Source: an uncultured Verrucomicrobiota bacterium (GTDB lineage Bacteria > Verrucomicrobiota > Verrucomicrobiia > Limisphaerales > UBA9464). From it: DNA of 55,369 bases. The stretch is taken from NCBI GenBank assembly GCA_903939515.1, contig CAJAHH010000133.1:1-55369 (forward strand), given 5' to 3'. Under the pieces are notes generated by a model that saw nothing but the letters and a program-made list of their open reading frames with translations, did not search any database and was not told where the DNA came from. This document shows, piece by piece, positions 1-55,369 of this stretch (the stretch's first letter is position 1; each line of letters starts with the position of its first letter). A program made the position numbers and the translations under genes.

Positions 1-609
1 CATGCGCCGTGGAGCAATCAGCACATCTACTTTGACACCGTGGGCTGCTGCGATGGCGCCACCCAGCGTATCGAAGCGGGAATCGACACCTTCTCCGGTT
101 ACTCCGGCGAGTCGTCCTGGTGGACCAATGCGTACCACCTGTTCGTGTTCACCAAGAAGGGTGCATCCAAGAACATCTGGGTTGACGGTAAGCTGTTCTT
201 GTCTGGTGAGAGCACCGCCAAGTTGCCGGTGGACATCGACGCCTTCTACATGGGCTCCGGCGCCAACGGCGGTGAGATCAGCCACGCCATCATCGATGAC
301 TTCTCCGTTTACGGTAAGGAGTTGGTCGAGGCCGACATCGTCGCTTTGTCCAAGGGCACCTTGCCGACGGCCCTCGCGGCCTCCAAGGGCTTGATCGCTT
401 ATTGGGACTTCAACGCCGCTCCGGCGGCCGTCATTGGTAACCTGAAGGCAGCTTTGGGTGCCAACGGCAAGGTGAAGATCACCTTCGATGGCGCTGGAAC
501 GCTCCAAACCTCCACCACCCTCAACGGCACCTTTGCCGACTCCGCGATCAAGAGCGGGGATGAGATCACGGTGGACGGTGCAGCTCTGTTCATCCGCGCC
601 AAGCGCTAA
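1..609 (+). CDS. LamG/concanavalin-like secreted protein, 3' part only
   Basis: The reading frame is open from the first base to the TAA at 607-609, so this is the C-terminal 202 residues of a longer protein whose start lies outside the window. The visible part reads like a LamG/concanavalin A-like jelly-roll: alternating hydrophobic strands, WVDGKLFLSG, then IDDFSVYGKEL, a motif typical of LamG-like domains in secreted Verrucomicrobiota and Planctomycetota proteins. After about residue 140 comes a short second module (AYWDFNA, then a strand-rich segment ending IRAKR) like the small C-terminal domain that often closes such proteins. Function is probably extracellular glycan or surface binding, but no catalytic residues are visible. 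A strong terminator follows 32 bases downstream. Family assignment is moderately sure; substrate is unknown. Confidence 0.7.
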   Translation, partial: HAPWSNQHIYFDTVGCCDGATQRIEAGIDTFSGYSGESSWWTNAYHLFVFTKKGASKNIWVDGKLFLSGESTAKLPVDIDAFYMGSGANGGEISHAIIDDFSVYGKELVEADIVALSKGTLPTALAASKGLIAYWDFNAAPAAVIGNLKAALGANGKVKITFDGAGTLQTSTTLNGTFADSAIKSGDEITVDGAALFIRAKR

Positions 610-641
610 GACAGTCGACTCAAGTACTCGTCAGTGACACG

Positions 642-672
642 GAGGCCGGGCGAAAGCCCGGCCTCTTTTTAT
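642..672 (+). terminator. Rho-independent terminator after the LamG gene
   Basis: A perfect 10 bp GC-rich stem (GAGGCCGGGC / GCCCGGCCTC) closes a GAAA tetraloop and is followed by TTTTTATT. It sits 32 bases after the LamG stop codon, so it ends that transcript. Confidence 0.92.
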
Positions 673-673
673 T

Positions 674-800
674 GTGCGCCCGGCAGGGCGCACGCTCCAA
701 CGGGTTCAAGTCCCGAGCAGGCCTTATTGAGCAACCGCAGGACTCCGGGGAAAGGGGGCTGACTAAGAAGTAGAACTTCTGAGCGGAACAGAAAGTTTAG
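674..800 (+). mobile_element. Probable 5' end fragment of a group II intron
   Basis: Directly after the U-tract of the preceding terminator the sequence begins GTGCGCCCGG, matching the GUGYG 5' consensus of bacterial group II introns. GTGCGCCC pairs perfectly with GGGCGCAC over a GGCA loop, and a second hairpin with the loop TTCAAGT follows, as in the start of domain I. Class C group II introns are known to insert just behind terminator hairpins, which fits the position. No reverse transcriptase and no domain V follow before the helicase gene, so this would be a truncated relic. The right boundary is a guess. The TTCAAGTCC string also recalls a tRNA T-loop, but no cloverleaf can be built around it. 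Confidence 0.5.
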
Positions 801-943
801 TGGCGGCCAACGGTCTCAACAATCGGGGTTGGCTCTTTTAGAAAGAAGCCAGAGGACGCGTGCGCTTTTCTATTTAGCCACATCTTGCGTAAGAGGCCTG
901 CAGCCTCATTACGCCAATGCCTGATAGGGTGCTGCGGACTGGC

Positions 944-2284
944 CTAGCGAAAGCGACGGGGGCGAAAAGTACCTCCGCTGGAGGCTCCCGCGCCCGCGCT
1001 ACTTCTACCGCCACCGCCACCGCCACCGCCACCTTGGGGTCTGGGACTGCGGTCTGCAGGGCCAGATCCGCGGGAAACTCGTCCCTGACCACCACCGCGC
1101 CCACCCGAGGGGCCGGATTCTCGGCGTGAATCTGGAGAGACTGCCGGGGCGGCCGCTGAATAGTTGAAGCCTTCCAATCGCTTGCGCGGTACGGCTCGGT
1201 TAATAAAACGCTCCAGCGCTCGCAGGTCGTTGAACTCGTCCGGACTGACCAGACTGATGGCATCACCCACGGCATTGGCTCGACCCGTGCGGCCAATTCG
1301 ATGCACGTAGTCTTCGGGCGCCATGGGGAAGTCGAAATTCACCACATGCGAAATTCCGTCCACATCAATGCCCCGCGCTGCGATGTCGGTTGCCACCAAA
1401 ACGCGCACGGCCCCGCCCTTGAATTCTGCCAAGGCTCGCATGCGTTGGTTCTGAGACCGATTGGAATGGAGCGTCGCGGTGCGGATCCCGGATTGCTCGA
1501 GTCGTCGGGCGATGCGGTCGGCACCATGCTTCATGCGGGTGAAGACCAACACCATCTCCATGGCTGGATCCACAAGGAGCTGTTGGAGCAAAGCAGGCTT
1601 AAGATGGCGCGCTACTTCGTATACCGACTGAGCCACCGACTCGGCAGGATTCGAACGTCTTCCGATCTCGACGGACTGCGGCGACTGTAAGAATTCGCGG
1701 GTCACCGCTTCGATCTCCCGCGACAGTGTCGCCGAAAAGAGCAGGGTCTGCCGACGTTTGGGCAGTTGACGTACAATATCCCGGATGGAGGGCAGGAAGC
1801 CCATGTCCAACATGCGATCGGCCTCGTCGAGGACCAGGTGCTGGATACCGGAGAAGTTGCCGTAGCGCCTGGCCATGAGGTCTATCAAGCGACCCGGAGT
1901 GGCGATAATAATGTCGGCCCCCCGTCGGAGCGCCTCAATTTGAGGCTTTTCGCCGACGCCGCCGAAAACCGTGGCCACACTGAGGGACAGGAACTGGGCA
2001 TAGTCCCGCACATTCTCGTGGATCTGGACTACCAGTTCCCGGGTGGGTGCGAGGAAGAGGGCACGAATATGACCCGGGCTGGAATGGCCAGTTGCTAGAC
2101 GTGTCAGGAGCGGCAGGGTGAACGCAGCAGTCTTGCCGGTTCCGGTCTGGGCGATGCCGATAAGATCCTTGCCGGACAGGATGAGGGGAATGGCCGCGGC
2201 TTGAATCGGCGTCGGTTCAGTGTAGCCGGCTTCGTCGACAGCGCGCAGCACACGAGGGTCTAGGCCCAGTTGTCTAAAATCCAT
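944..2284 (-). CDS. rhlE: DEAD-box ATP-dependent RNA helicase, RhlE type
   Basis: A 446-residue DEAD-box RNA helicase that would unwind RNA duplexes in ribosome assembly or RNA decay. All core motifs are present in order: a Q motif (PTPIQ), Walker A AQTGTGKT, PTRE, TPGR, the DEAD box (LDEADRMLDMGF), SAT, then the second RecA domain with HRIGRTGR. The last 75 or so residues are a Gly/Arg/Ser-rich low-complexity tail, typical of RhlE proteins and likely an RNA-binding extension. I chose the ATG at 2284 (MDFRQLGL), where family similarity begins; the frame is open further upstream to 2377 but that stretch reads through the infA stop region and is not helicase-like. It follows infA on the same strand, 77 bases downstream. 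A weak hairpin (GAGGC/GCCTC, 893-907) lies behind the stop. Gene symbol is by family only. Confidence 0.93.
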   Translation of the reverse strand: MDFRQLGLDPRVLRAVDEAGYTEPTPIQAAAIPLILSGKDLIGIAQTGTGKTAAFTLPLLTRLATGHSSPGHIRALFLAPTRELVVQIHENVRDYAQFLSLSVATVFGGVGEKPQIEALRRGADIIIATPGRLIDLMARRYGNFSGIQHLVLDEADRMLDMGFLPSIRDIVRQLPKRRQTLLFSATLSREIEAVTREFLQSPQSVEIGRRSNPAESVAQSVYEVARHLKPALLQQLLVDPAMEMVLVFTRMKHGADRIARRLEQSGIRTATLHSNRSQNQRMRALAEFKGGAVRVLVATDIAARGIDVDGISHVVNFDFPMAPEDYVHRIGRTGRANAVGDAISLVSPDEFNDLRALERFINRAVPRKRLEGFNYSAAAPAVSPDSRRESGPSGGRGGGQGRVSRGSGPADRSPRPQGGGGGGGGGRSSAGAGASSGGTFRPRRFR

Positions 2285-2361
2285 TTTTGCCAGGGAATCC
2301 GTGAGGGAAGAAAAATCGAGCAGGAAAACGCAGAGAAATGCAATGAAAACGGGATGGCCGA

Positions 2362-2577
2362 TCAGCCGATCCGCCAAGTAATCCGCGCCTTGTTCAGGTC
2401 GTACGGAGACATCTCCATTTTGACCCGGTCGCCCACGGTGAGACGGACCCAGCGCTTGCGCATTTTGCCGCAGACGGTGGCCAAGACCAGGTGCTGATTG
2501 TTCAGCTCGACGCGGAACATAGTGCCAGCCAGGACGCTTGAGATGCGGCCTTCGACTTCGATGGCGTTTTCTTTCAT
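2362..2577 (-). CDS. infA: Translation initiation factor IF-1
   Basis: 71 residues, the normal size of bacterial IF-1. The S1/OB-fold signature is clear: MKENAIEVEGRISSVLAGTMFRVEL, then GKMRKRWVRLTVGDRV (the family's GKMRxxxIxIxxGDxV core) and MSPYDLNKARITWR at the end. It binds the 30S A site during initiation together with IF-2 and IF-3. It sits between a glycine-rich RRM protein gene and a DEAD-box helicase gene, all on the minus strand; a terminator lies between it and the RRM gene, so it probably has its own promoter in the 2578-2660 interval. No strong Shine-Dalgarno sequence precedes the ATG. Confidence 0.96.
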   Translation of the reverse strand: MKENAIEVEGRISSVLAGTMFRVELNNQHLVLATVCGKMRKRWVRLTVGDRVKMEMSPYDLNKARITWRIG

Positions 2578-2661
2578 GGGGACAGGACTCTATCGGGACA
2601 GGAACAGAAACAAAAGAGGACGATCTGAATGCAGGTCGACCGGAATGGAAACAGTGAAGAT

Positions 2662-2697
2662 AAAAGGGCGAAGACCGGAAGACTCCAGCCTTCGCCC
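2662..2697 (-). terminator. Terminator behind the RRM protein gene
   Basis: Read on the minus strand, GGGCGAAG and CTTCGCCC form an 8 bp perfect stem around a 16-base loop, followed by TTTTATC. It lies 29 bases after the RRM protein stop codon and upstream of infA. Confidence 0.8.
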
Positions 2698-2725
2698 GTG
2701 AAAGAATTAATGACTACGGTACAAC

Positions 2726-3100
2726 TTAGTACCGGTCGCGACCACCACCGCCGCCACCACCGTAACCGCCGCCGCCACCGCCGCGACCGCCACGGCTTCC
2801 GCCGCCGCCGCCGCCACCACCGTAACCGCCGCCACCACCGGACGGACGATCTTCACGGGGACGGGCGATGTTGACCGTCAGGGGACGGCCACCAATCTGT
2901 GCGCCGTTCATGGCCTCGACAGCCTTCTGGGCTTCGTCGGGGGTGCTGAAGGTGATGAAGCCGAATCCGCGGGGACGGCCGCTTACGCGGTCGACCATCA
3001 GGTTGGCTTCCAGGACGGTTCCGTATGCGGAAAATGCGTCCTGCAGTTCGTTCTCGGTGGTATTGTAGGAAAGGTTTCCGACAAACAGTTTGTTGCTCAT
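2726..3100 (-). CDS. Glycine-rich RNA-binding protein with one RRM domain
   Basis: 124 residues: an RRM fold at about 1-82 followed by a tail made almost only of glycine with tyrosine, arginine and serine. RNP2 is LFVGNL (residues 5-10) and RNP1 is RGFGFITF (44-51), both with the aromatic residues needed for RNA stacking. The layout matches the cold-inducible glycine-rich RRM proteins of cyanobacteria and plants and the short RRM proteins of Verrucomicrobiota. It is probably an RNA chaperone acting on cold-stabilised structures. Its neighbours IF-1 and a DEAD-box helicase are also typical cold-adaptation proteins. The 200-base stretch upstream (3101-3301) has no other gene and leaves room for a long 5' leader; AAGGAGG occurs in it on the coding strand but far from the start, and no ribosome binding site is obvious next to the ATG. 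Confidence 0.93.
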   Translation of the reverse strand: MSNKLFVGNLSYNTTENELQDAFSAYGTVLEANLMVDRVSGRPRGFGFITFSTPDEAQKAVEAMNGAQIGGRPLTVNIARPREDRPSGGGGGYGGGGGGGGSRGGRGGGGGGYGGGGGGGRDRY

Positions 3101-3301
3101 GGATGACTTGCTGTTCGGAGTACCGCTTGCGTTCTCGAGGTTGTTCCCGACTGCCGGGTTTCAAATCTTCACCGAACCAAGTTCACCTGAGGATTCACCA
3201 CGCCTTGGAAGCACTAGATCTCTGACAGACAGCAGCCATCCTCCTTATTTTGAGGTTCAGGGCAAATCCTTTCGTTGACTATTTTTGCAGTGAACGCTCC
3301 A

Positions 3302-4135
3302 TCACACTCGGATAGTGATGCCTTGAGCAGCTAAAAATAACTTAGCTTCGCGAACAGTATGGGTACCGAAATGGAAGATGCTGGCGGCTAAAACAGCGTC
3401 GGCATGTCCTTCTTTCAAAACATCAGCCAGATGTTGCAAATTGCCGGCTCCACCGCTGGCCACCACCGAGATTCCGACGGCCTCACTAATGCGCCGAGTG
3501 ATCACCAGGTCGAAGCCTTGCTTGGTCCCGTCCGCGTCGATGGAATTGAGGACGACCTCGCCCGCTCCCAACTCGCAGGCTCGGCAAGCCCATTCCACTG
3601 CGTCCAGGCCAGTCTCTTTTCGCCCACCCGCTGCAAAAACCCCCCAACGATCTGGGCCTACCTTCTTGGCGTCGATGGAGACCACGATGCACTGGCTTCC
3701 ATATTTTTCGGCCCCTTGCCGGATTAATTCCGGATTCGAAATAGCGCTGGAGTTGATGCTGATTTTGTCGGCGCCGGACCGAAGCATTTGCCCCATATCG
3801 TCCACGCTTCGGATGCCACCGCCCACCGTTAGTGGCATAAAGCACTGGTCAGCGGCGCGCTCGATAACATCGATCATCGAGGCCCGTCCGTGGGCACTGG
3901 CCGTAATGTCGAAGAACACCATCTCGTCGGCACCCTGAGTATCGTAGCGCAGGGCCATCTCGACTGGATCGCCGACATTGCGAAGGCCGCCCTCTTCGGC
4001 CCGTCCGAATTGCACGCCCCGGGTCACCTTGCCGTCATGGACATCCAAGCAGGGGATGATCCGCCGGGCCAAAGGCGTCGGTCGCGGATTCGACAGCAAC
4101 GGAATCGCCGGGGTGCCTGATGCGTTGGGAGTCAT
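3302..4135 (-). CDS. hisF: Imidazole glycerol phosphate synthase cyclase subunit HisF
   Basis: 277 residues. HisF makes imidazole glycerol phosphate and AICAR from PRFAR using ammonia channelled from HisH, in histidine synthesis. Family hallmarks: [21 protein letters not shown] near the start (catalytic Asp in PCLDV), [21 protein letters not shown] (phosphate loop), [32 protein letters not shown] (second catalytic Asp) and VVASGGAGN near the end. The protein has about 22 extra residues before the usual start; the ATG at 4135 is kept because no clearly better start is visible. HisH and the other his genes are not adjacent; hisD lies about 29 kb away in this window on the same strand. Divergent from bioD, with about 120 bases between them for promoters. 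Confidence 0.96.
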
Positions 4136-4254
4136 GGTGATGGGTCCCGAAGTTGCCCTCCAGAACGGGCTTCAACGGTGACAAAACGGAGGAAGACCGC
4201 ACAAGGGGCGAATGGGCTGGTTCTTGAGGAAAGGCGATACCAGAATCCCAAGAC

Positions 4255-4947
4255 ATGGCGGCAAAACAGAAGATTCTGGTGGTGACCGGGACGGGGACTG
4301 GAGTTGGCAAGACCGTGCTTTCCGGACTCCTCGTGCGCCGACTGGTCCGACTCGGACGGACCGTACGAGCCTTCAAGCCCCTATGCAGCGGCGGTCGTGG
4401 CGACGCCCTGGCCTTGGAGGCGGCCTCGGGCGGGGTTCAAACGCTGGACAACATCAACCCCTGGCATTTTGAAGCGCCCCTGAGCCCGGCCTTGGCGGCC
4501 CGACTGGAGCGGCGGACCGTGACCCTTGAAGAAGTTTTAGCCCACGTTCGCCAGCATTCCAAGCAGAGCCAACTCACGCTCGTCGAAGGGGCCGGAGGGC
4601 TCTTGAGCCCCTTGACCGCCGACGGAGATACGCGGGACCTGATCGCACGTCTGAAAGCGAGGCCCTTGATCGTGGCCTCCAACCGCCTGGGAGTGATCCA
4701 CGACGTCCGCGCCACCCTCGGCTGCCTGCCGCCGTCGCTGCGTTCCAGCGTCCCCGTCGTGCTTATGGCTCCGGTTGCTGCCGATGCGTCCACTGCCCGC
4801 AATGCCCGAAGCCTCTCCGAATACCATCCCGCCGACCGCATCGTCGAGATCCCCAGGGTTTCGGAAGCAATCCAGTCCGGAGCCGGTTCGCCTTCTGTCG
4901 CTTTGAACCGCAAACTCGACCAAATCTTGAGCTTGTTGGCGATCTGA
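4255..4947 (+). CDS. bioD: ATP-dependent dethiobiotin synthetase BioD
   Basis: 230 residues, normal length. BioD closes the ureido ring of dethiobiotin from 7,8-diaminopelargonate, CO2 and ATP. Seen: the P-loop GTGTGVGKT (residues 12-20), KPLCSGGRGDA after strand 2 (diaminopelargonate/Mg contact region), VEGAGGLLSPL (the conserved EGAGG switch) and VASNRLGVIHDV. No other biotin genes are next to it, so the pathway is scattered. The start ATG follows GAGGAAAGG at some distance; spacing is long, so translation may be modest. Confidence 0.93.
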   Translation: MAAKQKILVVTGTGTGVGKTVLSGLLVRRLVRLGRTVRAFKPLCSGGRGDALALEAASGGVQTLDNINPWHFEAPLSPALAARLERRTVTLEEVLAHVRQHSKQSQLTLVEGAGGLLSPLTADGDTRDLIARLKARPLIVASNRLGVIHDVRATLGCLPPSLRSSVPVVLMAPVAADASTARNARSLSEYHPADRIVEIPRVSEAIQSGAGSPSVALNRKLDQILSLLAI

Positions 4948-5286
4948 GTGCCACCGATCCAACAGAAAATTGTTCCGACCGAGGCCGTTTCCGCCCTGCA
5001 TAATCCGTTCATCCCTGAGTATTCAACGCCTTCGCCAGACCGATCCGGCGACCCTGAGCGGCAGCGGGACCGAGCCGAAGGAAGCCTTGGAGGCAAACAT
5101 CCTGAACACCCCGCGCGCAGCGCGAAAGCTCCGCCCCTTGAGTCTCCTCAGCGACCGCAGGCTCGGTCTCGCAGAGCTCCACCCGAGACATCCCGTCAAG
5201 AACCCACGGTCCATCCCGTGCAACCTCCACCAAGAACTCGCGGTTGCGGCCGGCTCAGTCCGTTGGCTATCGTTGGCCACGATTCT
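4948..5286 (+). other. 339-base stretch without a convincing gene before leuC
   Basis: The leuC frame stays open upstream through this stretch, but the translated product is low-complexity Pro/Arg/Ser-rich sequence with no similarity to aconitase-family N-termini, so I treat it as non-coding. It could hold the leuC promoter and leader. I see short GC-rich inverted repeats (for instance GACCG...CGGTC near 5150-5170) but no T-box, no leucine-rich leader peptide and no clear attenuator. Confidence 0.4.
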
Positions 5287-6657
5287 ATGACGTTGACTGA
5301 AAAGTTGTTGGCCCGAGCCGCGGGCAAATCCCAGGTGTCCGCCGGTGACAATATCTGGGTGAATGCGGATGTCCTCATGACCCACGACGTGTGCGGACCG
5401 GGGACCATCGGCGTCTTCAAGCGCGAGTTCGGCCAGAACGCCAAGGTGTGGGACCGCAACCGAGTGGTCATCATTCCCGACCACTACATCTTCACCTCCG
5501 ATTCCAAGTCCAACCGCAACGTCGACATCTTGCGCGACTTCGTGCGAGAGCAGGAAATCCCGTATTTCTATGACGTCATCGACGACCCCAACGGCGCCTG
5601 GAAGTTCGATGCGACCAAAGGATTGCTGAAGCGTCAGTACGGATCTCAGTACGCCGGCGTCTGCCACGCAGCACTCCCGCAGAAGGGGCACACCCGCCCC
5701 GGCGAAGTCCTCTTCGGCACCGATTCCCACACGTGCATGGCCGGCGCCTTCAACCAGTTCGCCACCGGCATCGGCAACACCGATGCAGGATTCGTGATGG
5801 GTACGGGCAAGCTGCTCATCAAGGTGCCATCGACCATCGGGTTCCGACTCGAGGGTAAGCTGCAGTTGGGCGTCATGGCCAAGGACATCATCCTGCATGC
5901 CATCGGCGAGATCGGCTTCGACGGCGCGACCTACCAAGCCATGCAGTTCCATGGCTCTGGCATCGCGACGCTGTCGATGGATGACCGAATGACCGTCGCC
6001 AACATGGCCATCGAGGCCGGCGGCAAGAATGCTATATTTCCCTTCGATGCGCGCACGGCCGAGTACGTCGACGCCCGCACTCGCCTCAACGGCACCCGAT
6101 CCACCTACGAGCCAGTCGAGGTGGATCACGACCAGAAGTTTACCCGCGAGATTGTCATCGATCTCTCCAAGCTCGAGCCCACGGTGGCCTGTCATCCGGA
6201 CCCCGGCCAACGCAAGTCCGCCAAGGAATTGTCCCACATTCAGCTCGATCGGGCTTATGTCGGATCTTGCACCGGCGGCAAGACCAGCGACTTCGTGGAA
6301 TTCGCCCGCGTGCTGCGCGGCAAGAAAGTGGTCATCGACACCTTCGGCGTGCCCGCCACCCCAGAAATTGTCCATGACCTCCAGAACACCCGCTGGGGCA
6401 ATCAGACCATCTGGGACATCCTCGTGTCGGCAGGCGTGCAAATGACCGAGAATGCCGGCTGCTCCGCCTGTCTGGGCGGACCGGTGGACACCTTTGGTCG
6501 GATGAATGCGCCCATGAAGTGCATCAGCGCCACCAACCGGAATTTCCCGGGTCGCATGGGTCACAAGGAGAGCCAAGTGTTCCTGGCTTCGCCGGCGACC
6601 GTGGCCGCCAGCGCACTGGCCGGTCGAGTGGCCGATCCGCGCGAATACATGAGCTAA
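5287..6657 (+). CDS. leuC: Aconitase-family dehydratase, LeuC/homoaconitase large subunit type
   Basis: 456 residues. The protein is a large subunit of the isopropylmalate/homoaconitate isomerase group, which moves a hydroxyl group through a 4Fe-4S cluster in leucine (or lysine) synthesis. Signs: MTLTEKLLARAAG at the N-terminus, GTDSHTCMAGAFNQFATGIG, the cluster cysteine in GSCTGGK (about residue 328) and the pair in AGCSACLGG (about 392 and 395). The sequence resembles the shorter, archaeal-like LeuC2/HacA subclass, so 3-isopropylmalate is the likely substrate but homoaconitate cannot be excluded. The small subunit (LeuD) is not adjacent. A strong terminator follows directly. The start was placed where family similarity begins, although the frame is open upstream. 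Confidence 0.9.
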   Translation: MTLTEKLLARAAGKSQVSAGDNIWVNADVLMTHDVCGPGTIGVFKREFGQNAKVWDRNRVVIIPDHYIFTSDSKSNRNVDILRDFVREQEIPYFYDVIDDPNGAWKFDATKGLLKRQYGSQYAGVCHAALPQKGHTRPGEVLFGTDSHTCMAGAFNQFATGIGNTDAGFVMGTGKLLIKVPSTIGFRLEGKLQLGVMAKDIILHAIGEIGFDGATYQAMQFHGSGIATLSMDDRMTVANMAIEAGGKNAIFPFDARTAEYVDARTRLNGTRSTYEPVEVDHDQKFTREIVIDLSKLEPTVACHPDPGQRKSAKELSHIQLDRAYVGSCTGGKTSDFVEFARVLRGKKVVIDTFGVPATPEIVHDLQNTRWGNQTIWDILVSAGVQMTENAGCSACLGGPVDTFGRMNAPMKCISATNRNFPGRMGHKESQVFLASPATVAASALAGRVADPREYMS

Positions 6658-6675
6658 CAAAAGCTCACTTATCCA

Positions 6676-6720
6676 CTCCCGCGGGACCCCATGCTCATGG
6701 GGCTTCCCGCGGGAGTTTTT
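6676..6720 (+). terminator. Strong terminator after leuC
   Basis: CTCCCGCGGGA pairs with TCCCGCGGGAG over a nested CCCCATG/CATGGGG hairpin, followed by TTTTTG. It begins 19 bases after the leuC stop. Confidence 0.93.
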
Positions 6721-6743
6721 GTTTCTACTCGGAAGTTTGGCTC

Positions 6744-6823
6744 AGCCGGAACGATTTAGTTGGGAGTAAAGGGATGGCGTAGCGGATTCTTTCGCAAGAC
6801 GAGGCGAGAGCGAGGCGCGGGCC
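6744..6823 (+). repeat. Truncated copy of the 165 bp palindromic repeat element
   Basis: This 80-base stretch starts with the element's terminal repeat (AGCCGGAACGATTTAGTTGG) and matches the left half of the copies at 8666 and 8833 nearly base for base up to GCGCGGGCC. The right half is missing or replaced. It lies between the leuC terminator and the radical SAM gene. Confidence 0.85.
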
Positions 6824-6846
6824 AAGCTGAGGATCGTGCTTGGAGG

Positions 6847-7749
6847 CTAAGGAAACTCTTCGACCCGAAGGCCGGTCTGAGCGCGGATGGTCTCGGCCAC
6901 CGAGCTTAACTCCTCGGCGCTGAGGCGCGTGGCCCACGCTTCCGGCGTGGGTCGAGCCAGTGTGTAGGCATGAACCTCGCGTAAGGTGCCGCCACCGTCC
7001 CGAATTTGGTTGAGGCGCCCGCAGTAGGCCTCCAGTTCAATCGACGACATGGGCTGGCCATGGGTCTTCAGGAAGAGGCTCTGAATGACAATGGGTCGAA
7101 CCCGAGCTGTCTCCAGCAAGTTGCTCAAGATTCGGTCGAAGCGCACCGAACTGCGGTTGATGTGCCGGTAGTACTCCTCAGTGCCCGCGTCGAGCTTGGC
7201 CCAGACCTCTCCATGGTGGGCATCCATGAGCGACACCCCCCGGCGCACGGAGACTTTGTCCAAGCCAGCCGAGTCGGTGATGAGAACGATCTTGGTCTCA
7301 GCTAGTTCTTTTTCCCGCAGCACGTTGGCCACGACTTCCACGCACTCATCGAAGTTGGAGACCATGGTGGGTTCACCATCGCCGCTAAAGGCCACATCGC
7401 GGACGATTCGGCTCACCTCGGGAGGGGCATCGTTAAACTTGGCTTCAAGACCTAATCCGCCGCTCAGAGCATGGTCGATGAGCCAACGGAGTTCGTCCCG
7501 CACCTGATCCAGTCGGACGTCACGGGCCTTTCCGGGCGTGGTGCGATCGACCTCGCAGTAGACGCAGTCAAAATTGCACTGCTTGTCGGGATTGAGGTTC
7601 ACCCCAATGGACAGCCCCCGCGATCGGCGCGAAATGACCGGATAGACGTACGTGAAGTCCTGGTAGCGTCGAGCGTGGTCGACAACGGCTTTCCAAGTGT
7701 TCCGGATCGTGATCGGAACGGCGGGCGAATCTCCCATAGGTGCGAGCAT
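6847..7749 (-). CDS. Radical SAM protein of unknown substrate
   Basis: 300 residues. The motif CNFDCVYC gives the CX3CX2C cluster-binding cysteines (C58, C62, C65), which would hold the 4Fe-4S cluster that cleaves S-adenosylmethionine. FSGDGEPTM (GGE-like SAM contact) and KLDAGTEEYYRHINR follow as in a standard radical SAM half-barrel. The N-terminal segment with GLSIGVNLNPDKQC is typical of the stand-alone radical SAM proteins common in Planctomycetota and Verrucomicrobiota. No extra cysteine cluster and no partner gene are visible, so the reaction cannot be named. The ATG at 7749 was chosen; an ATG at 7737 is an alternative. The frame remains open upstream but loses any similarity. Confidence 0.85.
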   Translation of the reverse strand: MLAPMGDSPAVPITIRNTWKAVVDHARRYQDFTYVYPVISRRSRGLSIGVNLNPDKQCNFDCVYCEVDRTTPGKARDVRLDQVRDELRWLIDHALSGGLGLEAKFNDAPPEVSRIVRDVAFSGDGEPTMVSNFDECVEVVANVLREKELAETKIVLITDSAGLDKVSVRRGVSLMDAHHGEVWAKLDAGTEEYYRHINRSSVRFDRILSNLLETARVRPIVIQSLFLKTHGQPMSSIELEAYCGRLNQIRDGGGTLREVHAYTLARPTPEAWATRLSAEELSSVAETIRAQTGLRVEEFP

Positions 7750-8118
7750 AGATTCCGGAGAGGCAAAACGCGAAATCTTCTGCAGGACCGGTTTGGTCGC
7801 GGCGGTGCACCACGGATTGGAAAGTGGGTGTTCGTCCCCATCGGGTCCTCCAACCGCTTGGGGAATATTCCCCAAACTCATCCAGTCGGGTGGAGTTCCT
7901 AGGGTGTAACACCGGCAAAATATGAGGAAACGAGCCCCTACGCCCTGGCTTTCGAGCCGGTGAAGCCTTGGCACGGTCCATGCAGCAGGTGTCTCAGAAA
8001 CGGCGGGGTCGCGACCTCTGGAAAATTTTTTTGAAAGACCTTCTAAAAAGACCTTCTGGAAACAAAAACAAAGCCCCGATCCACACAGTCCCGATTCACA
8101 AAAAACATCGATACAAAC
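7750..8118. other. Divergent intergenic region without a gene
   Basis: 369 bases separate the radical SAM start and the small secreted protein start, so promoters for both should lie here. A short direct repeat (GACCTTCT...GACCTTCT, near 8037-8057) and A-rich tracts occur just before the rightward gene. No coding sequence or RNA fold is recognised. Confidence 0.4.
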
Positions 8119-8616
8119 ATGAACTCCAAGAATTCCTTCCTGCTGGCCGCCTTGTTGGCCACGGTCACCACCCTGAGCTCCTTCGCTCAGTCCCCCGAGA
8201 AGCCCCAGAAACAGGAAAAGCCCGAGAAGGCGGAAAAGCAGGAGAAGCCTGAAACCGGCCGCGGCGGTCGTGGCCCGGGCATCGAAGTGCCTCGGATCGG
8301 CGTGCCCGAAAAGGTGTTCACCACCTTGCCCCAGTCCTTGCAGGACCAGATCTCCAAGTACCGTGAGCAGTCCAAGGGCTTCATTGATGCACAGCGGGAG
8401 GTAGCCAAGACGCTGAGCACCGCCACCCAGGAACAGCGCAACACCGTTCGTGAGCAGCTCAAGGCCAATCGAGACAAGTTCCTGACTGACACCCAGCAGG
8501 TGCGCACCGAAATCCGCGACCAACTGAAAGACCTCGGCGTCTCGGTCCGCGAGAACAAGCCCACCGATGGCGGTGGTTCAGGCGGCGGCAAGGGCCCTGG
8601 CCGTCCCCGCGGCTAA
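8119..8616 (+). CDS. Small secreted Lys/Glu/Pro-rich coiled-coil protein
   Basis: 165 residues, family not recognised. Residues 1-24 form a clear signal peptide (MNSKNSFLLAALLATVTTLSSFAQ). Residues 25-48 are a charged KPEKxEKQEKPE linker. Residues 70-150 form a Gln/Arg/Lys-rich amphipathic helix likely to be a coiled coil (YREQSKGFIDAQREVAKTLS, then EQLKANRDKFLTDTQQVRTE). The tail is Gly/Pro/Arg-rich. It is probably periplasmic or cell-wall attached. Two tandem copies of the palindromic repeat lie between this stop codon and the next terminator, so they would be part of its mRNA 3' end. Confidence 0.8.
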   Translation: MNSKNSFLLAALLATVTTLSSFAQSPEKPQKQEKPEKAEKQEKPETGRGGRGPGIEVPRIGVPEKVFTTLPQSLQDQISKYREQSKGFIDAQREVAKTLSTATQEQRNTVREQLKANRDKFLTDTQQVRTEIRDQLKDLGVSVRENKPTDGGGSGGGKGPGRPRG

Positions 8617-8665
8617 TCCTCGAGGCTGATTTCTGTAGCCCCTCCCCATTTTCAGACAGGCTCTA

Positions 8666-8831
8666 AGCCGGAACGATTCAGTTGGGAGGAAAGGGATGGC
8701 GTCGCGGATTCTTTCGCAAAGCGAGGCGAGAGCGAGGCGCGGGCCGATGGAGGCCCGTAACGAGTGAACAACGAAGCTCTTGCGGAAGAAGACGCAGCCA
8801 GCACGACCGATCCCATCGCATCGTTCCGGCT
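8666..8831 (+). repeat. Palindromic repeat element, copy A
   Basis: 166 bases beginning AGCCGGAACGATTCAGTTGG and ending with a partly matching inverted copy of that end (CATCGTTCCGGCT). The interior is about 90% or more identical to copy B next door. No protein is encoded; the short open frames through it merely read the repeat. The two copies abut one another. Confidence 0.9.
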
Positions 8832-8832
8832 G

Positions 8833-8997
8833 GCCGGAACGATTCAGTTGGGAGGAAAGGGATGGCGTCGCGGATTCTTTCGCAAGACGAGGCGAGAGCG
8901 AGGCGCGGGCCGATGGAGGCCCGTAACGAGTGAACAACGAAGCTCTTGCGGAAGAAGACGCAGCCAGCACGACCGATCCAATTGAATCGTTCCGGCT
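8833..8997 (+). repeat. Palindromic repeat element, copy B
   Basis: 165 bases with 20 bp terminal inverted repeats: GCCGGAACGATTCAGTTGG at the left and CCAATTGAATCGTTCCGGCT at the right, matching with one mismatch. The A-B pair is bounded by the 5-mer CTAAG on both sides (8663-8667 and 8996-9000), which could be a target-site duplication but overlaps the inverted repeat. Confidence 0.9.
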
Positions 8998-9002
8998 AAG
9001 GC

Positions 9003-9042
9003 AAGGCAGGCGAATCGCAGGTTGCGGCTCGCCTGCCTTTTT
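9003..9042 (+). terminator. Terminator downstream of the tandem repeats
   Basis: AAGGCAGGCGA pairs with TCGCCTGCCTT and is followed by a T-run. It would end the transcript of the secreted protein gene at 8119 after passing through both repeat copies. Confidence 0.85.
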
Positions 9043-9085
9043 CGTGTCCGGCACTCTCATGGAGACTGATCCGTTGCATTTTCGC

Positions 9086-10300
9086 ATGACGACTCCGACA
9101 CACCACCGCACCCGAATGGAAGCCTGCCCCTGGGCAAGACTTTCGGCTGGGTTCTGGGTCTGGATCTTCCTGGTGGGAGGAAATCTCCTCGGTGGTCAGC
9201 AAGTGTTGGGTCCCTTGCATCCGCGAGATCTCGAGGGTGAGTGGGAGATTCCGGTGTGGACCACCACGGTGAGCTTGCGCAGCTCGGGCGGGTGGCGGGA
9301 CAACGCTCTCCTTTCGGGCACCAACGCCCAGGAAACCCCGTTCGCTGGCTATGGGTTCGAGGCCTTTTTGATGCGCATGCCCATCGACGCCCATCGATGG
9401 ACCTTATTTGTCGGCGGCGAAGAACGTCGGTACTTGAAGACGGTGGATTCTGGCCTCGTGGGTCAGCCAGTGAGCGGCGATGCCTGGGTTTCAACTTATG
9501 GCGAATATCGGTACCAAACTCCATCCGGATGGAGCCCTGGCCTTGTGGGTCAGCACCTCTACGCCAATCAAGTTTTCGACGCCTCGACGTTGGCCGACGG
9601 TCAGGGTTCGGTGCGTACCAAGGTCCATTCCCTGACCGCCCAACCCTCCGTTCGATGGTCCCGGGGTCGCGGATTCCGTTGGGAGGTGGGTTACAGTTGG
9701 CAGCGCCAGAACTTTAATGCCCCGATCGATGGATTCTGGCAGACGGGGCCGCGCTCCGTGGTGGCTTGGGACTACGCCGAGGGCTCTGCGGTCGAGGCCA
9801 CCGTCCGCTACGAAAACCGGCCTTATGATTCCCGGCCTGCTTCCAATCTCCTGGGCATTCCCGAGCCCGACACGGTGGCGCGGTTCACTCAGCTCAATGC
9901 CGATGTGGCGTGGAAACATCAGTGGTCGGACAAACCTAAACTGCGTTCCACGGTGCGCCTCTTCCAAATGCTGAACCGGGATGAGGCGGTGGGTTTCTAT
10001 GATTTCAATCGCTGGGGAGTGGCTGGAACCCTGCGTTGGGAAGGAGTCCGTTGGGGGACCTTGTTTGGAGCGCGCTGGAGCCAATGGGACTACCAACGTC
10101 AGTTCATTTCGCCCGCCCCAGAAGACCTCTTCAAGTACCGCCACACCCAGGATATGGAAACCAATGCCCGCGTGTTTCGAAAAGTGGGTCGCCACGCGAC
10201 GGTGTTTGCCGAGTACTTGTTCGAGCGGCAGAATTCCAACGTGCTGCTCTACACCTATTCCTCCCACACGGCCACTGGCGGATTGGAATGGGAATTTTGA
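9086..10300 (+). CDS. Outer-membrane beta-barrel protein of unknown function
   Basis: About 404 residues. A signal peptide is visible (MEACPWARLSAGFWVWIFLVGGN, with cleavage near GGQQ). After residue 40 the sequence alternates polar and aromatic/hydrophobic residues in strand-length blocks (WTLFVGGEERRYLK, WVSTYGEYRYQ, RWEVGYSWQRQNF, AEYLFERQ), and it ends in GGLEWEF. A C-terminal Phe with alternate hydrophobics is the beta-signal recognised by BamA. It therefore probably sits in the outer membrane as a porin-like or assembly barrel. The ATG at 9086 was taken; 9059 and 9116 are in the same frame and possible, and 9116 gives the shortest signal peptide. Its last 13 bases overlap the next gene, suggesting translational coupling to the sensor kinase. 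Confidence 0.75.
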   Translation: MTTPTHHRTRMEACPWARLSAGFWVWIFLVGGNLLGGQQVLGPLHPRDLEGEWEIPVWTTTVSLRSSGGWRDNALLSGTNAQETPFAGYGFEAFLMRMPIDAHRWTLFVGGEERRYLKTVDSGLVGQPVSGDAWVSTYGEYRYQTPSGWSPGLVGQHLYANQVFDASTLADGQGSVRTKVHSLTAQPSVRWSRGRGFRWEVGYSWQRQNFNAPIDGFWQTGPRSVVAWDYAEGSAVEATVRYENRPYDSRPASNLLGIPEPDTVARFTQLNADVAWKHQWSDKPKLRSTVRLFQMLNRDEAVGFYDFNRWGVAGTLRWEGVRWGTLFGARWSQWDYQRQFISPAPEDLFKYRHTQDMETNARVFRKVGRHATVFAEYLFERQNSNVLLYTYSSHTATGGLEWEF

Positions 10301-11655
10301 AACCGAACCGGCTCCAGTATGGAATGCATGGGCCCACGTTCGCGGCGGTGGCGGTGGCCTTGGCTGTGTTGTTGTTGACGGTTCTCGGCACGCGCCTCCA
10401 GCTGCGCCGGGAACTCCGCGTGGGTTTGGCCGAACGCGAAGCGCGTGGTGTGGCGGCCTTGTTCCAGGGACGTTTTGCTGCTCTGCGCGCCGAGGGAGTG
10501 GATGACCCGCTCTTGGCCGCCGTCGAAGTGGCCACGTTGCCGCAGTTGGCCTATGTCCAACGGATTACGGTCTTCGACGCCCGCGGCGGATTGCCCTCAA
10601 GGATTTATGGCGAGGAGTCTGTTCCGCAGCCGGATACCTCGCAGTTGGAGCGCTTGACTGCGGGAGAAGTGCTTCCGGAATTCCGAGTCCAAGCCGATGG
10701 AAACTCGGCCGTCCTACGGATGCACATCCCTCTCCCGGATTCCACGGCCCCGTTGCTGGCCGGCATTTTGGGTGTGGAGGTCGCGGGTTCGGGATTATTG
10801 GAAGAGTATGCCCAACTCGATCGCAGTCTTTGGCGACAAGGGTTCGTCACCTTGCTGCTGTCCGGCAGCGCCTTGGCGGTGGCCATTACGATCGCCTTTT
10901 CCCGATTGGCCCGCGCCAATCAAGTTTTGTTCGATCGCAGCGAGAGATTGGTTCGAGCCAATCGAGAGTTGATGGTGGCCACCAAGACCGGAGCGATGGG
11001 AGCCGTGGCTTCTCACTTGGTGCACGGGCTGCGCAATCCTTTGGCGGGCCTTCAAGGGTTTCTGGCCAGCCTCGGAGATCAGCCCGTGGCGGCGGATGAT
11101 CGAGCTGAAGCCCTGGTCACTCTCCGCCGCATGCGAGCCCTCATCGATGGCGTGGTGTGTGTTCTTCGGGACTCCGGTGGCGTCTCCGAGTTTGAGATAG
11201 CGATGAGTGAACTGTTGCCCCGGGTCTTGCAGCGCCTGGATCCGGCGGCGCAGGCGCGGGGAGTCCGGAGCGTTTTGCACAGCCATTCCCATCGTCGGCT
11301 TCACAACCGGGAGGCCAACATCCTCCTGCTGGTAGTGGAGAATTTGGTCAGCAACGCGCTGGAGGCGGCGCCGGATCATTCTGAGGTGCGGATTGCCTCG
11401 GTCGATGGCGCCGATGGCAGTTTAATGGTGCGCGTCACCGATGCCGGAACCGGGATCGCGCCGTCCGTGCGGGAACACCTCTTCGAGCCCACGGTGTCCA
11501 CCAAGCCGGGCGGCAGCGGCTTAGGATTGGCCATCACCCGACAACTGGCTTTGAGCATCGGCGGTGACGTCTCACTGGAGTCCACCGGATCGGCCGGATC
11601 GACCTTTGTTGTGCATTTCCCGCCGCCGGACCAAGTCTCTGTGATAGACGCCTGA
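10288..11655 (+). CDS. Membrane sensor histidine kinase
   Basis: 455 residues. A first membrane segment lies at about 16-34, a periplasmic sensor region at about 35-185 and a second membrane segment at about 190-210 (VTLLLSGSALAVAITIAF), followed by a short linker helix. The H box is SHLVHGLRNPLAG with the phospho-acceptor His at about 246. N box LVVENLVSNALEAA, DAGTGIAP (G1) and GGSGLGLAI (G2) form the HATPase domain. The enzyme would autophosphorylate in response to an envelope signal. No response regulator lies beside it. The ATG overlaps the end of the barrel gene (10288-10300); a second in-frame ATG is at 10324. Confidence 0.92.
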   Translation: MGILKPNRLQYGMHGPTFAAVAVALAVLLLTVLGTRLQLRRELRVGLAEREARGVAALFQGRFAALRAEGVDDPLLAAVEVATLPQLAYVQRITVFDARGGLPSRIYGEESVPQPDTSQLERLTAGEVLPEFRVQADGNSAVLRMHIPLPDSTAPLLAGILGVEVAGSGLLEEYAQLDRSLWRQGFVTLLLSGSALAVAITIAFSRLARANQVLFDRSERLVRANRELMVATKTGAMGAVASHLVHGLRNPLAGLQGFLASLGDQPVAADDRAEALVTLRRMRALIDGVVCVLRDSGGVSEFEIAMSELLPRVLQRLDPAAQARGVRSVLHSHSHRRLHNREANILLLVVENLVSNALEAAPDHSEVRIASVDGADGSLMVRVTDAGTGIAPSVREHLFEPTVSTKPGGSGLGLAITRQLALSIGGDVSLESTGSAGSTFVVHFPPPDQVSVIDA

Positions 11656-11706
11656 AATTGATTGGAGCACATTGCACACCGGCTCCTGAGCGCCTATAGA
11701 AACGCA

Positions 11707-13932
11707 ATGAACACCGTCGTCCGCAGCAGCAAGGAGGCTTGCGCCTTTGGGCCAACGGGTCAGTGGGGGTTCTTGCATATTTTCTTGCTGATCCTGATAG
11801 GTGCCGTGGCCGGATCGCCCAAGGCCAACGCCCAAGGCACCAATTTGACCTGGCGATGGTCCAACCCCGTTCCCTTCGGCAATTCCATTACCGATTTGGC
11901 ATGGCGCACCAATCGCCTGTACCTCGCCGTGGGAGATCGCGGCGCACTGTGGGTGGCGGACGCTCTGCCGGACTGGCGTCGGGTGAAGACCGAAACTTCG
12001 GTCGCGTTGCGTGGAGCCACCTATTTGGGAGATCGGGCGATCGTGGTGGGCGAGTCGGGGACGGTTCTCTGGTCCGATGGAGAAGTGTTTGAGTCGGCGG
12101 TCTCGGGCACGACCCAGTGGCTGGAAAGCGTGGCCGCTTCGACCAATCGGGTTGTGGCCGTGGGCGACGGCGGGACGGTGCTCGTCAGCACCAATGGGGT
12201 CGAATGGACGGCCGCTTCCGTGGGCAAAACCAATAACCTCACCAGTGTGACTTATGCTTCGGGCCTGTTCGTGGCCGTTGGTGATGCCGCCTTTGTGGCC
12301 AGCAGTGTCGATGGCCTGAGTTGGACCGTACGCAACACCGGCAAGTCGGGCTTCAATTGGTACCGCGTGGCCCCGGTGTCCACCGGTGTCATGATCGTAG
12401 GTGACGCAGGCAATTACGCGATCAGCCGCACGACCCAATTGCTCCAATGGGATGCTGGCCGAATTAGCACCACCAACGCGCTGACGGCCGTGTTAGCCAT
12501 TGGCAACGAGCGGTTGGTGGCTGGTCCTGGAGAATTGCGTTTCGGTGTCAGCCTGTTCGGCAATTGGGTTTGGTCGTCCGAGGCCAATTCCCTCCGGGCC
12601 AATCCGGCTCCGCTGGTGACCTATCAATGTCTGTTGTGGGACGGGCAGCAGGTGGTGGCCGGAACACGCAATGGCCTGGTTGTTACCGGGACGCGGTCTT
12701 CCACCTTGGCCGGATTCAACTGGAGCTACACCGAACCCACCGGCATCGCCGCCATTTGGGATTCTCTGGTTCTCACCGTCCCCGGCACCAATGTGAGTGT
12801 CGCATTCACAGGGGCAGTGCCCACATTCTCCACCAACACCCAACCACAAACCCTCCGGGTCACGGCTGGAGAATGGGCGCAGTTCATGGACAGTCCGGAC
12901 GGCAAGAACTGGAACCGGGGCCTGGCTCCGGCCAGTGCGTCCGGAGTGAATTACTACGGGCTGGGCGGCCGTTCCAATTGGGTGGTTGCTGTGGGTTCCT
13001 CAGGAGCACTGGCCTTGAGCCGCACCGACTATGCACCGTTGGTCAGCACCCATTCCGCAACCAACGGAACCCAGGTGGTCCGGGTGCTCATCACCAATCA
13101 GGTGAACACCCTGGGCATCGCCTGGGAAGCGGTCGCCTCCGGAGTCACCGCCGACTTGCGGGCGGTCTGTGCGAATGCCGACCTCTTTGTCGTCGCCGGT
13201 TCCAGCGGAGCCCTCCTGACCAGTCCGGATGCCCGGTCGTGGACGCGGCGAACCTCCGGATCCACCGCCATTCTGAGCGGCGCCACCGAATGGCCGGGTG
13301 GGTTTGTGGTTTCCGGACAAAATGGGACTCTCTTGAGCAGCGCCAATGGCACCAACTGGTCCTCCCGCCCCTCCGGCACCTCGCGCTGGCTTTGGCGAGT
13401 GCGATGGCTCAGTGGCCGTCTGGTCGCCGTGGGCGAAGCGGGCACAGTCTTGACCAGCACCGACGGGGTGGTTTGGTTGGCGCGTTCCACGGTCTCGACC
13501 ACCTGGTGGAATGATGTGGGATGGTATTCCGGCTGGTTCTGTTTGGTGGGCGATGGAGGTGTCGTGGCCTTGTCGCAAGACCTCTTAAATTGGGTCGAAA
13601 TGCCCACCGTCACCACCCGCAACCTCTATACGGTGAGTGCGGCCACCGACCAGTGGATTGTCGCCGGTACCGGCGGGGCCATCCTGCGAGCCAGAGCCAC
13701 CGCCTTCGATGCGCCGGTGCAAGTTCTCAACTATCCGAAGTCTTCCGAAGACAGCCTGTTCCTCTTCGGTGGACAAATGGACCAGACCTTCCGCCTGGAG
13801 CGCTCGGTGGATTTGCAAACCTGGCAGGATGCAACAGATCTGGAGATCAGCGACCCCGAGGGCGTGCTCCTGTTGCTCGACCCCACAGCCAATGCTCCGA
13901 ACGGTCAGTTCTTCCGGGTGGTCCACCCGTGA
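11707..13932 (+). CDS. Secreted beta-propeller-like repeat protein
   Basis: 741 residues. The N-terminus has a hydrophobic segment ending in an AxA-type cleavage site (GSPKANAQG). The mature part is built from many repeats of about 40 residues with the pattern (V)GDxGTxLxSxDGxxW (VGDRGALWVAD, VGESGTVLWSDG, VGDGGTVLVSTNG, VGEAGTVLTSTDG), which resembles BNR/YCF48-type propeller blades. A C-terminal piece (RLERSVDLQTWQDATDLEI) resembles the short module often found at the end of secreted Verrucomicrobiota proteins. It is probably an extracellular or surface scaffold; no active site is evident. It starts 51 bases after the kinase gene and may be cotranscribed. ATG 11707 was preferred; a longer in-frame start would only lengthen the n-region. 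Confidence 0.78.
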   Translation: MNTVVRSSKEACAFGPTGQWGFLHIFLLILIGAVAGSPKANAQGTNLTWRWSNPVPFGNSITDLAWRTNRLYLAVGDRGALWVADALPDWRRVKTETSVALRGATYLGDRAIVVGESGTVLWSDGEVFESAVSGTTQWLESVAASTNRVVAVGDGGTVLVSTNGVEWTAASVGKTNNLTSVTYASGLFVAVGDAAFVASSVDGLSWTVRNTGKSGFNWYRVAPVSTGVMIVGDAGNYAISRTTQLLQWDAGRISTTNALTAVLAIGNERLVAGPGELRFGVSLFGNWVWSSEANSLRANPAPLVTYQCLLWDGQQVVAGTRNGLVVTGTRSSTLAGFNWSYTEPTGIAAIWDSLVLTVPGTNVSVAFTGAVPTFSTNTQPQTLRVTAGEWAQFMDSPDGKNWNRGLAPASASGVNYYGLGGRSNWVVAVGSSGALALSRTDYAPLVSTHSATNGTQVVRVLITNQVNTLGIAWEAVASGVTADLRAVCANADLFVVAGSSGALLTSPDARSWTRRTSGSTAILSGATEWPGGFVVSGQNGTLLSSANGTNWSSRPSGTSRWLWRVRWLSGRLVAVGEAGTVLTSTDGVVWLARSTVSTTWWNDVGWYSGWFCLVGDGGVVALSQDLLNWVEMPTVTTRNLYTVSAATDQWIVAGTGGAILRARATAFDAPVQVLNYPKSSEDSLFLFGGQMDQTFRLERSVDLQTWQDATDLEISDPEGVLLLLDPTANAPNGQFFRVVHP

Positions 13933-14026
13933 TGCTCGTGGAGCTCTTAGCGTACCTTCGCCACGCCGTGCGCGGACACCGCGCTTGTAAGCCTTGACGA
14001 CTCGGGTACCTTGACAGCTAGCCGTC

Positions 14027-14932
14027 ATGAAAACCTCAGAATTTTCCAATCGTCGCGCGGTGAGCCGCCGTGGCTTCACGCTCATCGAACTCTTGGTGGT
14101 CATTGCCATCATTGCCATTTTGGCTGGCATGCTCTTGCCGGCTCTGGCGAAGGCGAAGTCCAAGGCTCAGGGCATCGGCTGCGTCAACAATGGCAAGCAG
14201 CTCACCTTGGCCTGGCACTTATACTCCACCGACTACAATGATGCGGTGGCCAACAACTATGGCGTCAGTGAGACCATTCAGGCCATTGACCAGAAAGTGT
14301 TCGATAACTGGGTCAACAACGTCATGACTTGGGGTGTCGGCACCGGCACGGCCGAACGCAGCGTCACTAACGACGCGTGGGTGGTGAATGGGGTTTTGGG
14401 CAAGTACACCGGAGGGGCCGTGGGTGTTTACAAGTGCCCGGCCGATGTCTTCGTGTCGCCCGCCCAGCGCGCCAAGGGTTGGTCTCGCCGCAATCGGAGT
14501 ATGGCCATGAACTCCTTCTTTGGTCGCTTCAGCATTGGTAATGATTCCACCAAGGACGGCCGCAACTGGGGCTTCTCCGACCGCCTCCAGTTCCTCAAGC
14601 AGTCGCAAGTCCCCTCGCCCTCCAAGACGTGGCTCACGCTCGATGAGCACCCGGACTCCATTAATGACGCCTACTTCATTAATAACCCCGATGCTTCGTC
14701 TTGGCAGGACATCCCGGCCTCGTACCACAACGGCGCCTGCGGCTTCTCCTTCGCCGACGGACATGCCGAGATCCGCCGCTGGCTCAGTGGTACCTCAAAA
14801 TACCAGGCTGTGAAGTTTTCCTATCCGCCCACCAAGGCCTTCGATGCCCAGGGGAAGATAGACTTCCAGTGGTATCGCGAGCGCACCGGCTACATCTTGG
14901 CCAACGGGAACGTGCAGCAGTACGGCTACTAA
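14027..14932 (+). CDS. Type II secretion/pilin-like H-X9-DG protein
   Basis: 301 residues. The N-terminus [19 protein letters not shown] is a prepilin peptidase signal followed by the hydrophobic helix of type IV pilins and pseudopilins. The C-terminal half contains [12 protein letters not shown], the H-X9-DG motif of the large DUF1559-like family that is amplified in Planctomycetota and Verrucomicrobiota. The protein is anchored by its helix and could assemble into a pseudopilus or act as a surface protein. It faces a gspE-type ATPase gene across a shared terminator, the only secretion motor in the window. A paralogue with the same first half is at 25620. Confidence 0.92.
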
Positions 14933-14956
14933 TACTGACCGCCGGGTCGGTGTGAA

Positions 14957-15003
14957 ATCGGGGCATCCAGGGATTCTTTCCCGGGTGCCCCGATCGCTTT
15001 TTA
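14957..15003 (+). terminator. Terminator between convergent pseudopilin and gspE genes
   Basis: ATCGGGGCA and TGCCCCGAT form the outer stem, with CCAGGGA/TTCCCGGG inside and CTTTTT after it. It overlaps the last codon of the oppositely directed gspE gene. Confidence 0.88.
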
Positions 15004-16218
15004 GAACCCTTCCATGCCGACTACCCGAAGGATTTCTTCCAGAGTGGTTTCACCTCGCAAGGCCCTTCGCAGGCCCGCCTGCCAGAGAGTCTCCATGCCT
15101 TGAGCTTGAGCAATTTCTTGCAGTCGTCGCGTGGGTAGCTTCTGCAGCACCGCATCGCGCAGGACCTCGTCCACCGTCAAGGTTTCCATCACAGTAGCGC
15201 GACCGCTGAAGCCGGTGTGGTTGCAGGCTGGGCAGCCGCCTCCGCGACGGAATTGCCCTGTGCTATGCGTCTTCACCGGGAGGTAGGCCAGAGCGGCCGG
15301 TTCGGGTTGGTAGGATTCCAGGCAGACGAGGCAGTTGCGTCGGATGAGGCGCATACCCAGGACGCCCGTGATTGAGGAGGCCAGCAGGAAGGGCTCGATG
15401 CCCATGTTAATGAGCCGGGCGAAGACTCCGGAGGTGCTGCCGGAGTGGATGGTGCTAATGACCAGATGCCCGGTGAGCCCCGCCTGCACGGCGATTTGGG
15501 CCGTTTCGGCATCCCGGATCTCGCCGATCATGATGACCTGGGGGTCTTGCCGCATGAGCGACCGCAAGGCCACCGGGTAGGTGTAGTCGCGAGCCACATT
15601 GCACTGGGACTGGGCGATGAGAGGTAAAGTGAACTCCACCGGATCCTCCACCGTGGCGATGCTAATGCTCGGGCCCGACCGCTCGATGAGGTGGCAGAGT
15701 GAGGCGTAGATCACCGTTGTTTTGCCCGAGCCGGTGGGGCCGGTCATGAGCACCAGGCCGCTCGGTCGGGTCAGCAGTGCCTTGAGGGTTTCCAGAATGT
15801 CGGGTTCGAGACCGAGGGCCTCGAGGTTGAAGGCGCGGTTCGAGGGGTCAAAGATACGGATCACTGTCTTCTCGCCGCGGATGGTGGGGAAGGTGGAGAT
15901 GCGCAAGACCACGTTGCCCGCCTCGGGAAAGGTGTTGGCGCGGCCTTCTTGGGGGAGTTGGGTTTCATGGCCTATGAGGTTGGCCATGACCTTGAGGCGA
16001 CCGGTGATCTTGGGCAGGAGGTCACTGGGCAAATGGATGAGCTCATTGAGCACGCCGCTCATCCGGACTCGTACGGCAATACTCGATTCCCAGGGCTCGA
16101 TGTGGATGTCGCTCGCGCCCGATTGCACAGCATCAATGATCACGCAGTCCACCAGACGAACGACGTCAATCTCCTCGTCGGAGGGACAGGCTTGCAGGAA
16201 GCGGACTGTTTGGCTCAT
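15001..16218 (-). CDS. GspE/PilB-type secretion ATPase without the N-terminal domain
   Basis: 405 residues, about 150 shorter than full GspE or PilB because the N-terminal GspE_N/MshEN domain is absent. It begins directly with the DIHIEPWE segment. Walker A is GPTGSGKTT (160-168), Walker B is IMIGEIRDAETA, the His box is HLVISTIHSGS, and a C4 zinc site is formed by CLVC and CPAC. It would be a hexameric motor for a type II secretion or type IV pilus machine. It is the last gene of a leftward run starting at exbB. The unusual genomic context makes a role in that operon's envelope system possible. Confidence 0.9.
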   Translation of the reverse strand: MSQTVRFLQACPSDEEIDVVRLVDCVIIDAVQSGASDIHIEPWESSIAVRVRMSGVLNELIHLPSDLLPKITGRLKVMANLIGHETQLPQEGRANTFPEAGNVVLRISTFPTIRGEKTVIRIFDPSNRAFNLEALGLEPDILETLKALLTRPSGLVLMTGPTGSGKTTVIYASLCHLIERSGPSISIATVEDPVEFTLPLIAQSQCNVARDYTYPVALRSLMRQDPQVIMIGEIRDAETAQIAVQAGLTGHLVISTIHSGSTSGVFARLINMGIEPFLLASSITGVLGMRLIRRNCLVCLESYQPEPAALAYLPVKTHSTGQFRRGGGCPACNHTGFSGRATVMETLTVDEVLRDAVLQKLPTRRLQEIAQAQGMETLWQAGLRRALRGETTLEEILRVVGMEGF

Positions 16219-16338
16219 GCACGGAGTGGAGTGGACCTCGGAGGAAAAGCCAAATGTTCATCCGCCCTTAGCGGTGATTGAAAAGGCTGAGAACCGGAGT
16301 GCGAACCAGCTTCTCTCTGGGCCTCCGCCGACCGGTTC

Positions 16339-16563
16339 TCAAAAACGAACGGCCTCGTTGGTCTTGCCGCATTGCGGGCACCGGGACCGTTCTACTTCGG
16401 CATCGTCGGTGTAGACCGCGCTGCAGCGCACGCAGCGGAACACTTGATCTTGGGAGACATCTGAACCGATGCGCCGCCTGCGGAACTCATCGCCAAGGGC
16501 GAAGAACCCTAAGGTCGTTAGAAGCAGCGCCACCCACAGGGCAATAATAGTTTCCGGGTGCAT
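16339..16563 (-). CDS. Small membrane protein with a zinc ribbon
   Basis: 74 residues, family not recognised. Residues 5-23 form one membrane helix (IIALWVALLLTTLGFFAL). The C-terminal part has two CxxC pairs (CVRC and CPQC, 18 residues apart) of a zinc-ribbon or rubredoxin-like knuckle. It lies six bases behind the TonB-like gene and upstream of gspE, in the same leftward operon. A regulatory or adaptor role in that envelope system is a guess. Confidence 0.75.
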   Translation of the reverse strand: MHPETIIALWVALLLTTLGFFALGDEFRRRRIGSDVSQDQVFRCVRCSAVYTDDAEVERSRCPQCGKTNEAVRF

Positions 16564-16569
16564 CGCCGT

Positions 16570-17331
16570 TCAGAGGGGGGTGCCCGGTCTCTTGGGGGCC
16601 GCGCCAGGGATCGGATGGACGCTGACCACGCCCCAAGTCAGCGGATCGACGTGCAAAGCATCGGGCCGTTTGGGTTGGGTCAACGGCTGGAAGCGTGCGT
16701 TCCGGACCGCTTCCAAGGTGGCTAGGTCAGCGGCTTTGGAACCGGATCCAACGGTGATGCGCGCGGTTAAAACTTCCCCCCAGGGATTGACTGCCAACTC
16801 GACGTGGGTGGGTTGCGGTGAGTCGCTCTCGGTCCATGCCGCGATCTTCAGGGGTCTCACCAGGCTGCGAGTGGTCAGCGCGCCGCGGAGTTCGACCTGC
16901 GCCTCCTCCCGTGTCATCTGTGCTCTATTGCTCTGGGTCGGAGTCACCACTGGAAGGGATAGGACCCGGGACGGGGGAGTAGGGGTCGCCGGGGCTGGAC
17001 CCAGGTTGGACCCGCTGGGATCGGCCGGCAGGAACGATGGCCGTGGTTCAGTTCGTCCCCACCCGTACGCGACCGCCGGCAAGGCTCCAGCCGCGTCGCC
17101 CGAAAATCCGCCGGCTTCCGGCAGGGCAAATCGGGTGGGCGACAGTACCTGGACTTCGAGGCTGTCGGTAAATCCCGGTGACCAGACTAGGCCGAAGGAG
17201 TCGCCTGCATCGAGGCGGGGGCCTGGAGGGAAACGGGCAATGAGCCAGAACCCACCTGCATGGAGGATAGCCAGAAGCGCGGTGATGCCCATCCACCGAC
17301 GGGAACTCCAACTTGGGACCGGGGTGATCAT
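16570..17331 (-). CDS. TonB-like energy-transducing protein
   Basis: 253 residues. One N-terminal membrane helix (residues 13-33), a Pro/Ala/Ser-rich periplasmic stretch, and a C-terminal region with VELAVNPWGEVLTARITVGSGSKAADLATLEAVRNARFQPL, which matches the TonB C-terminal fold (xxNxxGxVxxxxVxxSSG...LDxAALxAVRxWRFxP). It overlaps exbD by four bases (ATGA), so it is translationally coupled. Together with ExbB/ExbD it would pass proton-motive energy to the outer membrane. Its sequence is divergent, so TonB is by fold and context. Confidence 0.8.
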   Translation of the reverse strand: MITPVPSWSSRRWMGITALLAILHAGGFWLIARFPPGPRLDAGDSFGLVWSPGFTDSLEVQVLSPTRFALPEAGGFSGDAAGALPAVAYGWGRTEPRPSFLPADPSGSNLGPAPATPTPPSRVLSLPVVTPTQSNRAQMTREEAQVELRGALTTRSLVRPLKIAAWTESDSPQPTHVELAVNPWGEVLTARITVGSGSKAADLATLEAVRNARFQPLTQPKRPDALHVDPLTWGVVSVHPIPGAAPKRPGTPL

Positions 17332-17816
17332 GGCTTGGGAATGCCGGGGCGTCGGACCTCGGAGCCGCCCTGGGTGCCGGTCGTTCCGCCCCCGCTGTTG
17401 TCCCCTCCACTCCCTCCACCTAGCAGGATTTCGGACAGTCCGGCCTCTCGTGCCAAGGACGCCAGCTCCTGAAGGCGCTCATAGCGCACCGAGCGGTCGG
17501 CCTGCAGGTAGAGCTTGCGCGGTCCCTTCGGTGCGTTGGCTCGTGCAGTCAGTCGGGTTTTGAGAATCGCCAGGTCGGGCACGATCTGGTTCTCGAAATA
17601 GCACTGTTCCCCGGCGTCGACGGCCACTACGAGGAAGGCGTCTCCGGTCCAGGTTCCGCTTCGAGAACCGCCCGGGGGCAGCTCCAAGTGTGTGCCGACC
17701 GGCAGGACTAGGTATCCCCCGAACAACATGAAAAACAGCAGCACGAAGACCACACACAAGTACGGTGCCAATTCGAACTGTCCCTTCAGCGGTTTGAGGG
17801 TCCGCGTGAACTTCAT
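17328..17816 (-). CDS. ExbD/TolR-family biopolymer transport protein
   Basis: 162 residues. A single membrane helix at about residues 18-37 (APYLCVVFVLLFFMLFGG) is followed by a periplasmic domain with KLYLQADRSVRYERLQELASLAREAG, the standard ExbD/TolR C-terminal core. The usual Asp in the membrane helix (LLIFMV-D type) is not evident here: the helix reads APYLCVVFVLL, so the proton-coupling residue may be displaced. The tail is Gly/Thr/Ser-rich. It overlaps exbB by four bases on one side and the TonB-like gene on the other. Confidence 0.82.
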   Translation of the reverse strand: MKFTRTLKPLKGQFELAPYLCVVFVLLFFMLFGGYLVLPVGTHLELPPGGSRSGTWTGDAFLVVAVDAGEQCYFENQIVPDLAILKTRLTARANAPKGPRKLYLQADRSVRYERLQELASLAREAGLSEILLGGGSGGDNSGGGTTGTQGGSEVRRPGIPKP

Positions 17817-18523
17817 GGCGTTGCTATGCTCTTGGTGCCCGACGCCTCCGCTGGCTGGGTGACCATTTTCACGGCCTCGGCTGAGGCACGTTCCATGTCG
17901 AGCACCACCGCATTGACCCGCGCCACCAGGTAGTTATAGGCGGCATAGCACACCGCAGCGATGGCGATACCCAGACCAGCGGTGTACAAGGCCTGCCATA
18001 CTCCAGCAAACAGTTCGGCCGGCGCAGCAAACCCAGGACCCGTCTGGAGCTTGCGAAACGTGCCTCCGATACCCACGAGCGTTCCCAAGAGACCCACCAG
18101 TGGCGCGATTTGCGCGAAGGTGGCCAGCAGTGACAAGTTGGCCTCGAGTCGGGGCACCTCCACCCAACCCACCTCTTCAATGGTTTCCAGAACGCGCTCG
18201 CGGCCCGCGTCGCGGCTCAGGATCGCGGCTTTCACCAAGCGGGAGACGGGTCCTGGGGTGGCATCGCAAATGGAGATGGCCTCGATGACATTGTCGCGCT
18301 TGAGCACATTGCGAACACCGGCCAAAAACTGCGCCGAATCAATTTGCACCCGGTGGTAGTAGAGAAGTCGCTCAATGATGACGCTCAGCGCCACGCCGGC
18401 CAAGAGGGTTAGGAGCCAGAAGAGGATCCCAAAACCACCAGCGGCGGTATCGGCCGAAATCGCGCTCGGCAGGACTGTGCCGTTGGTGGGCACCACGGCC
18501 GCCAGCAGGACGGAAAACGTCAT
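17813..18523 (-). CDS. ExbB/TolQ/MotA-family proton channel protein
   Basis: 236 residues from the ATG at 18523, preceded by GAAGG at good distance; a TTG at 18559 would add 12 residues. There are three membrane helices: about 30-50 (GILFWLLTLLAGVALSVIIE), about 135-155 (LATFAQIAPLVGLLGTLVGIGGTF) and about 175-200 (ALYTAGLGIAIAAVCYAAYNYL). The segment APLVGLLGTLVG is the family signature. Forms the pentameric part of the ExbBD motor. First gene of an operon that runs exbB-exbD-tonB-zinc ribbon-gspE. Confidence 0.88.
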   Translation of the reverse strand: MTFSVLLAAVVPTNGTVLPSAISADTAAGGFGILFWLLTLLAGVALSVIIERLLYYHRVQIDSAQFLAGVRNVLKRDNVIEAISICDATPGPVSRLVKAAILSRDAGRERVLETIEEVGWVEVPRLEANLSLLATFAQIAPLVGLLGTLVGIGGTFRKLQTGPGFAAPAELFAGVWQALYTAGLGIAIAAVCYAAYNYLVARVNAVVLDMERASAEAVKMVTQPAEASGTKSIATP

Positions 18524-18667
18524 GGCCTTCAGAGTGAAGATTCGCTCCGGTGCGGGCAATCCCCGATCCCTGCCCGATGATGGGACGAATCATCGCGGTG
18601 TTTGATTCCGAAGGGATGGGGTTCGCCGGCTCAGATCGGGCCGGAGATTTCGCCTATTTCCCAGCGG

Positions 18668-19021
18668 CTACCGGGCGTTGTTGGTAAAGATCCGGGCTTC
18701 CTTCTCGGTGATCGTGCCATCTTGGTTGGTATCGGCTCGGCGGACCGACTCGTTGAAGACCTGATGAGGCCCGTTCACGGTGGTGATCTTGTGGGAGAAA
18801 ATCACCGGGATATGGAACTCGGTTTTGCTCTCCGTCGGGGTCGACGACTCACGGATCTTCTCCACGGCCTCATAGAAAGTCCGGGCCGCGGTATCGGTTT
18901 CGAAGGAGATGAGCAGGCGCTGCTCGTCCCGATGGACCGTTTCTTGATGCGAGATGCAGCCCAATCCCACAGCAGCCAAGAGCACTCCAGCTGCGACGGG
19001 GAGAAAAGTTCGGATAGTCAT
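18668..19021 (-). CDS. Lipoprotein with an EF-hand-like calcium motif
   Basis: 117 residues from an ATG with AGGGG at a suitable distance. The N-terminus has a lipoprotein signal ending VGLGC, so the protein would be tethered to a membrane. The middle has a short beta-rich region (RLLISFETDTAARTFYEAVEKI). Near the C-terminus is DTNQDGTITEKEA, a canonical EF-hand loop (D-x-N-x-D-G-x-I-x-x-x-E). No known family was recognised. It lies upstream of exbB on the same strand, divergent from the alcohol dehydrogenase. The frame continues upstream to 19462 but that part runs antisense through the alcohol dehydrogenase gene. Confidence 0.8.
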   Translation of the reverse strand: MTIRTFLPVAAGVLLAAVGLGCISHQETVHRDEQRLLISFETDTAARTFYEAVEKIRESSTPTESKTEFHIPVIFSHKITTVNGPHQVFNESVRRADTNQDGTITEKEARIFTNNAR

Positions 19022-19121
19022 CACAACCCCTAGAGACTCCGGGACTCCGCACCCGTTCAATTCAATTCTTGAACGCACCGGGCTTGAAGATATCGCCCGC
19101 TGCCCGAGTCTTGCACAACGC

Positions 19122-20285
19122 ATGACGCTTCCCTCCTTCGACAGCACTCTTCGGACCCGCGTGGTGTTCGGGGCCGGTAGCCTGGATCGTCTCGGCGAAC
19201 TGGCCGCCAGTTTGGGCGGGCACCGGGTCTTGTTGGTCACCGATGCGGGCATCGTTCGGGCCGGGCATGCGGCGCGTGCTGAGGCGTTGTTGAGGGCGGC
19301 CGGCCTCGAAGTGAGCGTCTTCGATGCGGTCCGCGAAAATCCCACCACCCTCGATGTCGCGCGCGGCCTCGAAGTGGCCCGCGCTGCTTCGGTGGATTTC
19401 TTCGTGGGCCTAGGCGGGGGTAGTTCTATCGATACGGCCAAGGGTGTGAATTTCTTGCTCACCCAAGGCGGTGAAATGCGCGACTACCAAGGAATCGGCA
19501 AGGCCACCCGGCCTATGCTGCCGCTCATTGCCATCCCCACCACGGCGGGTACGGGCAGCGAATGCCAGAGTGCCGCGCTCATCGCCGATGAGGCCACTCA
19601 TCACAAGATGGCTTGTCTGGACCCGAAGGCCGCCGCGCGCATTGCGCTGCTGGATCCTGAATTAACGGTGTCGCAGCCGCGCCGCGTCACGGCCCTCACC
19701 GGCCTCGATGCCTTGGTCCATGCGGTGGAGTCGGCCGTCACCACGCGCCGCACGGTGTGGTCGGCGATGTTCTCGCGGGAGGCGTTCCGACTGTGCGCCG
19801 GGGCCTTAGAAACCGTGCTGCGTTCGCCCGACGACCTTGAGGCCCGCGGCTGCATGCTGCTGGGGGCGGCCCTGGCGGGCACGGCCATCGAGAATTCTAT
19901 GTTGGGAGCGGCCCACTCGGCGGCCAACCCCTTGACGGCGCATTTCGGGGTCGTCCACGGGGCGGCTGTGGGTCTCATGATCCCGCGGGTGATCCGCTTT
20001 AATGCAGCCGATCCCGAAGTCCGGGCCATTTACGCCGACCTAGCCGCCACCGCCGGCTGGACCGGCCCCGACGTTTCGCCCGAGGCGGCGGCCTCGGTGC
20101 TGGCCGACCGGTTCCAAGGCTGGCTGCGCCTGGCCGAGATCCCCGAGACGCTCACGGCCGCCGGCGTTGATGCGGCCAAGATCCCGCTCCTGGCCGAAGA
20201 AGCCTCGCGCCAGTGGACCGCCACCTTCAACCCCCGCCCCATCACCGCCCCCGACTTCGAACGCCTCTACCGCGAAGCGCTCTAG
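19122..20285 (+). CDS. Iron-containing alcohol dehydrogenase
   Basis: 387 residues, the usual size of group III (Fe) alcohol dehydrogenases. VVFGAGSLDRLGEL opens the nucleotide-binding domain, GGGSSIDTAK binds NAD(P), and PTTAGTGSE follows. The metal ligands lie in DALVHAVES (Asp/His) and in the helices NSMLGAAHSAANPLTAHFGVVHGAAVG (two His). It interconverts alcohols and aldehydes; the substrate is unknown. The ATG at 19122 gives the typical N-terminus; the frame extends upstream without similarity. The AT-rich island starts right after the stop codon. Confidence 0.92.
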   Translation: MTLPSFDSTLRTRVVFGAGSLDRLGELAASLGGHRVLLVTDAGIVRAGHAARAEALLRAAGLEVSVFDAVRENPTTLDVARGLEVARAASVDFFVGLGGGSSIDTAKGVNFLLTQGGEMRDYQGIGKATRPMLPLIAIPTTAGTGSECQSAALIADEATHHKMACLDPKAAARIALLDPELTVSQPRRVTALTGLDALVHAVESAVTTRRTVWSAMFSREAFRLCAGALETVLRSPDDLEARGCMLLGAALAGTAIENSMLGAAHSAANPLTAHFGVVHGAAVGLMIPRVIRFNAADPEVRAIYADLAATAGWTGPDVSPEAAASVLADRFQGWLRLAEIPETLTAAGVDAAKIPLLAEEASRQWTATFNPRPITAPDFERLYREAL

Positions 20286-20320
20286 ATTTAGGTCGCACCG
20301 AGTCTGCGACGTTCAGTCCC

Positions 20321-20431
20321 ATGAGTATTCAGCCGACAGAGATACAGTTGATCGGAAAGTGGTCGGTGTATAACGGTCAGATGATTGCTGACCCCATTTG
20401 TAATAGAATTAGTTGTCGACATGCTTTTTGA
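20321..20431 (+). pseudogene. Truncated Imm27-family immunity gene
   Basis: Starts MSIQPTEIQLIGKWSVYNGQMIADPICNRI, which aligns with the first 30 residues of the intact Imm27 gene at 21234 (TEIQLIGKW / TETQLNGKW; IADPIC in both). It then diverges and stops after 36 residues, so the C-terminal two thirds are gone. The 18 bases ending at the ATGA are identical to those before the intact copy, and the stop codon of an upstream toxin-like tail (ending LRRSVP) overlaps the ATG here too. Confidence 0.8.
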
Positions 20432-20466
20432 TGCGACTGAAATAAAATAATCCTGTCAGGAGCACC

Positions 20467-20766
20467 ATGACAATAGATATTCAACAACAGCAACGCATGC
20501 ATTTTGACGCTATTCGCCCAAATTTGCTCAAGGAGTGGGATCCAATCGGAGTAAGTGAAATTAAGGGAGCACAAGATTAATATAACTCCTATGTGGGGCT
20601 GATTTACAAACTTTTGATCGACCGGAAACCGAAGTTAGAAATTTTCAATGTTTTATGGTGCCTAGAAACTGAGCACATGGGTTTGACTGGAAATAGACAG
20701 GCGGCTGAGCACTTTGCGGAGCGTCTTACAAAGTTGTCCAATGAGATCTTCGATGCCAAAATGTAA
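20467..20766 (+). pseudogene. DUF1871-like immunity gene with one nonsense codon
   Basis: A 99-codon frame starts at the ATG at 20467 behind CAGGAG. It contains LLKEWDPIGV and, later, EIFNVLWCLETEHMGLTG and FAERLTKLSNEIF, a pattern I recognise from DUF1871-like proteins found beside bacterial toxins. A TAA at 20578-20580 interrupts it after 37 codons, and the frame stays perfectly open on both sides. One base change (for example GAA to TAA) would explain it. Either recently inactivated, or a sequence error. Confidence 0.65.
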
Positions 20767-20813
20767 TTCAAGCAGGTTCCACCCTCGCGCACATCAACGT
20801 TCGTCAAATAACC

Positions 20814-21131
20814 ATGAACGATCTCATTGCTGGAATAGTGACGGTGGAACACGCGGGTCAGAAACTTACCTCTGATGAAGCAGCGGCGCTCGAACTCAAG
20901 TTCAATGAACTTCTAGTGGACATTCGCGGTAGCCGAAACATAGAGGCCGCTAGTTCCCATCTCGACCTCTTGGCACAGCTACAAACCGAGTTGGCTAGAG
21001 CGTGCTTCAAGTGGAATGTGGAGCTTCCTTTGCCTCTCCGTCGGTTGGTTCGAGAATTCGATCGATCAGATGATCCTAATTTGAGGATAGCAGTTTACAA
21101 GCAAATCAAAGGCGGCGCTTTTTTTATGTGA
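20814..21131 (+). CDS. Small unassigned protein in the immunity island
   Basis: 105 residues, all alpha-helical in appearance (LTSDEAAALELKFNELLVDI, then EAASSHLDLLAQLQTELARACFKW). No signal peptide or membrane segment. The family is not recognised. Its size, cytosolic nature and placement between immunity genes make it a candidate immunity protein. Codon use is AT-richer than the flanks but less extreme than its neighbours. No strong ribosome binding site is seen. Confidence 0.55.
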   Translation: MNDLIAGIVTVEHAGQKLTSDEAAALELKFNELLVDIRGSRNIEAASSHLDLLAQLQTELARACFKWNVELPLPLRRLVREFDRSDDPNLRIAVYKQIKGGAFFM

Positions 21132-21165
21132 TACCGCGACCGACGGTGTCTCGCTGGCTGCGTAG

Positions 21166-21237
21166 GGAACCAAGGTGGTCCTCACTATTGACACAAACCG
21201 GAACCCACCAGGAGCAGTTCGACGTTCAGTCCCATGA
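21166..21237 (+). pseudogene. Toxin C-terminal tail remnant coupled to Imm27
   Basis: A frame of 23 residues (ending NRNPPGAVRRSVP) closes with a TGA at 21235-21237 that overlaps the ATG of the Imm27 gene (ATGA). The same RRSVP-stop arrangement precedes the truncated Imm27 copy at 20321. An in-frame TAG at 21163 cuts it off upstream. This is best read as the last residues of a lost toxin domain whose immunity gene was kept. Confidence 0.5.
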
Positions 21238-21536
21238 AAATTCTACCTACAGAAACTCAGTTAAATGGAAAATGGTTGACATCTTACGGTAAAATTATTG
21301 CTGATCCTATCTGTGACAAAATCAATGATTTAATAAAATCAAACCTTAATAAAATCTCACATGATGCAAGTGGGTGGGATACCCTTTACCTTGATCCCAA
21401 CGATAACCGTCTTTGGGAGTTAACCTACCCTGAGGGCAAATTGCAAGGGGGTGGTCCACCACAACTTAGGCTTGTGAGCCCGGAAGATGCTCAGCGGAAG
21501 TACGGCTTGTCATTACCGTTGAAAATACCATCGTAA
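21234..21536 (+). CDS. Imm27-family immunity protein
   Basis: 100 residues. The sequence TETQLNGKW, IIADPICDKINDLI, DASGWDTLYLDPNDNRLWELTYPEG, GGGPPQLRLVSPEDAQRKYG follows the immunity protein 27 pattern closely (GKW...DG...I; SGWETLYxDPxDGRxWELTYP; GGGPPxL). These cytosolic proteins neutralise a cognate toxin of contact-dependent or type VI/Rhs-like systems. No full toxin is present, so this is an orphan immunity gene. A stop codon of a short toxin-like frame overlaps its start. Family assignment is from memory of the motif. Confidence 0.85.
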   Translation: MKILPTETQLNGKWLTSYGKIIADPICDKINDLIKSNLNKISHDASGWDTLYLDPNDNRLWELTYPEGKLQGGGPPQLRLVSPEDAQRKYGLSLPLKIPS

Positions 21537-21658
21537 TCAGATGAGGCAAAATTCGGGTTCCTCGTCACTTTCAGTGGGTAGCACGCGCTCCCAAGATGGG
21601 GGGATGGCTTGAATGTTTCTTGGCTCGGAAATGGTCATCTAAATATTATTCCATAGAC

Positions 21659-22009
21659 ATGAAAGCTAAATTAAGGCGTCTCCACTCAGCTGATGTCGAC
21701 ATCCCAAGTTATCGGCCAGAGAATCCGGAATTCTTTGGTTTTTTCCTCGAATTCTTTGCTGGGACCGAGAACGGAAAGGGAGATGATGCATTCGGGATTA
21801 CTGTTTGCACTCTTCCATGGCTCGAAATTCATAAACCGGATGAAATCTTCTTTGGGAAAAATTATCTCATTGTTGATCGATACGACATCGGTAAAATTGA
21901 ATTATTTTTGTCCAATTATTGTGATCGTTGTGTGGGAGACACTTGGGTTGAAGTGGCTTCAAAAATAGGACGGATAGCAGAATGGGAGTTTGAAGATTAT
22001 CGCGAATAG
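21659..22009 (+). CDS. Imm8-family immunity protein
   Basis: 116 residues from the ATG at 21659. MKAKLRRLHSADVD, PENPEFFGFFLEFFAG, FGITVCTLPWL, FFGKNYLIVDRYD, GDTWVEVASKIGRIAEWEFEDY fit immunity protein 8 (KAxLRxLHSPDV at the start; V(C)TPxWL; GRHxLIVxRYD; SWxEVAxKLxRIGxWEFEDY at the end). The frame is open 21 codons further upstream, but that part lacks similarity and may be toxin-tail remnant fused in frame. Orphan immunity gene; target toxin not present. Confidence 0.85.
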   Translation: MKAKLRRLHSADVDIPSYRPENPEFFGFFLEFFAGTENGKGDDAFGITVCTLPWLEIHKPDEIFFGKNYLIVDRYDIGKIELFLSNYCDRCVGDTWVEVASKIGRIAEWEFEDYRE

Positions 22010-22148
22010 AAACCGTAATATTACACGGCTCATGTCAGCAGCCGAATTAAATGGATAAAATAAATCAGTATCGAGTGTCTTAGCAAATCCACTCTTCTAC
22101 GGCCTGTTCTCGTCACGCTCGCCGCGTACACCTCTGCAAATGCCGCCG

Positions 22149-22286
22149 ATGTCTGACACGAAAAACAATCTGTTAGCTGCGGACGGCTGGGTGAAACGCG
22201 CTCAAATCGTCAACGACGTTGAAATTCATTACGTCGAAAATATCTCGACTAAGCAGATGGTCGACTTCAAATTTGTGAAACCATGA
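22149..22286 (+). pseudogene. Orphan toxin C-terminal tip
   Basis: 45 residues beginning MSDTKNNLLAADGWVKRAQ and ending in IHYVENISTKQMVDFKF; this resembles the extreme C-terminus of polymorphic toxin tips (DGWVKxxQxxNGVxIHYVxNxxTGxxxDFKFK). The stop TGA at 22284 overlaps the ATG of the next gene. The frame runs back to about 22059 without a clear start, so the rest of the toxin is missing. It may be a displaced tip that can recombine onto a full-length carrier elsewhere in the genome. Confidence 0.6.
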
Positions 22287-22630
22287 CTTTTAACGATCAG
22301 CTTTTGCATGCGATTGGCGAATGGAGCAAGGATCCGATTGAAGATGAATTGGTCTTTGTGAAGTTTCGGGAACAGATTGTAAATCGCATGTCTACTGTGG
22401 ATGCTTTTGAAGCGATTGGAGAAACGGTTGATGTATTGTTGTGTCAAACTGATGAATCTAACGCCATAGAGGTGGTCCAGACTCTTATAACGTTGGCAAG
22501 GCAAAGCGATACAACCGAGATTCCGTCCAAACTCCTTTCCCAAAAGATAGTTATCGAAAGTCAGTTTTCAAAATTTGGCGGTTATGCAAAAAACAAAATT
22601 CAGGAGCTATTTAATTATTACCGGTTATAA
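22283..22630 (+). CDS. Candidate immunity protein coupled to the toxin tip
   Basis: 115 residues, mostly helical (DQLLHAIGEWSKDPIEDEL, EAIGETVDVLLCQTDESNAIEVVQTLITLAR). No membrane segment or signal. I do not recognise the family. The ATGA overlap with the toxin-tip frame is the standard arrangement of toxin and immunity genes, so it is the likely antidote of that tip. Strongly AT-rich codon use. Confidence 0.65.
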   Translation: MTFNDQLLHAIGEWSKDPIEDELVFVKFREQIVNRMSTVDAFEAIGETVDVLLCQTDESNAIEVVQTLITLARQSDTTEIPSKLLSQKIVIESQFSKFGGYAKNKIQELFNYYRL

Positions 22631-22663
22631 CAATTAATACTAATTAATCATTTAATTTATTAT

Positions 22664-22861
22664 TTGGCCGCTGACGCTGTTTTTTCGCTGGTGGGACCGG
22701 CAATTGAAGAATATGGAGATTTTAGGCAGTCCTCCAATGCCCCAAAGACTACAGGCAAAGCCAATGGCACTGCGAAACAGATCGATGATTTTGTCAAATC
22801 GGGAATACAAGTGAATATCAATAATGCGGGGGTTAAAATATCCCTAATGGGGATAAAATAA
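22664..22861 (+). pseudogene. Short open frame, probable toxin-region fragment
   Basis: 65 codons from a TTG; no family recognised. It follows an AT-rich gap after the candidate immunity gene. The sequence GNGTAKQ- and polar/Asn-rich stretches resemble linkers of secreted toxins more than a globular cytosolic protein. No ribosome binding site. Called a fragment mainly because of context. Confidence 0.35.
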
Positions 22862-23002
22862 TTCGCGGTGGAGCAAAATGGGTTGACCTACACTACTGAC
22901 AAAACCGGCACCCACCGTCCTCCGTGGCGACTCAGCGAATTCGATGAAGTATCATCCACTATCAGCTCACCGTTGGACTCCATATTTAATAGCCTAAAAT
23001 GA
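22862..23002 (+). pseudogene. Short tail frame overlapping the next gene start
   Basis: 46 codons, open from a stop at 22859 to the TGA at 23000-23002, which overlaps the ATG of the gene at 22999. The stretch NGLTYTTDKTGTHRPPWRL resembles the Y-D-x-x-G-x-R type repeats of Rhs-like carriers. It marks the right edge of the island. It is weak evidence on its own. Confidence 0.35.
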
Positions 23003-24093
23003 AACCCTCCCTAATACGTCCCATACTGATCGCTCTGGCCGCGCTGTTGGTGGGGGCTGTCTTGGGTATGTGGCTGAACCGGTCGGTGTCGCGCTCGGAT
23101 GGGGCGGGATCTCCGGCGGCGGGCCTTCGGCAATTGGACGACCGCATTAACGCGTTTCGGTCGCGGTCGGGAGCCTCGGCACCTTCTACCGCTCCTGCCT
23201 CCATCCGCTGGGCCTCACTCAGCGATGACGACTACCTCAAATACCTCACCGAACTGAAGCGCATCAGCTGCCCGGTGCGGACCCTCAAGGACATCATCGA
23301 GGGCGACGTCGAGGACCTCTACCGACCCCAACTCGCTGCGGCCAGCGGGCCCTATTGGTCCCACTCGGTGCGGGCCCGGCGGGATGTGGTGCTCAAGAAG
23401 GTCGAGCTCATCGCCTTCCTCTTCGCCCATGTCGAGGGCCGGGACCTCGCGCGATTCCAACCGGCCGACAGCGTCGAGGCCATCTTGGAGACTCACGCCA
23501 TCCTCGCCCGGCATCTCGTGCGCGATAGCCGCCATGGGTCCCAGGCCCGGGATCTGACCGAGGACCTGGAAAAGGAAACCCTGGAGGCCCTCTCGAAGCA
23601 CCTCGATGCCGAGGGAATTTTGGAATACCGCCTGAAGCATTCCACCATCGCGCGGCAACTCCGGGAGCAATTGCGCCGATTTACCCCCACGGATACTGAG
23701 TTCCGGACGATCTTCGCCGCGGTGGATCAACCGAAATCCGCAGGCCTCGTTCCTCTGGTGCCGGGTCCTGATTCCCGACCGATTCCGCTGTCGGAGGCCT
23801 TGGGGCTCGTCCGTTATGAGGAATACCGCCTGACCCGGGAAACCGGTTATTCGGGCATCGTGTCGTTGGTCGAGGAGTTCTCGCTGCCCCCGGAATCCAT
23901 CGCCGCCTACTTCAAGCTGCAACGCGAGGTGTCGCGGGATCCCGCGCGCGTCTACTCGATGTCGGGCGGCTACGACACCATTTATATCGCCGATATCAAG
24001 GCCCGGCTGAAGACCATCCTCGGGCCGAGCTACCCGGCCTACGTGGAGCGGTACAGTTGGCTGATGCCCAGCGGTGTGTTAGGCAGACGCTGA
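22999..24093 (+). CDS. Membrane-anchored protein of unknown function, paralogue 1
   Basis: 364 residues. One membrane helix or signal anchor at about 9-28 (ILIALAALLVGAVLGMW), then a long soluble, mostly helical domain that would lie outside the cytoplasm. Conserved with the next gene: YLKYLTELKRISCPVRTLKDII, LEYRLKHSTIARQLREQLRRFTPTDTEFRTIFAA, and a C-terminal part (RLKTILGPSYPAYVERY) that also resembles the partner's LEKVLGPGGVEQALEVY. Probably a lineage-specific family; function unknown. It lies immediately beside the immunity island but has host-like GC-rich codons, so it belongs to the backbone. Confidence 0.8.
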   Translation: MKPSLIRPILIALAALLVGAVLGMWLNRSVSRSDGAGSPAAGLRQLDDRINAFRSRSGASAPSTAPASIRWASLSDDDYLKYLTELKRISCPVRTLKDIIEGDVEDLYRPQLAAASGPYWSHSVRARRDVVLKKVELIAFLFAHVEGRDLARFQPADSVEAILETHAILARHLVRDSRHGSQARDLTEDLEKETLEALSKHLDAEGILEYRLKHSTIARQLREQLRRFTPTDTEFRTIFAAVDQPKSAGLVPLVPGPDSRPIPLSEALGLVRYEEYRLTRETGYSGIVSLVEEFSLPPESIAAYFKLQREVSRDPARVYSMSGGYDTIYIADIKARLKTILGPSYPAYVERYSWLMPSGVLGRR

Positions 24094-24136
24094 AAGGCCA
24101 CAACCCCCAGACCTCTCCCAGAGAACCTTCTGAACC

Positions 24137-25240
24137 GTGAGAACTTCCTCCATTCCTTTTTCGACCGGCGGGGTCGTGTTGGCCTTGGTCTTCATCCTGA
24201 TCGGCTTTCGCCTCGGCCCGCTGACCCGACAGGCCCTCGAGAGGTCCCGCCCGCTGACGGGGGTCGATCAACTGGTGGCCACCCGGCTCGCCTTTCCCCA
24301 CGAGTCGGCTGCGTCGCCGCAAGGACCGGCTGCTGTGGCCTTGGACTGGGCCCGCATCCACTCCACGAACTACCCGACCTATCTCCGGAACCTCCGCGAG
24401 GTCGGGTGCCCGCCGCGCACGCTCCGTAACATTCTCTTGGCCGACATCAATGCCAGCTTCGACGCCCGCAAGGCGCTCCGGCCGTCGGACCCGGGATATC
24501 TGGCGCCCGAGGCGCTGGAACGCGAGCGCCAGCACATCACCACCACCTTGCTGGCGGAGATCGGTTGGAAAGAGGAATCGGTGTCCGCAGGCGGGCTGCT
24601 TTCGGCCTTGGACGACCGATTGGAGATGTTGCACCAGTCGATCCCGTTCGATTCGGCCCGGCCGCGGGAATGGGTGTTGGCGATTGAAGCCGCCGAGCGC
24701 GGGTTCCTCGAGGCCGCAGCCCAAGAGGTTTCGAAAGAAGACTTGGCGGAATTCGAGCTGCGCCATTCGATCCGCTCCCGGTCGTTGGCTCACGAGATGC
24801 GCTATTTTCAGCCGAACGAGAAGGAGTTCCGCGCGATCTTCACCGCCAAGGGCTCCGGCGGACCGGTGGCTCTACCGACCCTCACCGATGAGAGTCGTCA
24901 GGACGACTTCGCCCTCGTCTCCGGGATCCACTCCTTGGGCGTGGGGTTGAAGTCGGCCCTGGGGCCCGACCGCTTCAAGGCCTACTTGCGCACCGAGCAA
25001 CCCGCCTACCGCGAGATGGCTCGGGTGGTGGAGCAGTTGAAGCTGCCACCCGAGGCGTTGGAGGCCTCGATAACGGTGATCATTGAGGCTGAGACTCGGT
25101 TGATGCGCCAAGGTGACCGGTTGCCTCCCGGAGACCCCTATGCCCGGGAAATCCGTGAACGCCTAGAGAAGGTGCTAGGGCCGGGCGGTGTCGAGCAGGC
25201 CTTGGAGGTCTACCCGATTCCGTATTTGTTGAATCCCTGA
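24137..25240 (+). CDS. Membrane-anchored protein of unknown function, paralogue 2
   Basis: 367 residues from a GTG start. An N-terminal membrane segment (TGGVVLALVFILIGFRLG) is followed by the same domain as the preceding gene: YPTYLRNLREVGCPPRTLRNIL, AEFELRHSIRSRSLAHEMRYFQPNEKEFRAIFTA. The two genes are tandem with 43 bases between them, so they arose by duplication and are likely cotranscribed. The conserved Cys-Pro in (S/G)CPxRTL is the only residue that looks functionally special. Confidence 0.8.
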   Translation: MRTSSIPFSTGGVVLALVFILIGFRLGPLTRQALERSRPLTGVDQLVATRLAFPHESAASPQGPAAVALDWARIHSTNYPTYLRNLREVGCPPRTLRNILLADINASFDARKALRPSDPGYLAPEALERERQHITTTLLAEIGWKEESVSAGGLLSALDDRLEMLHQSIPFDSARPREWVLAIEAAERGFLEAAAQEVSKEDLAEFELRHSIRSRSLAHEMRYFQPNEKEFRAIFTAKGSGGPVALPTLTDESRQDDFALVSGIHSLGVGLKSALGPDRFKAYLRTEQPAYREMARVVEQLKLPPEALEASITVIIEAETRLMRQGDRLPPGDPYAREIRERLEKVLGPGGVEQALEVYPIPYLLNP

Positions 25241-25411
25241 TTCGAGCGGGAGCCTGGAACTTCACCGTGGTCTGTCTCCCGGCCAGGCCAGGTCGGGTCT
25301 TTGATGCCGATGACTGGCGCGGCGCCTGAGATTGGACACCTTGCCGCAGCCTTTTCGCTTCGAGGGCATCGGGGTTCAGAGCGGCGATTGGAATCGGTCC
25401 ATAAACGCTAT

Positions 25412-25572
25412 AGCCGGAGCGATTCAATTGGGTCAGTCGTGCTGGCGAGGTCGTTCTCAAGAGCGTCGTTGTTCGCTCGTCATAAGCCTCAGCACGGCCC
25501 CTCGTCGCTAACGCCTCATGTCCTGAACGAATCGGTTGCGCCGTCACTTTTTACCAACTGGATCGTTCCGCT
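25412..25572 (-). repeat. Diverged, inverted copy of the palindromic repeat, copy D
   Basis: Starts AGCCGGAGCGATTCAATTGG and ends CCAACTGGATCGTTCCGCT. The interior matches the reverse complement of copies A and B (GTCGTGCTGGC, CGTTGTTCNCTCGT), with many substitutions. It fills much of the 379-base gap (25241-25619) in front of the second pseudopilin gene; nothing else was recognised in that gap. Confidence 0.8.
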
Positions 25573-25619
25573 TTTGGCTTGATGAAAACAGGGGAGGTGA
25601 TTCGATCGGGACAACCCCA

Positions 25620-26456
25620 ATGAAGACCCATTTTCAGCCGCGCCCTCGTGCCGGTTTCACCTTGATCGAACTCCTGGTGGTGATTGCGATCATTGCCATC
25701 CTGGCCGGGATGCTCTTGCCGGCTTTGGGTCGTGCCCGCATGAAGGCCACCGGGGCCAATTGCGTGAGCAACCAGAAGCAGCTCGTCCTGGGTTGGATCT
25801 TGTACTCCAACGACAATCAGTCCGACCTGATGCCGCTCCAGGTCCGCATCAACAATGTGATGGTGGATCTGGTGGGTGGTGGCTATTGGCGCAGCCCCGT
25901 GCCGGGCCTCTCCGCTGGCATTACTCAGACCGAGGCCCTTCGACGGGTCTACAACGGCATGAGCAACGCCCCGCTCCAGCAGTACTGCCCGGGCTATCAA
26001 GTCTATCACTGCCCCGGCGACTCCCGCACGAAGCTGGCGCCCGGCAAGGGATGGGCCTTCGACAGTTATTCCAAGGCCAATGGCATGAACGGCGGGCAAT
26101 GGGATTCATCCATTCCCTACAAGAAGGAGTCTGAGGTCTCCAATCCCTCTGAGAGCATGGTTTTTGTCGAGGAGGCCGATTCGCGCGGTTACAACATGGG
26201 CACTTGGGTCATTAACACGTCGCCGCCGGGTTGGGTGGACCCGTTCACTATTTTCCATGGCCAGGTCAGCACCTTCGGGTTCCAAGACGGTCACTCGGAA
26301 AGCCACAAGTGGGTGGACGGTGCGACCATCAAGGCGGCGAAGGATTCCGGTGCCGGAAAAGACAGCTTCTACTGGGCGGGCGGCACCTCCAAGAACCCGG
26401 ACTTCCGCTGGGTTTGGGACCGCTACCGCTACGTGAACTGGAAGCCGTTGAACTGA
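25620..26456 (+). CDS. Type II secretion/pilin-like H-X9-DG protein, second copy
   Basis: 278 residues. Starts [20 protein letters not shown] followed by the same membrane helix as the protein at 14027. The H-X9-DG motif is [12 protein letters not shown]. The middle region differs from the first copy, so the two are diverged paralogues with a shared anchor. Probably exported and processed by prepilin peptidase. The ATG at 25620 was chosen since the motif sits at the usual distance; the frame is open into repeat D upstream. Confidence 0.9.
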
Positions 26457-26512
26457 AGGGCAATCCAGCCCCGGGACCCAGTGCTAGAACTGGATCTTCC
26501 CTGTTTGGGCAG

Positions 26513-29113
26513 TTAAGCGCGATCCGACGAGGCGCGGGGGAATACCTTCCGCGCCTCGGTCGTTTCAAACTGGCCTCGCGTGACACCCAATTGACTGGAG
26601 AGTTTCAGTTCCTGCCACAGCGCCTGGCCCGTGATCTCATTGCGCATCAGGGCTCGGTAGCGGCCGATCACTGTGGCCACCTGCTCGGGCGTCTCGTCCA
26701 CGAACTCGATCCGGAAGACGCGCACACCCAGTTCGACAAAGCGGGCTAGCGACTCGGCTCCTGTTTGGGCTCGGGCGTTGAAGACTGTATTGCGGCAACC
26801 ACTGTCCGCCTTAAGTGGGTGCTCTGCACCGGTCCGATCCCGGAGCTTCACCACATGCGTGTCGCACGGGCGCCCGCAGTTGGTGTAGTCGGTGCCCTTC
26901 GAGAGGAAGGCGCAGAAGACGCAGTGCTCCATGTGGAAGAGCGGCATGTGCTGGTGGAGCGTGAGCTCAAACCAGGCCGGGGGTGCTGTCCGCAGCAACG
27001 CGGCCACTTGCTCGGCGTTCAAATCATAGCTGACAGTCACTCGCTCCAAAGCCTCGTGCGTGATGAACCAATCGGCCGCCAACGGGTTAGCCACGTTGAG
27101 TGAGAAATCGCCACGGCGTCGGTGATTGGCAAAAAAACGCAGGTGCTCTGGGTTGCGTACCAGATAGCCATCGGCGTTGCTCGAAAGGACCTGCTTCAGG
27201 ATCCACTCCTCACCGGGTTTAAAGACGCGGGGTGGCGCCACCCAAATCTCTGGTCGTGCGGCTCCGGGAGCCACGGTACAGCCATGGGCCGTGTGAAAGG
27301 TTGTCACCGCCTCGCGGTATTTTTTTGGATCTTCGAAGTCGCAGTAAACCGTGGAGACACCGCAACGCAGAGCTGCGTCCAATTGCGCTAGCGAGCGCAC
27401 AAGCACGATGAGTTCTGGCGTCGTCGTGGCTGGGGTTGCTGGAACTGTGAGGCTGCTGTCGGGCCGGACGGCGGCTGCGACCCAATGGGATCCCGGCACC
27501 GCAGGAAGCAGGGTCCAGATGCGCGGGGCGGCACGCAGAATCTCCAGTTGGGCGATGGCCTCGCGACGCAGGCGGTTGAGTTCGCTGACGGGCAGGATGA
27601 GTGCGCCTTCGAGATGAACTGCCATGTCTCCGAGGTGGAAGGGCGTGCCGCCCAAACGCCCGAGCGAGTCGCCGAGGGATTCAGCCGTCATGGGCCGCTT
27701 CTGTGCCACCATTAGCAAGATCGACGACGACACCTGCACCACATGGCCCTCGGTGTCACGGACGATCAATGTCATGGGCGCTTCGGCGCAGCCATGCACC
27801 TCGAAGCGCAGCGGGCGTGTTTGCCGAGGGGCCTCGCCTTCGAAGGTCTTGCGGAGGTCTCGGTTCAGCTCGGGATCATCGGTTTTCCAAATGCGGTTCC
27901 CGACTTGGATTCGTTCGAAATCCACCGCTCCGCTGCCAAAGGTCAGTTCGACGAAGCCATCTCGCAGGGGGCGTACGCCATAAATGCGGCCGCCTTCTTC
28001 CGGGAGATCGGGTCGTCCCGCATCGAAGCCGATGCCATCACCGGGCTTGAGCGGGCCTTCGAGTTGGAGGCGGACAGCATTGGGTCCCACGGCTGAGACT
28101 TCCCCCAAATAGACGCCCCGTTTTTTACCGAAGCGGGCATGGGCCAGTTCTTGGTTGTTGATGCCCCGGAACCATCCTGTGTACAGGCCCCGGCTAAAGG
28201 CCATTTCCAGTTCGTAGCGGGCCTCCGAAGCCGGTCCGGCCGATGCTGAGGCGGCGATTTGGTCCAGAGCCCGTCGGTAAACCCGCGTGATGCTGGCCAC
28301 ATATTCGGCCGACTTGAGGCGTCCCTCAATTTTGAGCGAACGCACACCGGCCCGCACGAGGTCGGGCAGCACTTCGAGCCCGGAAAGATCCTGCGGCGAG
28401 AGCAAGTAGCGCCGGTCTCCGAGATCCACGGTCTGCCCGTCGGACACCAGTTCGTAGGGCATGCGGCAGGCTTGGGCGCATTCACCGCGGTTGGCGCTGC
28501 GGCCACCGAGGGATTCGCTCGTTAGGCACTGGCCGGAGTAGGCCACGCACAGCGCCCCGTGAACGAAGACTTCCAGCGGAAGGGGGGGCGGGCCGCCGGC
28601 GATGGAGACTTGATCACGCTGGGCTGACTGAATGGCATCTATGTCGCGGATGGAATTCTCGCGGGCCAGCACCACCAACTCGCATCCCAGCGAGCGGGCG
28701 AATTCCACGCCGGCCGGGCTAGTGACGGTGAGCTGCGTCGATCCGTGGATCGGAAAATCCGGCGAGATTTTGCGGATTAGTCGGCAAATACCGACGTCCT
28801 GAACGATGGCGGCATCGACGCCCGCCGAGATAACCGAGCGGAGGTAATCCTCGGCGTCGGCCAGCTCGTCGGTGAACACCAGTGTGTTGAAGGTGACATA
28901 GCCGCGGACGCCGCGTCGGTGCAGAAACTCCATTAATGAGGGCAGGTCTGCCTCGGTGAAGTTCTGGGCCCTCATCCGGGCGTTGAAGCGGTCGAGACCA
29001 AAATAAATCGAATCAGCGCCGTTCTCGACGGCCGCGCGGACGCAGTCCCAGTCGCCGGCGGGGGCCAGCAGTTCGGGCAGTTTCAGCGGAGGGAGGGCAG
29101 CCGTTTCGGTCAC
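26513..29113 (-). CDS. U32-family protein, RlhA-like
   Basis: 866 residues from a GTG start. The N-terminal part (LPELLAPAGDWDCVRAAVENGADSIYFG) is the U32/collagenase-like domain. A cysteine cluster HGALCVAYSGQC...GECAQACRM (about 187-220) matches the cluster of RlhA/TrhP-type RNA hydroxylation proteins, which use it with prephenate-derived cofactor. A DUF3656-like middle (FGKKRGVYLGEVSAVGP) fits RlhA, which makes 5-hydroxycytidine in 23S rRNA. A C-terminal part with a second cysteine set (HCVFCAFL, NCGRPC) is an extension not found in the short U32 proteins. Probably an rRNA or tRNA modification enzyme rather than a protease. Confidence 0.88.
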   Translation of the reverse strand: MTETAALPPLKLPELLAPAGDWDCVRAAVENGADSIYFGLDRFNARMRAQNFTEADLPSLMEFLHRRGVRGYVTFNTLVFTDELADAEDYLRSVISAGVDAAIVQDVGICRLIRKISPDFPIHGSTQLTVTSPAGVEFARSLGCELVVLARENSIRDIDAIQSAQRDQVSIAGGPPPLPLEVFVHGALCVAYSGQCLTSESLGGRSANRGECAQACRMPYELVSDGQTVDLGDRRYLLSPQDLSGLEVLPDLVRAGVRSLKIEGRLKSAEYVASITRVYRRALDQIAASASAGPASEARYELEMAFSRGLYTGWFRGINNQELAHARFGKKRGVYLGEVSAVGPNAVRLQLEGPLKPGDGIGFDAGRPDLPEEGGRIYGVRPLRDGFVELTFGSGAVDFERIQVGNRIWKTDDPELNRDLRKTFEGEAPRQTRPLRFEVHGCAEAPMTLIVRDTEGHVVQVSSSILLMVAQKRPMTAESLGDSLGRLGGTPFHLGDMAVHLEGALILPVSELNRLRREAIAQLEILRAAPRIWTLLPAVPGSHWVAAAVRPDSSLTVPATPATTTPELIVLVRSLAQLDAALRCGVSTVYCDFEDPKKYREAVTTFHTAHGCTVAPGAARPEIWVAPPRVFKPGEEWILKQVLSSNADGYLVRNPEHLRFFANHRRRGDFSLNVANPLAADWFITHEALERVTVSYDLNAEQVAALLRTAPPAWFELTLHQHMPLFHMEHCVFCAFLSKGTDYTNCGRPCDTHVVKLRDRTGAEHPLKADSGCRNTVFNARAQTGAESLARFVELGVRVFRIEFVDETPEQVATVIGRYRALMRNEITGQALWQELKLSSQLGVTRGQFETTEARKVFPRASSDRA

Positions 29114-29239
29114 GAGGAAGATACTGTATCAGGAGAGCGGCCCGCCGGGAAGACGCGCCGAAATCGGTCTCGCGGCAGAAGCCTCTTTCGGAGCGCCTTC
29201 TGCTTTGTGCCAGAGCCTAACCCGGGGCATGGTGAGCGC

Positions 29240-31186
29240 ATGAACCACTGGATGGTCCGAGTCTTGGCGTTGGGTGGGCTGCTTCTGTGCGGGTGGGTGC
29301 GCGCCCAGGAAACCTGGACGCCGCTCTTTGACGGGACGACCCAGAAAGGGTGGGCCAATACCCCCTTCGCCGGTGCGGGCGAGATTGAGGTGCGCGACGG
29401 CACTCTGGTGCTCAATCAGGGAATCCTGACTGGAGTGAACTGGACCAACGACTTTCCCACCGTTGATTACGAACTTTCGCTCGAGGCGCAGCGAGTTTTG
29501 GGGATCGACTTCTTTTGCGGGCTGACCTTCCCGGTGGGGACCAATCACTTGTCGCTCATTGTCGGAGGTTGGGGCGGCAGCGTGGTGGGGCTTTCGAACA
29601 TTGATGGGGATTCTGCTAACCAGAATAGCACCACGCACTTGGAGCGCTTCGAGAGCGGTCGCTGGTATGCCCTGAAGCTGCGGGTGGTGAGTACAAATAT
29701 AACCGTCTGGCTCGACGGCAAGCAGATCATCGATTTGGACACCCGCGAGAAGCGCCTGGCGTTGCGCGAAGGTGAGATCGAGCGCAGCAAGCCCCTGGGA
29801 ATCGCCGCCTGGAGTACGACTGCGGCCCTGCGCCAAATACGCTGGCGCTCGCTGGTTGCGCCTCAAGTCCCCGCCCGCACCCAGGCCGTCTTGCCACCCG
29901 AAACCCGGGCAGCGATGGATCGTCTGGTCTCGGCGATGAGCGCATCCCGTGAGGGGTGGGATCGGCTGGCTGAATTGTGCGACACCTTCGGAGCACGACC
30001 AAGCGCCTCGCCGGCACTGGAATCAGCCGTGGACTGGATCTTGGAGCGGATGCGTCGCGATGGGCTGGAGAATGTGCACGGGGAACCGGTGGTCGTGCCC
30101 CGCTGGGAGCGGGGGAGCGAGTCAGTCGAGATGCTATCACCGCGTCGGGAACGCCTGCCGATGCTGGGCTTGGGCGGCAGTGTGGGCACGCCGCCCGGTG
30201 GCATCACCGCTCCGGTCAGCGTGGTGACCAATTTCGCCGAGTTGGCGCAGCGGGCCGCCGAGGTCCGAGGTCGAATCGTCGTCTTCAATGTGCCGTTCAC
30301 CGAGTACGGCGAGACGGTCCGCTTCCGGTCCCAGGGAGCCATCGAGGCGGCCAAGGCGGGTGCGGTAGCCAGTCTTATCCGATCGGTGGCCGACGACGCG
30401 CTGCGCACCCCCCATACCGGTGCGATGCGCTATGAAGACGGGGTCGCCCGCATCCCCCATGCGGCCTTGGCACCCGAAGACGCTGAGCGCATCGCCCGCG
30501 AGGTGGCTCGTGGCCGGCCGGTCACCCTGCGACTAGAGATGTCTGCAGCGGAACGTGGCAGGGCCACCAACCGGAATATCATCGCCGAGATCCGCGGGCG
30601 TGAAAAACCCGACGAGGTCGTGGTGCTCGGTGGGCACATCGATTCATGGGACGTGGGTCAAGGTGCTCAAGATGACGGCGGGGGGTGTGTGGCCGCCTGG
30701 GAGGCCCTCCGTTGGATGAAAAAGCTCGGACTCCAACCGCGACGCACTGTCCGTTGCGTCCTTTGGACCCAAGAGGAATGGGGTGGGCGTGGCGCGCAGG
30801 GATACCGCGAAGCGCACTCCGCCGAATTGGGGCGTCATGTCATCGCGATGGAGGCCGATGCGGGCACATTTACCCCCAAGGGCTTCGGTTTCACGGGCAG
30901 CGATGCCGCGCGGGCGATGCTCGCTCCGGTGCACGCCTATCTGGGAGAGCGATTGGGTGCGGGAATGGCGGATTCTCGGGGCGTGGCCGCCGACATCGCG
31001 CCACTCTTGGAGCGCGGGGTCCCGGTGATGTCCCTGCACGTGGACCGGGCTCGGTATTTTCGCATTCACCACACCGAGGCCGATACCGTGGACAAGGTGG
31101 ACCCGGAGGCCCTAGCCCGGTGTTCGGCTGCGATGGCCGCCATGGTCTACGCCATCGCCGACCTTCCCGAGCCGCTGCCTCGCTGA
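29240..31186 (+). CDS. Secreted DUF1080 domain fused to an M28 zinc peptidase
   Basis: 648 residues. Signal peptide MNHWMVRVLALGGLLLCGWVRAQ. Residues 25-210 form a DUF1080 (3-keto-disaccharide hydrolase-type jelly roll) domain: TPLFDGTTQKGWAN, WYALKLRVVSTNITVWLDGKQIIDLD. Residues 230-645 form an M28 peptidase with an inserted PA-type domain (RGRIVVFNVPFTEYG). Zinc ligands and catalytic residues are in GGHIDSWDVG (His, Asp), AQDDGGG (Asp), WTQEEWGGRG (Glu-Glu), EADAGTF and RIHHTEADT (His), like carboxypeptidase Q. It probably degrades peptides outside the cell; the DUF1080 part may bind carbohydrate. The fusion is unusual. Confidence 0.88.
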   Translation: MNHWMVRVLALGGLLLCGWVRAQETWTPLFDGTTQKGWANTPFAGAGEIEVRDGTLVLNQGILTGVNWTNDFPTVDYELSLEAQRVLGIDFFCGLTFPVGTNHLSLIVGGWGGSVVGLSNIDGDSANQNSTTHLERFESGRWYALKLRVVSTNITVWLDGKQIIDLDTREKRLALREGEIERSKPLGIAAWSTTAALRQIRWRSLVAPQVPARTQAVLPPETRAAMDRLVSAMSASREGWDRLAELCDTFGARPSASPALESAVDWILERMRRDGLENVHGEPVVVPRWERGSESVEMLSPRRERLPMLGLGGSVGTPPGGITAPVSVVTNFAELAQRAAEVRGRIVVFNVPFTEYGETVRFRSQGAIEAAKAGAVASLIRSVADDALRTPHTGAMRYEDGVARIPHAALAPEDAERIAREVARGRPVTLRLEMSAAERGRATNRNIIAEIRGREKPDEVVVLGGHIDSWDVGQGAQDDGGGCVAAWEALRWMKKLGLQPRRTVRCVLWTQEEWGGRGAQGYREAHSAELGRHVIAMEADAGTFTPKGFGFTGSDAARAMLAPVHAYLGERLGAGMADSRGVAADIAPLLERGVPVMSLHVDRARYFRIHHTEADTVDKVDPEALARCSAAMAAMVYAIADLPEPLPR

Positions 31187-31266
31187 GAGCCTGTCTGAAA
31201 GAATGCCCGAATCTCGTGGAGGGGGTTCGGAGAACTCGGAGAAGGGGACCTCGGATGAAGTGCTCT

Positions 31267-31944
31267 TCAGCGCTGGAATCGGCGGGCTCCAAGGAAGCGG
31301 GGCTTCCAGTAGGTGTCGTCCAGCGAGGCGAAGCTCACCCCGGTGCCCACGCTGCTGTGGGTGAACGATCGATCCCCCACGTAAATTCCCACATGGATGG
31401 GCGACAGGGAGTTGAGGTCACCGAAGAAGACGAGGTCGCCCGGCTCGAAGGCGGCAATGCCCACGGGCTTGCCCGCGGACCATAGTTCGGACGGGGTCTT
31501 TGCCAGAGCGCTCGTGGAAACCTCTTTGTGGAGCTGTACCACGTAGCCCGCGCTGTCGGCACCTTGACGGTCGGATCCGCCTTCGACGAACGGTGTGCCC
31601 CGCCAGCCCTTGGCGGCGGTGACCCAGTCATTGGTGGTCTTGGGCTCCCGGTAGGGTCGCAAGGGTGAGGCCAGCAACAGGGTAGTGGGCTGAACTCCGG
31701 GCACGGAGCTCAGCGGAGCGGGCGGGTTGAGTTCCGGGCGGAAGCCCGCTGGCGGATCGACCACAAAGACTGGGGCGTTGGGTCGGTATGGGAGTCCCGT
31801 TGAGGTGACCACAACTTCGTCGCCCTGGGGCACGAGCATGCGGGACTGGGCCTTGGAGCCGGAGGAACCACAGCCGGTGGTGAGGGTCAGAGCCAGCAGG
31901 GTGGTCAGCAGGGCGGCCGGAAGGGTCGTCAGGGTGCGCTTCAT
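31267..31944 (-). CDS. NlpC/P60-like lipoprotein lacking the catalytic cysteine
   Basis: 225 residues. Lipoprotein signal ending LTTGCGSSG. The C-terminal domain from about 108 has the NlpC/P60 layout: GWRGTPFVEGGSDRQGADSAGYVVQ, then FEPGDLVFF and SPIHVGIYVGD. In active enzymes the first segment ends D-C-S-G; here it is D-S-A-G, with Ser131 at the nucleophile position. His184 is kept. It may be an inactive cell-wall binding protein or a Ser-dependent variant. It lies six bases behind the M48 protease gene and is probably cotranscribed. Confidence 0.85.
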   Translation of the reverse strand: MKRTLTTLPAALLTTLLALTLTTGCGSSGSKAQSRMLVPQGDEVVVTSTGLPYRPNAPVFVVDPPAGFRPELNPPAPLSSVPGVQPTTLLLASPLRPYREPKTTNDWVTAAKGWRGTPFVEGGSDRQGADSAGYVVQLHKEVSTSALAKTPSELWSAGKPVGIAAFEPGDLVFFGDLNSLSPIHVGIYVGDRSFTHSSVGTGVSFASLDDTYWKPRFLGARRFQR

Positions 31945-31950
31945 GAGGGA

Positions 31951-32739
31951 TTACGGGTTGGCAGGACGGAACTCGGCCTGAGCCTTGGGAAGAAGTTGTT
32001 GGATTTTGGCGATGCGTTGTTGGTCGAGCGGGTGAGTTCGCAGGAACCAAGGGGTCTGGCCGCCGGCCGCCTGATTGTGAGTAGAAAAACGCTGCCAGAA
32101 ACCCACAGCGTGTTTTGGATCGTACCCGGCGCGGGCCATGAGGGTGAGACCGATTTCGTCGGCGGAGCTTTCCTGCATCCGGCTGTGGGGCAGCGCCACG
32201 CCCACTTGAGAAACGGGCGCGTAGAGTTGCTGGAAGTACGGGCCGTACTGGCTTTGCGACAAGGCCGTGCCTCCGAGGATTCCGGTGAGCTCGATACCCT
32301 TGGCCATGCTCATGCGTTCTCCGCCGTGACGGGCTACGGCGTGGGCCACCTCGTGTCCAATGACCGTGGCCAAACCAGCCTCATCCTGAGTAATAGCCAA
32401 GATGCCCGTGTATACCCCGACCTTGCCGCCCGGCAGGCAGAAGGCATTGGCCTCTGGACTGTCGAAGAGGACGAACTCCCATTGTGCATTGGGCAGGTCG
32501 GCCACGGCGGCAATTCGTCGACCCACCTTTTCGAGCAGAGCCTTCTGGGTGGCATTCTTGCTGATGGGTGTCTCTTTTTTGAGGGATTCGAAGGCGCTGA
32601 GGCCGAGGGCTACCTCTTGGCTGGCCCCGGTCACCATGAATTGCTTTCGACCGGTCACCGGCTCGGTCACGCAGCCAGCCGCGACGAGAGCCACGCTGAG
32701 GAGCAGGCTCTTGCACGGTCGGACAGGCGTCGATTTCAT
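31951..32739 (-). CDS. M48-family metalloprotease lipoprotein
   Basis: 262 residues. Lipobox VAAGC after a signal helix. HEVAH (129-133) is the zinc site; a third ligand Glu is in ESSADEIG, and R-x-HPLxxQR at the C-terminus (LRTHPLDQQRIAKI) is the family's closing motif. Resembles the BepA/LoiP-type periplasmic proteases that act on outer-membrane proteins. The ATG at 32739 gives a proper lipoprotein signal; the frame is open upstream. First gene of a pair with the NlpC-like lipoprotein. Confidence 0.92.
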   Translation of the reverse strand: MKSTPVRPCKSLLLSVALVAAGCVTEPVTGRKQFMVTGASQEVALGLSAFESLKKETPISKNATQKALLEKVGRRIAAVADLPNAQWEFVLFDSPEANAFCLPGGKVGVYTGILAITQDEAGLATVIGHEVAHAVARHGGERMSMAKGIELTGILGGTALSQSQYGPYFQQLYAPVSQVGVALPHSRMQESSADEIGLTLMARAGYDPKHAVGFWQRFSTHNQAAGGQTPWFLRTHPLDQQRIAKIQQLLPKAQAEFRPANP

Positions 32740-32859
32740 GACTTCAGATGAAATCACAATGAGGCCTCCGGAACAAGCCGGACTGCCTCTTGGAGGAGTT
32801 GCGTTGTGATGAGCGTGTGTAGAGCAGGCCACTAAGGGGTGCGCCGCTCGGAGGGCTGG

Positions 32860-34170
32860 TCAACGGCCTTTCGGTTGGGTCTCGAGTCGGATAGCGGCCG
32901 AACGACCGTGGCCATCGAGGCCCTCGAGTCCAGCAAATGTCGCGACCCCCTTCAGCGCCTTGCGCAGGGCGGGCTTGGAGTACTCCACCACACTGGTGCG
33001 GCGTTGGAATTGATCAACGGTCAGGCCAGCGAAGCTACGACCGGCGCCGCCGGTGGGCAGTACATGACTGGGTCCGGCAACATAGTCGCCCAGAACCGTG
33101 GGAGAACCCTGGCCGAGAAAAATGGCACCCGCCGCATGGATTCGCGAAACCAGCGCCTTGGGGTTTCGGGTCATGATTTCGCAGTGTTCCGGTGCCAGTC
33201 GGTTGATGAGCGACACGGCCGCATTGAGGTCGCGGACCTGGATGAGCCAGGTGTTGGTGTCCAAGACTTTCTGAATAAATTCACGGCGGTTCAGAGTGGG
33301 CAACTGCCGCGAGATTTCCTTCTCCACGGCCTTCAATTGGGCGGAGGAAGTGGTGACCATCCAGACCCGTTCGTGGCCGGAGCCATGCTCGGCCTGAGCG
33401 AGAAGATCTGCCGCGACGAAGCGGGGGTCCGCTGAATCGTCGGCCAGCACTAGGGTCTCACTGGGACCGGGCAGCAGATCAACCGACACATGGCCAAAGA
33501 GCAGGCGCTTGGCTGCCACCACGTAAGCGTTACCAGGTCCAAAAACCTTGTGCACCGGCCGGATCGTCTCGGTGCCATGCACCATCGCTGCGATGGCCTG
33601 GGAGCCGCCGATTCGATAAATCTCGGTCGCTCCAGCAAAATTGGCGGCGAAGAGGAGTGCCGGATTGAGGGTACCATCCTTGCCACAGGGGGTGCAGACC
33701 ACGATCTCTGGACACCCAGCCACCTTGGCCAGAGTGATGGTCATGAGCGCCGTGGACACGAGCGGCGCGGTGCCGCCGGGAATGTACACTCCGACCCGTT
33801 GGAAGGGTTGGAACACTTCGCCCACCTGGGCGCCGTGGGAGTTCTTGGCCGACCAATCCCGGCGGCGGGAGCGCTTGGAGAAGGAGGCAATGTTCTTGGT
33901 CGATTCGGCCACGGCGGCCCGCAGATCCGGCCCGGCCATGAGCGAGGCTTGCATCCGTTCGGCCTGAGTCACCGGAATTTGTTCCGGCGTCAGGGTGGCT
34001 CCGTCGAAACGTTGGGTGAACTCGACCAGGGCCGCATCTCCACGGGCACGAACTGCCTCGATGATGGTGCGCGTGCGTTCCTCAATGACGGGGTCAAAGA
34101 GAGATGAGGCGGCGGCGGCCTGGTTCAGGCGCGCGTCATGGTCGACATCCGAAACACGGACGATATGCAT
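32860..34170 (-). CDS. hisD: Histidinol dehydrogenase
   Basis: 436 residues, full length. HisD oxidises histidinol to histidine in two NAD-dependent steps. Seen: RVGVYIPGGTAPLVSTALM, VGGSQAI-type GGSQAIAAM, KVFGPGNAYV, DLLPGPSE, LLAQAEHGSG (zinc/active-site region) and NRLAPEHCEI with the catalytic Glu-His. It sits 84 bases behind the exonuclease gene on the same strand. The start chosen (MHIVRVSD) is the typical N-terminus; an upstream extension in the same frame lacks similarity. Confidence 0.97.
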   Translation of the reverse strand: MHIVRVSDVDHDARLNQAAAASSLFDPVIEERTRTIIEAVRARGDAALVEFTQRFDGATLTPEQIPVTQAERMQASLMAGPDLRAAVAESTKNIASFSKRSRRRDWSAKNSHGAQVGEVFQPFQRVGVYIPGGTAPLVSTALMTITLAKVAGCPEIVVCTPCGKDGTLNPALLFAANFAGATEIYRIGGSQAIAAMVHGTETIRPVHKVFGPGNAYVVAAKRLLFGHVSVDLLPGPSETLVLADDSADPRFVAADLLAQAEHGSGHERVWMVTTSSAQLKAVEKEISRQLPTLNRREFIQKVLDTNTWLIQVRDLNAAVSLINRLAPEHCEIMTRNPKALVSRIHAAGAIFLGQGSPTVLGDYVAGPSHVLPTGGAGRSFAGLTVDQFQRRTSVVEYSKPALRKALKGVATFAGLEGLDGHGRSAAIRLETQPKGR

Positions 34171-34254
34171 GCAGGAGAGGGTATGGGGGAGAGCGTTGAA
34201 GTCAAAACACGCGGATGCGCGTCGGGGCGGTCGCAGTTCGGGCAAATGGGCTTC

Positions 34255-34989
34255 TCACTTAATGCCTTTGAGCCGTTCTTCCCAAACTTTGTGCAAATCG
34301 ACCGTGGCGACGACGTCGCGCAGGCAATACTCGGCGATATCGCGGTGGCGGCCTTCGGCCAGCAATGAGCTGACATCCATGCCGCTAATGCCCATGGCCT
34401 TGGGAGAAGGGATCCCGAAAGCCTTGCAGTAGAAATCGAGGTTGAACTTGCGGGCAGCACCCTCGCGGCCGCTGACATTGTAGAAGGTGAACTGTTCAGC
34501 CAAGTCGCAGTGGGGTTCGATTTGATACCGGTAGCCCAGCCAGTCCTTGCGGGTGATAGGCACGTTGAGCAGAGCCGAGCGGAGGTACAAAAACGGGACA
34601 TCGAAGCCGCGGCCATTAAAGGTCACGATGCTGTCGTAGCGTTTGGCGACATCCCAAAAGGCGGTCAGGAGTTCTACCTCATCGACTTGGGGGGCAAATT
34701 CCACGGTGGAGCTCTCGGTGTCGGCCTCCTCCAGGGCGTCTTCGTCAAAATCGTCGGACTGGTAGAGTACCTGACCTTTGCCGGAGTCGGCATTGATCAT
34801 GGCGATACACACTACCTGAGCGGTGAAGGGCCACAGGCTGAACTGCTGTGAAATTTCCACCCGTTTGCGCGCCTTGTCTTCCTCGGTCGGTTGGCGCTCG
34901 GCCTCGCGGAAAAGGTACTCCTGCTGGACCTCATCGAAGTGTTCCAGTCCGACGGCGGAGGTCTCGATGTCAAAAACGAGTCGGGGCAT
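34255..34989 (-). CDS. Predicted 3'-5' exonuclease, DnaQ/PolB-exonuclease fold
   Basis: 244 residues. RLVFDIETSA (ExoI, Asp-Ile-Glu), TFNGRGFDVPFLYLR (ExoII) and YCLRDVVAT (ExoIII, Tyr-x3-Asp) give the acidic residues of the RNase H-like exonuclease fold. The sequence fits the PolB-like stand-alone 3'-5' exonuclease group (DUF2319 type). Probably acts in DNA or RNA end trimming or repair. The ATG at 34989 is at the right distance before DIE. First of the leftward pair with hisD. Confidence 0.88.
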   Translation of the reverse strand: MPRLVFDIETSAVGLEHFDEVQQEYLFREAERQPTEEDKARKRVEISQQFSLWPFTAQVVCIAMINADSGKGQVLYQSDDFDEDALEEADTESSTVEFAPQVDEVELLTAFWDVAKRYDSIVTFNGRGFDVPFLYLRSALLNVPITRKDWLGYRYQIEPHCDLAEQFTFYNVSGREGAARKFNLDFYCKAFGIPSPKAMGISGMDVSSLLAEGRHRDIAEYCLRDVVATVDLHKVWEERLKGIK

Positions 34990-35049
34990 GACGGCCGTTT
35001 TGTACGCCACCGCCGCGCCAGGACCAAGCCGCAAACCACCACACCCAAC

Positions 35050-35093
35050 GGGGTCGGTCCCGCACATTTACACAAAAGGAGCCAGTCTACACT
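35050..35093 (+). repeat. Dispersed repeat shared with 54990-55033
   Basis: GGGGTCGGTCCC followed by ATTTACACAAAAGG and GTCTACACT-like bases recurs inverted at 54990-55033 with a few differences. The common core GGGGTCGGTCCC-N4-5-TTTACACAAAAGG suggests a mobile or recruited non-coding repeat family. The function is unknown. Confidence 0.6.
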
Positions 35094-35222
35094 ATTTTAA
35101 AAACCACTCCCATTGGCGTTACCGACCGGGTTGTAGGCCTCCGCTGCGGGGGGGGCTCTCTGCAATCGTAGCAAACGGAGTCAGCTAAGAGACAGGTCAG
35201 GGATTGGGTTACGCTGTACGCG

Positions 35223-35294
35223 TTCCGTAGAAGGTTGGCTCTGCAACGCTCCTCGGCTCCTCTACGGAATTGCCCGCCCCAGAGTGACTCTGGG
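35223..35294 (-). terminator. Two hairpins behind obgE, possible terminator
   Basis: CCCAGAG/CTCTGGG (35278-35294) and TTCCGTAGA/TCTACGGAA (35223-35269) are perfect stems directly downstream of obgE on the minus strand. Neither has a strong T-run, so a terminator role is only plausible. Confidence 0.35.
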
Positions 35295-35310
35295 AGCGGT
35301 ACGCAACACT

Positions 35311-36564
35311 TCAGTCTTCGGACTCTAATTCTGATTCTGATTCTGATTCTGAATCCGATCCGAGGGCTTCCTCGGCCTTGACGGACTGGTCTACCATCTC
35401 CCGGATGATCTTGCGGAAAGCAGGAAGACCTTCGTCGAACGCTGCCGAAATAGGGAGAACCAAGGTCTTGGGGACCCGTCGCTTGAACGACTTTAGATTG
35501 GCGGTCGCTGCCTCTTCATCCATTTTATTGGCGACCACCAGACGAGGGCGGTCCAAGAGGGTCGGATCGTACAGTTCCAGCTCTTCCAGCAGGCTGTGGT
35601 AGTCGTCCCAAGGGTGACGGTTGTCAGTCCCGGCCATGTCGAGGAGAATGACAAGGATCTTGCAGCGGGCGATGTGACGCAAGAAAGCGTGTCCAAGGCC
35701 GACATTGAGGTGAGCTCCGGCAATTAAGCCGGGGACGTCACACACCGTCAGACGATAATAATCCTCTGGATACTCCAAAATACCCACCTGAGGCGTCAGT
35801 GTGGTGAAGGGGTAGGCAGCGATCTTGGGGCGGGCCTTGGAAATGGCTGTGAGCAGCGTGGACTTGCCGGCGTTGGGATATCCCACCAGTCCGACTTCGG
35901 CGAGCATGCGCAGTTCGAGCATGAAATCGCCCTCGTCACCCGGTTCTCCCGGTTGGGCATATCGGGGGGTCTGTCGGGCTGCGGTGGCGAAATTACGATT
36001 ACCAAGGCCGCCGCGCCCTCCTTTGCACAGGACAAAGCGTTCTCCGTGCGCGGTGAGATCGCAAACCCGCTCACCCTTTTGGGCATCCCGCCGCTGCGAT
36101 CCGCTCCGAGTGTCTTCTTGTTCTTCCTCGGCGCTCAGGTCCAACTCCATGGCCTGCACACTTCCCGAATGGCGTATGACCGGCCGATCCGCTCCGGCGT
36201 CCGGAATGACGAGTGAATCGTCGGTTTCTTCGGATTCGGTGACACCTTCAGGCAATTCCGGTTCCCGGTGGACCCGCCAGACGATGGTTCCACACGGCAC
36301 CTTGATAATGAGATCTTTGCCGGCCTTGCCATCCATGCCCTTGCCCATGCCGCCTTCACCACTCTGTGCGATGAGGTTAGAGACGAAGAACTGTTGGATC
36401 AGGTTGTTGAGGTCATGGTCGGCCTCCAAGATCACATCGCCGCCGCGGCCGCCATTGCCGCCGCTGGGGCCACCTTTTGGAATGTAAGCTTCGCGGTGAA
36501 AGGCGATGGCACCTTTTCCTCCATGACCGGCACGGGCGGAAACTTTGACCTCATCAACGAACAT
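35311..36564 (-). CDS. obgE: Obg/CgtA GTPase with an acidic insertion
   Basis: 417 residues. ObgE is a 50S-associated GTPase needed for ribosome assembly. The Obg glycine-rich domain is clear (GGPSGGNGGRGGDV). The G domain has GYPNAGKST (228-236), DVPGLI, NKMD and LPISA. Between about residues 98 and 166, where most Obg proteins have a short loop, there is an insertion of about 60 mostly acidic residues (ESEETDDS..., AEEEQED). The protein ends in an Asp/Ser/Glu repeat (SDSESESESELESED) and has no OCT domain. The neighbours rpmA and rplU are the usual partners of obgE in many bacteria. Confidence 0.95.
   Translation of the reverse strand: MFVDEVKVSARAGHGGKGAIAFHREAYIPKGGPSGGNGGRGGDVILEADHDLNNLIQQFFVSNLIAQSGEGGMGKGMDGKAGKDLIIKVPCGTIVWRVHREPELPEGVTESEETDDSLVIPDAGADRPVIRHSGSVQAMELDLSAEEEQEDTRSGSQRRDAQKGERVCDLTAHGERFVLCKGGRGGLGNRNFATAARQTPRYAQPGEPGDEGDFMLELRMLAEVGLVGYPNAGKSTLLTAISKARPKIAAYPFTTLTPQVGILEYPEDYYRLTVCDVPGLIAGAHLNVGLGHAFLRHIARCKILVILLDMAGTDNRHPWDDYHSLLEELELYDPTLLDRPRLVVANKMDEEAATANLKSFKRRVPKTLVLPISAAFDEGLPAFRKIIREMVDQSVKAEEALGSDSESESESELESED
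35327..35353. repeat. Hexanucleotide repeat at the obgE 3' end
   Basis: GATTCT (read TCAGAA on the coding strand) is repeated about four times and encodes the Ser-Glu tail of Obg. Since six bases are two codons, slippage would change tail length but not frame. Confidence 0.75.
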
Positions 36565-36622
36565 AACCTGAGAGTAGGAAGACTGACGGAAAAGGCGAGG
36601 CTCCGTGGAGCCATAGTGGATG

Positions 36623-36652
36623 AAAAAGGGCGAGGCCCAATGAGCCTCGCCC
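36623..36652 (-). terminator. Terminator between rpmA and obgE
   Basis: On the minus strand GGGCGAGGC pairs with GCCTCGCCC over a short ATTGG-type loop, followed by TTTTTC. It lies behind rpmA, so rplU-rpmA and obgE are probably separate transcripts. Confidence 0.88.
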
Positions 36653-36811
36653 AGAAGAGTTTTGTGACTGTGCTGCGCGTCTGACCTGAGTCCGTTAGAC
36701 TTGCAGCACTGCTTTCAGGAATCCAGTCGCCGGAAAGAAACTGCCCCACCGTCGCCGCAGTGCGGCTCAGGGGGGGCGCCATTTATCCCAGCGCTGTCAA
36801 CTGAAGCGCAA

Positions 36812-37090
36812 TCAGGCGACCGCTACTGCTTCAGCGACCGCTTCAGGGGCGGGCACAATGCTCACGCGGGAGCGAGCCTTGTCGAAGAGGACGGTGCCAT
36901 CAGTGAGGGCGAACAGGGTCCAATCGCGGCCGGTGCCGACGTTGGAACCGGCGGAGAACTTGGAACCGCGCTGGCGGACCAAGATGCTTCCCGCGGTGAC
37001 GAACTCGGAGCCGAATGCCTTGACGCCGAGACGCTTGCTGACGCTGTCGCGCCCGTTGCGTGAACTGCCTTGACCTTTCTTGTGAGCCAT
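36812..37090 (-). CDS. rpmA: 50S ribosomal protein L27
   Basis: 92 residues. [29 protein letters not shown] opens with the L27 N-terminus that reaches the peptidyl transferase centre. [32 protein letters not shown] matches the rest of the family. It starts with the Gly-rich form that does not need processing of a leader. An extra Ala/Val/Glu tail ([12 protein letters not shown]) is added. Fifteen bases behind rplU, same strand. Confidence 0.97.
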
Positions 37091-37105
37091 AAGACTAGAG
37101 GAATA

Positions 37106-37417
37106 TTAGCCGTTGATCTCGGTGACCTTTACCACAGTCAGTTCCTGACGGTGGCCGATCTTCTTGTGATAACCCTTGCGGCGCCGCATCTTGAAGGCGA
37201 CGACCTTGTCACCACGGATGTGTGACACGACATCAGCCTTGATCGTCGCTCCGGCGATGACCGGGTTGCCGACAGTGACGTTGCCCTCCTTGTTAATGAG
37301 GAGGACGCGGTCGAAGGTGTGGACCTGACCCGCGGTGACGGGCAGGAGTTCGATCTCGAGGGTGTCGCCTGCAGCGACGCGGTACTGCTTACCGCCGGTT
37401 TCCAAAACAGCGTACAT
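37106..37417 (-). CDS. rplU: 50S ribosomal protein L21
   Basis: 103 residues. MYAVLETGGKQYRVAAGD, KEGNVTVGNPVIAGA and MRRRKGYHKKIGHRQELTVVKVTEI are L21 hallmarks. It binds 23S rRNA and precedes rpmA as in nearly all bacteria. The start was placed at MYAVLETGG; a hairpin lies immediately upstream in the mRNA leader. Confidence 0.97.
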   Translation of the reverse strand: MYAVLETGGKQYRVAAGDTLEIELLPVTAGQVHTFDRVLLINKEGNVTVGNPVIAGATIKADVVSHIRGDKVVAFKMRRRKGYHKKIGHRQELTVVKVTEING

Positions 37418-37426
37418 AAAAACTTT

Positions 37427-37440
37427 CCCCCGACAGGGGG
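37427..37440 (-). promoter_or_regulatory. Hairpin just upstream of the L21 start
   Basis: CCCCC-TGTC-GGGGG (minus strand) sits 9 bases before the rplU ATG; GGGGGA is the only Shine-Dalgarno-like run nearby, so the stem could hide it. A ribosomal-protein leader control is possible but unproven. Confidence 0.35.
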
Positions 37441-37441
37441 A

Positions 37442-37825
37442 CGTGGAAGGAACCAAACAGGGGGTTTGGTGTCAACGCCCGATTTCTAAAATCGAGACCT
37501 TTAGTCTTCTGCCAGACCTATTTCGGTGGTTGGATCGGTGCTAAATCCTTGGAATCCCCTGTGGGTCAAGCTGCTCAGATCAGGGTCTAATTGTCTGTTC
37601 CAGACCCGCTGCGGCTCGGGTGTCTGTAGAGTGGTTCTTCTTGGGTGGCCCTGCGGGTCGGGTGTCATAGTAGGTCGTAGGATAAATAGCTTTTGCAGGG
37701 TGAAACGTGGGTTTGGTTGGGGAAGAGCTGTTTGGGGGTGGGACTTAGGGTGGTGTGCTTCTTCTTGGGTGGCTCTGCCGCTCGACCTAGAGAGAATGGT
37801 TTAGGAATATTGGTTCGGCGGGTCG
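37442..37825. other. Intergenic region with imperfect direct repeats
   Basis: Upstream of rplU and of the broken GNAT gene. CTGCGGCTCGGGTGTC...TAG (37609-37629) recurs as CTGCGGGTCGGGTGTC...TAG (37651-37673), and TTCTTGGGTGGC occurs twice (near 37639 and 37763). No intact gene was found. Confidence 0.4.
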
Positions 37826-38334
37826 ATGGAAACGCGAAGATTACCCATGAAAACAGGCCTAAAAGCGCTGCCTCCAAGTATTTCAATCATACCGACTTCC
37901 GTAGTGCATTCGGTCTCACTTTGCGAGGCGGTGGGCGAGGTGGCCCGGGAGCGGCGGCGGGTGTGCCGCAATTTGTCGCGCTTTGCGGACTTACGGTCGT
38001 CGGGTGGTGCGATATTGTCCGGCTTTATCCTCATCCCGGATACGAGCACAACGGTCGTTTGGGAATAGGGGTGGTGGCAGCCTGGCGAGGTCGAGGGCTG
38101 GGTCGGGGCTTGCTCGAACAAGCCCTCAGCGCAGCTTCAGGGGCTGGATTCCGGCGGGTGGAACTCGATGTCTACGCTTCAAACACCGCCGCGCTGAGTC
38201 TTTACAAGAGCTGCGGGTTCACGGTGGAAGGGGTCAAGCGGGCGATGCGCCTCCTCGACGGCCGAGTCGATGATGTGGTGCTCATGGCTTGTTCAATGAC
38301 CGATGGATCTCCAGAGGCTCTGTTGCACGGATGA
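37826..38334 (+). pseudogene. GNAT acetyltransferase, frameshifted
   Basis: The C-terminal half in one frame is a clear GNAT: PQFVALCGLTVVGWCDI, GRLGIGVVAAWRGRGLGRGLLEQAL (acetyl-CoA loop), VELDVYASNTAALSLYKSCGFTVEG. The N-terminal half that normally precedes it (ISIIPTSVVHSVSLCEAVGEVARERRR, with the VARERR motif) lies in a different frame and ends where the other begins, around 37940-37965. The roughly 25 residues usually between them are missing. A deletion with frameshift is the simplest explanation. Read as one frame, the N-terminus has no GNAT similarity. Confidence 0.65.
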
Positions 38335-38742
38335 CCTGTAGGTCTGTGGTTCACTCTATTTGATCTCTGTGGGGTTCGAATGATGAAGTTGGGTCGATGA
38401 CTGAGCCTTTTGATTCAGCTTAGAATAGAAGCAGAATCTTTTCGGAGCTTATTTCTTCGGAGTCGCAGTCATGAGTGGCTGGCATTCAGTGGGCCATGAT
38501 GGATCCACGATTGAGGGCGCGACGGGCTTTTGTTCATCGTCCGCCTCTTGGGCTTTACTGCGAATGCATTTTCAGGCTCAGATTTCGCCCGTACCACCGA
38601 CGAAGGCCGTGCTATTAAAAGGAACTGATTTCGTTCAAAACCGGTGACTTTGTGAAAAAATTCACAAAAGCCACTTGCTGCCGGAGGGATCGAAAACATA
38701 GTTTGCGGCATCCGCGGGGACCACTCCCCGCCATTTTGGTTT
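38335..38742 (+). promoter_or_regulatory. Upstream region of the nuo operon
   Basis: 408 bases without a gene. No nuoA is found here in any frame. It contains the CRP-like palindrome at 38649-38668 and, 6 bases later, TTGCTG and CATAGT spaced 16 bases apart as a weak promoter candidate. The ribosome binding site before nuoB is weak. Confidence 0.5.
38649..38668. promoter_or_regulatory. CRP/FNR-family consensus operator
   Basis: TTTGTGAAAAAATTCACAAA is a perfect 8 bp inverted repeat with an A4 centre. It contains TGTGA-N6-TCACA, the exact CRP binding consensus. It lies 75 bases before the nuoB start. A CRP/FNR-like regulator of respiration is the likely binder; none is encoded in this window. 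Confidence 0.6.
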
Positions 38743-39351
38743 ATGGATGCAACGTCCCCAGCTGTGATCGGCGGCAAGACCACTACCGAGTTCGGGTATA
38801 ACTCGAAAATCGAGGGTGAGGTCGTTCATACGACGGTGGATGCAGCCCTCAATTGGTTCCGCAAGAACTCTTTGTGGCCCATGCCTATGGGTTTGGCGTG
38901 CTGTGGCATTGAGCTAATGGCCGTCGGTGCCAGTCGCTTTGATATATCCCGTTTCGGGTCGGAGGTTATGCGGTTCTCCCCCCGACAGTCGGACGTGATG
39001 ATCGTGGCAGGCACGGTGACCTACAAGATGGCTCTGGCTCTGCGCCGAATCTACGAGCAGATGGCCGAGCCCAAGTGGGTCATCGCCATGGGTGCCTGTG
39101 CTTCTACTGGCGGCATGTATCGCAGTTATGCGGTATTGCAAGGGGTCGACAACATCATTCCGGTCGACGTTTACGTGGCCGGATGCCCACCGCGGCCTGA
39201 GGCTCTGCTCGATGCGCTGATTCGTTTACAGAACAAGGTTGCCCACGAGCCGATCACCCGTGACCTCAAGCGAGATGTCGCCCCGGACAAGTACGGTCGC
39301 ATGGGCCTCGAATTGGGTGCTCATGGCGAGGTGTTGCAACAAAAACCCTGA
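38743..39351 (+). CDS. nuoB: NADH-quinone oxidoreductase subunit B
   Basis: 202 residues. NuoB carries cluster N2, the last iron-sulfur cluster before quinone. The four cysteines are in ACCGIEL (C53, C54), GACAST and [10 protein letters not shown]. First gene of the complex I operon; nuoA, which normally precedes it, is absent. A CRP-like site lies upstream. Confidence 0.96.
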
Positions 39352-39369
39352 TTTCAAGCTCTCCTCCCA

Positions 39370-39951
39370 GTGCCGACCTCCCTTGAACTCGCTGGCCAGC
39401 TTCGTGAGAAGTTTGGCGACCTGATCTCTGAGCCCCTCGAATTCCGGGGCGAAGTCACCGTGACTGTCGCCAACCCCGAGCGCATCGCTGAGGTTTGTCT
39501 GCATGCCAAGACGGTCCTAGGCTTCGACTTTCTCATCGATCTGAGCAGTGTGGATAATTACGGTGACGATCCGCGCTGGACCGTCGTGTACGAACTCTCT
39601 GGCCTCGGTCATGGGCAGCATCTGCGCCTCAAGACATCCGTCAGCGAAGAACGTTCCGAGCTTCCGACCGTGTCCCAGGTGTGGCGGACGGCCGATTGGC
39701 ATGAGCGTGAAGCCTACGACATGATGGGGATTCAATTCTCAGGCCATCCCGACCTGCGCCGGATCCTCATGTGGGAGGGCTATCCGTACTACCCGTTGCG
39801 CAAAGACTTCCCGCTGGCCGGCAAGCCAACCCTTCTGCCCGACACAGCCTTCACCCAAACAGCACCCTTGGAGGGCGGTCCATTTGTAACTTTGCCCGGC
39901 GGCAAAGATTCAACGGCCCGCGAACCCCGCGTCCGGACTCCCGAGGAATAG
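39370..39951 (+). CDS. nuoC: NADH-quinone oxidoreductase subunit C
   Basis: 193 residues from a GTG start. WHEREAYDMMGIQFSGHPDLRRILMWEGYPYYPLRKDFP is the subunit C/30 kDa signature. It is part of the peripheral arm around the N2/quinone site. It is separate from nuoD, not fused. Short Pro/Thr-rich tail. Confidence 0.95.
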   Translation: MPTSLELAGQLREKFGDLISEPLEFRGEVTVTVANPERIAEVCLHAKTVLGFDFLIDLSSVDNYGDDPRWTVVYELSGLGHGQHLRLKTSVSEERSELPTVSQVWRTADWHEREAYDMMGIQFSGHPDLRRILMWEGYPYYPLRKDFPLAGKPTLLPDTAFTQTAPLEGGPFVTLPGGKDSTAREPRVRTPEE

Positions 39952-39954
39952 ACC

Positions 39955-41247
39955 ATGGCGACTCAAACCATCGAATTTAAAGACACTGCGGCCCGGGCGG
40001 CTCATGTGGTGCCGTCCGAAGGCCCGAGTTCGGGTGACGATCTCCAAGATCTCCACGGTGACAAAATGGTCCTCAACATGGGGCCATCGCATCCGTCCAC
40101 TCACGGAGTGCTGCGCATCCTCATCGAGTTGGATGGCGAGACGGTCACTAAGGCAGTCCCGGATGTGGGCTATCTGCACCGCGGTGACGAAAAAATCGCA
40201 GAGAACATGACTTATAACCAGTTCGTGCCCTACACGGACCGGTTGGACTATCTCGCGCCCTTAGCCAATAACGTGGCCTATGCGTTGGCGGTCGAGAAGC
40301 TCATGGGCATCGACACCCAGTTGCCCCCGCGTTGTCAGTATTTAAGGGTGATTTGTTGTGAGTTGGCCCGCATCTCGGCTCACCTGCTGGGTTTGGGTGC
40401 CTTCGCGATGGACTTGGGTGCTCTGACGGTGTTCCTGCACACCTTCACCGAGCGCGAAAAGATCTACAATTTGTGCGAATCCCTCACTGGGGCGCGTTTC
40501 ACCACCAGTTACACCCGAATTGGTGGCCTGACCCGCGATTGTCCTCCCGGTTGGGTGGCCGCGGTGCGGAAGTTCCTGGATGAGGTGGTCGTCAACCTCG
40601 ACGAGTCCGAGACCTTGCTCACGCGCAATCGCATCTTTGTCGATCGGACCCGCGATGTGGGTGTGATTTCTCGCGAGTTGGCCATCGATTACGGCCTGAC
40701 CGGACCCAATTTGCGCGGCAGCGGTGTCGATTACGATGTTCGCAAGGCGCATCCCTACTTGGTTTACAAGGACCTAGAGTTCGACATTCCGGTCGGGTCG
40801 GTGGGTGATTCGTACGACCGATATCTCGTTCGCATGGAAGAGATGCGGCAGAGTGTTCGTATCCTTCACCAGTGCCTAGACCGTCTCCCTGGTGGCCCCG
40901 ATAACGCCGGCAAGGAACCCATCAATGTGGCCGACGGCAAGGTGGTCCTGCCGCCCAAGAACAAGGTGCTGACCAGCATGGAAGAGCTGATCCACCAATT
41001 TATGATCGTCACCCAAGGCGTGAATGCGCCGGCCGGTGAGGTTTATTTTGGGGCCGAAAACCCCAAGGGCGAACTGGGTTTCTACATTAACAGCCGCGGA
41101 GGTGGCACGCCCTACCGCCTCAAGATCCGCGCCCCATCGTTTGTAAACTTGAGCATCCTCCCGGCAGTGTTGCCGGGGCACCTCATGAGCGATGTGGTTT
41201 CCATCCTGGGATCCTTCGATTTCGTGATGGGCGAGTGCGACCGATAA
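39955..41247 (+). CDS. nuoD: NADH-quinone oxidoreductase subunit D
   Basis: 430 residues. NMGPSHPSTHGVLRI, PDVGYLHRGDEKIAENM, TGARFTTSYTRIGGL and the C-terminus LPAVLPGHLMSDVVSILGSFDFVMGECDR are standard subunit D/49 kDa segments forming the quinone pocket. Three bases behind nuoC, 13 bases before nuoE. Confidence 0.97.
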   Translation: MATQTIEFKDTAARAAHVVPSEGPSSGDDLQDLHGDKMVLNMGPSHPSTHGVLRILIELDGETVTKAVPDVGYLHRGDEKIAENMTYNQFVPYTDRLDYLAPLANNVAYALAVEKLMGIDTQLPPRCQYLRVICCELARISAHLLGLGAFAMDLGALTVFLHTFTEREKIYNLCESLTGARFTTSYTRIGGLTRDCPPGWVAAVRKFLDEVVVNLDESETLLTRNRIFVDRTRDVGVISRELAIDYGLTGPNLRGSGVDYDVRKAHPYLVYKDLEFDIPVGSVGDSYDRYLVRMEEMRQSVRILHQCLDRLPGGPDNAGKEPINVADGKVVLPPKNKVLTSMEELIHQFMIVTQGVNAPAGEVYFGAENPKGELGFYINSRGGGTPYRLKIRAPSFVNLSILPAVLPGHLMSDVVSILGSFDFVMGECDR

Positions 41248-41260
41248 CCGGAATTCACCG

Positions 41261-41752
41261 ATGAGCTTTTCCGTCCCCGCCAGTTTGGAAGCCGAGCTCG
41301 ATGAGCTCACCACGCACTATCCGGTCAAGCGGAGTGCCTCGCTGATGTTCCTGCACGCGTTGCAGGAGCACTTTGGGTACATTTCGAAGGATGCCGTCGA
41401 GTGGACCGCCCGCAAGCTGGGGCTTCAGCCGATTAACGTGTACGAGTTGGTGACGTTCTACCCCATGTTCCGTCAGGAACCGTTGGGCAAAACGCATATC
41501 AAGGTGTGCCGGACCCTGAGTTGTTCATTGGCCGGAAGCGCCGAGCTCCGGGAGCGATTCTGCACCCGGCTTGGCCTCGACCCTCACGCTCATGCGGCAC
41601 AGACCACGCCCGATGGCCAGTTCACAGTAGAGTTCGTGGAGTGCCTCGCCAGTTGCGGGACCGCACCGGTTGTCTTGGTCAACGAAGACCTGCATCACAA
41701 GGTCGGCACGGCCGAAGCCGATGCGATTCTCAAGCAGGGACAAAAAGCTTAA
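41261..41752 (+). CDS. nuoE: NADH-quinone oxidoreductase subunit E
   Basis: 163 residues. The thioredoxin-like fold holds a 2Fe-2S cluster (N1a) with cysteines in CRTLSCSL and ECLASCGTAP. YVSKDAV-like YISKDAVEW and VTFYPMFRQEP are typical. After this gene the operon is interrupted for about 595 bases before nuoF. Confidence 0.95.
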   Translation: MSFSVPASLEAELDELTTHYPVKRSASLMFLHALQEHFGYISKDAVEWTARKLGLQPINVYELVTFYPMFRQEPLGKTHIKVCRTLSCSLAGSAELRERFCTRLGLDPHAHAAQTTPDGQFTVEFVECLASCGTAPVVLVNEDLHHKVGTAEADAILKQGQKA

Positions 41753-42219
41753 AAAGCCCAAAATAGTCTGAACGCCTTCAACACCATGAACCCACTCGTT
41801 GCTCAAAGGGTCTGCTTGGCAGAGCCCGCTGGGTACCGCGTGTCTGTGGCGTGGATGATTGGGCCGTGGGTTGCTAGAGGGTGTGCCGGGAATAGCACCG
41901 GGGGCCCAGCCTCGGTTTTCGCTCAGACCCTCCGGAGAGTTCTTGGAACTGCCAGTCGCAAAGGCTTAGAGCCGTTGGCTTTCTCGCGGGGGATGGGAGT
42001 GCGGAAAATAGCGGCTTCGAAAACAAAGGCGCTGAAAACAGGACTGCCGAAAAAGCAGGATTCGGAGACTGGGGTTGAGGCGACTGGGGTTGAGGCGACT
42101 GGGGTCGAAATTTTTCGAACTTTGACCCTCTTCAAAGCGCTAAAAACGGCGCTAAAAACGGCCCTAAAATCAGGCCTTAAAACGGCCAAAAGAATTTCGA
42201 AAATTTCGGTCCCAGCGAA
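41753..42219. repeat. Repeat-rich spacer between nuoE and tRNA-Gln
   Basis: No gene is credible; an open frame on the plus strand reads antisense through the tRNA. At 42067-42107 GACTGGGGTTGAGGC is repeated about 2.6 times. From 42137 GCGCTAAAAACG-type units repeat; on the tRNA strand AGCGCCGTTTTTAGCGCTTT forms a small hairpin with T-runs that could end the tRNA transcript. The rest shows nothing recognised. Confidence 0.5.
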
Positions 42220-42293
42220 TGGTTGCCCGACATGGATTCGAACCATGACAAACAGATTCAGAGACTGTTGTGCTACCATTACACAATCGGGCA
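42220..42293 (-). tRNA. tRNA-Gln (anticodon CUG), antisense within the nuo operon
   Basis: On the minus strand TGCCCGA pairs with TCGGGCA (7 bp acceptor, with the U1-A72 pair typical of tRNA-Gln). A D-arm with AATGGTAGC, an anticodon loop CTCTGAA (anticodon CTG) and a perfect T-arm CATGG-TTCGAAT-CCATG follow. The discriminator A and an encoded CCA end follow at 42223-42220. The anticodon stem has one mismatch next to the loop. No other RNA gene was found in the window. Confidence 0.88.
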
Positions 42294-42347
42294 GCCAGAA
42301 CCGAAGTGGTGACCGTACTAGGAACTTTCTCTGAGTCAAGAAAAGCT

Positions 42348-43796
42348 ATGCCGGAACCTTTTAAATTGATTCTCAAGAACCTCGATGAGCCGGGCTTCAC
42401 GCCGGACATTGGGTGTTATCAGCGCCATGGCGGTTACGAGGCGCTCAAGCGGGCTCTGGCTATGCCAGCTCGTGATTTGCCTGATGGCAAGAAGCTCAGT
42501 CCTCAAGAAGCGCTTCGCGAAGACGTCAAGGCTTCAGGGTTGCGCGGTCGTGGTGGCGCGGGTTTCTCGGCCGGCCTTAAGTGGAGCTTCGTGGACCGCC
42601 GCAGCGGTAAGCCGATCTATCTGATTTGCAACGCCGACGAGTCCGAACCGGGCACCTTCAAGGATCGTCAAATCCTCCACAAGGATCCGCACCAGTTGAT
42701 CGAGGGGATGATCCTCTCGTGCTGGGCCAACGACGTAAAGCTGGCCTACATTTACATCCGGGGTGAGATGCCCGTTGCGGCTAAGTTGTTGAATCAAGCC
42801 CTTAAGGAAGCCCGGGCAGCCGGTTTTCTGGGTAAGAATATTTTGGGCACGGGTTATGATCTGGAGATTCACGTGCATCGCGGCGCCGGCGCCTATATTT
42901 GCGGTGAAGAGACCGGTTTGATCGAATCCCTCGAAGGCAAGCGGGCTTACCCCCGGATCAAGCCTCCTTACTTCCCGGCGGTCTTGGGGCTCTACATGTG
43001 CCCGACCATCGTGAACAACGTCGAGACGCTGTGTCACGTGAAGCACATCGTACTCATGGGGCCGACCGAGTACGCCAAGCTGGGCACGCCCAACAACACT
43101 GGCACCCGCATCGTCAGCTTGAGCGGCGATGTGCAGAAGCCGGGTTACTACGAGATTCAAGTCGGACGGGTCACTTTGGGCGAACTGATCTTCGACCCCA
43201 ACTTCGGCGGCGGACTCAAGCCGGGTCGTACCCTGAAAGCCATCATTCCGGGCGGTTCCTCCTCGAAGGTTCTGAAGGCCGGCGAGGTCTTTAAGCTGAA
43301 CCGCAAGGGGGCCGATGGCCAAATGGCCAAGGTGGATGTGTCGTTGCTCGACCTGCCTTACGATTTTGATTCCCTGCAGCAGGCAGGCACCATGTCCGGT
43401 TCCAGCGCGGTCATCGTTCTGGATGATTCCCGAAGCATGGTCCAGACGCTTGGCAACTTGTCCGAGTTCTACGCCCACGAGAGCTGCGGCCAGTGCACGC
43501 CCTGCCGCGAGGGGGCTCTTTGGCTCTCCAAGGCAACCCACCGTTTGAGCCATGGCGAAGGTCGCAAGGCCGATGCCGATTATCTCACCCACATTGCCCA
43601 GAACATCCAAGGGCGTACCATTTGCGCCTTCGGCGAGGCAGCTGCCTGGCCGGTCCTGAGCTTTGTGAAAAAATTCCGGGACGAGTTCGAAGCCCAGGGT
43701 GCGGCCGATGAGGCGGCCCATGCGAAGTCCCAAGGAACCTCGTCGCCCAAGTCGTCCGACCCTCGTTCGGCGGCAGGAAGCCTTCAAACCCACTGA
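42348..43796 (+). CDS. nuoF: NADH-quinone oxidoreductase subunit F
   Basis: 482 residues. GLRGRGGAGFSAGLKWSF (NADH/FMN site), CNADESEPGTFKDR, and ESCGQCTPCREG (4Fe-4S N3) with a last Cys in CAFGEAAAWP. It binds NADH and FMN and starts electron flow. The ATG at 42348 was taken; the frame is open upstream across the tRNA. A Ser/Pro-rich tail is added. Confidence 0.96.
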   Translation: MPEPFKLILKNLDEPGFTPDIGCYQRHGGYEALKRALAMPARDLPDGKKLSPQEALREDVKASGLRGRGGAGFSAGLKWSFVDRRSGKPIYLICNADESEPGTFKDRQILHKDPHQLIEGMILSCWANDVKLAYIYIRGEMPVAAKLLNQALKEARAAGFLGKNILGTGYDLEIHVHRGAGAYICGEETGLIESLEGKRAYPRIKPPYFPAVLGLYMCPTIVNNVETLCHVKHIVLMGPTEYAKLGTPNNTGTRIVSLSGDVQKPGYYEIQVGRVTLGELIFDPNFGGGLKPGRTLKAIIPGGSSSKVLKAGEVFKLNRKGADGQMAKVDVSLLDLPYDFDSLQQAGTMSGSSAVIVLDDSRSMVQTLGNLSEFYAHESCGQCTPCREGALWLSKATHRLSHGEGRKADADYLTHIAQNIQGRTICAFGEAAAWPVLSFVKKFRDEFEAQGAADEAAHAKSQGTSSPKSSDPRSAAGSLQTH

Positions 43797-43802
43797 TTTC
43801 CG

Positions 43803-45545
43803 ATGTCCGCTCCCGCTGCTCCTTCCTCCACTCTGGCGCCCGTGCCCGCTCCGGCGGCCCCGCCGGTCGAGACCATGACCGTGATGGTCAATGGCAAGAC
43901 CGTGCAGGTGCCCAAGACCATGCCTGATTGGCAAGGAAAGCCCGCGCCGACGACCATGCTGCAGGCGGCCAAGATCGCCGGCGTGGACATCCCGCACTAC
44001 TGCTACCACGACAAATTGCCGATCGCCGGCAACTGCCGCATGTGTCTGGTGGAGTTTGGTACGCCGATGATGGGCCCGGACCGCAAGCCGGTGCTCAACG
44101 AAGATGGCACTCCCAAAATCTCCCGGTCGGTTCTGCCTTATGAGCCGGGAACTCCGCGCGGTGCCATCGCTTGTGCGACGCCGATCTCGCCAGGCATGGA
44201 GATCTACGCCAATTCGAAGGCCACCCATCAAATGCGCGAGTCGGTGCTCGAATCGCTGCTCATCAACCATCCGCTCGATTGCACCATTTGCGATCAGGCC
44301 GGTGAGTGCAAGCTTCAGGAATACTCGGTTCAGCACGGCCAAGCCGGGAGTCAATTTGTCGAAACCAAGGTCCACAAGCCCAAGGCAGTGGACCTCGGGC
44401 CGCGCATCGTGCTGGATGACGAGCGCTGCATCTTATGCACCCGGTGCATTCGCTTCACCCGCGACATTGCGGGCGACGACGCGTTGGGCATCGTGAATCG
44501 CGGTTCTTATAACACGATTAGCGCGTTCAATCCGGGTCACTTCGACAACAACTACACGCTCAACACCGTGGACTTGTGTCCGGTGGGAGCGCTGACTTCC
44601 AAGGATTTCCGCTTCAAAATGCGGGTCTGGTTCCTTAAGGAGACCAAGAGCCTCTGCACCAGTTGCGGCACCGGTTGCAACATCACCATGGGTTCCCGCG
44701 AGGGAGTCATCCACCGCTACGAACCGCGCGAGAACGACGCCGTTAACGGGCCCTGGATGTGCGACAGTGGACGCCTGAACTACCGTTGGGTGGGTCACGC
44801 TGAGCGCTTGAAGCAGGTTTTGCGGACCTCGGCTGATGGCACTCTCCAGCCTATTTCATGGAATGCGGCGATCGAGTCGGCCGCCCTCATCCTGACCCAG
44901 GCGCCTCAAGGCAGTGTGGCCTTCGTGGTGTCGGCTCGTCAGACCAACGAAGAGCTCTTCCTGCTCAAGAAACTGGCCACCCATACCGGTGCCATGACGG
45001 ATGCGGTGGCCCGCGATGGCGAGCCGGACCGGTTGCTGGTGAGCGAAGACCGTAATCCCAACAGTAATGGCGTCCGGCTGACCGGCATGGCCTTCACCGA
45101 GTTCGGATTCAACCTGACGAAGATCGCCGACGGCATCGCCCAAGGCCGGATCAAGACGTTGGTTGTCTTCGGTGAAGACGTGACCCGGGTGGGCATCGGC
45201 CCTGAATTGCTGGCTAAGCTCGATGCGTTGATCGTCAGCGACATCTTGCCCAATGCGACGACGGCGGCGGCAACTCTCTTGCTGCCTGGTGCGGCCCATG
45301 CCGAGAAGCGGGGTACTTTCGTCAACGTGAAGGGGCGCCTGCAGAAGTTTCATAAGGCCGTCGAGGCCCCGGGCGAGGCTCGCCCCGAGTGGGAATTCCT
45401 CCACGAGTTGGTGCATTCGCTGACCGGCCACAACGGGTACCGGACCATCGAAGGCCTCTTTAACCAAATGGCCGCCGAAGTGCCGGCCTTCGCCGGGCTC
45501 GAATGGGCTAAGGTGGGTGACACCGGAGTCACGGTTCAGATCTGA
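43803..45545 (+). CDS. nuoG: NADH-quinone oxidoreductase subunit G
   Basis: 580 residues, clearly shorter than the 800-900 of many NuoG proteins. An Ala/Pro-rich N-terminal stretch is followed by a 2Fe-2S domain (HYCYHDKLPIAGNCRMC), the CTICDQAGECKLQEYS segment, and 4Fe-4S sites (CILCTRCIRF; CPVGALTS; CTSCGTGCN). The molybdopterin-type domain is shortened. Six bases separate it from each neighbour. Confidence 0.93.
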   Translation: MSAPAAPSSTLAPVPAPAAPPVETMTVMVNGKTVQVPKTMPDWQGKPAPTTMLQAAKIAGVDIPHYCYHDKLPIAGNCRMCLVEFGTPMMGPDRKPVLNEDGTPKISRSVLPYEPGTPRGAIACATPISPGMEIYANSKATHQMRESVLESLLINHPLDCTICDQAGECKLQEYSVQHGQAGSQFVETKVHKPKAVDLGPRIVLDDERCILCTRCIRFTRDIAGDDALGIVNRGSYNTISAFNPGHFDNNYTLNTVDLCPVGALTSKDFRFKMRVWFLKETKSLCTSCGTGCNITMGSREGVIHRYEPRENDAVNGPWMCDSGRLNYRWVGHAERLKQVLRTSADGTLQPISWNAAIESAALILTQAPQGSVAFVVSARQTNEELFLLKKLATHTGAMTDAVARDGEPDRLLVSEDRNPNSNGVRLTGMAFTEFGFNLTKIADGIAQGRIKTLVVFGEDVTRVGIGPELLAKLDALIVSDILPNATTAAATLLLPGAAHAEKRGTFVNVKGRLQKFHKAVEAPGEARPEWEFLHELVHSLTGHNGYRTIEGLFNQMAAEVPAFAGLEWAKVGDTGVTVQI

Positions 45546-45551
45546 ACGACC

Positions 45552-46643
45552 ATGGAAGCGATCAATTATCTTAATCCGACTGCACAGATGATCCTCTTCA
45601 GCGCGCTGAAGATTGGAGTGGTCTTTGGTGTGGTGATGACGGCCGTTGCCTACGCGGTCCTCGTGGAGCGCAAGGTCTCGGCATGGATCCAGAACCGTGT
45701 TGGTCCGAATCGCACAGCACCCTTCTTCATCAATTACCTGCCGGTCATTGGCCCGCTCTTGGTGCGGCTGGGAATCTTCCAGCCAGCGGCCGACGGTCTG
45801 AAATTCCTGCTCAAGGAAGACTTCACGCCCAGCTACGTCCGCAAGGTCTACTTCTGGTTGGCTCCGGCCATTACGGTGATTCCGGCGCTGCTGACCGTCG
45901 CGGTCATTCCTTTTGGTTCCAACCTTGGCAGTGAGAAGATGGTCATTGCCGACCTGAACGTCGGTATTCTCTACACCTTCGGAATCGTGTCGCTCGGCGT
46001 CTACGGAATCGTCTTGGCCGGCTACGGTTCCAACTCCAAGTACCCGTTCTTGGGAAGTATCCGTTCCACCGCCCAGATGATTTCCTACGAAATCGCCATG
46101 GGCATGAGTGTGATTCCGATCTTCATCCTCACCGAGAGCCTCAATTTGAGCGACATCATCCGGTACCAGGCTGAGAACGGTTGGATGATCTTCAAGCAAC
46201 CGCTGGCCTTCGTCATCTTCCTGATCGCGTCCTTCGCCGAGACCAATCGTCTGCCCTTCGATCTTCCGGAATCCGAGTCCGAACTCGTGGGTGGGTACCA
46301 CACCGAGTACAGCTCTATGAAGTTCGCTCTCTTCTTCCTGGGTGAGTACGCCAACATGATCGCCTCGGCGGCCATGATGGTGACGCTCTTCTTGGGCGGC
46401 TGGACGCTGCCCTTCATCGATGCCTTAAACTTGCCGGCCAGCTCCCTGCTATTGGGCCTCATTCACATCGGGGTGTTCTTCGCCAAGATGGCCTTCTTCA
46501 TGATCGTCTTTATCTGGGTGCGATGGATGCTCCCTCGCTTCCGCTATGATCAACTAATGGATCTGGGATGGCGCCGTTTCATTCCGCTGGCCTTGGCTAA
46601 TATCGTGGTGACCGCGCTCGTGGTCGCCTTGTTCAACAACTAA
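45552..46643 (+). CDS. nuoH: NADH-quinone oxidoreductase subunit H
   Basis: 363 residues with about eight membrane helices. RVGPNRTAPFF-type WIQNRVGPNR, PADGLKFLLKEDF, STAQMISYEIAMG and AETNRLPFDLPESESELVGGYHTEYSSMKFALFF are the subunit H motifs lining the quinone tunnel. Confidence 0.96.
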   Translation: MEAINYLNPTAQMILFSALKIGVVFGVVMTAVAYAVLVERKVSAWIQNRVGPNRTAPFFINYLPVIGPLLVRLGIFQPAADGLKFLLKEDFTPSYVRKVYFWLAPAITVIPALLTVAVIPFGSNLGSEKMVIADLNVGILYTFGIVSLGVYGIVLAGYGSNSKYPFLGSIRSTAQMISYEIAMGMSVIPIFILTESLNLSDIIRYQAENGWMIFKQPLAFVIFLIASFAETNRLPFDLPESESELVGGYHTEYSSMKFALFFLGEYANMIASAAMMVTLFLGGWTLPFIDALNLPASSLLLGLIHIGVFFAKMAFFMIVFIWVRWMLPRFRYDQLMDLGWRRFIPLALANIVVTALVVALFNN

Positions 46644-46659
46644 TTCGCCCACTGACTTC

Positions 46660-47229
46660 ATGAGCACCAAAGTTGTCGATCGCGCCCCGCTGACCTTCTA
46701 CGAGCGCACCTACCTACCGGCCATTCTTGGTGGCCTCAAGGTGACGGCCAAGCACTTCGCGGACACCGTCTTCAAAGGCAATTCCGTGACCATGCAGTAT
46801 CCGGAAGAGCGTTGGGTGGTGCCCGAGGGATACCGCGGGGCCCCCTATCTGGTGAAGGACCAGGACGGTGCGACCAAATGCGTGAGTTGCCAGTTGTGTG
46901 AGTTTGTTTGCCCGCCCAAGGCCATCCGAATCACCCCTCCCGGCGCCGATGGCCTGACAGCCGACCGCAAGAATGCCGAGAAGATGCCTAAGGAGTTCGA
47001 GATCAACATGCTCCGGTGCATCTTCTGTGGCATGTGCCAAGAGGTTTGCCCTGAAGAGGCGATCTTCCTCCAGAAGGACTACTCCATCACCGGGGAAAAT
47101 CGGGAGTCGATGATTTTCAACAAAGAGAAGCTCCTCAAGTTGGGCGGTACCCATGCGGGCATCCAGAAATGGAAGAACAAGCTGGAGGAAGCCCAAGCCC
47201 AAGAGACTTTCCCGGTCGACGCCCAATAG
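46660..47229 (+). CDS. nuoI: NADH-quinone oxidoreductase subunit I
   Basis: 189 residues with two ferredoxin-type sites, CVSCQLCEFVCPPKAI and CIFCGMCQEVCPEEAI, which hold clusters N6a and N6b. Passes electrons between NuoG and NuoB. Confidence 0.96.
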   Translation: MSTKVVDRAPLTFYERTYLPAILGGLKVTAKHFADTVFKGNSVTMQYPEERWVVPEGYRGAPYLVKDQDGATKCVSCQLCEFVCPPKAIRITPPGADGLTADRKNAEKMPKEFEINMLRCIFCGMCQEVCPEEAIFLQKDYSITGENRESMIFNKEKLLKLGGTHAGIQKWKNKLEEAQAQETFPVDAQ

Positions 47230-47282
47230 CCCCCTCGACTTAAGATTACCGGCACCCTCCTGGAGACCCACCCCTTCCCGAC

Positions 47283-47795
47283 ATGCCTCAGTTCACCGAT
47301 CTTTTTTTCTACGCGCTGGCCGGACTCACCCTGCTTTTTGGGTTCCTGACCGTGCTCAACCCACTGAGTCGCAGTCCGGTCACCAGTGCCATGTTCCTGG
47401 TCCTGACCATTCTCTGCATGGCCGGGTTGTTCGTCTTGCTGCACGCCTTCTTTTTGGCCGCGGTCCAAATCCTCGTCTATGCCGGTGCGGTCATGGTGGT
47501 GTTTCTGTTCGTCATCATGCTCTTGGATCTCAAGGCGGACCAACGGCGGCACTTCAACAAAATCGCCGTGGGCCTGGGCGGACTGTCTACGCTGGCCATC
47601 GCTGGCACTCTGGTGGCCTCGATTGTTAAAACGATCCCTGTGTCACAAACAGCAGGTCGGTTGGCCGAGGGCGAGACCAAGGCTTTGGGTCGATTGCTCT
47701 TCGAGTCGCACATTCTTCCCTTCGAGATCCTGTCAGTGCTCCTTTTAGTCGCCATGGTCGGAGCCATCCTGATCACCAAGAAGGATCTTCGTTGA
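47283..47795 (+). CDS. nuoJ: NADH-quinone oxidoreductase subunit J
   Basis: 170 residues, about five membrane helices. [28 protein letters not shown] is the subunit J signature. Spacing to neighbours is about 50 bases. Confidence 0.93.
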
Positions 47796-47841
47796 AACCT
47801 GTGAGAATCCCGAGCGCGTCCACCCTGAACCCGACACTCCT

Positions 47842-48147
47842 GTGACTCCCGGACTCCACCATTACCTGATCGTCAGCGCGCTGCTCTTCAGCCTGGGTTT
47901 GCTGGGCGTGGTTGCGCGCCGCAATCTCTTCGTGATCTTTATGGGTCTCGAACTGATGCTCAATGCGTCCAACCTCGCCCTGGTGGCCTTCTCTCGCTAC
48001 CACAACAACCTCAATGGCCAGGTGATGGTTTTCTTCGTCATCACCGTCGCCGCCGCCGAGGTGGCTGTGGGCCTCGCGCTCCTCGTGGCGCTGTACCGCA
48101 AGCGCCAGACGGCGCATGTGGAAGACCTGACTTCCCTGAAACTCTGA
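47842..48147 (+). CDS. nuoK: NADH-quinone oxidoreductase subunit K
   Basis: 101 residues from a GTG start, three membrane helices. [19 protein letters not shown] carries the conserved Glu in helix 2, and [24 protein letters not shown] the second conserved Glu. Proton channel subunit. Confidence 0.95.
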
Positions 48148-48156
48148 TCGACCGCC

Positions 48157-50112
48157 ATGGAACACGCCGCCGTAGTACAGCATGCCGTTGAATCCGGCTC
48201 CAAGATCCAGGACCTGGCCTGGGCCATCCTTATTCTGCCGCTGGTGATGGCCTTCGGGACGGCTGTCCTGACCCCGAAGAACCGCACGCTTTCCGCTGCC
48301 TTCAACATCAGCGGGGTGGTCGTCGCCTTCCTGCTTAGTTTCACACTGTTCTGCGTTTACGGGGGGCAGTCCGTCGACGCGACGCCCTTCCACTGGCTAC
48401 CCGTGGCTGGACTCGACGCCGAGATCGGTTTGCACCTCGACGCGCTTTCGACGCTGATGCTCATGGTTGTGACCGGCGTGGGATCGCTGGTAATGATCTA
48501 CTCCACCGGCTACATGCACGAAGATCGGTCCTACACCCGCTTCTTCTCCACGCTAAGCCTCTTCGTCTTTTCCATGTTGGGGATCGTTCTAGCCAACAAC
48601 CTCCTGATGCTTTTTGTGTTCTGGGAGTTGGTTGGCGTTTCGTCCTATTTGTTGATAGGTTTCTGGTACGAGAAGCCCTCGGCGGGCGACGCCTCGAAAA
48701 AGGCTTTCTTGACCAACCGCATCGGCGACTTCGGTTTCATGCTGGGCATCCTGGCCATTTGGAGTCTGGCTGGCACCCTCGACATCGCAGCCCTCAAAGC
48801 CAAGTTCGTGGCCAATCCCGCCTTGCTGGGCCCCTGGGCCGGTTTGGCCGGTTTGCTAATTTTCATGGGTGCCATGGGCAAGAGTGCCCAGTTCCCGCTG
48901 CACGTGTGGTTGCCGGACGCGATGGAAGGCCCGACGCCGGTGTCGGCCCTCATCCATGCCGCCACCATGGTCGCGGCCGGTGTGTACATGCTTTGCCGGT
49001 TGTTCTTCTTGTATACGGCGACTGCCGGTTGGCCGGCCGCGCTGGGCTTCCTCGATGGAGTATCCGCGGCAACGATCATCACTTGCATCGGTGGATTCAC
49101 CGCGCTGTTTGCCGCCGTCATCGCCGTCCAGCAGGACGACATTAAGCGCATCCTCGCTTACTCCACTTTGTCGCAATTGGGCCTGATGGTCATGGCCGTG
49201 GGATTGGGTGCCAAAACCGGTGATGCGTCAGCGTCCATGTACCATTTGGTCACGCACGCCGGTTTCAAGGCGATGCTCTTCCTTGGGGCCGGTTCGGTGA
49301 TTCATGCCTGCCACCACGAGCAAGACATCTGGAAGATGGGTGGTCTCCGCTCGAAGATGCCTAAGACCTTCTGGACCTTCGCCTTGGGAACGGCCGCTCT
49401 GGCCGGTTTGCCGCCCTTCAGCGGGTTCTACTCCAAAGACGAGATCCTCGCAGTGGCGTTGGAAGCCAATCCCATTTTCTTCGGAGTGGGCGTGTTGGTG
49501 ACTGTGCTGACCACCTTCTATATGAGCCGCCTGGTGCTTGTGGCCTTCTTCGGAAAGCCGCGCGGCGAGGGTGCCGATCACGCCCACGAATCGCCCTCCA
49601 GCATGACGCTGCCGTTGCTGGTGTTGGCAGTGCCCAGTGCGTTCATTGCCTGGTTGCCACTTGGAGAGTTCTTGAGCGGCCACTTTAAGCCCGGTCATGC
49701 AACCCATGGAGGGGACATCCTCTTTGGTCCGTTTAACCACAACCCCATTGCTGCCGTCTTCGGCTTGGGCGCGGTTCTGTTCGGTTTTTCGTTGGCTTAC
49801 TCGCTCTACGGTAAGGCTCCGACCCAAGACCCCTTGTCGGCAAAACTCGGATTGCTTTCGCAGGCGATGCGCAACCGGTTCTACATTGATGAGATTTACG
49901 ACGGCATCGTGGTGCCACTCCATAATTTGCTGTCCCAGATTGCTGACGCCATCGACCGATGGCTCATCGCCGGACTCGCCGTCCGCGGCCTCTCCGGTGT
50001 GGTGGAGATCGCCGGCCGGGCCTTACGCCTGGTTCAGACCGGCAGCATTCAGACCTACGCCTTCCTGTTTACGGCTGGCGTGCTCCTCATTGTCCTCCTT
50101 GCCCTGAAGTAA
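48157..50112 (+). CDS. nuoL: NADH-quinone oxidoreductase subunit L
   Basis: 651 residues, antiporter-like with the long lateral helix. FVFWELVGVSSYLLIGFWYE, AQFPLHVWLPDAMEGPTPVSALIHAATMVAAGVYM and a lysine-rich discontinuous helix region are clear. Largest proton pump subunit of the membrane arm. Confidence 0.96.
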   Translation: MEHAAVVQHAVESGSKIQDLAWAILILPLVMAFGTAVLTPKNRTLSAAFNISGVVVAFLLSFTLFCVYGGQSVDATPFHWLPVAGLDAEIGLHLDALSTLMLMVVTGVGSLVMIYSTGYMHEDRSYTRFFSTLSLFVFSMLGIVLANNLLMLFVFWELVGVSSYLLIGFWYEKPSAGDASKKAFLTNRIGDFGFMLGILAIWSLAGTLDIAALKAKFVANPALLGPWAGLAGLLIFMGAMGKSAQFPLHVWLPDAMEGPTPVSALIHAATMVAAGVYMLCRLFFLYTATAGWPAALGFLDGVSAATIITCIGGFTALFAAVIAVQQDDIKRILAYSTLSQLGLMVMAVGLGAKTGDASASMYHLVTHAGFKAMLFLGAGSVIHACHHEQDIWKMGGLRSKMPKTFWTFALGTAALAGLPPFSGFYSKDEILAVALEANPIFFGVGVLVTVLTTFYMSRLVLVAFFGKPRGEGADHAHESPSSMTLPLLVLAVPSAFIAWLPLGEFLSGHFKPGHATHGGDILFGPFNHNPIAAVFGLGAVLFGFSLAYSLYGKAPTQDPLSAKLGLLSQAMRNRFYIDEIYDGIVVPLHNLLSQIADAIDRWLIAGLAVRGLSGVVEIAGRALRLVQTGSIQTYAFLFTAGVLLIVLLALK

Positions 50113-50117
50113 CCGCC

Positions 50118-51680
50118 ATGGACTCCCTGACCTCCGTCATCCTCACCCCGGTCTTCACGGCCGTGCTGCTGTTGTTGATCCCGGGCAATTTCCGGGTCGT
50201 GCTGCGTCTGGCGGCCATCCTGGGTTCGGCCTGCACGGCCTGGACAGCCGTCTCCTTCTTCTCCCGATTCCATGCGGGCCAAGAGGGGTTGCAATTTGAG
50301 TCGTTGGTACCCTGGGTCACCGTGGGCCCGTTGAACCTCGCCTACCACGTCGGCGCCGACGGCCTGAACATTGGCCTTATCCTAGTCACCGGTCTCGTGG
50401 GCTTCGCTGCAGTGCTGGTATCCTGGAACATCGAACGCCACGTGAAGCTCTTTTACGTGCTGCTCATGTCGATGATCGCCGGGGCCATGGGAGCCTTTGC
50501 GTCGCTGGATCTGTTCTTCTTCTACTTCTTCAACGAATTGGCCCTCGTTCCCACCTTCATCATGATCGGTGTGTGGGGTCGCGGTGAGGACCGCAACTGG
50601 GCCGCCTTCAAAATCACCCTCTACCTGACCCTGGGCGCGCTCACCGCCTTGGTTGGCCTGGTCGCCTTCTATGTGGCCGCCGGCGCCAACAGTCTGGACG
50701 TCATCGTGCTCAAGGCACATTTGGCAGCCCATCCGCTGTCGGTCTCGGCCCAAACCTGGATTTTCCCGCTGGTGGTCTTCGGCTTTGCCACCTTGGTGGG
50801 GCTCTTTCCCTTCCACTCTTGGGCCCCGGTCGGGTATGCGGCCGCTCCCACGGCCACGGCCATGATGCACGCGGGCATCCTTAAGAAGGCCGGTCTCTAC
50901 GCGATCCTTCGCATGGCGGTGCCCTTGATGCCGGACGGAGCCCATCGCTGGCTGCCGGTGGTCGCGGTCTTGGCTGTGGGTAATTTGCTGCACTGCGCCT
51001 GGGTAGCCCTGCGTCAGAAGGACATGAATCTCCTGATCGGCAACTCGAGTTTGGCCCACATGGGCTTTGCGTTCTTGGGCATCGCCAGCCTCACAGTCAT
51101 CGGTGTCACCGGAACCGTTCTGGTGATGGTGGCCCACGCGCTCCTGGCTGGCTTGAGCTTCGCCCTGAGTGGCTACCTTGAGACCCAGACGGGCACCCTC
51201 GACATGACCCGCATGGGCGGCCTGCTGCGCAAGATGCCTTTCTATGGCACCGCACTGGTGATGGGTTTTATGGCCAGTTGTGGGTTGCCGGGCTTCGCCA
51301 ATTTTGCCGGTGAGGCCACCGTGCTCTTCGGATCCTGGAAGTCGCTGCCTTGGTTGGTGATTATCGCCGCATGGAGTGGCTTGATCATTGGCGCCGTGGC
51401 CATGCTCCGGGCCTTGCGTGCGGTACTTCAGGGGCCTGAAAAACCCGAGTTTTCGCGTGTGGCTGACCTGGGTTACTGGCGCCGTTTGCCCTTCGTGCTG
51501 CTCTTGAGCGCAATGGTGCTCTTCGGCGTGGCCCCGGGCATCTTGACTTCCCGCATTGAACCCGCCGCCAAAGCGGTGGTGGCCGCACACCTGACCCCCT
51601 CGCAGGCCGGTCAGGCGCCAGCGGTCCCCGCAGCCCACGCAGCTCCCGCAGCCTCCGCCCCGGGCCATTCCGGACACTGA
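50118..51680 (+). CDS. nuoM: NADH-quinone oxidoreductase subunit M
   Basis: 520 residues from the ATG at 50118. FFFYFFNELALVPTFIMIGVWG and FPFHSWAPVGYAAAPTATAMMHAGILKKAGLYAILR are the subunit M core. The C-terminus has an extra Ala/Pro/His-rich tail (ending GHSGH). Five bases behind nuoL. Confidence 0.95.
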   Translation: MDSLTSVILTPVFTAVLLLLIPGNFRVVLRLAAILGSACTAWTAVSFFSRFHAGQEGLQFESLVPWVTVGPLNLAYHVGADGLNIGLILVTGLVGFAAVLVSWNIERHVKLFYVLLMSMIAGAMGAFASLDLFFFYFFNELALVPTFIMIGVWGRGEDRNWAAFKITLYLTLGALTALVGLVAFYVAAGANSLDVIVLKAHLAAHPLSVSAQTWIFPLVVFGFATLVGLFPFHSWAPVGYAAAPTATAMMHAGILKKAGLYAILRMAVPLMPDGAHRWLPVVAVLAVGNLLHCAWVALRQKDMNLLIGNSSLAHMGFAFLGIASLTVIGVTGTVLVMVAHALLAGLSFALSGYLETQTGTLDMTRMGGLLRKMPFYGTALVMGFMASCGLPGFANFAGEATVLFGSWKSLPWLVIIAAWSGLIIGAVAMLRALRAVLQGPEKPEFSRVADLGYWRRLPFVLLLSAMVLFGVAPGILTSRIEPAAKAVVAAHLTPSQAGQAPAVPAAHAAPAASAPGHSGH

Positions 51681-51703
51681 GCGCAGACCTAGCCTTTGCA
51701 GTC

Positions 51704-53176
51704 ATGAATTATTCGCTGATTACGTTGGAAGTCCTGGCGGTCCTGATGGGCCTGATCGTGCTGTTGGCCGACTTGTGGGTATCGCCCACCGCCCGCAAGG
51801 CGTTGGGCCTCGGCCTAGCGGCCGCGCTGGGCTGTCTGCTGGCCTTTGCGGTGGGTTCGTTGGCCCCGCAGTCGGGATCCGCCTTCGCCGATATGTTCGT
51901 GGTCGATGACCTCGCTCGCTACTTCAAAGGGTTCTTCTTGTTCGCTGCCTTAGCCGTGGTGCTGATGGCTGTGGATTACGCGCCCAAATTTGGCGCCGGG
52001 CTTTCGGAGTTCTTTGCCCTCACCGTCTTTGCCTTGGTCGGGATGCTCTTTGCCGCATCGGCCAATGATTTGGTGCTGCTCTTTGTTAGCTTGGAGCTGA
52101 TCACCGTGACCTTCTTCGTGCTCAACAGCTTCCAGCGGACCCAACTGGCCTCGCTGGAGGCCGGTGTGAAGTACCTAATCTTGGGTGGCGTTTCTTCGGC
52201 CTTCATGGTGTTCGGTATTGCGCTGATTTTTGGCACGGCCAATTCCACCAATCTCGCCGTGTTGGCCGCCAAGCAGAAGGAATTGGCCCACTCCGCGCTG
52301 TTTCTCATTGGATTGCTGTTCGTTCTGGTGGGTCTGGGTTTCAAGATTGCCGCAGTGCCCTTCCAGATGTGGGCACCGGATGTGTACCAAGGATCGCCCG
52401 CTCCCGCGACCGCCTTTCTGGCCGTCGGTTCCAAGGCTGCGGGATTTGTTCTACTCATCCGCCTCTTGGTCGGTGCGGTACCGCAGATCACGGCCGAATG
52501 GCACCGACTTTTCGTTGTCATGTCCGGGGCCACTATTCTTTTCGGAAGCTTGTGTGCGATCCCGCAGCGCAATCTCAAGCGGTTGATGGGCTACTCTTCC
52601 ATCGCCAACGCCGGATACCTGCTCCTAGGCATCGTGGCCGGTTCGGCGGCGGGCTCGACGGCGATGCTTTATTATTTGGGTGGCTACACCTTAACAGTCT
52701 TGACCGCCTTTACGGTGATCAGTGCCATCGCCAACCACGTGGAGAGCGAAGACACCAGTGCCCTATCGGGTCTGGGTCAGCGGTCTCCGTTTTTGGCTGC
52801 CTGCCTCACCATGGCGATCGTCTCACTGGCGGGCATCCCCCCGATGGCTGGTTTTTTCGGCAAGTTGCTCCTCTTCAAGAGTGTCTTGGATGTGGCCCCG
52901 GGTCATCCGGAACTCTATGCACTCATTGCTGTGGCCGTGGTTGGGGTAGTCATTTCGCTCTACTACTACTTCAGTGTCATCCGGGCAATTTACTGGGGTG
53001 GACAATCCGCCAATCTCTCTATCATTCCGGTGGCTCTGTCTACCCGCATCGTCCTCGTGGCCTGTGTGGCAGGGATGTTAGTCTTAGGAATCTTTCCGCA
53101 GGGTTTAGTGAAGATCGCTGACCACGCCGTGGCCGGTCTTTCGCACACGGTGGCTCCGGCCAAGGCGGCGCACTGA
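51704..53176 (+). CDS. nuoN: NADH-quinone oxidoreductase subunit N
   Basis: 490 residues. LFVSLELITVTFFVLNSF, VKYLILGGVSSAFMVFGIALIFG and PFQMWAPDVYQGSPAPATAFLAVGSK are subunit N motifs. Last gene of the operon. A clear terminator is not visible behind it; the next gene starts about 110 bases downstream. Confidence 0.96.
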   Translation: MNYSLITLEVLAVLMGLIVLLADLWVSPTARKALGLGLAAALGCLLAFAVGSLAPQSGSAFADMFVVDDLARYFKGFFLFAALAVVLMAVDYAPKFGAGLSEFFALTVFALVGMLFAASANDLVLLFVSLELITVTFFVLNSFQRTQLASLEAGVKYLILGGVSSAFMVFGIALIFGTANSTNLAVLAAKQKELAHSALFLIGLLFVLVGLGFKIAAVPFQMWAPDVYQGSPAPATAFLAVGSKAAGFVLLIRLLVGAVPQITAEWHRLFVVMSGATILFGSLCAIPQRNLKRLMGYSSIANAGYLLLGIVAGSAAGSTAMLYYLGGYTLTVLTAFTVISAIANHVESEDTSALSGLGQRSPFLAACLTMAIVSLAGIPPMAGFFGKLLLFKSVLDVAPGHPELYALIAVAVVGVVISLYYYFSVIRAIYWGGQSANLSIIPVALSTRIVLVACVAGMLVLGIFPQGLVKIADHAVAGLSHTVAPAKAAH

Positions 53177-53286
53177 GATCCGTAATAAATACAGGCAGGG
53201 GTTGTGCTTTCGGGTGATTTCCCCCGGCCCCGCTCCATAGCTATCCGGCTCTTTCCATCTGGGCCGATTCACCTAGTCTCGGGGCC

Positions 53287-54888
53287 TTGAGTTCGAGTCG
53301 GTTTCCATTCTTCAAGTGCCTTCTGATGGTTTGGGCGCTGACCCTTCTGTCATGGGCCTCACGTGTCGGAGCCGGCGAGACTGTCCCACCAGTTCTTGAG
53401 ACCGCCGCGCTCGCAGCCCCTGTGAATTTGGAAGCTCTGCCCGGGCGCACCGCGGCCGCGATTTACTGCGTCATCTGCCATGCGCTGCCGAACCCCACCG
53501 ACTTGGATCGGCGCACCTGGAGCGAAGAACTCTTGCCGAAGATGCGCTACATCACCGGGGTTTCTGCCGCTCCGACCAATGGCTATTTCCGAGATTTGCC
53601 GCGGCTTCTAGCAGCCGAATATTTCCCAAAGAAACCGCTCATTCCTCCGGCCGTTTTCGACCAGATCGCGACCTATTACACTCAAGCCGCCCCAGAGCGA
53701 TTGCCTTCCGGAGAGTCGCTATCCATCGAAGTTGGATGGCCGTTGTTCCGCCCGGAAATGGCTCCCCATCGGCACTCTCCTCCAAGGACCCCCATGGTCC
53801 GGATCGACGCCGGGCAGCGGATGATCCTCGCCTCCGATGCGACCTCGCAGGCTCTGGATTTCCTGGATGGCTCTGGGCGGCATTTGGGCAGCCTCCCGCT
53901 GGGCAACATCGCCGTGAGCCTCGCGGAAAGCGGGCGACACTGGTACATCGGCGCCATCGGCCACTTCTTCCCGCGCGAAGAACCTGTGGGCCAATTAATT
54001 CGGGTCAACCGCAACACCACTCCGCTGCGACCGGAGACCCTCCTTTCAGGGCTCCCGCGACTGGCTCATGTGGCTGCCGGCGACCTCAATGGGGATGGTC
54101 GGGACGATTTAGTTTTGTGTGCCTTCGGCAATTATCTCGGCCGCCTGTCCTGGCTCGAGGGGCGTGCCGACGGCGGGTTCACCGAGCGAGTAATTCTCGC
54201 AGAGCCCGGTTGCCTGCGTTGCGAAATTCGTGACTTCAATGGCGACGGCCGGCCCGACTTGATGGTCCTCCAGGCGCAAGCCCGCGAATCGCTACTGCTC
54301 TTCCTCAACGAAGGAGACGGGAGATTCCGACGGCAACTCATCTATCAGCGCCCCCCGAGCTGGGGCCACTCGGGCTTCGAACTGGCCGACTTTAACCGCG
54401 ACGGTCTACCGGATATTTTGGTCACCAACGGAGACAACGCCGACTTCAACACCTCACCCCCCAAAGCCTACCACGGGGTCCGGATTTACCTGAACCGCGG
54501 AGGCTTGAAGTGGGAATTAGCCTGGACGGCCCCCATGCACGGTGCTTACCGCGCGGTCGCCCGGGATTTCGATGGCGATGGTGATCTCGACATCGCCGCC
54601 GCCTCGTTCTTCGCCGACTACGAGACCATGCCCCAAGCCGGGTTCATCTATTTCGAGAATACCAGTCCCGCCGGCGGCCGGGAATGGGATTTCAAGGCCC
54701 GGACCCTGCGCCAAGGTGTCACCGGCCGATGGATTTCCATGGATACCGGCGACCTAGATGGCGACGGCGACGACGATTTGGTCTTGGGCTCCCTCATCGA
54801 GATGCCCACCCCGGTTCCCGACAAGCTCAAGGGCCTCTGGCGTGAGAAAGGCCCCTCGGTGCTCATCCTCCGCAACCAGACGAAGTGA
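53287..54888 (+). CDS. Secreted c-type cytochrome with FG-GAP repeats
   Basis: 533 residues from a TTG start; an internal ATG at 53326 is possible. A hydrophobic segment with a cleavage site near GAGE is visible. The heme motif is CVICH (61-65). The C-terminal half has several FG-GAP/VCBS repeats: DLNGDGRDDLV, DFNGDGRPDLMV, DFNRDGLPDILV, DFDGDGDLDIAA, DLDGDGDDDLV, which fold as a calcium-binding propeller. It would sit in the periplasm and could link electron transfer with binding. It follows the nuo operon on the same strand, so an electron-carrier role is tempting but unproven. Confidence 0.85.
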   Translation: MSSSRFPFFKCLLMVWALTLLSWASRVGAGETVPPVLETAALAAPVNLEALPGRTAAAIYCVICHALPNPTDLDRRTWSEELLPKMRYITGVSAAPTNGYFRDLPRLLAAEYFPKKPLIPPAVFDQIATYYTQAAPERLPSGESLSIEVGWPLFRPEMAPHRHSPPRTPMVRIDAGQRMILASDATSQALDFLDGSGRHLGSLPLGNIAVSLAESGRHWYIGAIGHFFPREEPVGQLIRVNRNTTPLRPETLLSGLPRLAHVAAGDLNGDGRDDLVLCAFGNYLGRLSWLEGRADGGFTERVILAEPGCLRCEIRDFNGDGRPDLMVLQAQARESLLLFLNEGDGRFRRQLIYQRPPSWGHSGFELADFNRDGLPDILVTNGDNADFNTSPPKAYHGVRIYLNRGGLKWELAWTAPMHGAYRAVARDFDGDGDLDIAAASFFADYETMPQAGFIYFENTSPAGGREWDFKARTLRQGVTGRWISMDTGDLDGDGDDDLVLGSLIEMPTPVPDKLKGLWREKGPSVLILRNQTK

Positions 54889-55232
54889 AGTGAGTTCCTT
54901 CTGATCCTAACCCTCTCAACCTAACCCTTTGGACGCCACGAGGCCGCAGCGGAACATATCCCGCGGAGCCCCAGCAACGACATCAGCCTAGTAAAGAGTG
55001 TCCCCTTTTGTGTAAATAGGTGGGACCGACCCCGGCCCCCGACCCCGGCCCTGACCACGAGGCGGCAGCGGGAGCGGTCCGGAGCGAGCGTAGGAACGTC
55101 GACACCCTGATCCCAAGCGCCAGCCCCGGTACTCTGCCACCGCAAAACAGGTGAGAGCACCAGGGTGTATGCGGCGTTCCTTCAGAACGCACCGGTTGTG
55201 TGCCATACCCCAGGGTTTCACCCTGGGCTGGT
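54889..55232. repeat. Repeat-containing 3' region
   Basis: No gene was recognised. The dispersed repeat at 54990-55033 lies here, followed by GC-rich sequence with ACCCCGGCC-type units. Two perfect hairpins follow: GCGTTC/GAACGC (55174-55190) and CCCAGGGT/ACCCTGGG (55209-55227), just before the intron end. Confidence 0.5.
54990..55033 (-). repeat. Dispersed repeat, inverted copy of 35050-35093
   Basis: On the minus strand GGGGTCGGTCCC then CTATTTACACAAAAGGGGACAC; same core as the copy at 35050. The two copies are 20 kb apart in opposite orientation. Confidence 0.6.
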
Positions 55233-55369
55233 ATAGGGGTAGGGATGGCCGTTGTCGGCCACCCCTCCCTCCGAACCGGACTGGCGGATTTCCCGCATCC
55301 GGCTCTCCAGTCGGTGAGTCACCCGCTTGCGGCGGGACTGGTGCGTTTGGCTAGGGCTAAGGCGTATAG
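55233..55369 (-). mobile_element. 3' end of a group II intron, cut by the window edge
   Basis: On the minus strand 55305-55273 folds as domain V: GAGCCGGATGCGG, a GAAA tetraloop, then a pairing strand ending GGTTC, with the conserved AGC triad. A domain VI hairpin (GGGTGGCC/GGCCATCCC) follows, and CCCCTAT would be the 3' end. The body of the intron and any reverse transcriptase lie beyond the window. The short frame before domain V is too brief to assign. Confidence 0.68.

Follow-up and report, generated by a model that had tools for sequence, protein, structure and literature searches.

A putatively translated open reading frame links nuoE and nuoF across an antisense tRNA-Gln(CUG) gene in the Limisphaerales

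Genomes of the order Limisphaerales (class Verrucomicrobiia according to NCBI) carry a tRNA-Gln(CUG) gene between nuoE and nuoF, on the strand opposite to the respiratory nuo operon. The tRNA gene has a promoter motif of its own, and an open reading frame (ORF) in the direction of the operon runs through its complement. Across the order, this bridge ORF recurs with a preferred frame, a start at or near the nuoE stop and a stop usually close to the nuoF start, as in coupled operon genes. We propose that translation of the bridge would take ribosomes past the anti-tRNA, from nuoE on to nuoF. To this reading we assign a probability of roughly 0.6; translation, re-initiation and the resulting benefit are all deduced from sequence.

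The window analyzed here is a stretch of 55,369 nucleotides from an uncultured member of the order, and constitutes one whole contig (CAJAHH010000133.1) of a 4.7-Mb draft genome. In the ORF list, nuoB, nuoC, nuoD and nuoE are followed by 595 bases and then by nuoF to nuoN, all in one direction (Table 1). The identity of nuoB, nuoE and nuoF was established with Pfam and the remaining nuo genes were named by eye. A sequence-only reading of the window had singled out this gap as exceptional, and the comparison bears it out: between nuoB and nuoN, no other gap with a clear start is longer than 53 nt (the start of nuoM is not fixed). Directly 5′ of nuoB, at 38335-38742, the ORF list contains no plus-strand ORF of NuoA length.

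Table 1. Coordinates and supporting evidence for the elements in and around the nuoE-nuoF gap of the window
Feature	Position	Strand	Evidence or remark
nuoE	41261..41752	+	Pfam PF01257, E 3.3e-44
Bridge ORF, 182 aa	41786..42334	+	ATG 33 nt past the nuoE stop; TGA 13 nt before nuoF
15-bp tandem repeat, 2.6 copies	42067..42105	+	Score 78; in the bridge-ORF frame, five-residue unit
12-bp tandem repeat, 4.2 copies	42137..42186	+	Score 63; in the bridge-ORF frame, four-residue unit
tRNA-Gln(CUG), 3′ ACCA encoded	42220..42293	-	ARAGORN; Rfam RF00005, 61.4 bits (cut-off 29); fold -22.2 kcal/mol
Predicted tRNA promoter -10, TACGGT (order-wide TANNNT)	42312..42317	-	Read from sequence; motif conservation
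Predicted tRNA promoter -35, TTGACT	42334..42339	-	Read from sequence; motif conservation
nuoF	42348..43796	+	Pfam PF01512, E 5.4e-47

The tRNA-Gln(CUG) had been recognized on the strand opposite to the nuo genes in the same reading, and both the tRNA scan and Rfam accept its fold. On the plus strand, no Rfam match to a tRNA was obtained at 42220-42293. The cloverleaf, the CUG anticodon, the encoded 3′ CCA and the promoter motif point to a functional tRNA gene. Elsewhere in the genome, its DNA matches only a UUG tRNA-Gln, located on a different contig. By eye, and with no statistic attached, a conserved terminator 3′ of the tRNA is not evident, and in two congeneric loci (L019, L020) a hairpin followed by a T-run lies downstream. 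The anti-tRNA folds at -18.9 kcal/mol (z -1.6), which is not exceptional.

Judged from the loci compared, the placement of the tRNA is a trait common to the order. In the genus, nuoE is close to nuoF in 18 of 19 genomes, and all 19 loci of these 18 genomes contain the antisense tRNA. In each of them, 54 nt separate the tRNA 5′ end from a nuoF ATG, and the distance between nuoE and the tRNA ranges from 35 to 467 nt. At the family level 50 genomes were searched, and the tRNA is present in all 47 that were examined; one genome was left out with only a distant nuoF match (G046) and two with no match (G018, G028). In the rest of the order, nuoF matches occurred in 129 genomes, and the loci of 105 of these were fetched. 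An antisense tRNA-Gln precedes nuoF in 101 of these 105 loci, one of which (G095) reads UUG. Three of the remaining four are cut by a contig end. The last (G113, family f61) has no tRNA in its 106-nt gap, in a genome that is 57% complete and yields zero tRNA-Gln matches. Among loci of named genomes, which include a Pedosphaera sp. and a ‘Limisphaerales bacterium’, the tRNA occurs in 76 of 80, and the other four lie at most 268 nt from a contig end.

The sample from outside the order comprised 40 loci of 25 families, 39 from the same class and one from another. Here the antisense tRNA was found once (G202), so that its placement is perhaps also present in one neighboring lineage. The nuoE gene adjoins nuoF in 29 of the 40 loci, with a spacing of 4-78 nt in 28 and 222 nt in one; five further loci have no nuoE in the stretch fetched. 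The other five resemble fused genes, with an apparent single nuoE-nuoF frame: L268 (G203), L272 (G206), L288 (G266), L291 (G237) and L299 (G362). The split between nuoE and nuoF, for which a comparison of spacing in relatives had been proposed, is therefore order-wide and not local to the window. These counts derive mostly from metagenome-assembled sequences and from families which are not fully independent; at one locus (L163, G147) the nuoF start was misplaced by the alignment and left uncorrected.

The tRNA-Gln(CUG) is predicted, from a conserved motif, to be driven by its own promoter. TTGAC occurs 38-47 nt 5′ of the tRNA in 116 of 116 order-wide loci from 49 families (106 read TTGACT), and TANNNT follows exactly 16 nt past it in 110. 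Shuffled spacers contain this pair in 22 of 23,200 cases, and both elements are present at this spacing in all 19 congeneric loci. The distance from the -35 box to the tRNA is nearly constant. The distance from the -35 box to nuoF spans 3-420 nt, and 3-9 nt in 63 of the 116 loci. In the window, the complement of the -35 box sits in the nuoF leader and has one base in common with the bridge-ORF stop. At 30 other tRNA loci of the same genome, with 35 tRNA predictions (some repeated), TTGAC lies 35-60 nt upstream in seven and TANNNT at a suitable spacing in three, which suggests that the motif is of a kind used by this genome.

The bridge ORF of the window is unbroken across the entire tRNA complement, with comparatively loose ends (+33 and -13 nt). 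In a Pfam search at E 0.01, this ORF gave no match. The gap also contains the repeats which the sequence-only reading called a minisatellite. Short tandem repeats are indeed present; they are in-frame coding repeats of the bridge ORF. A regulatory array is not favored, since the repeats differ among congeners and those of the window are in frame. A match to the sRNA ncS54 at 42003-42071 was rejected at 19.2 bits against a cut-off of 43.

In all 13 congeneric loci with a long gap, the same frame is open over the gap and the tRNA; in five of them a second frame is open too. Within three groups of congeners (5, 3 and 4 loci), the distances from the start to the tRNA vary by multiples of 3 only. 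A crude estimate of dN/dS gave 0.34-0.87 in 17 of the 18 pairs with a value and 1.3 in the other. Among the six short-gap congeners, four (L014-L017) offer only a TTG start, L020 has an overlapping ATG and L019 has none.

Order-wide, a bridge-type ORF of 31 to 182 aa is present in 111 of 127 loci with an adjacent nuoE (37 of 45 families). In the overall test, the ORF had to start near the nuoE end, remain open through the tRNA and stop between -60 and +10 of nuoF. The null model keeps nuoE, the tRNA and nuoF, and shuffles and shifts the spacers. Leaving out four loci whose nuoE overlaps the tRNA, 109 of 123 loci qualify against 26.7 expected (family-averaged, 34.3 of 42 against 9.3); the position limits were chosen after looking at the data, which makes this test partly post hoc. 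The excess is also seen where spacers are long. With at least 90 nt between nuoE and the tRNA, 37 of 42 loci qualify against 2.9 expected. With at least 80 nt between the tRNA and nuoF, the ORF stops within 15 nt of nuoF in 12 of 19 loci against 0.2 expected. Additional loci from named genomes, tested with the same limits after one duplicate (L186, same genome as L007) was dropped, qualify in 8 of 10 cases with about 1.8 expected, mostly in similar lineages.

The ends of the ORF resemble those of operon genes. The motif NTGA is found at the nuoE stop in 83 of 127 loci of the order and in 2 of 29 linked loci outside it; for ATGA, the corresponding counts are 56 and 0. Among the 111 bridge ORFs, 59 start at -4 of the nuoE end through this NTGA overlap and 83 use ATG. 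With one locus per family, the frame set by the NTGA start matches in 25 of 34 against 14.7 expected (P 1.8e-4). The stop usually lies at most 45 nt from nuoF in the relatives, and at most 2 nt from its ATG in 20 of 123 loci, where 1.1 are expected. A Shine-Dalgarno-like sequence precedes nuoF in 12 of 127 loci; we discarded its absence as proof of coupling, because such sequences are also rare in the loci from beyond the order (7 of 35) and ahead of the window's other nuo genes.

The signal is specific to the frame. Outside the genus, 45 of the 48 loci with a gap of at least 40 nt keep frame 0 open from the nuoE end onward, against 25.9 expected, whereas frames 1 and 2 are at chance with 27 (26.6 expected) and 28 (26.1 expected). 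In 118 of 127 loci, frame 0 passes through the anti-tRNA without a stop; in 69, no other frame does. The bridge ORF uses frames 0, 1 and 2 in 75, 27 and 9 of the 111 loci, and in 30, 6 and 4 of the 37 families, some of which use two. The bridge frame follows whichever one the anti-tRNA leaves open, and beyond that the families do not share a conserved peptide. Openness opposite the tRNA says little by itself, since at least one such frame is found in 127 of 127 tRNAs at the locus in the order and in 20 of 21 distinct tRNA-Gln of the outgroup.

The remaining 16 of the 127 linked loci do not qualify. Twelve are plain exceptions, including the congener L019. In the other four (families f5, f15, f35 and f40), nuoE itself ends within the anti-tRNA. 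At these loci, L172 (G088), L177 (G063), L178 (G192) and L179 (G053), the tRNA complement encodes the last NuoE residues and the stop, and the C-termini read ARHGFEP, AEHGFEP or LPNMDSNHD.

These features can be joined in a working model. No later than in the ancestor of the order, a unit of promoter and tRNA-Gln(CUG) would have been placed between nuoE and nuoF in antisense orientation, and it would have been retained since. The nuo mRNA would thus contain the complement of both tRNA and tRNA promoter, with nuo transcription presumably reading through the tRNA gene. If left untranslated, a stretch of more than 120 nt with a folded anti-tRNA inside would be open to Rho. In the model, ribosomes which end nuoE would re-initiate on the bridge ORF, often via the NTGA overlap, translate through the anti-tRNA, stop near nuoF and hand over to it. 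Translation of the bridge would then prevent Rho-dependent termination and stop the anti-tRNA from folding or pairing, and the synthesis of NuoF would be coupled to that of NuoE. Rho is encoded in the window genome, which has two rho-like genes: G000:C20:4600-5838 with 668.5 bits, above the family cut-off of 509.45, and G000:C116:21314-22414 with 484.8 bits, just below it. The product of the bridge is probably unimportant and selection would act on the stretch being translated, since the bridge frame differs between lineages. We lean slightly towards the stronger form of this idea, in which the frame is selected only for being translated, so that order-wide the peptide changes freely and the frame switches to one the anti-tRNA leaves open.

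It had been pointed out, correctly given a real tRNA on the opposite strand, that expression of the nuo genes and of the tRNA must be reconciled, perhaps by a separate nuoF promoter. In its full form, this would make nuoF to nuoN a transcription unit of its own and the open frame a by-product, which we regard as unlikely. Part of the case for it comes from broken operons. In five genomes of the order (G059, G144, G095, G118, G127), nuoE is elsewhere, at a distance of about 264 kb in G144, whose genome is a single contig; in all five the tRNA nonetheless stands next to nuoF. As a test of the bridge these genomes are mixed. In the two from family f11 (G059, G144) there is no bridge, and 67 and 74 nt separate the end of the through-frame from nuoF; in the other three, the frame is still open through the tRNA. 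The two f11 genomes also have in common a promoter-like block in the sense direction 5′ of the tRNA, amid otherwise diverged sequence, and such a candidate is seen only in these operons broken after nuoE. In two more genomes (G132, G143) a contig end cuts off the nuoE linkage. Outside the order, the gene 5′ of the tRNA in G202 is not nuoE, and no anti-tRNA frame is open there. A separate nuoF promoter would also suit 14 further loci in which nuoE and nuoF stand 0.7-1.4 kb apart with other sequence in between; in 12 of these loci, the first in-frame start of the frame through the tRNA is an NTGA. In two of these (G195, G086), the TGA of this motif terminates an inserted ORF, as judged by eye. 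Inserted ORFs between nuoE and the tRNA in L082 (G065), L114 (G129), L121 (G195) and L122 (G086) resemble, by eye, PIN-type toxin-antitoxin or nucleotidyltransferase cassettes.

An independent nuoF promoter leaves unexplained why a frame-specific ORF has coupled ends. In the window, a consensus promoter scan of both strands returned no promoter-like site; its threshold also passes over the promoter of the tRNA, so that this negative is weak. Compact loci leave little free DNA for a nuoF promoter: among order-wide loci with an adjacent nuoE, the tRNA lies at most 9 nt from nuoE or overlaps it in 31 of 95, and in 14 of these 31 the tRNA -35 box is also at most 9 nt from the nuoF start. Such a promoter may lie within nuoE or the tRNA. 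For intact operons we favor a coupled frame through the anti-tRNA; both arrangements can exist in different lineages. A different view takes the bridge ORF for a small functional protein (‘NuoX’) with the tRNA on its opposite strand. Its operon-gene-like placement with tight junctions, a dN/dS mostly below 1 in the genus and a core of roughly 25 residues that is almost invariant in most families would fit. However, this core is conserved solely because it is the complement of the tRNA, and the flanking residues appear unrelated between families by eye. The use of three frames yields unrelated peptides, lengths are as disparate as given above and the three examples searched have no Pfam match, so we consider such a protein improbable. 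We hold it to be very improbable that the bridge is just a spurious ORF in the shadow of the tRNA, of the type dropped by annotation pipelines. Admittedly, 20 of 32 distinct tRNAs at the other loci sampled from the window genome have at least one open opposite-strand frame, and Bakta is described as filtering such ORFs with AntiFam (PMC8743544). But the signal sits in the flanks, the start, the stop and the frame, and the null model retains the tRNA, so that its openness cannot yield the excess.

Translationally coupled operon genes are known for ATGA-type overlaps. The bridge resembles them in its starts at -4 and its stops next to the nuoF ATG; unlike such genes, it conserves only its frame and ends, and the tRNA complement is its only conserved sequence. 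Among published cases, the closest one found comes from Shewanella and a few Ferrimonas, where a reversed tRNA-Sec gene overlaps the selB 3′ end (Mukai 2021, PMC8124441). In that paper, the tRNA-Sec promoter is placed around the stop of the selB ORF, and in same-strand selB-selC cases the ORF stop often overlaps the following start. In both systems a protein ORF, here continuous beyond chance, takes in the complement of a tRNA on the opposite strand. In Shewanella, the frame is described as a C-terminal extension of selB itself, and tRNA and selB serve the same pathway (PMC8124441). In contrast, the Limisphaerales have a mostly separate ORF with no conserved product, a tRNA-Gln(CUG) and a complex I operon in dozens of families; an extension of nuoE accounts for only 4 of 127 loci, and these are closer to the selB case.

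According to PMC8743544 and PMC9710616, filters of the AntiFam type regard shadow ORFs on the strand opposite a tRNA as spurious and remove them. Like such shadow ORFs, the bridge would derive a peptide from a tRNA complement; unlike them, it keeps its frame in the flanks, outside the RNA gene, far above chance. These filters may be the reason why the bridge has gone unnoticed, and the case suggests that they can hide real translated frames. The arrangement is described nowhere in the titles and abstracts of the open-license PMC literature searched, which is weak evidence of novelty. The case shows how a core respiratory operon can share its DNA head-on with a tRNA gene throughout a bacterial order. 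With gaps from 1 to several hundred nt, three frames and broken operons, the order also offers a natural series for asking whether the transcription of an mRNA continues only if the mRNA is translated.

Two further observations concern the window and its genome. A second, divergent nuoE/nuoF-like pair (L025, G000:C111:67445-69408), with 34% and 42% identity, stands without a tRNA. In the window, a 166-bp unit occurs at 8667-8997 in two tandem copies with 96% matches.
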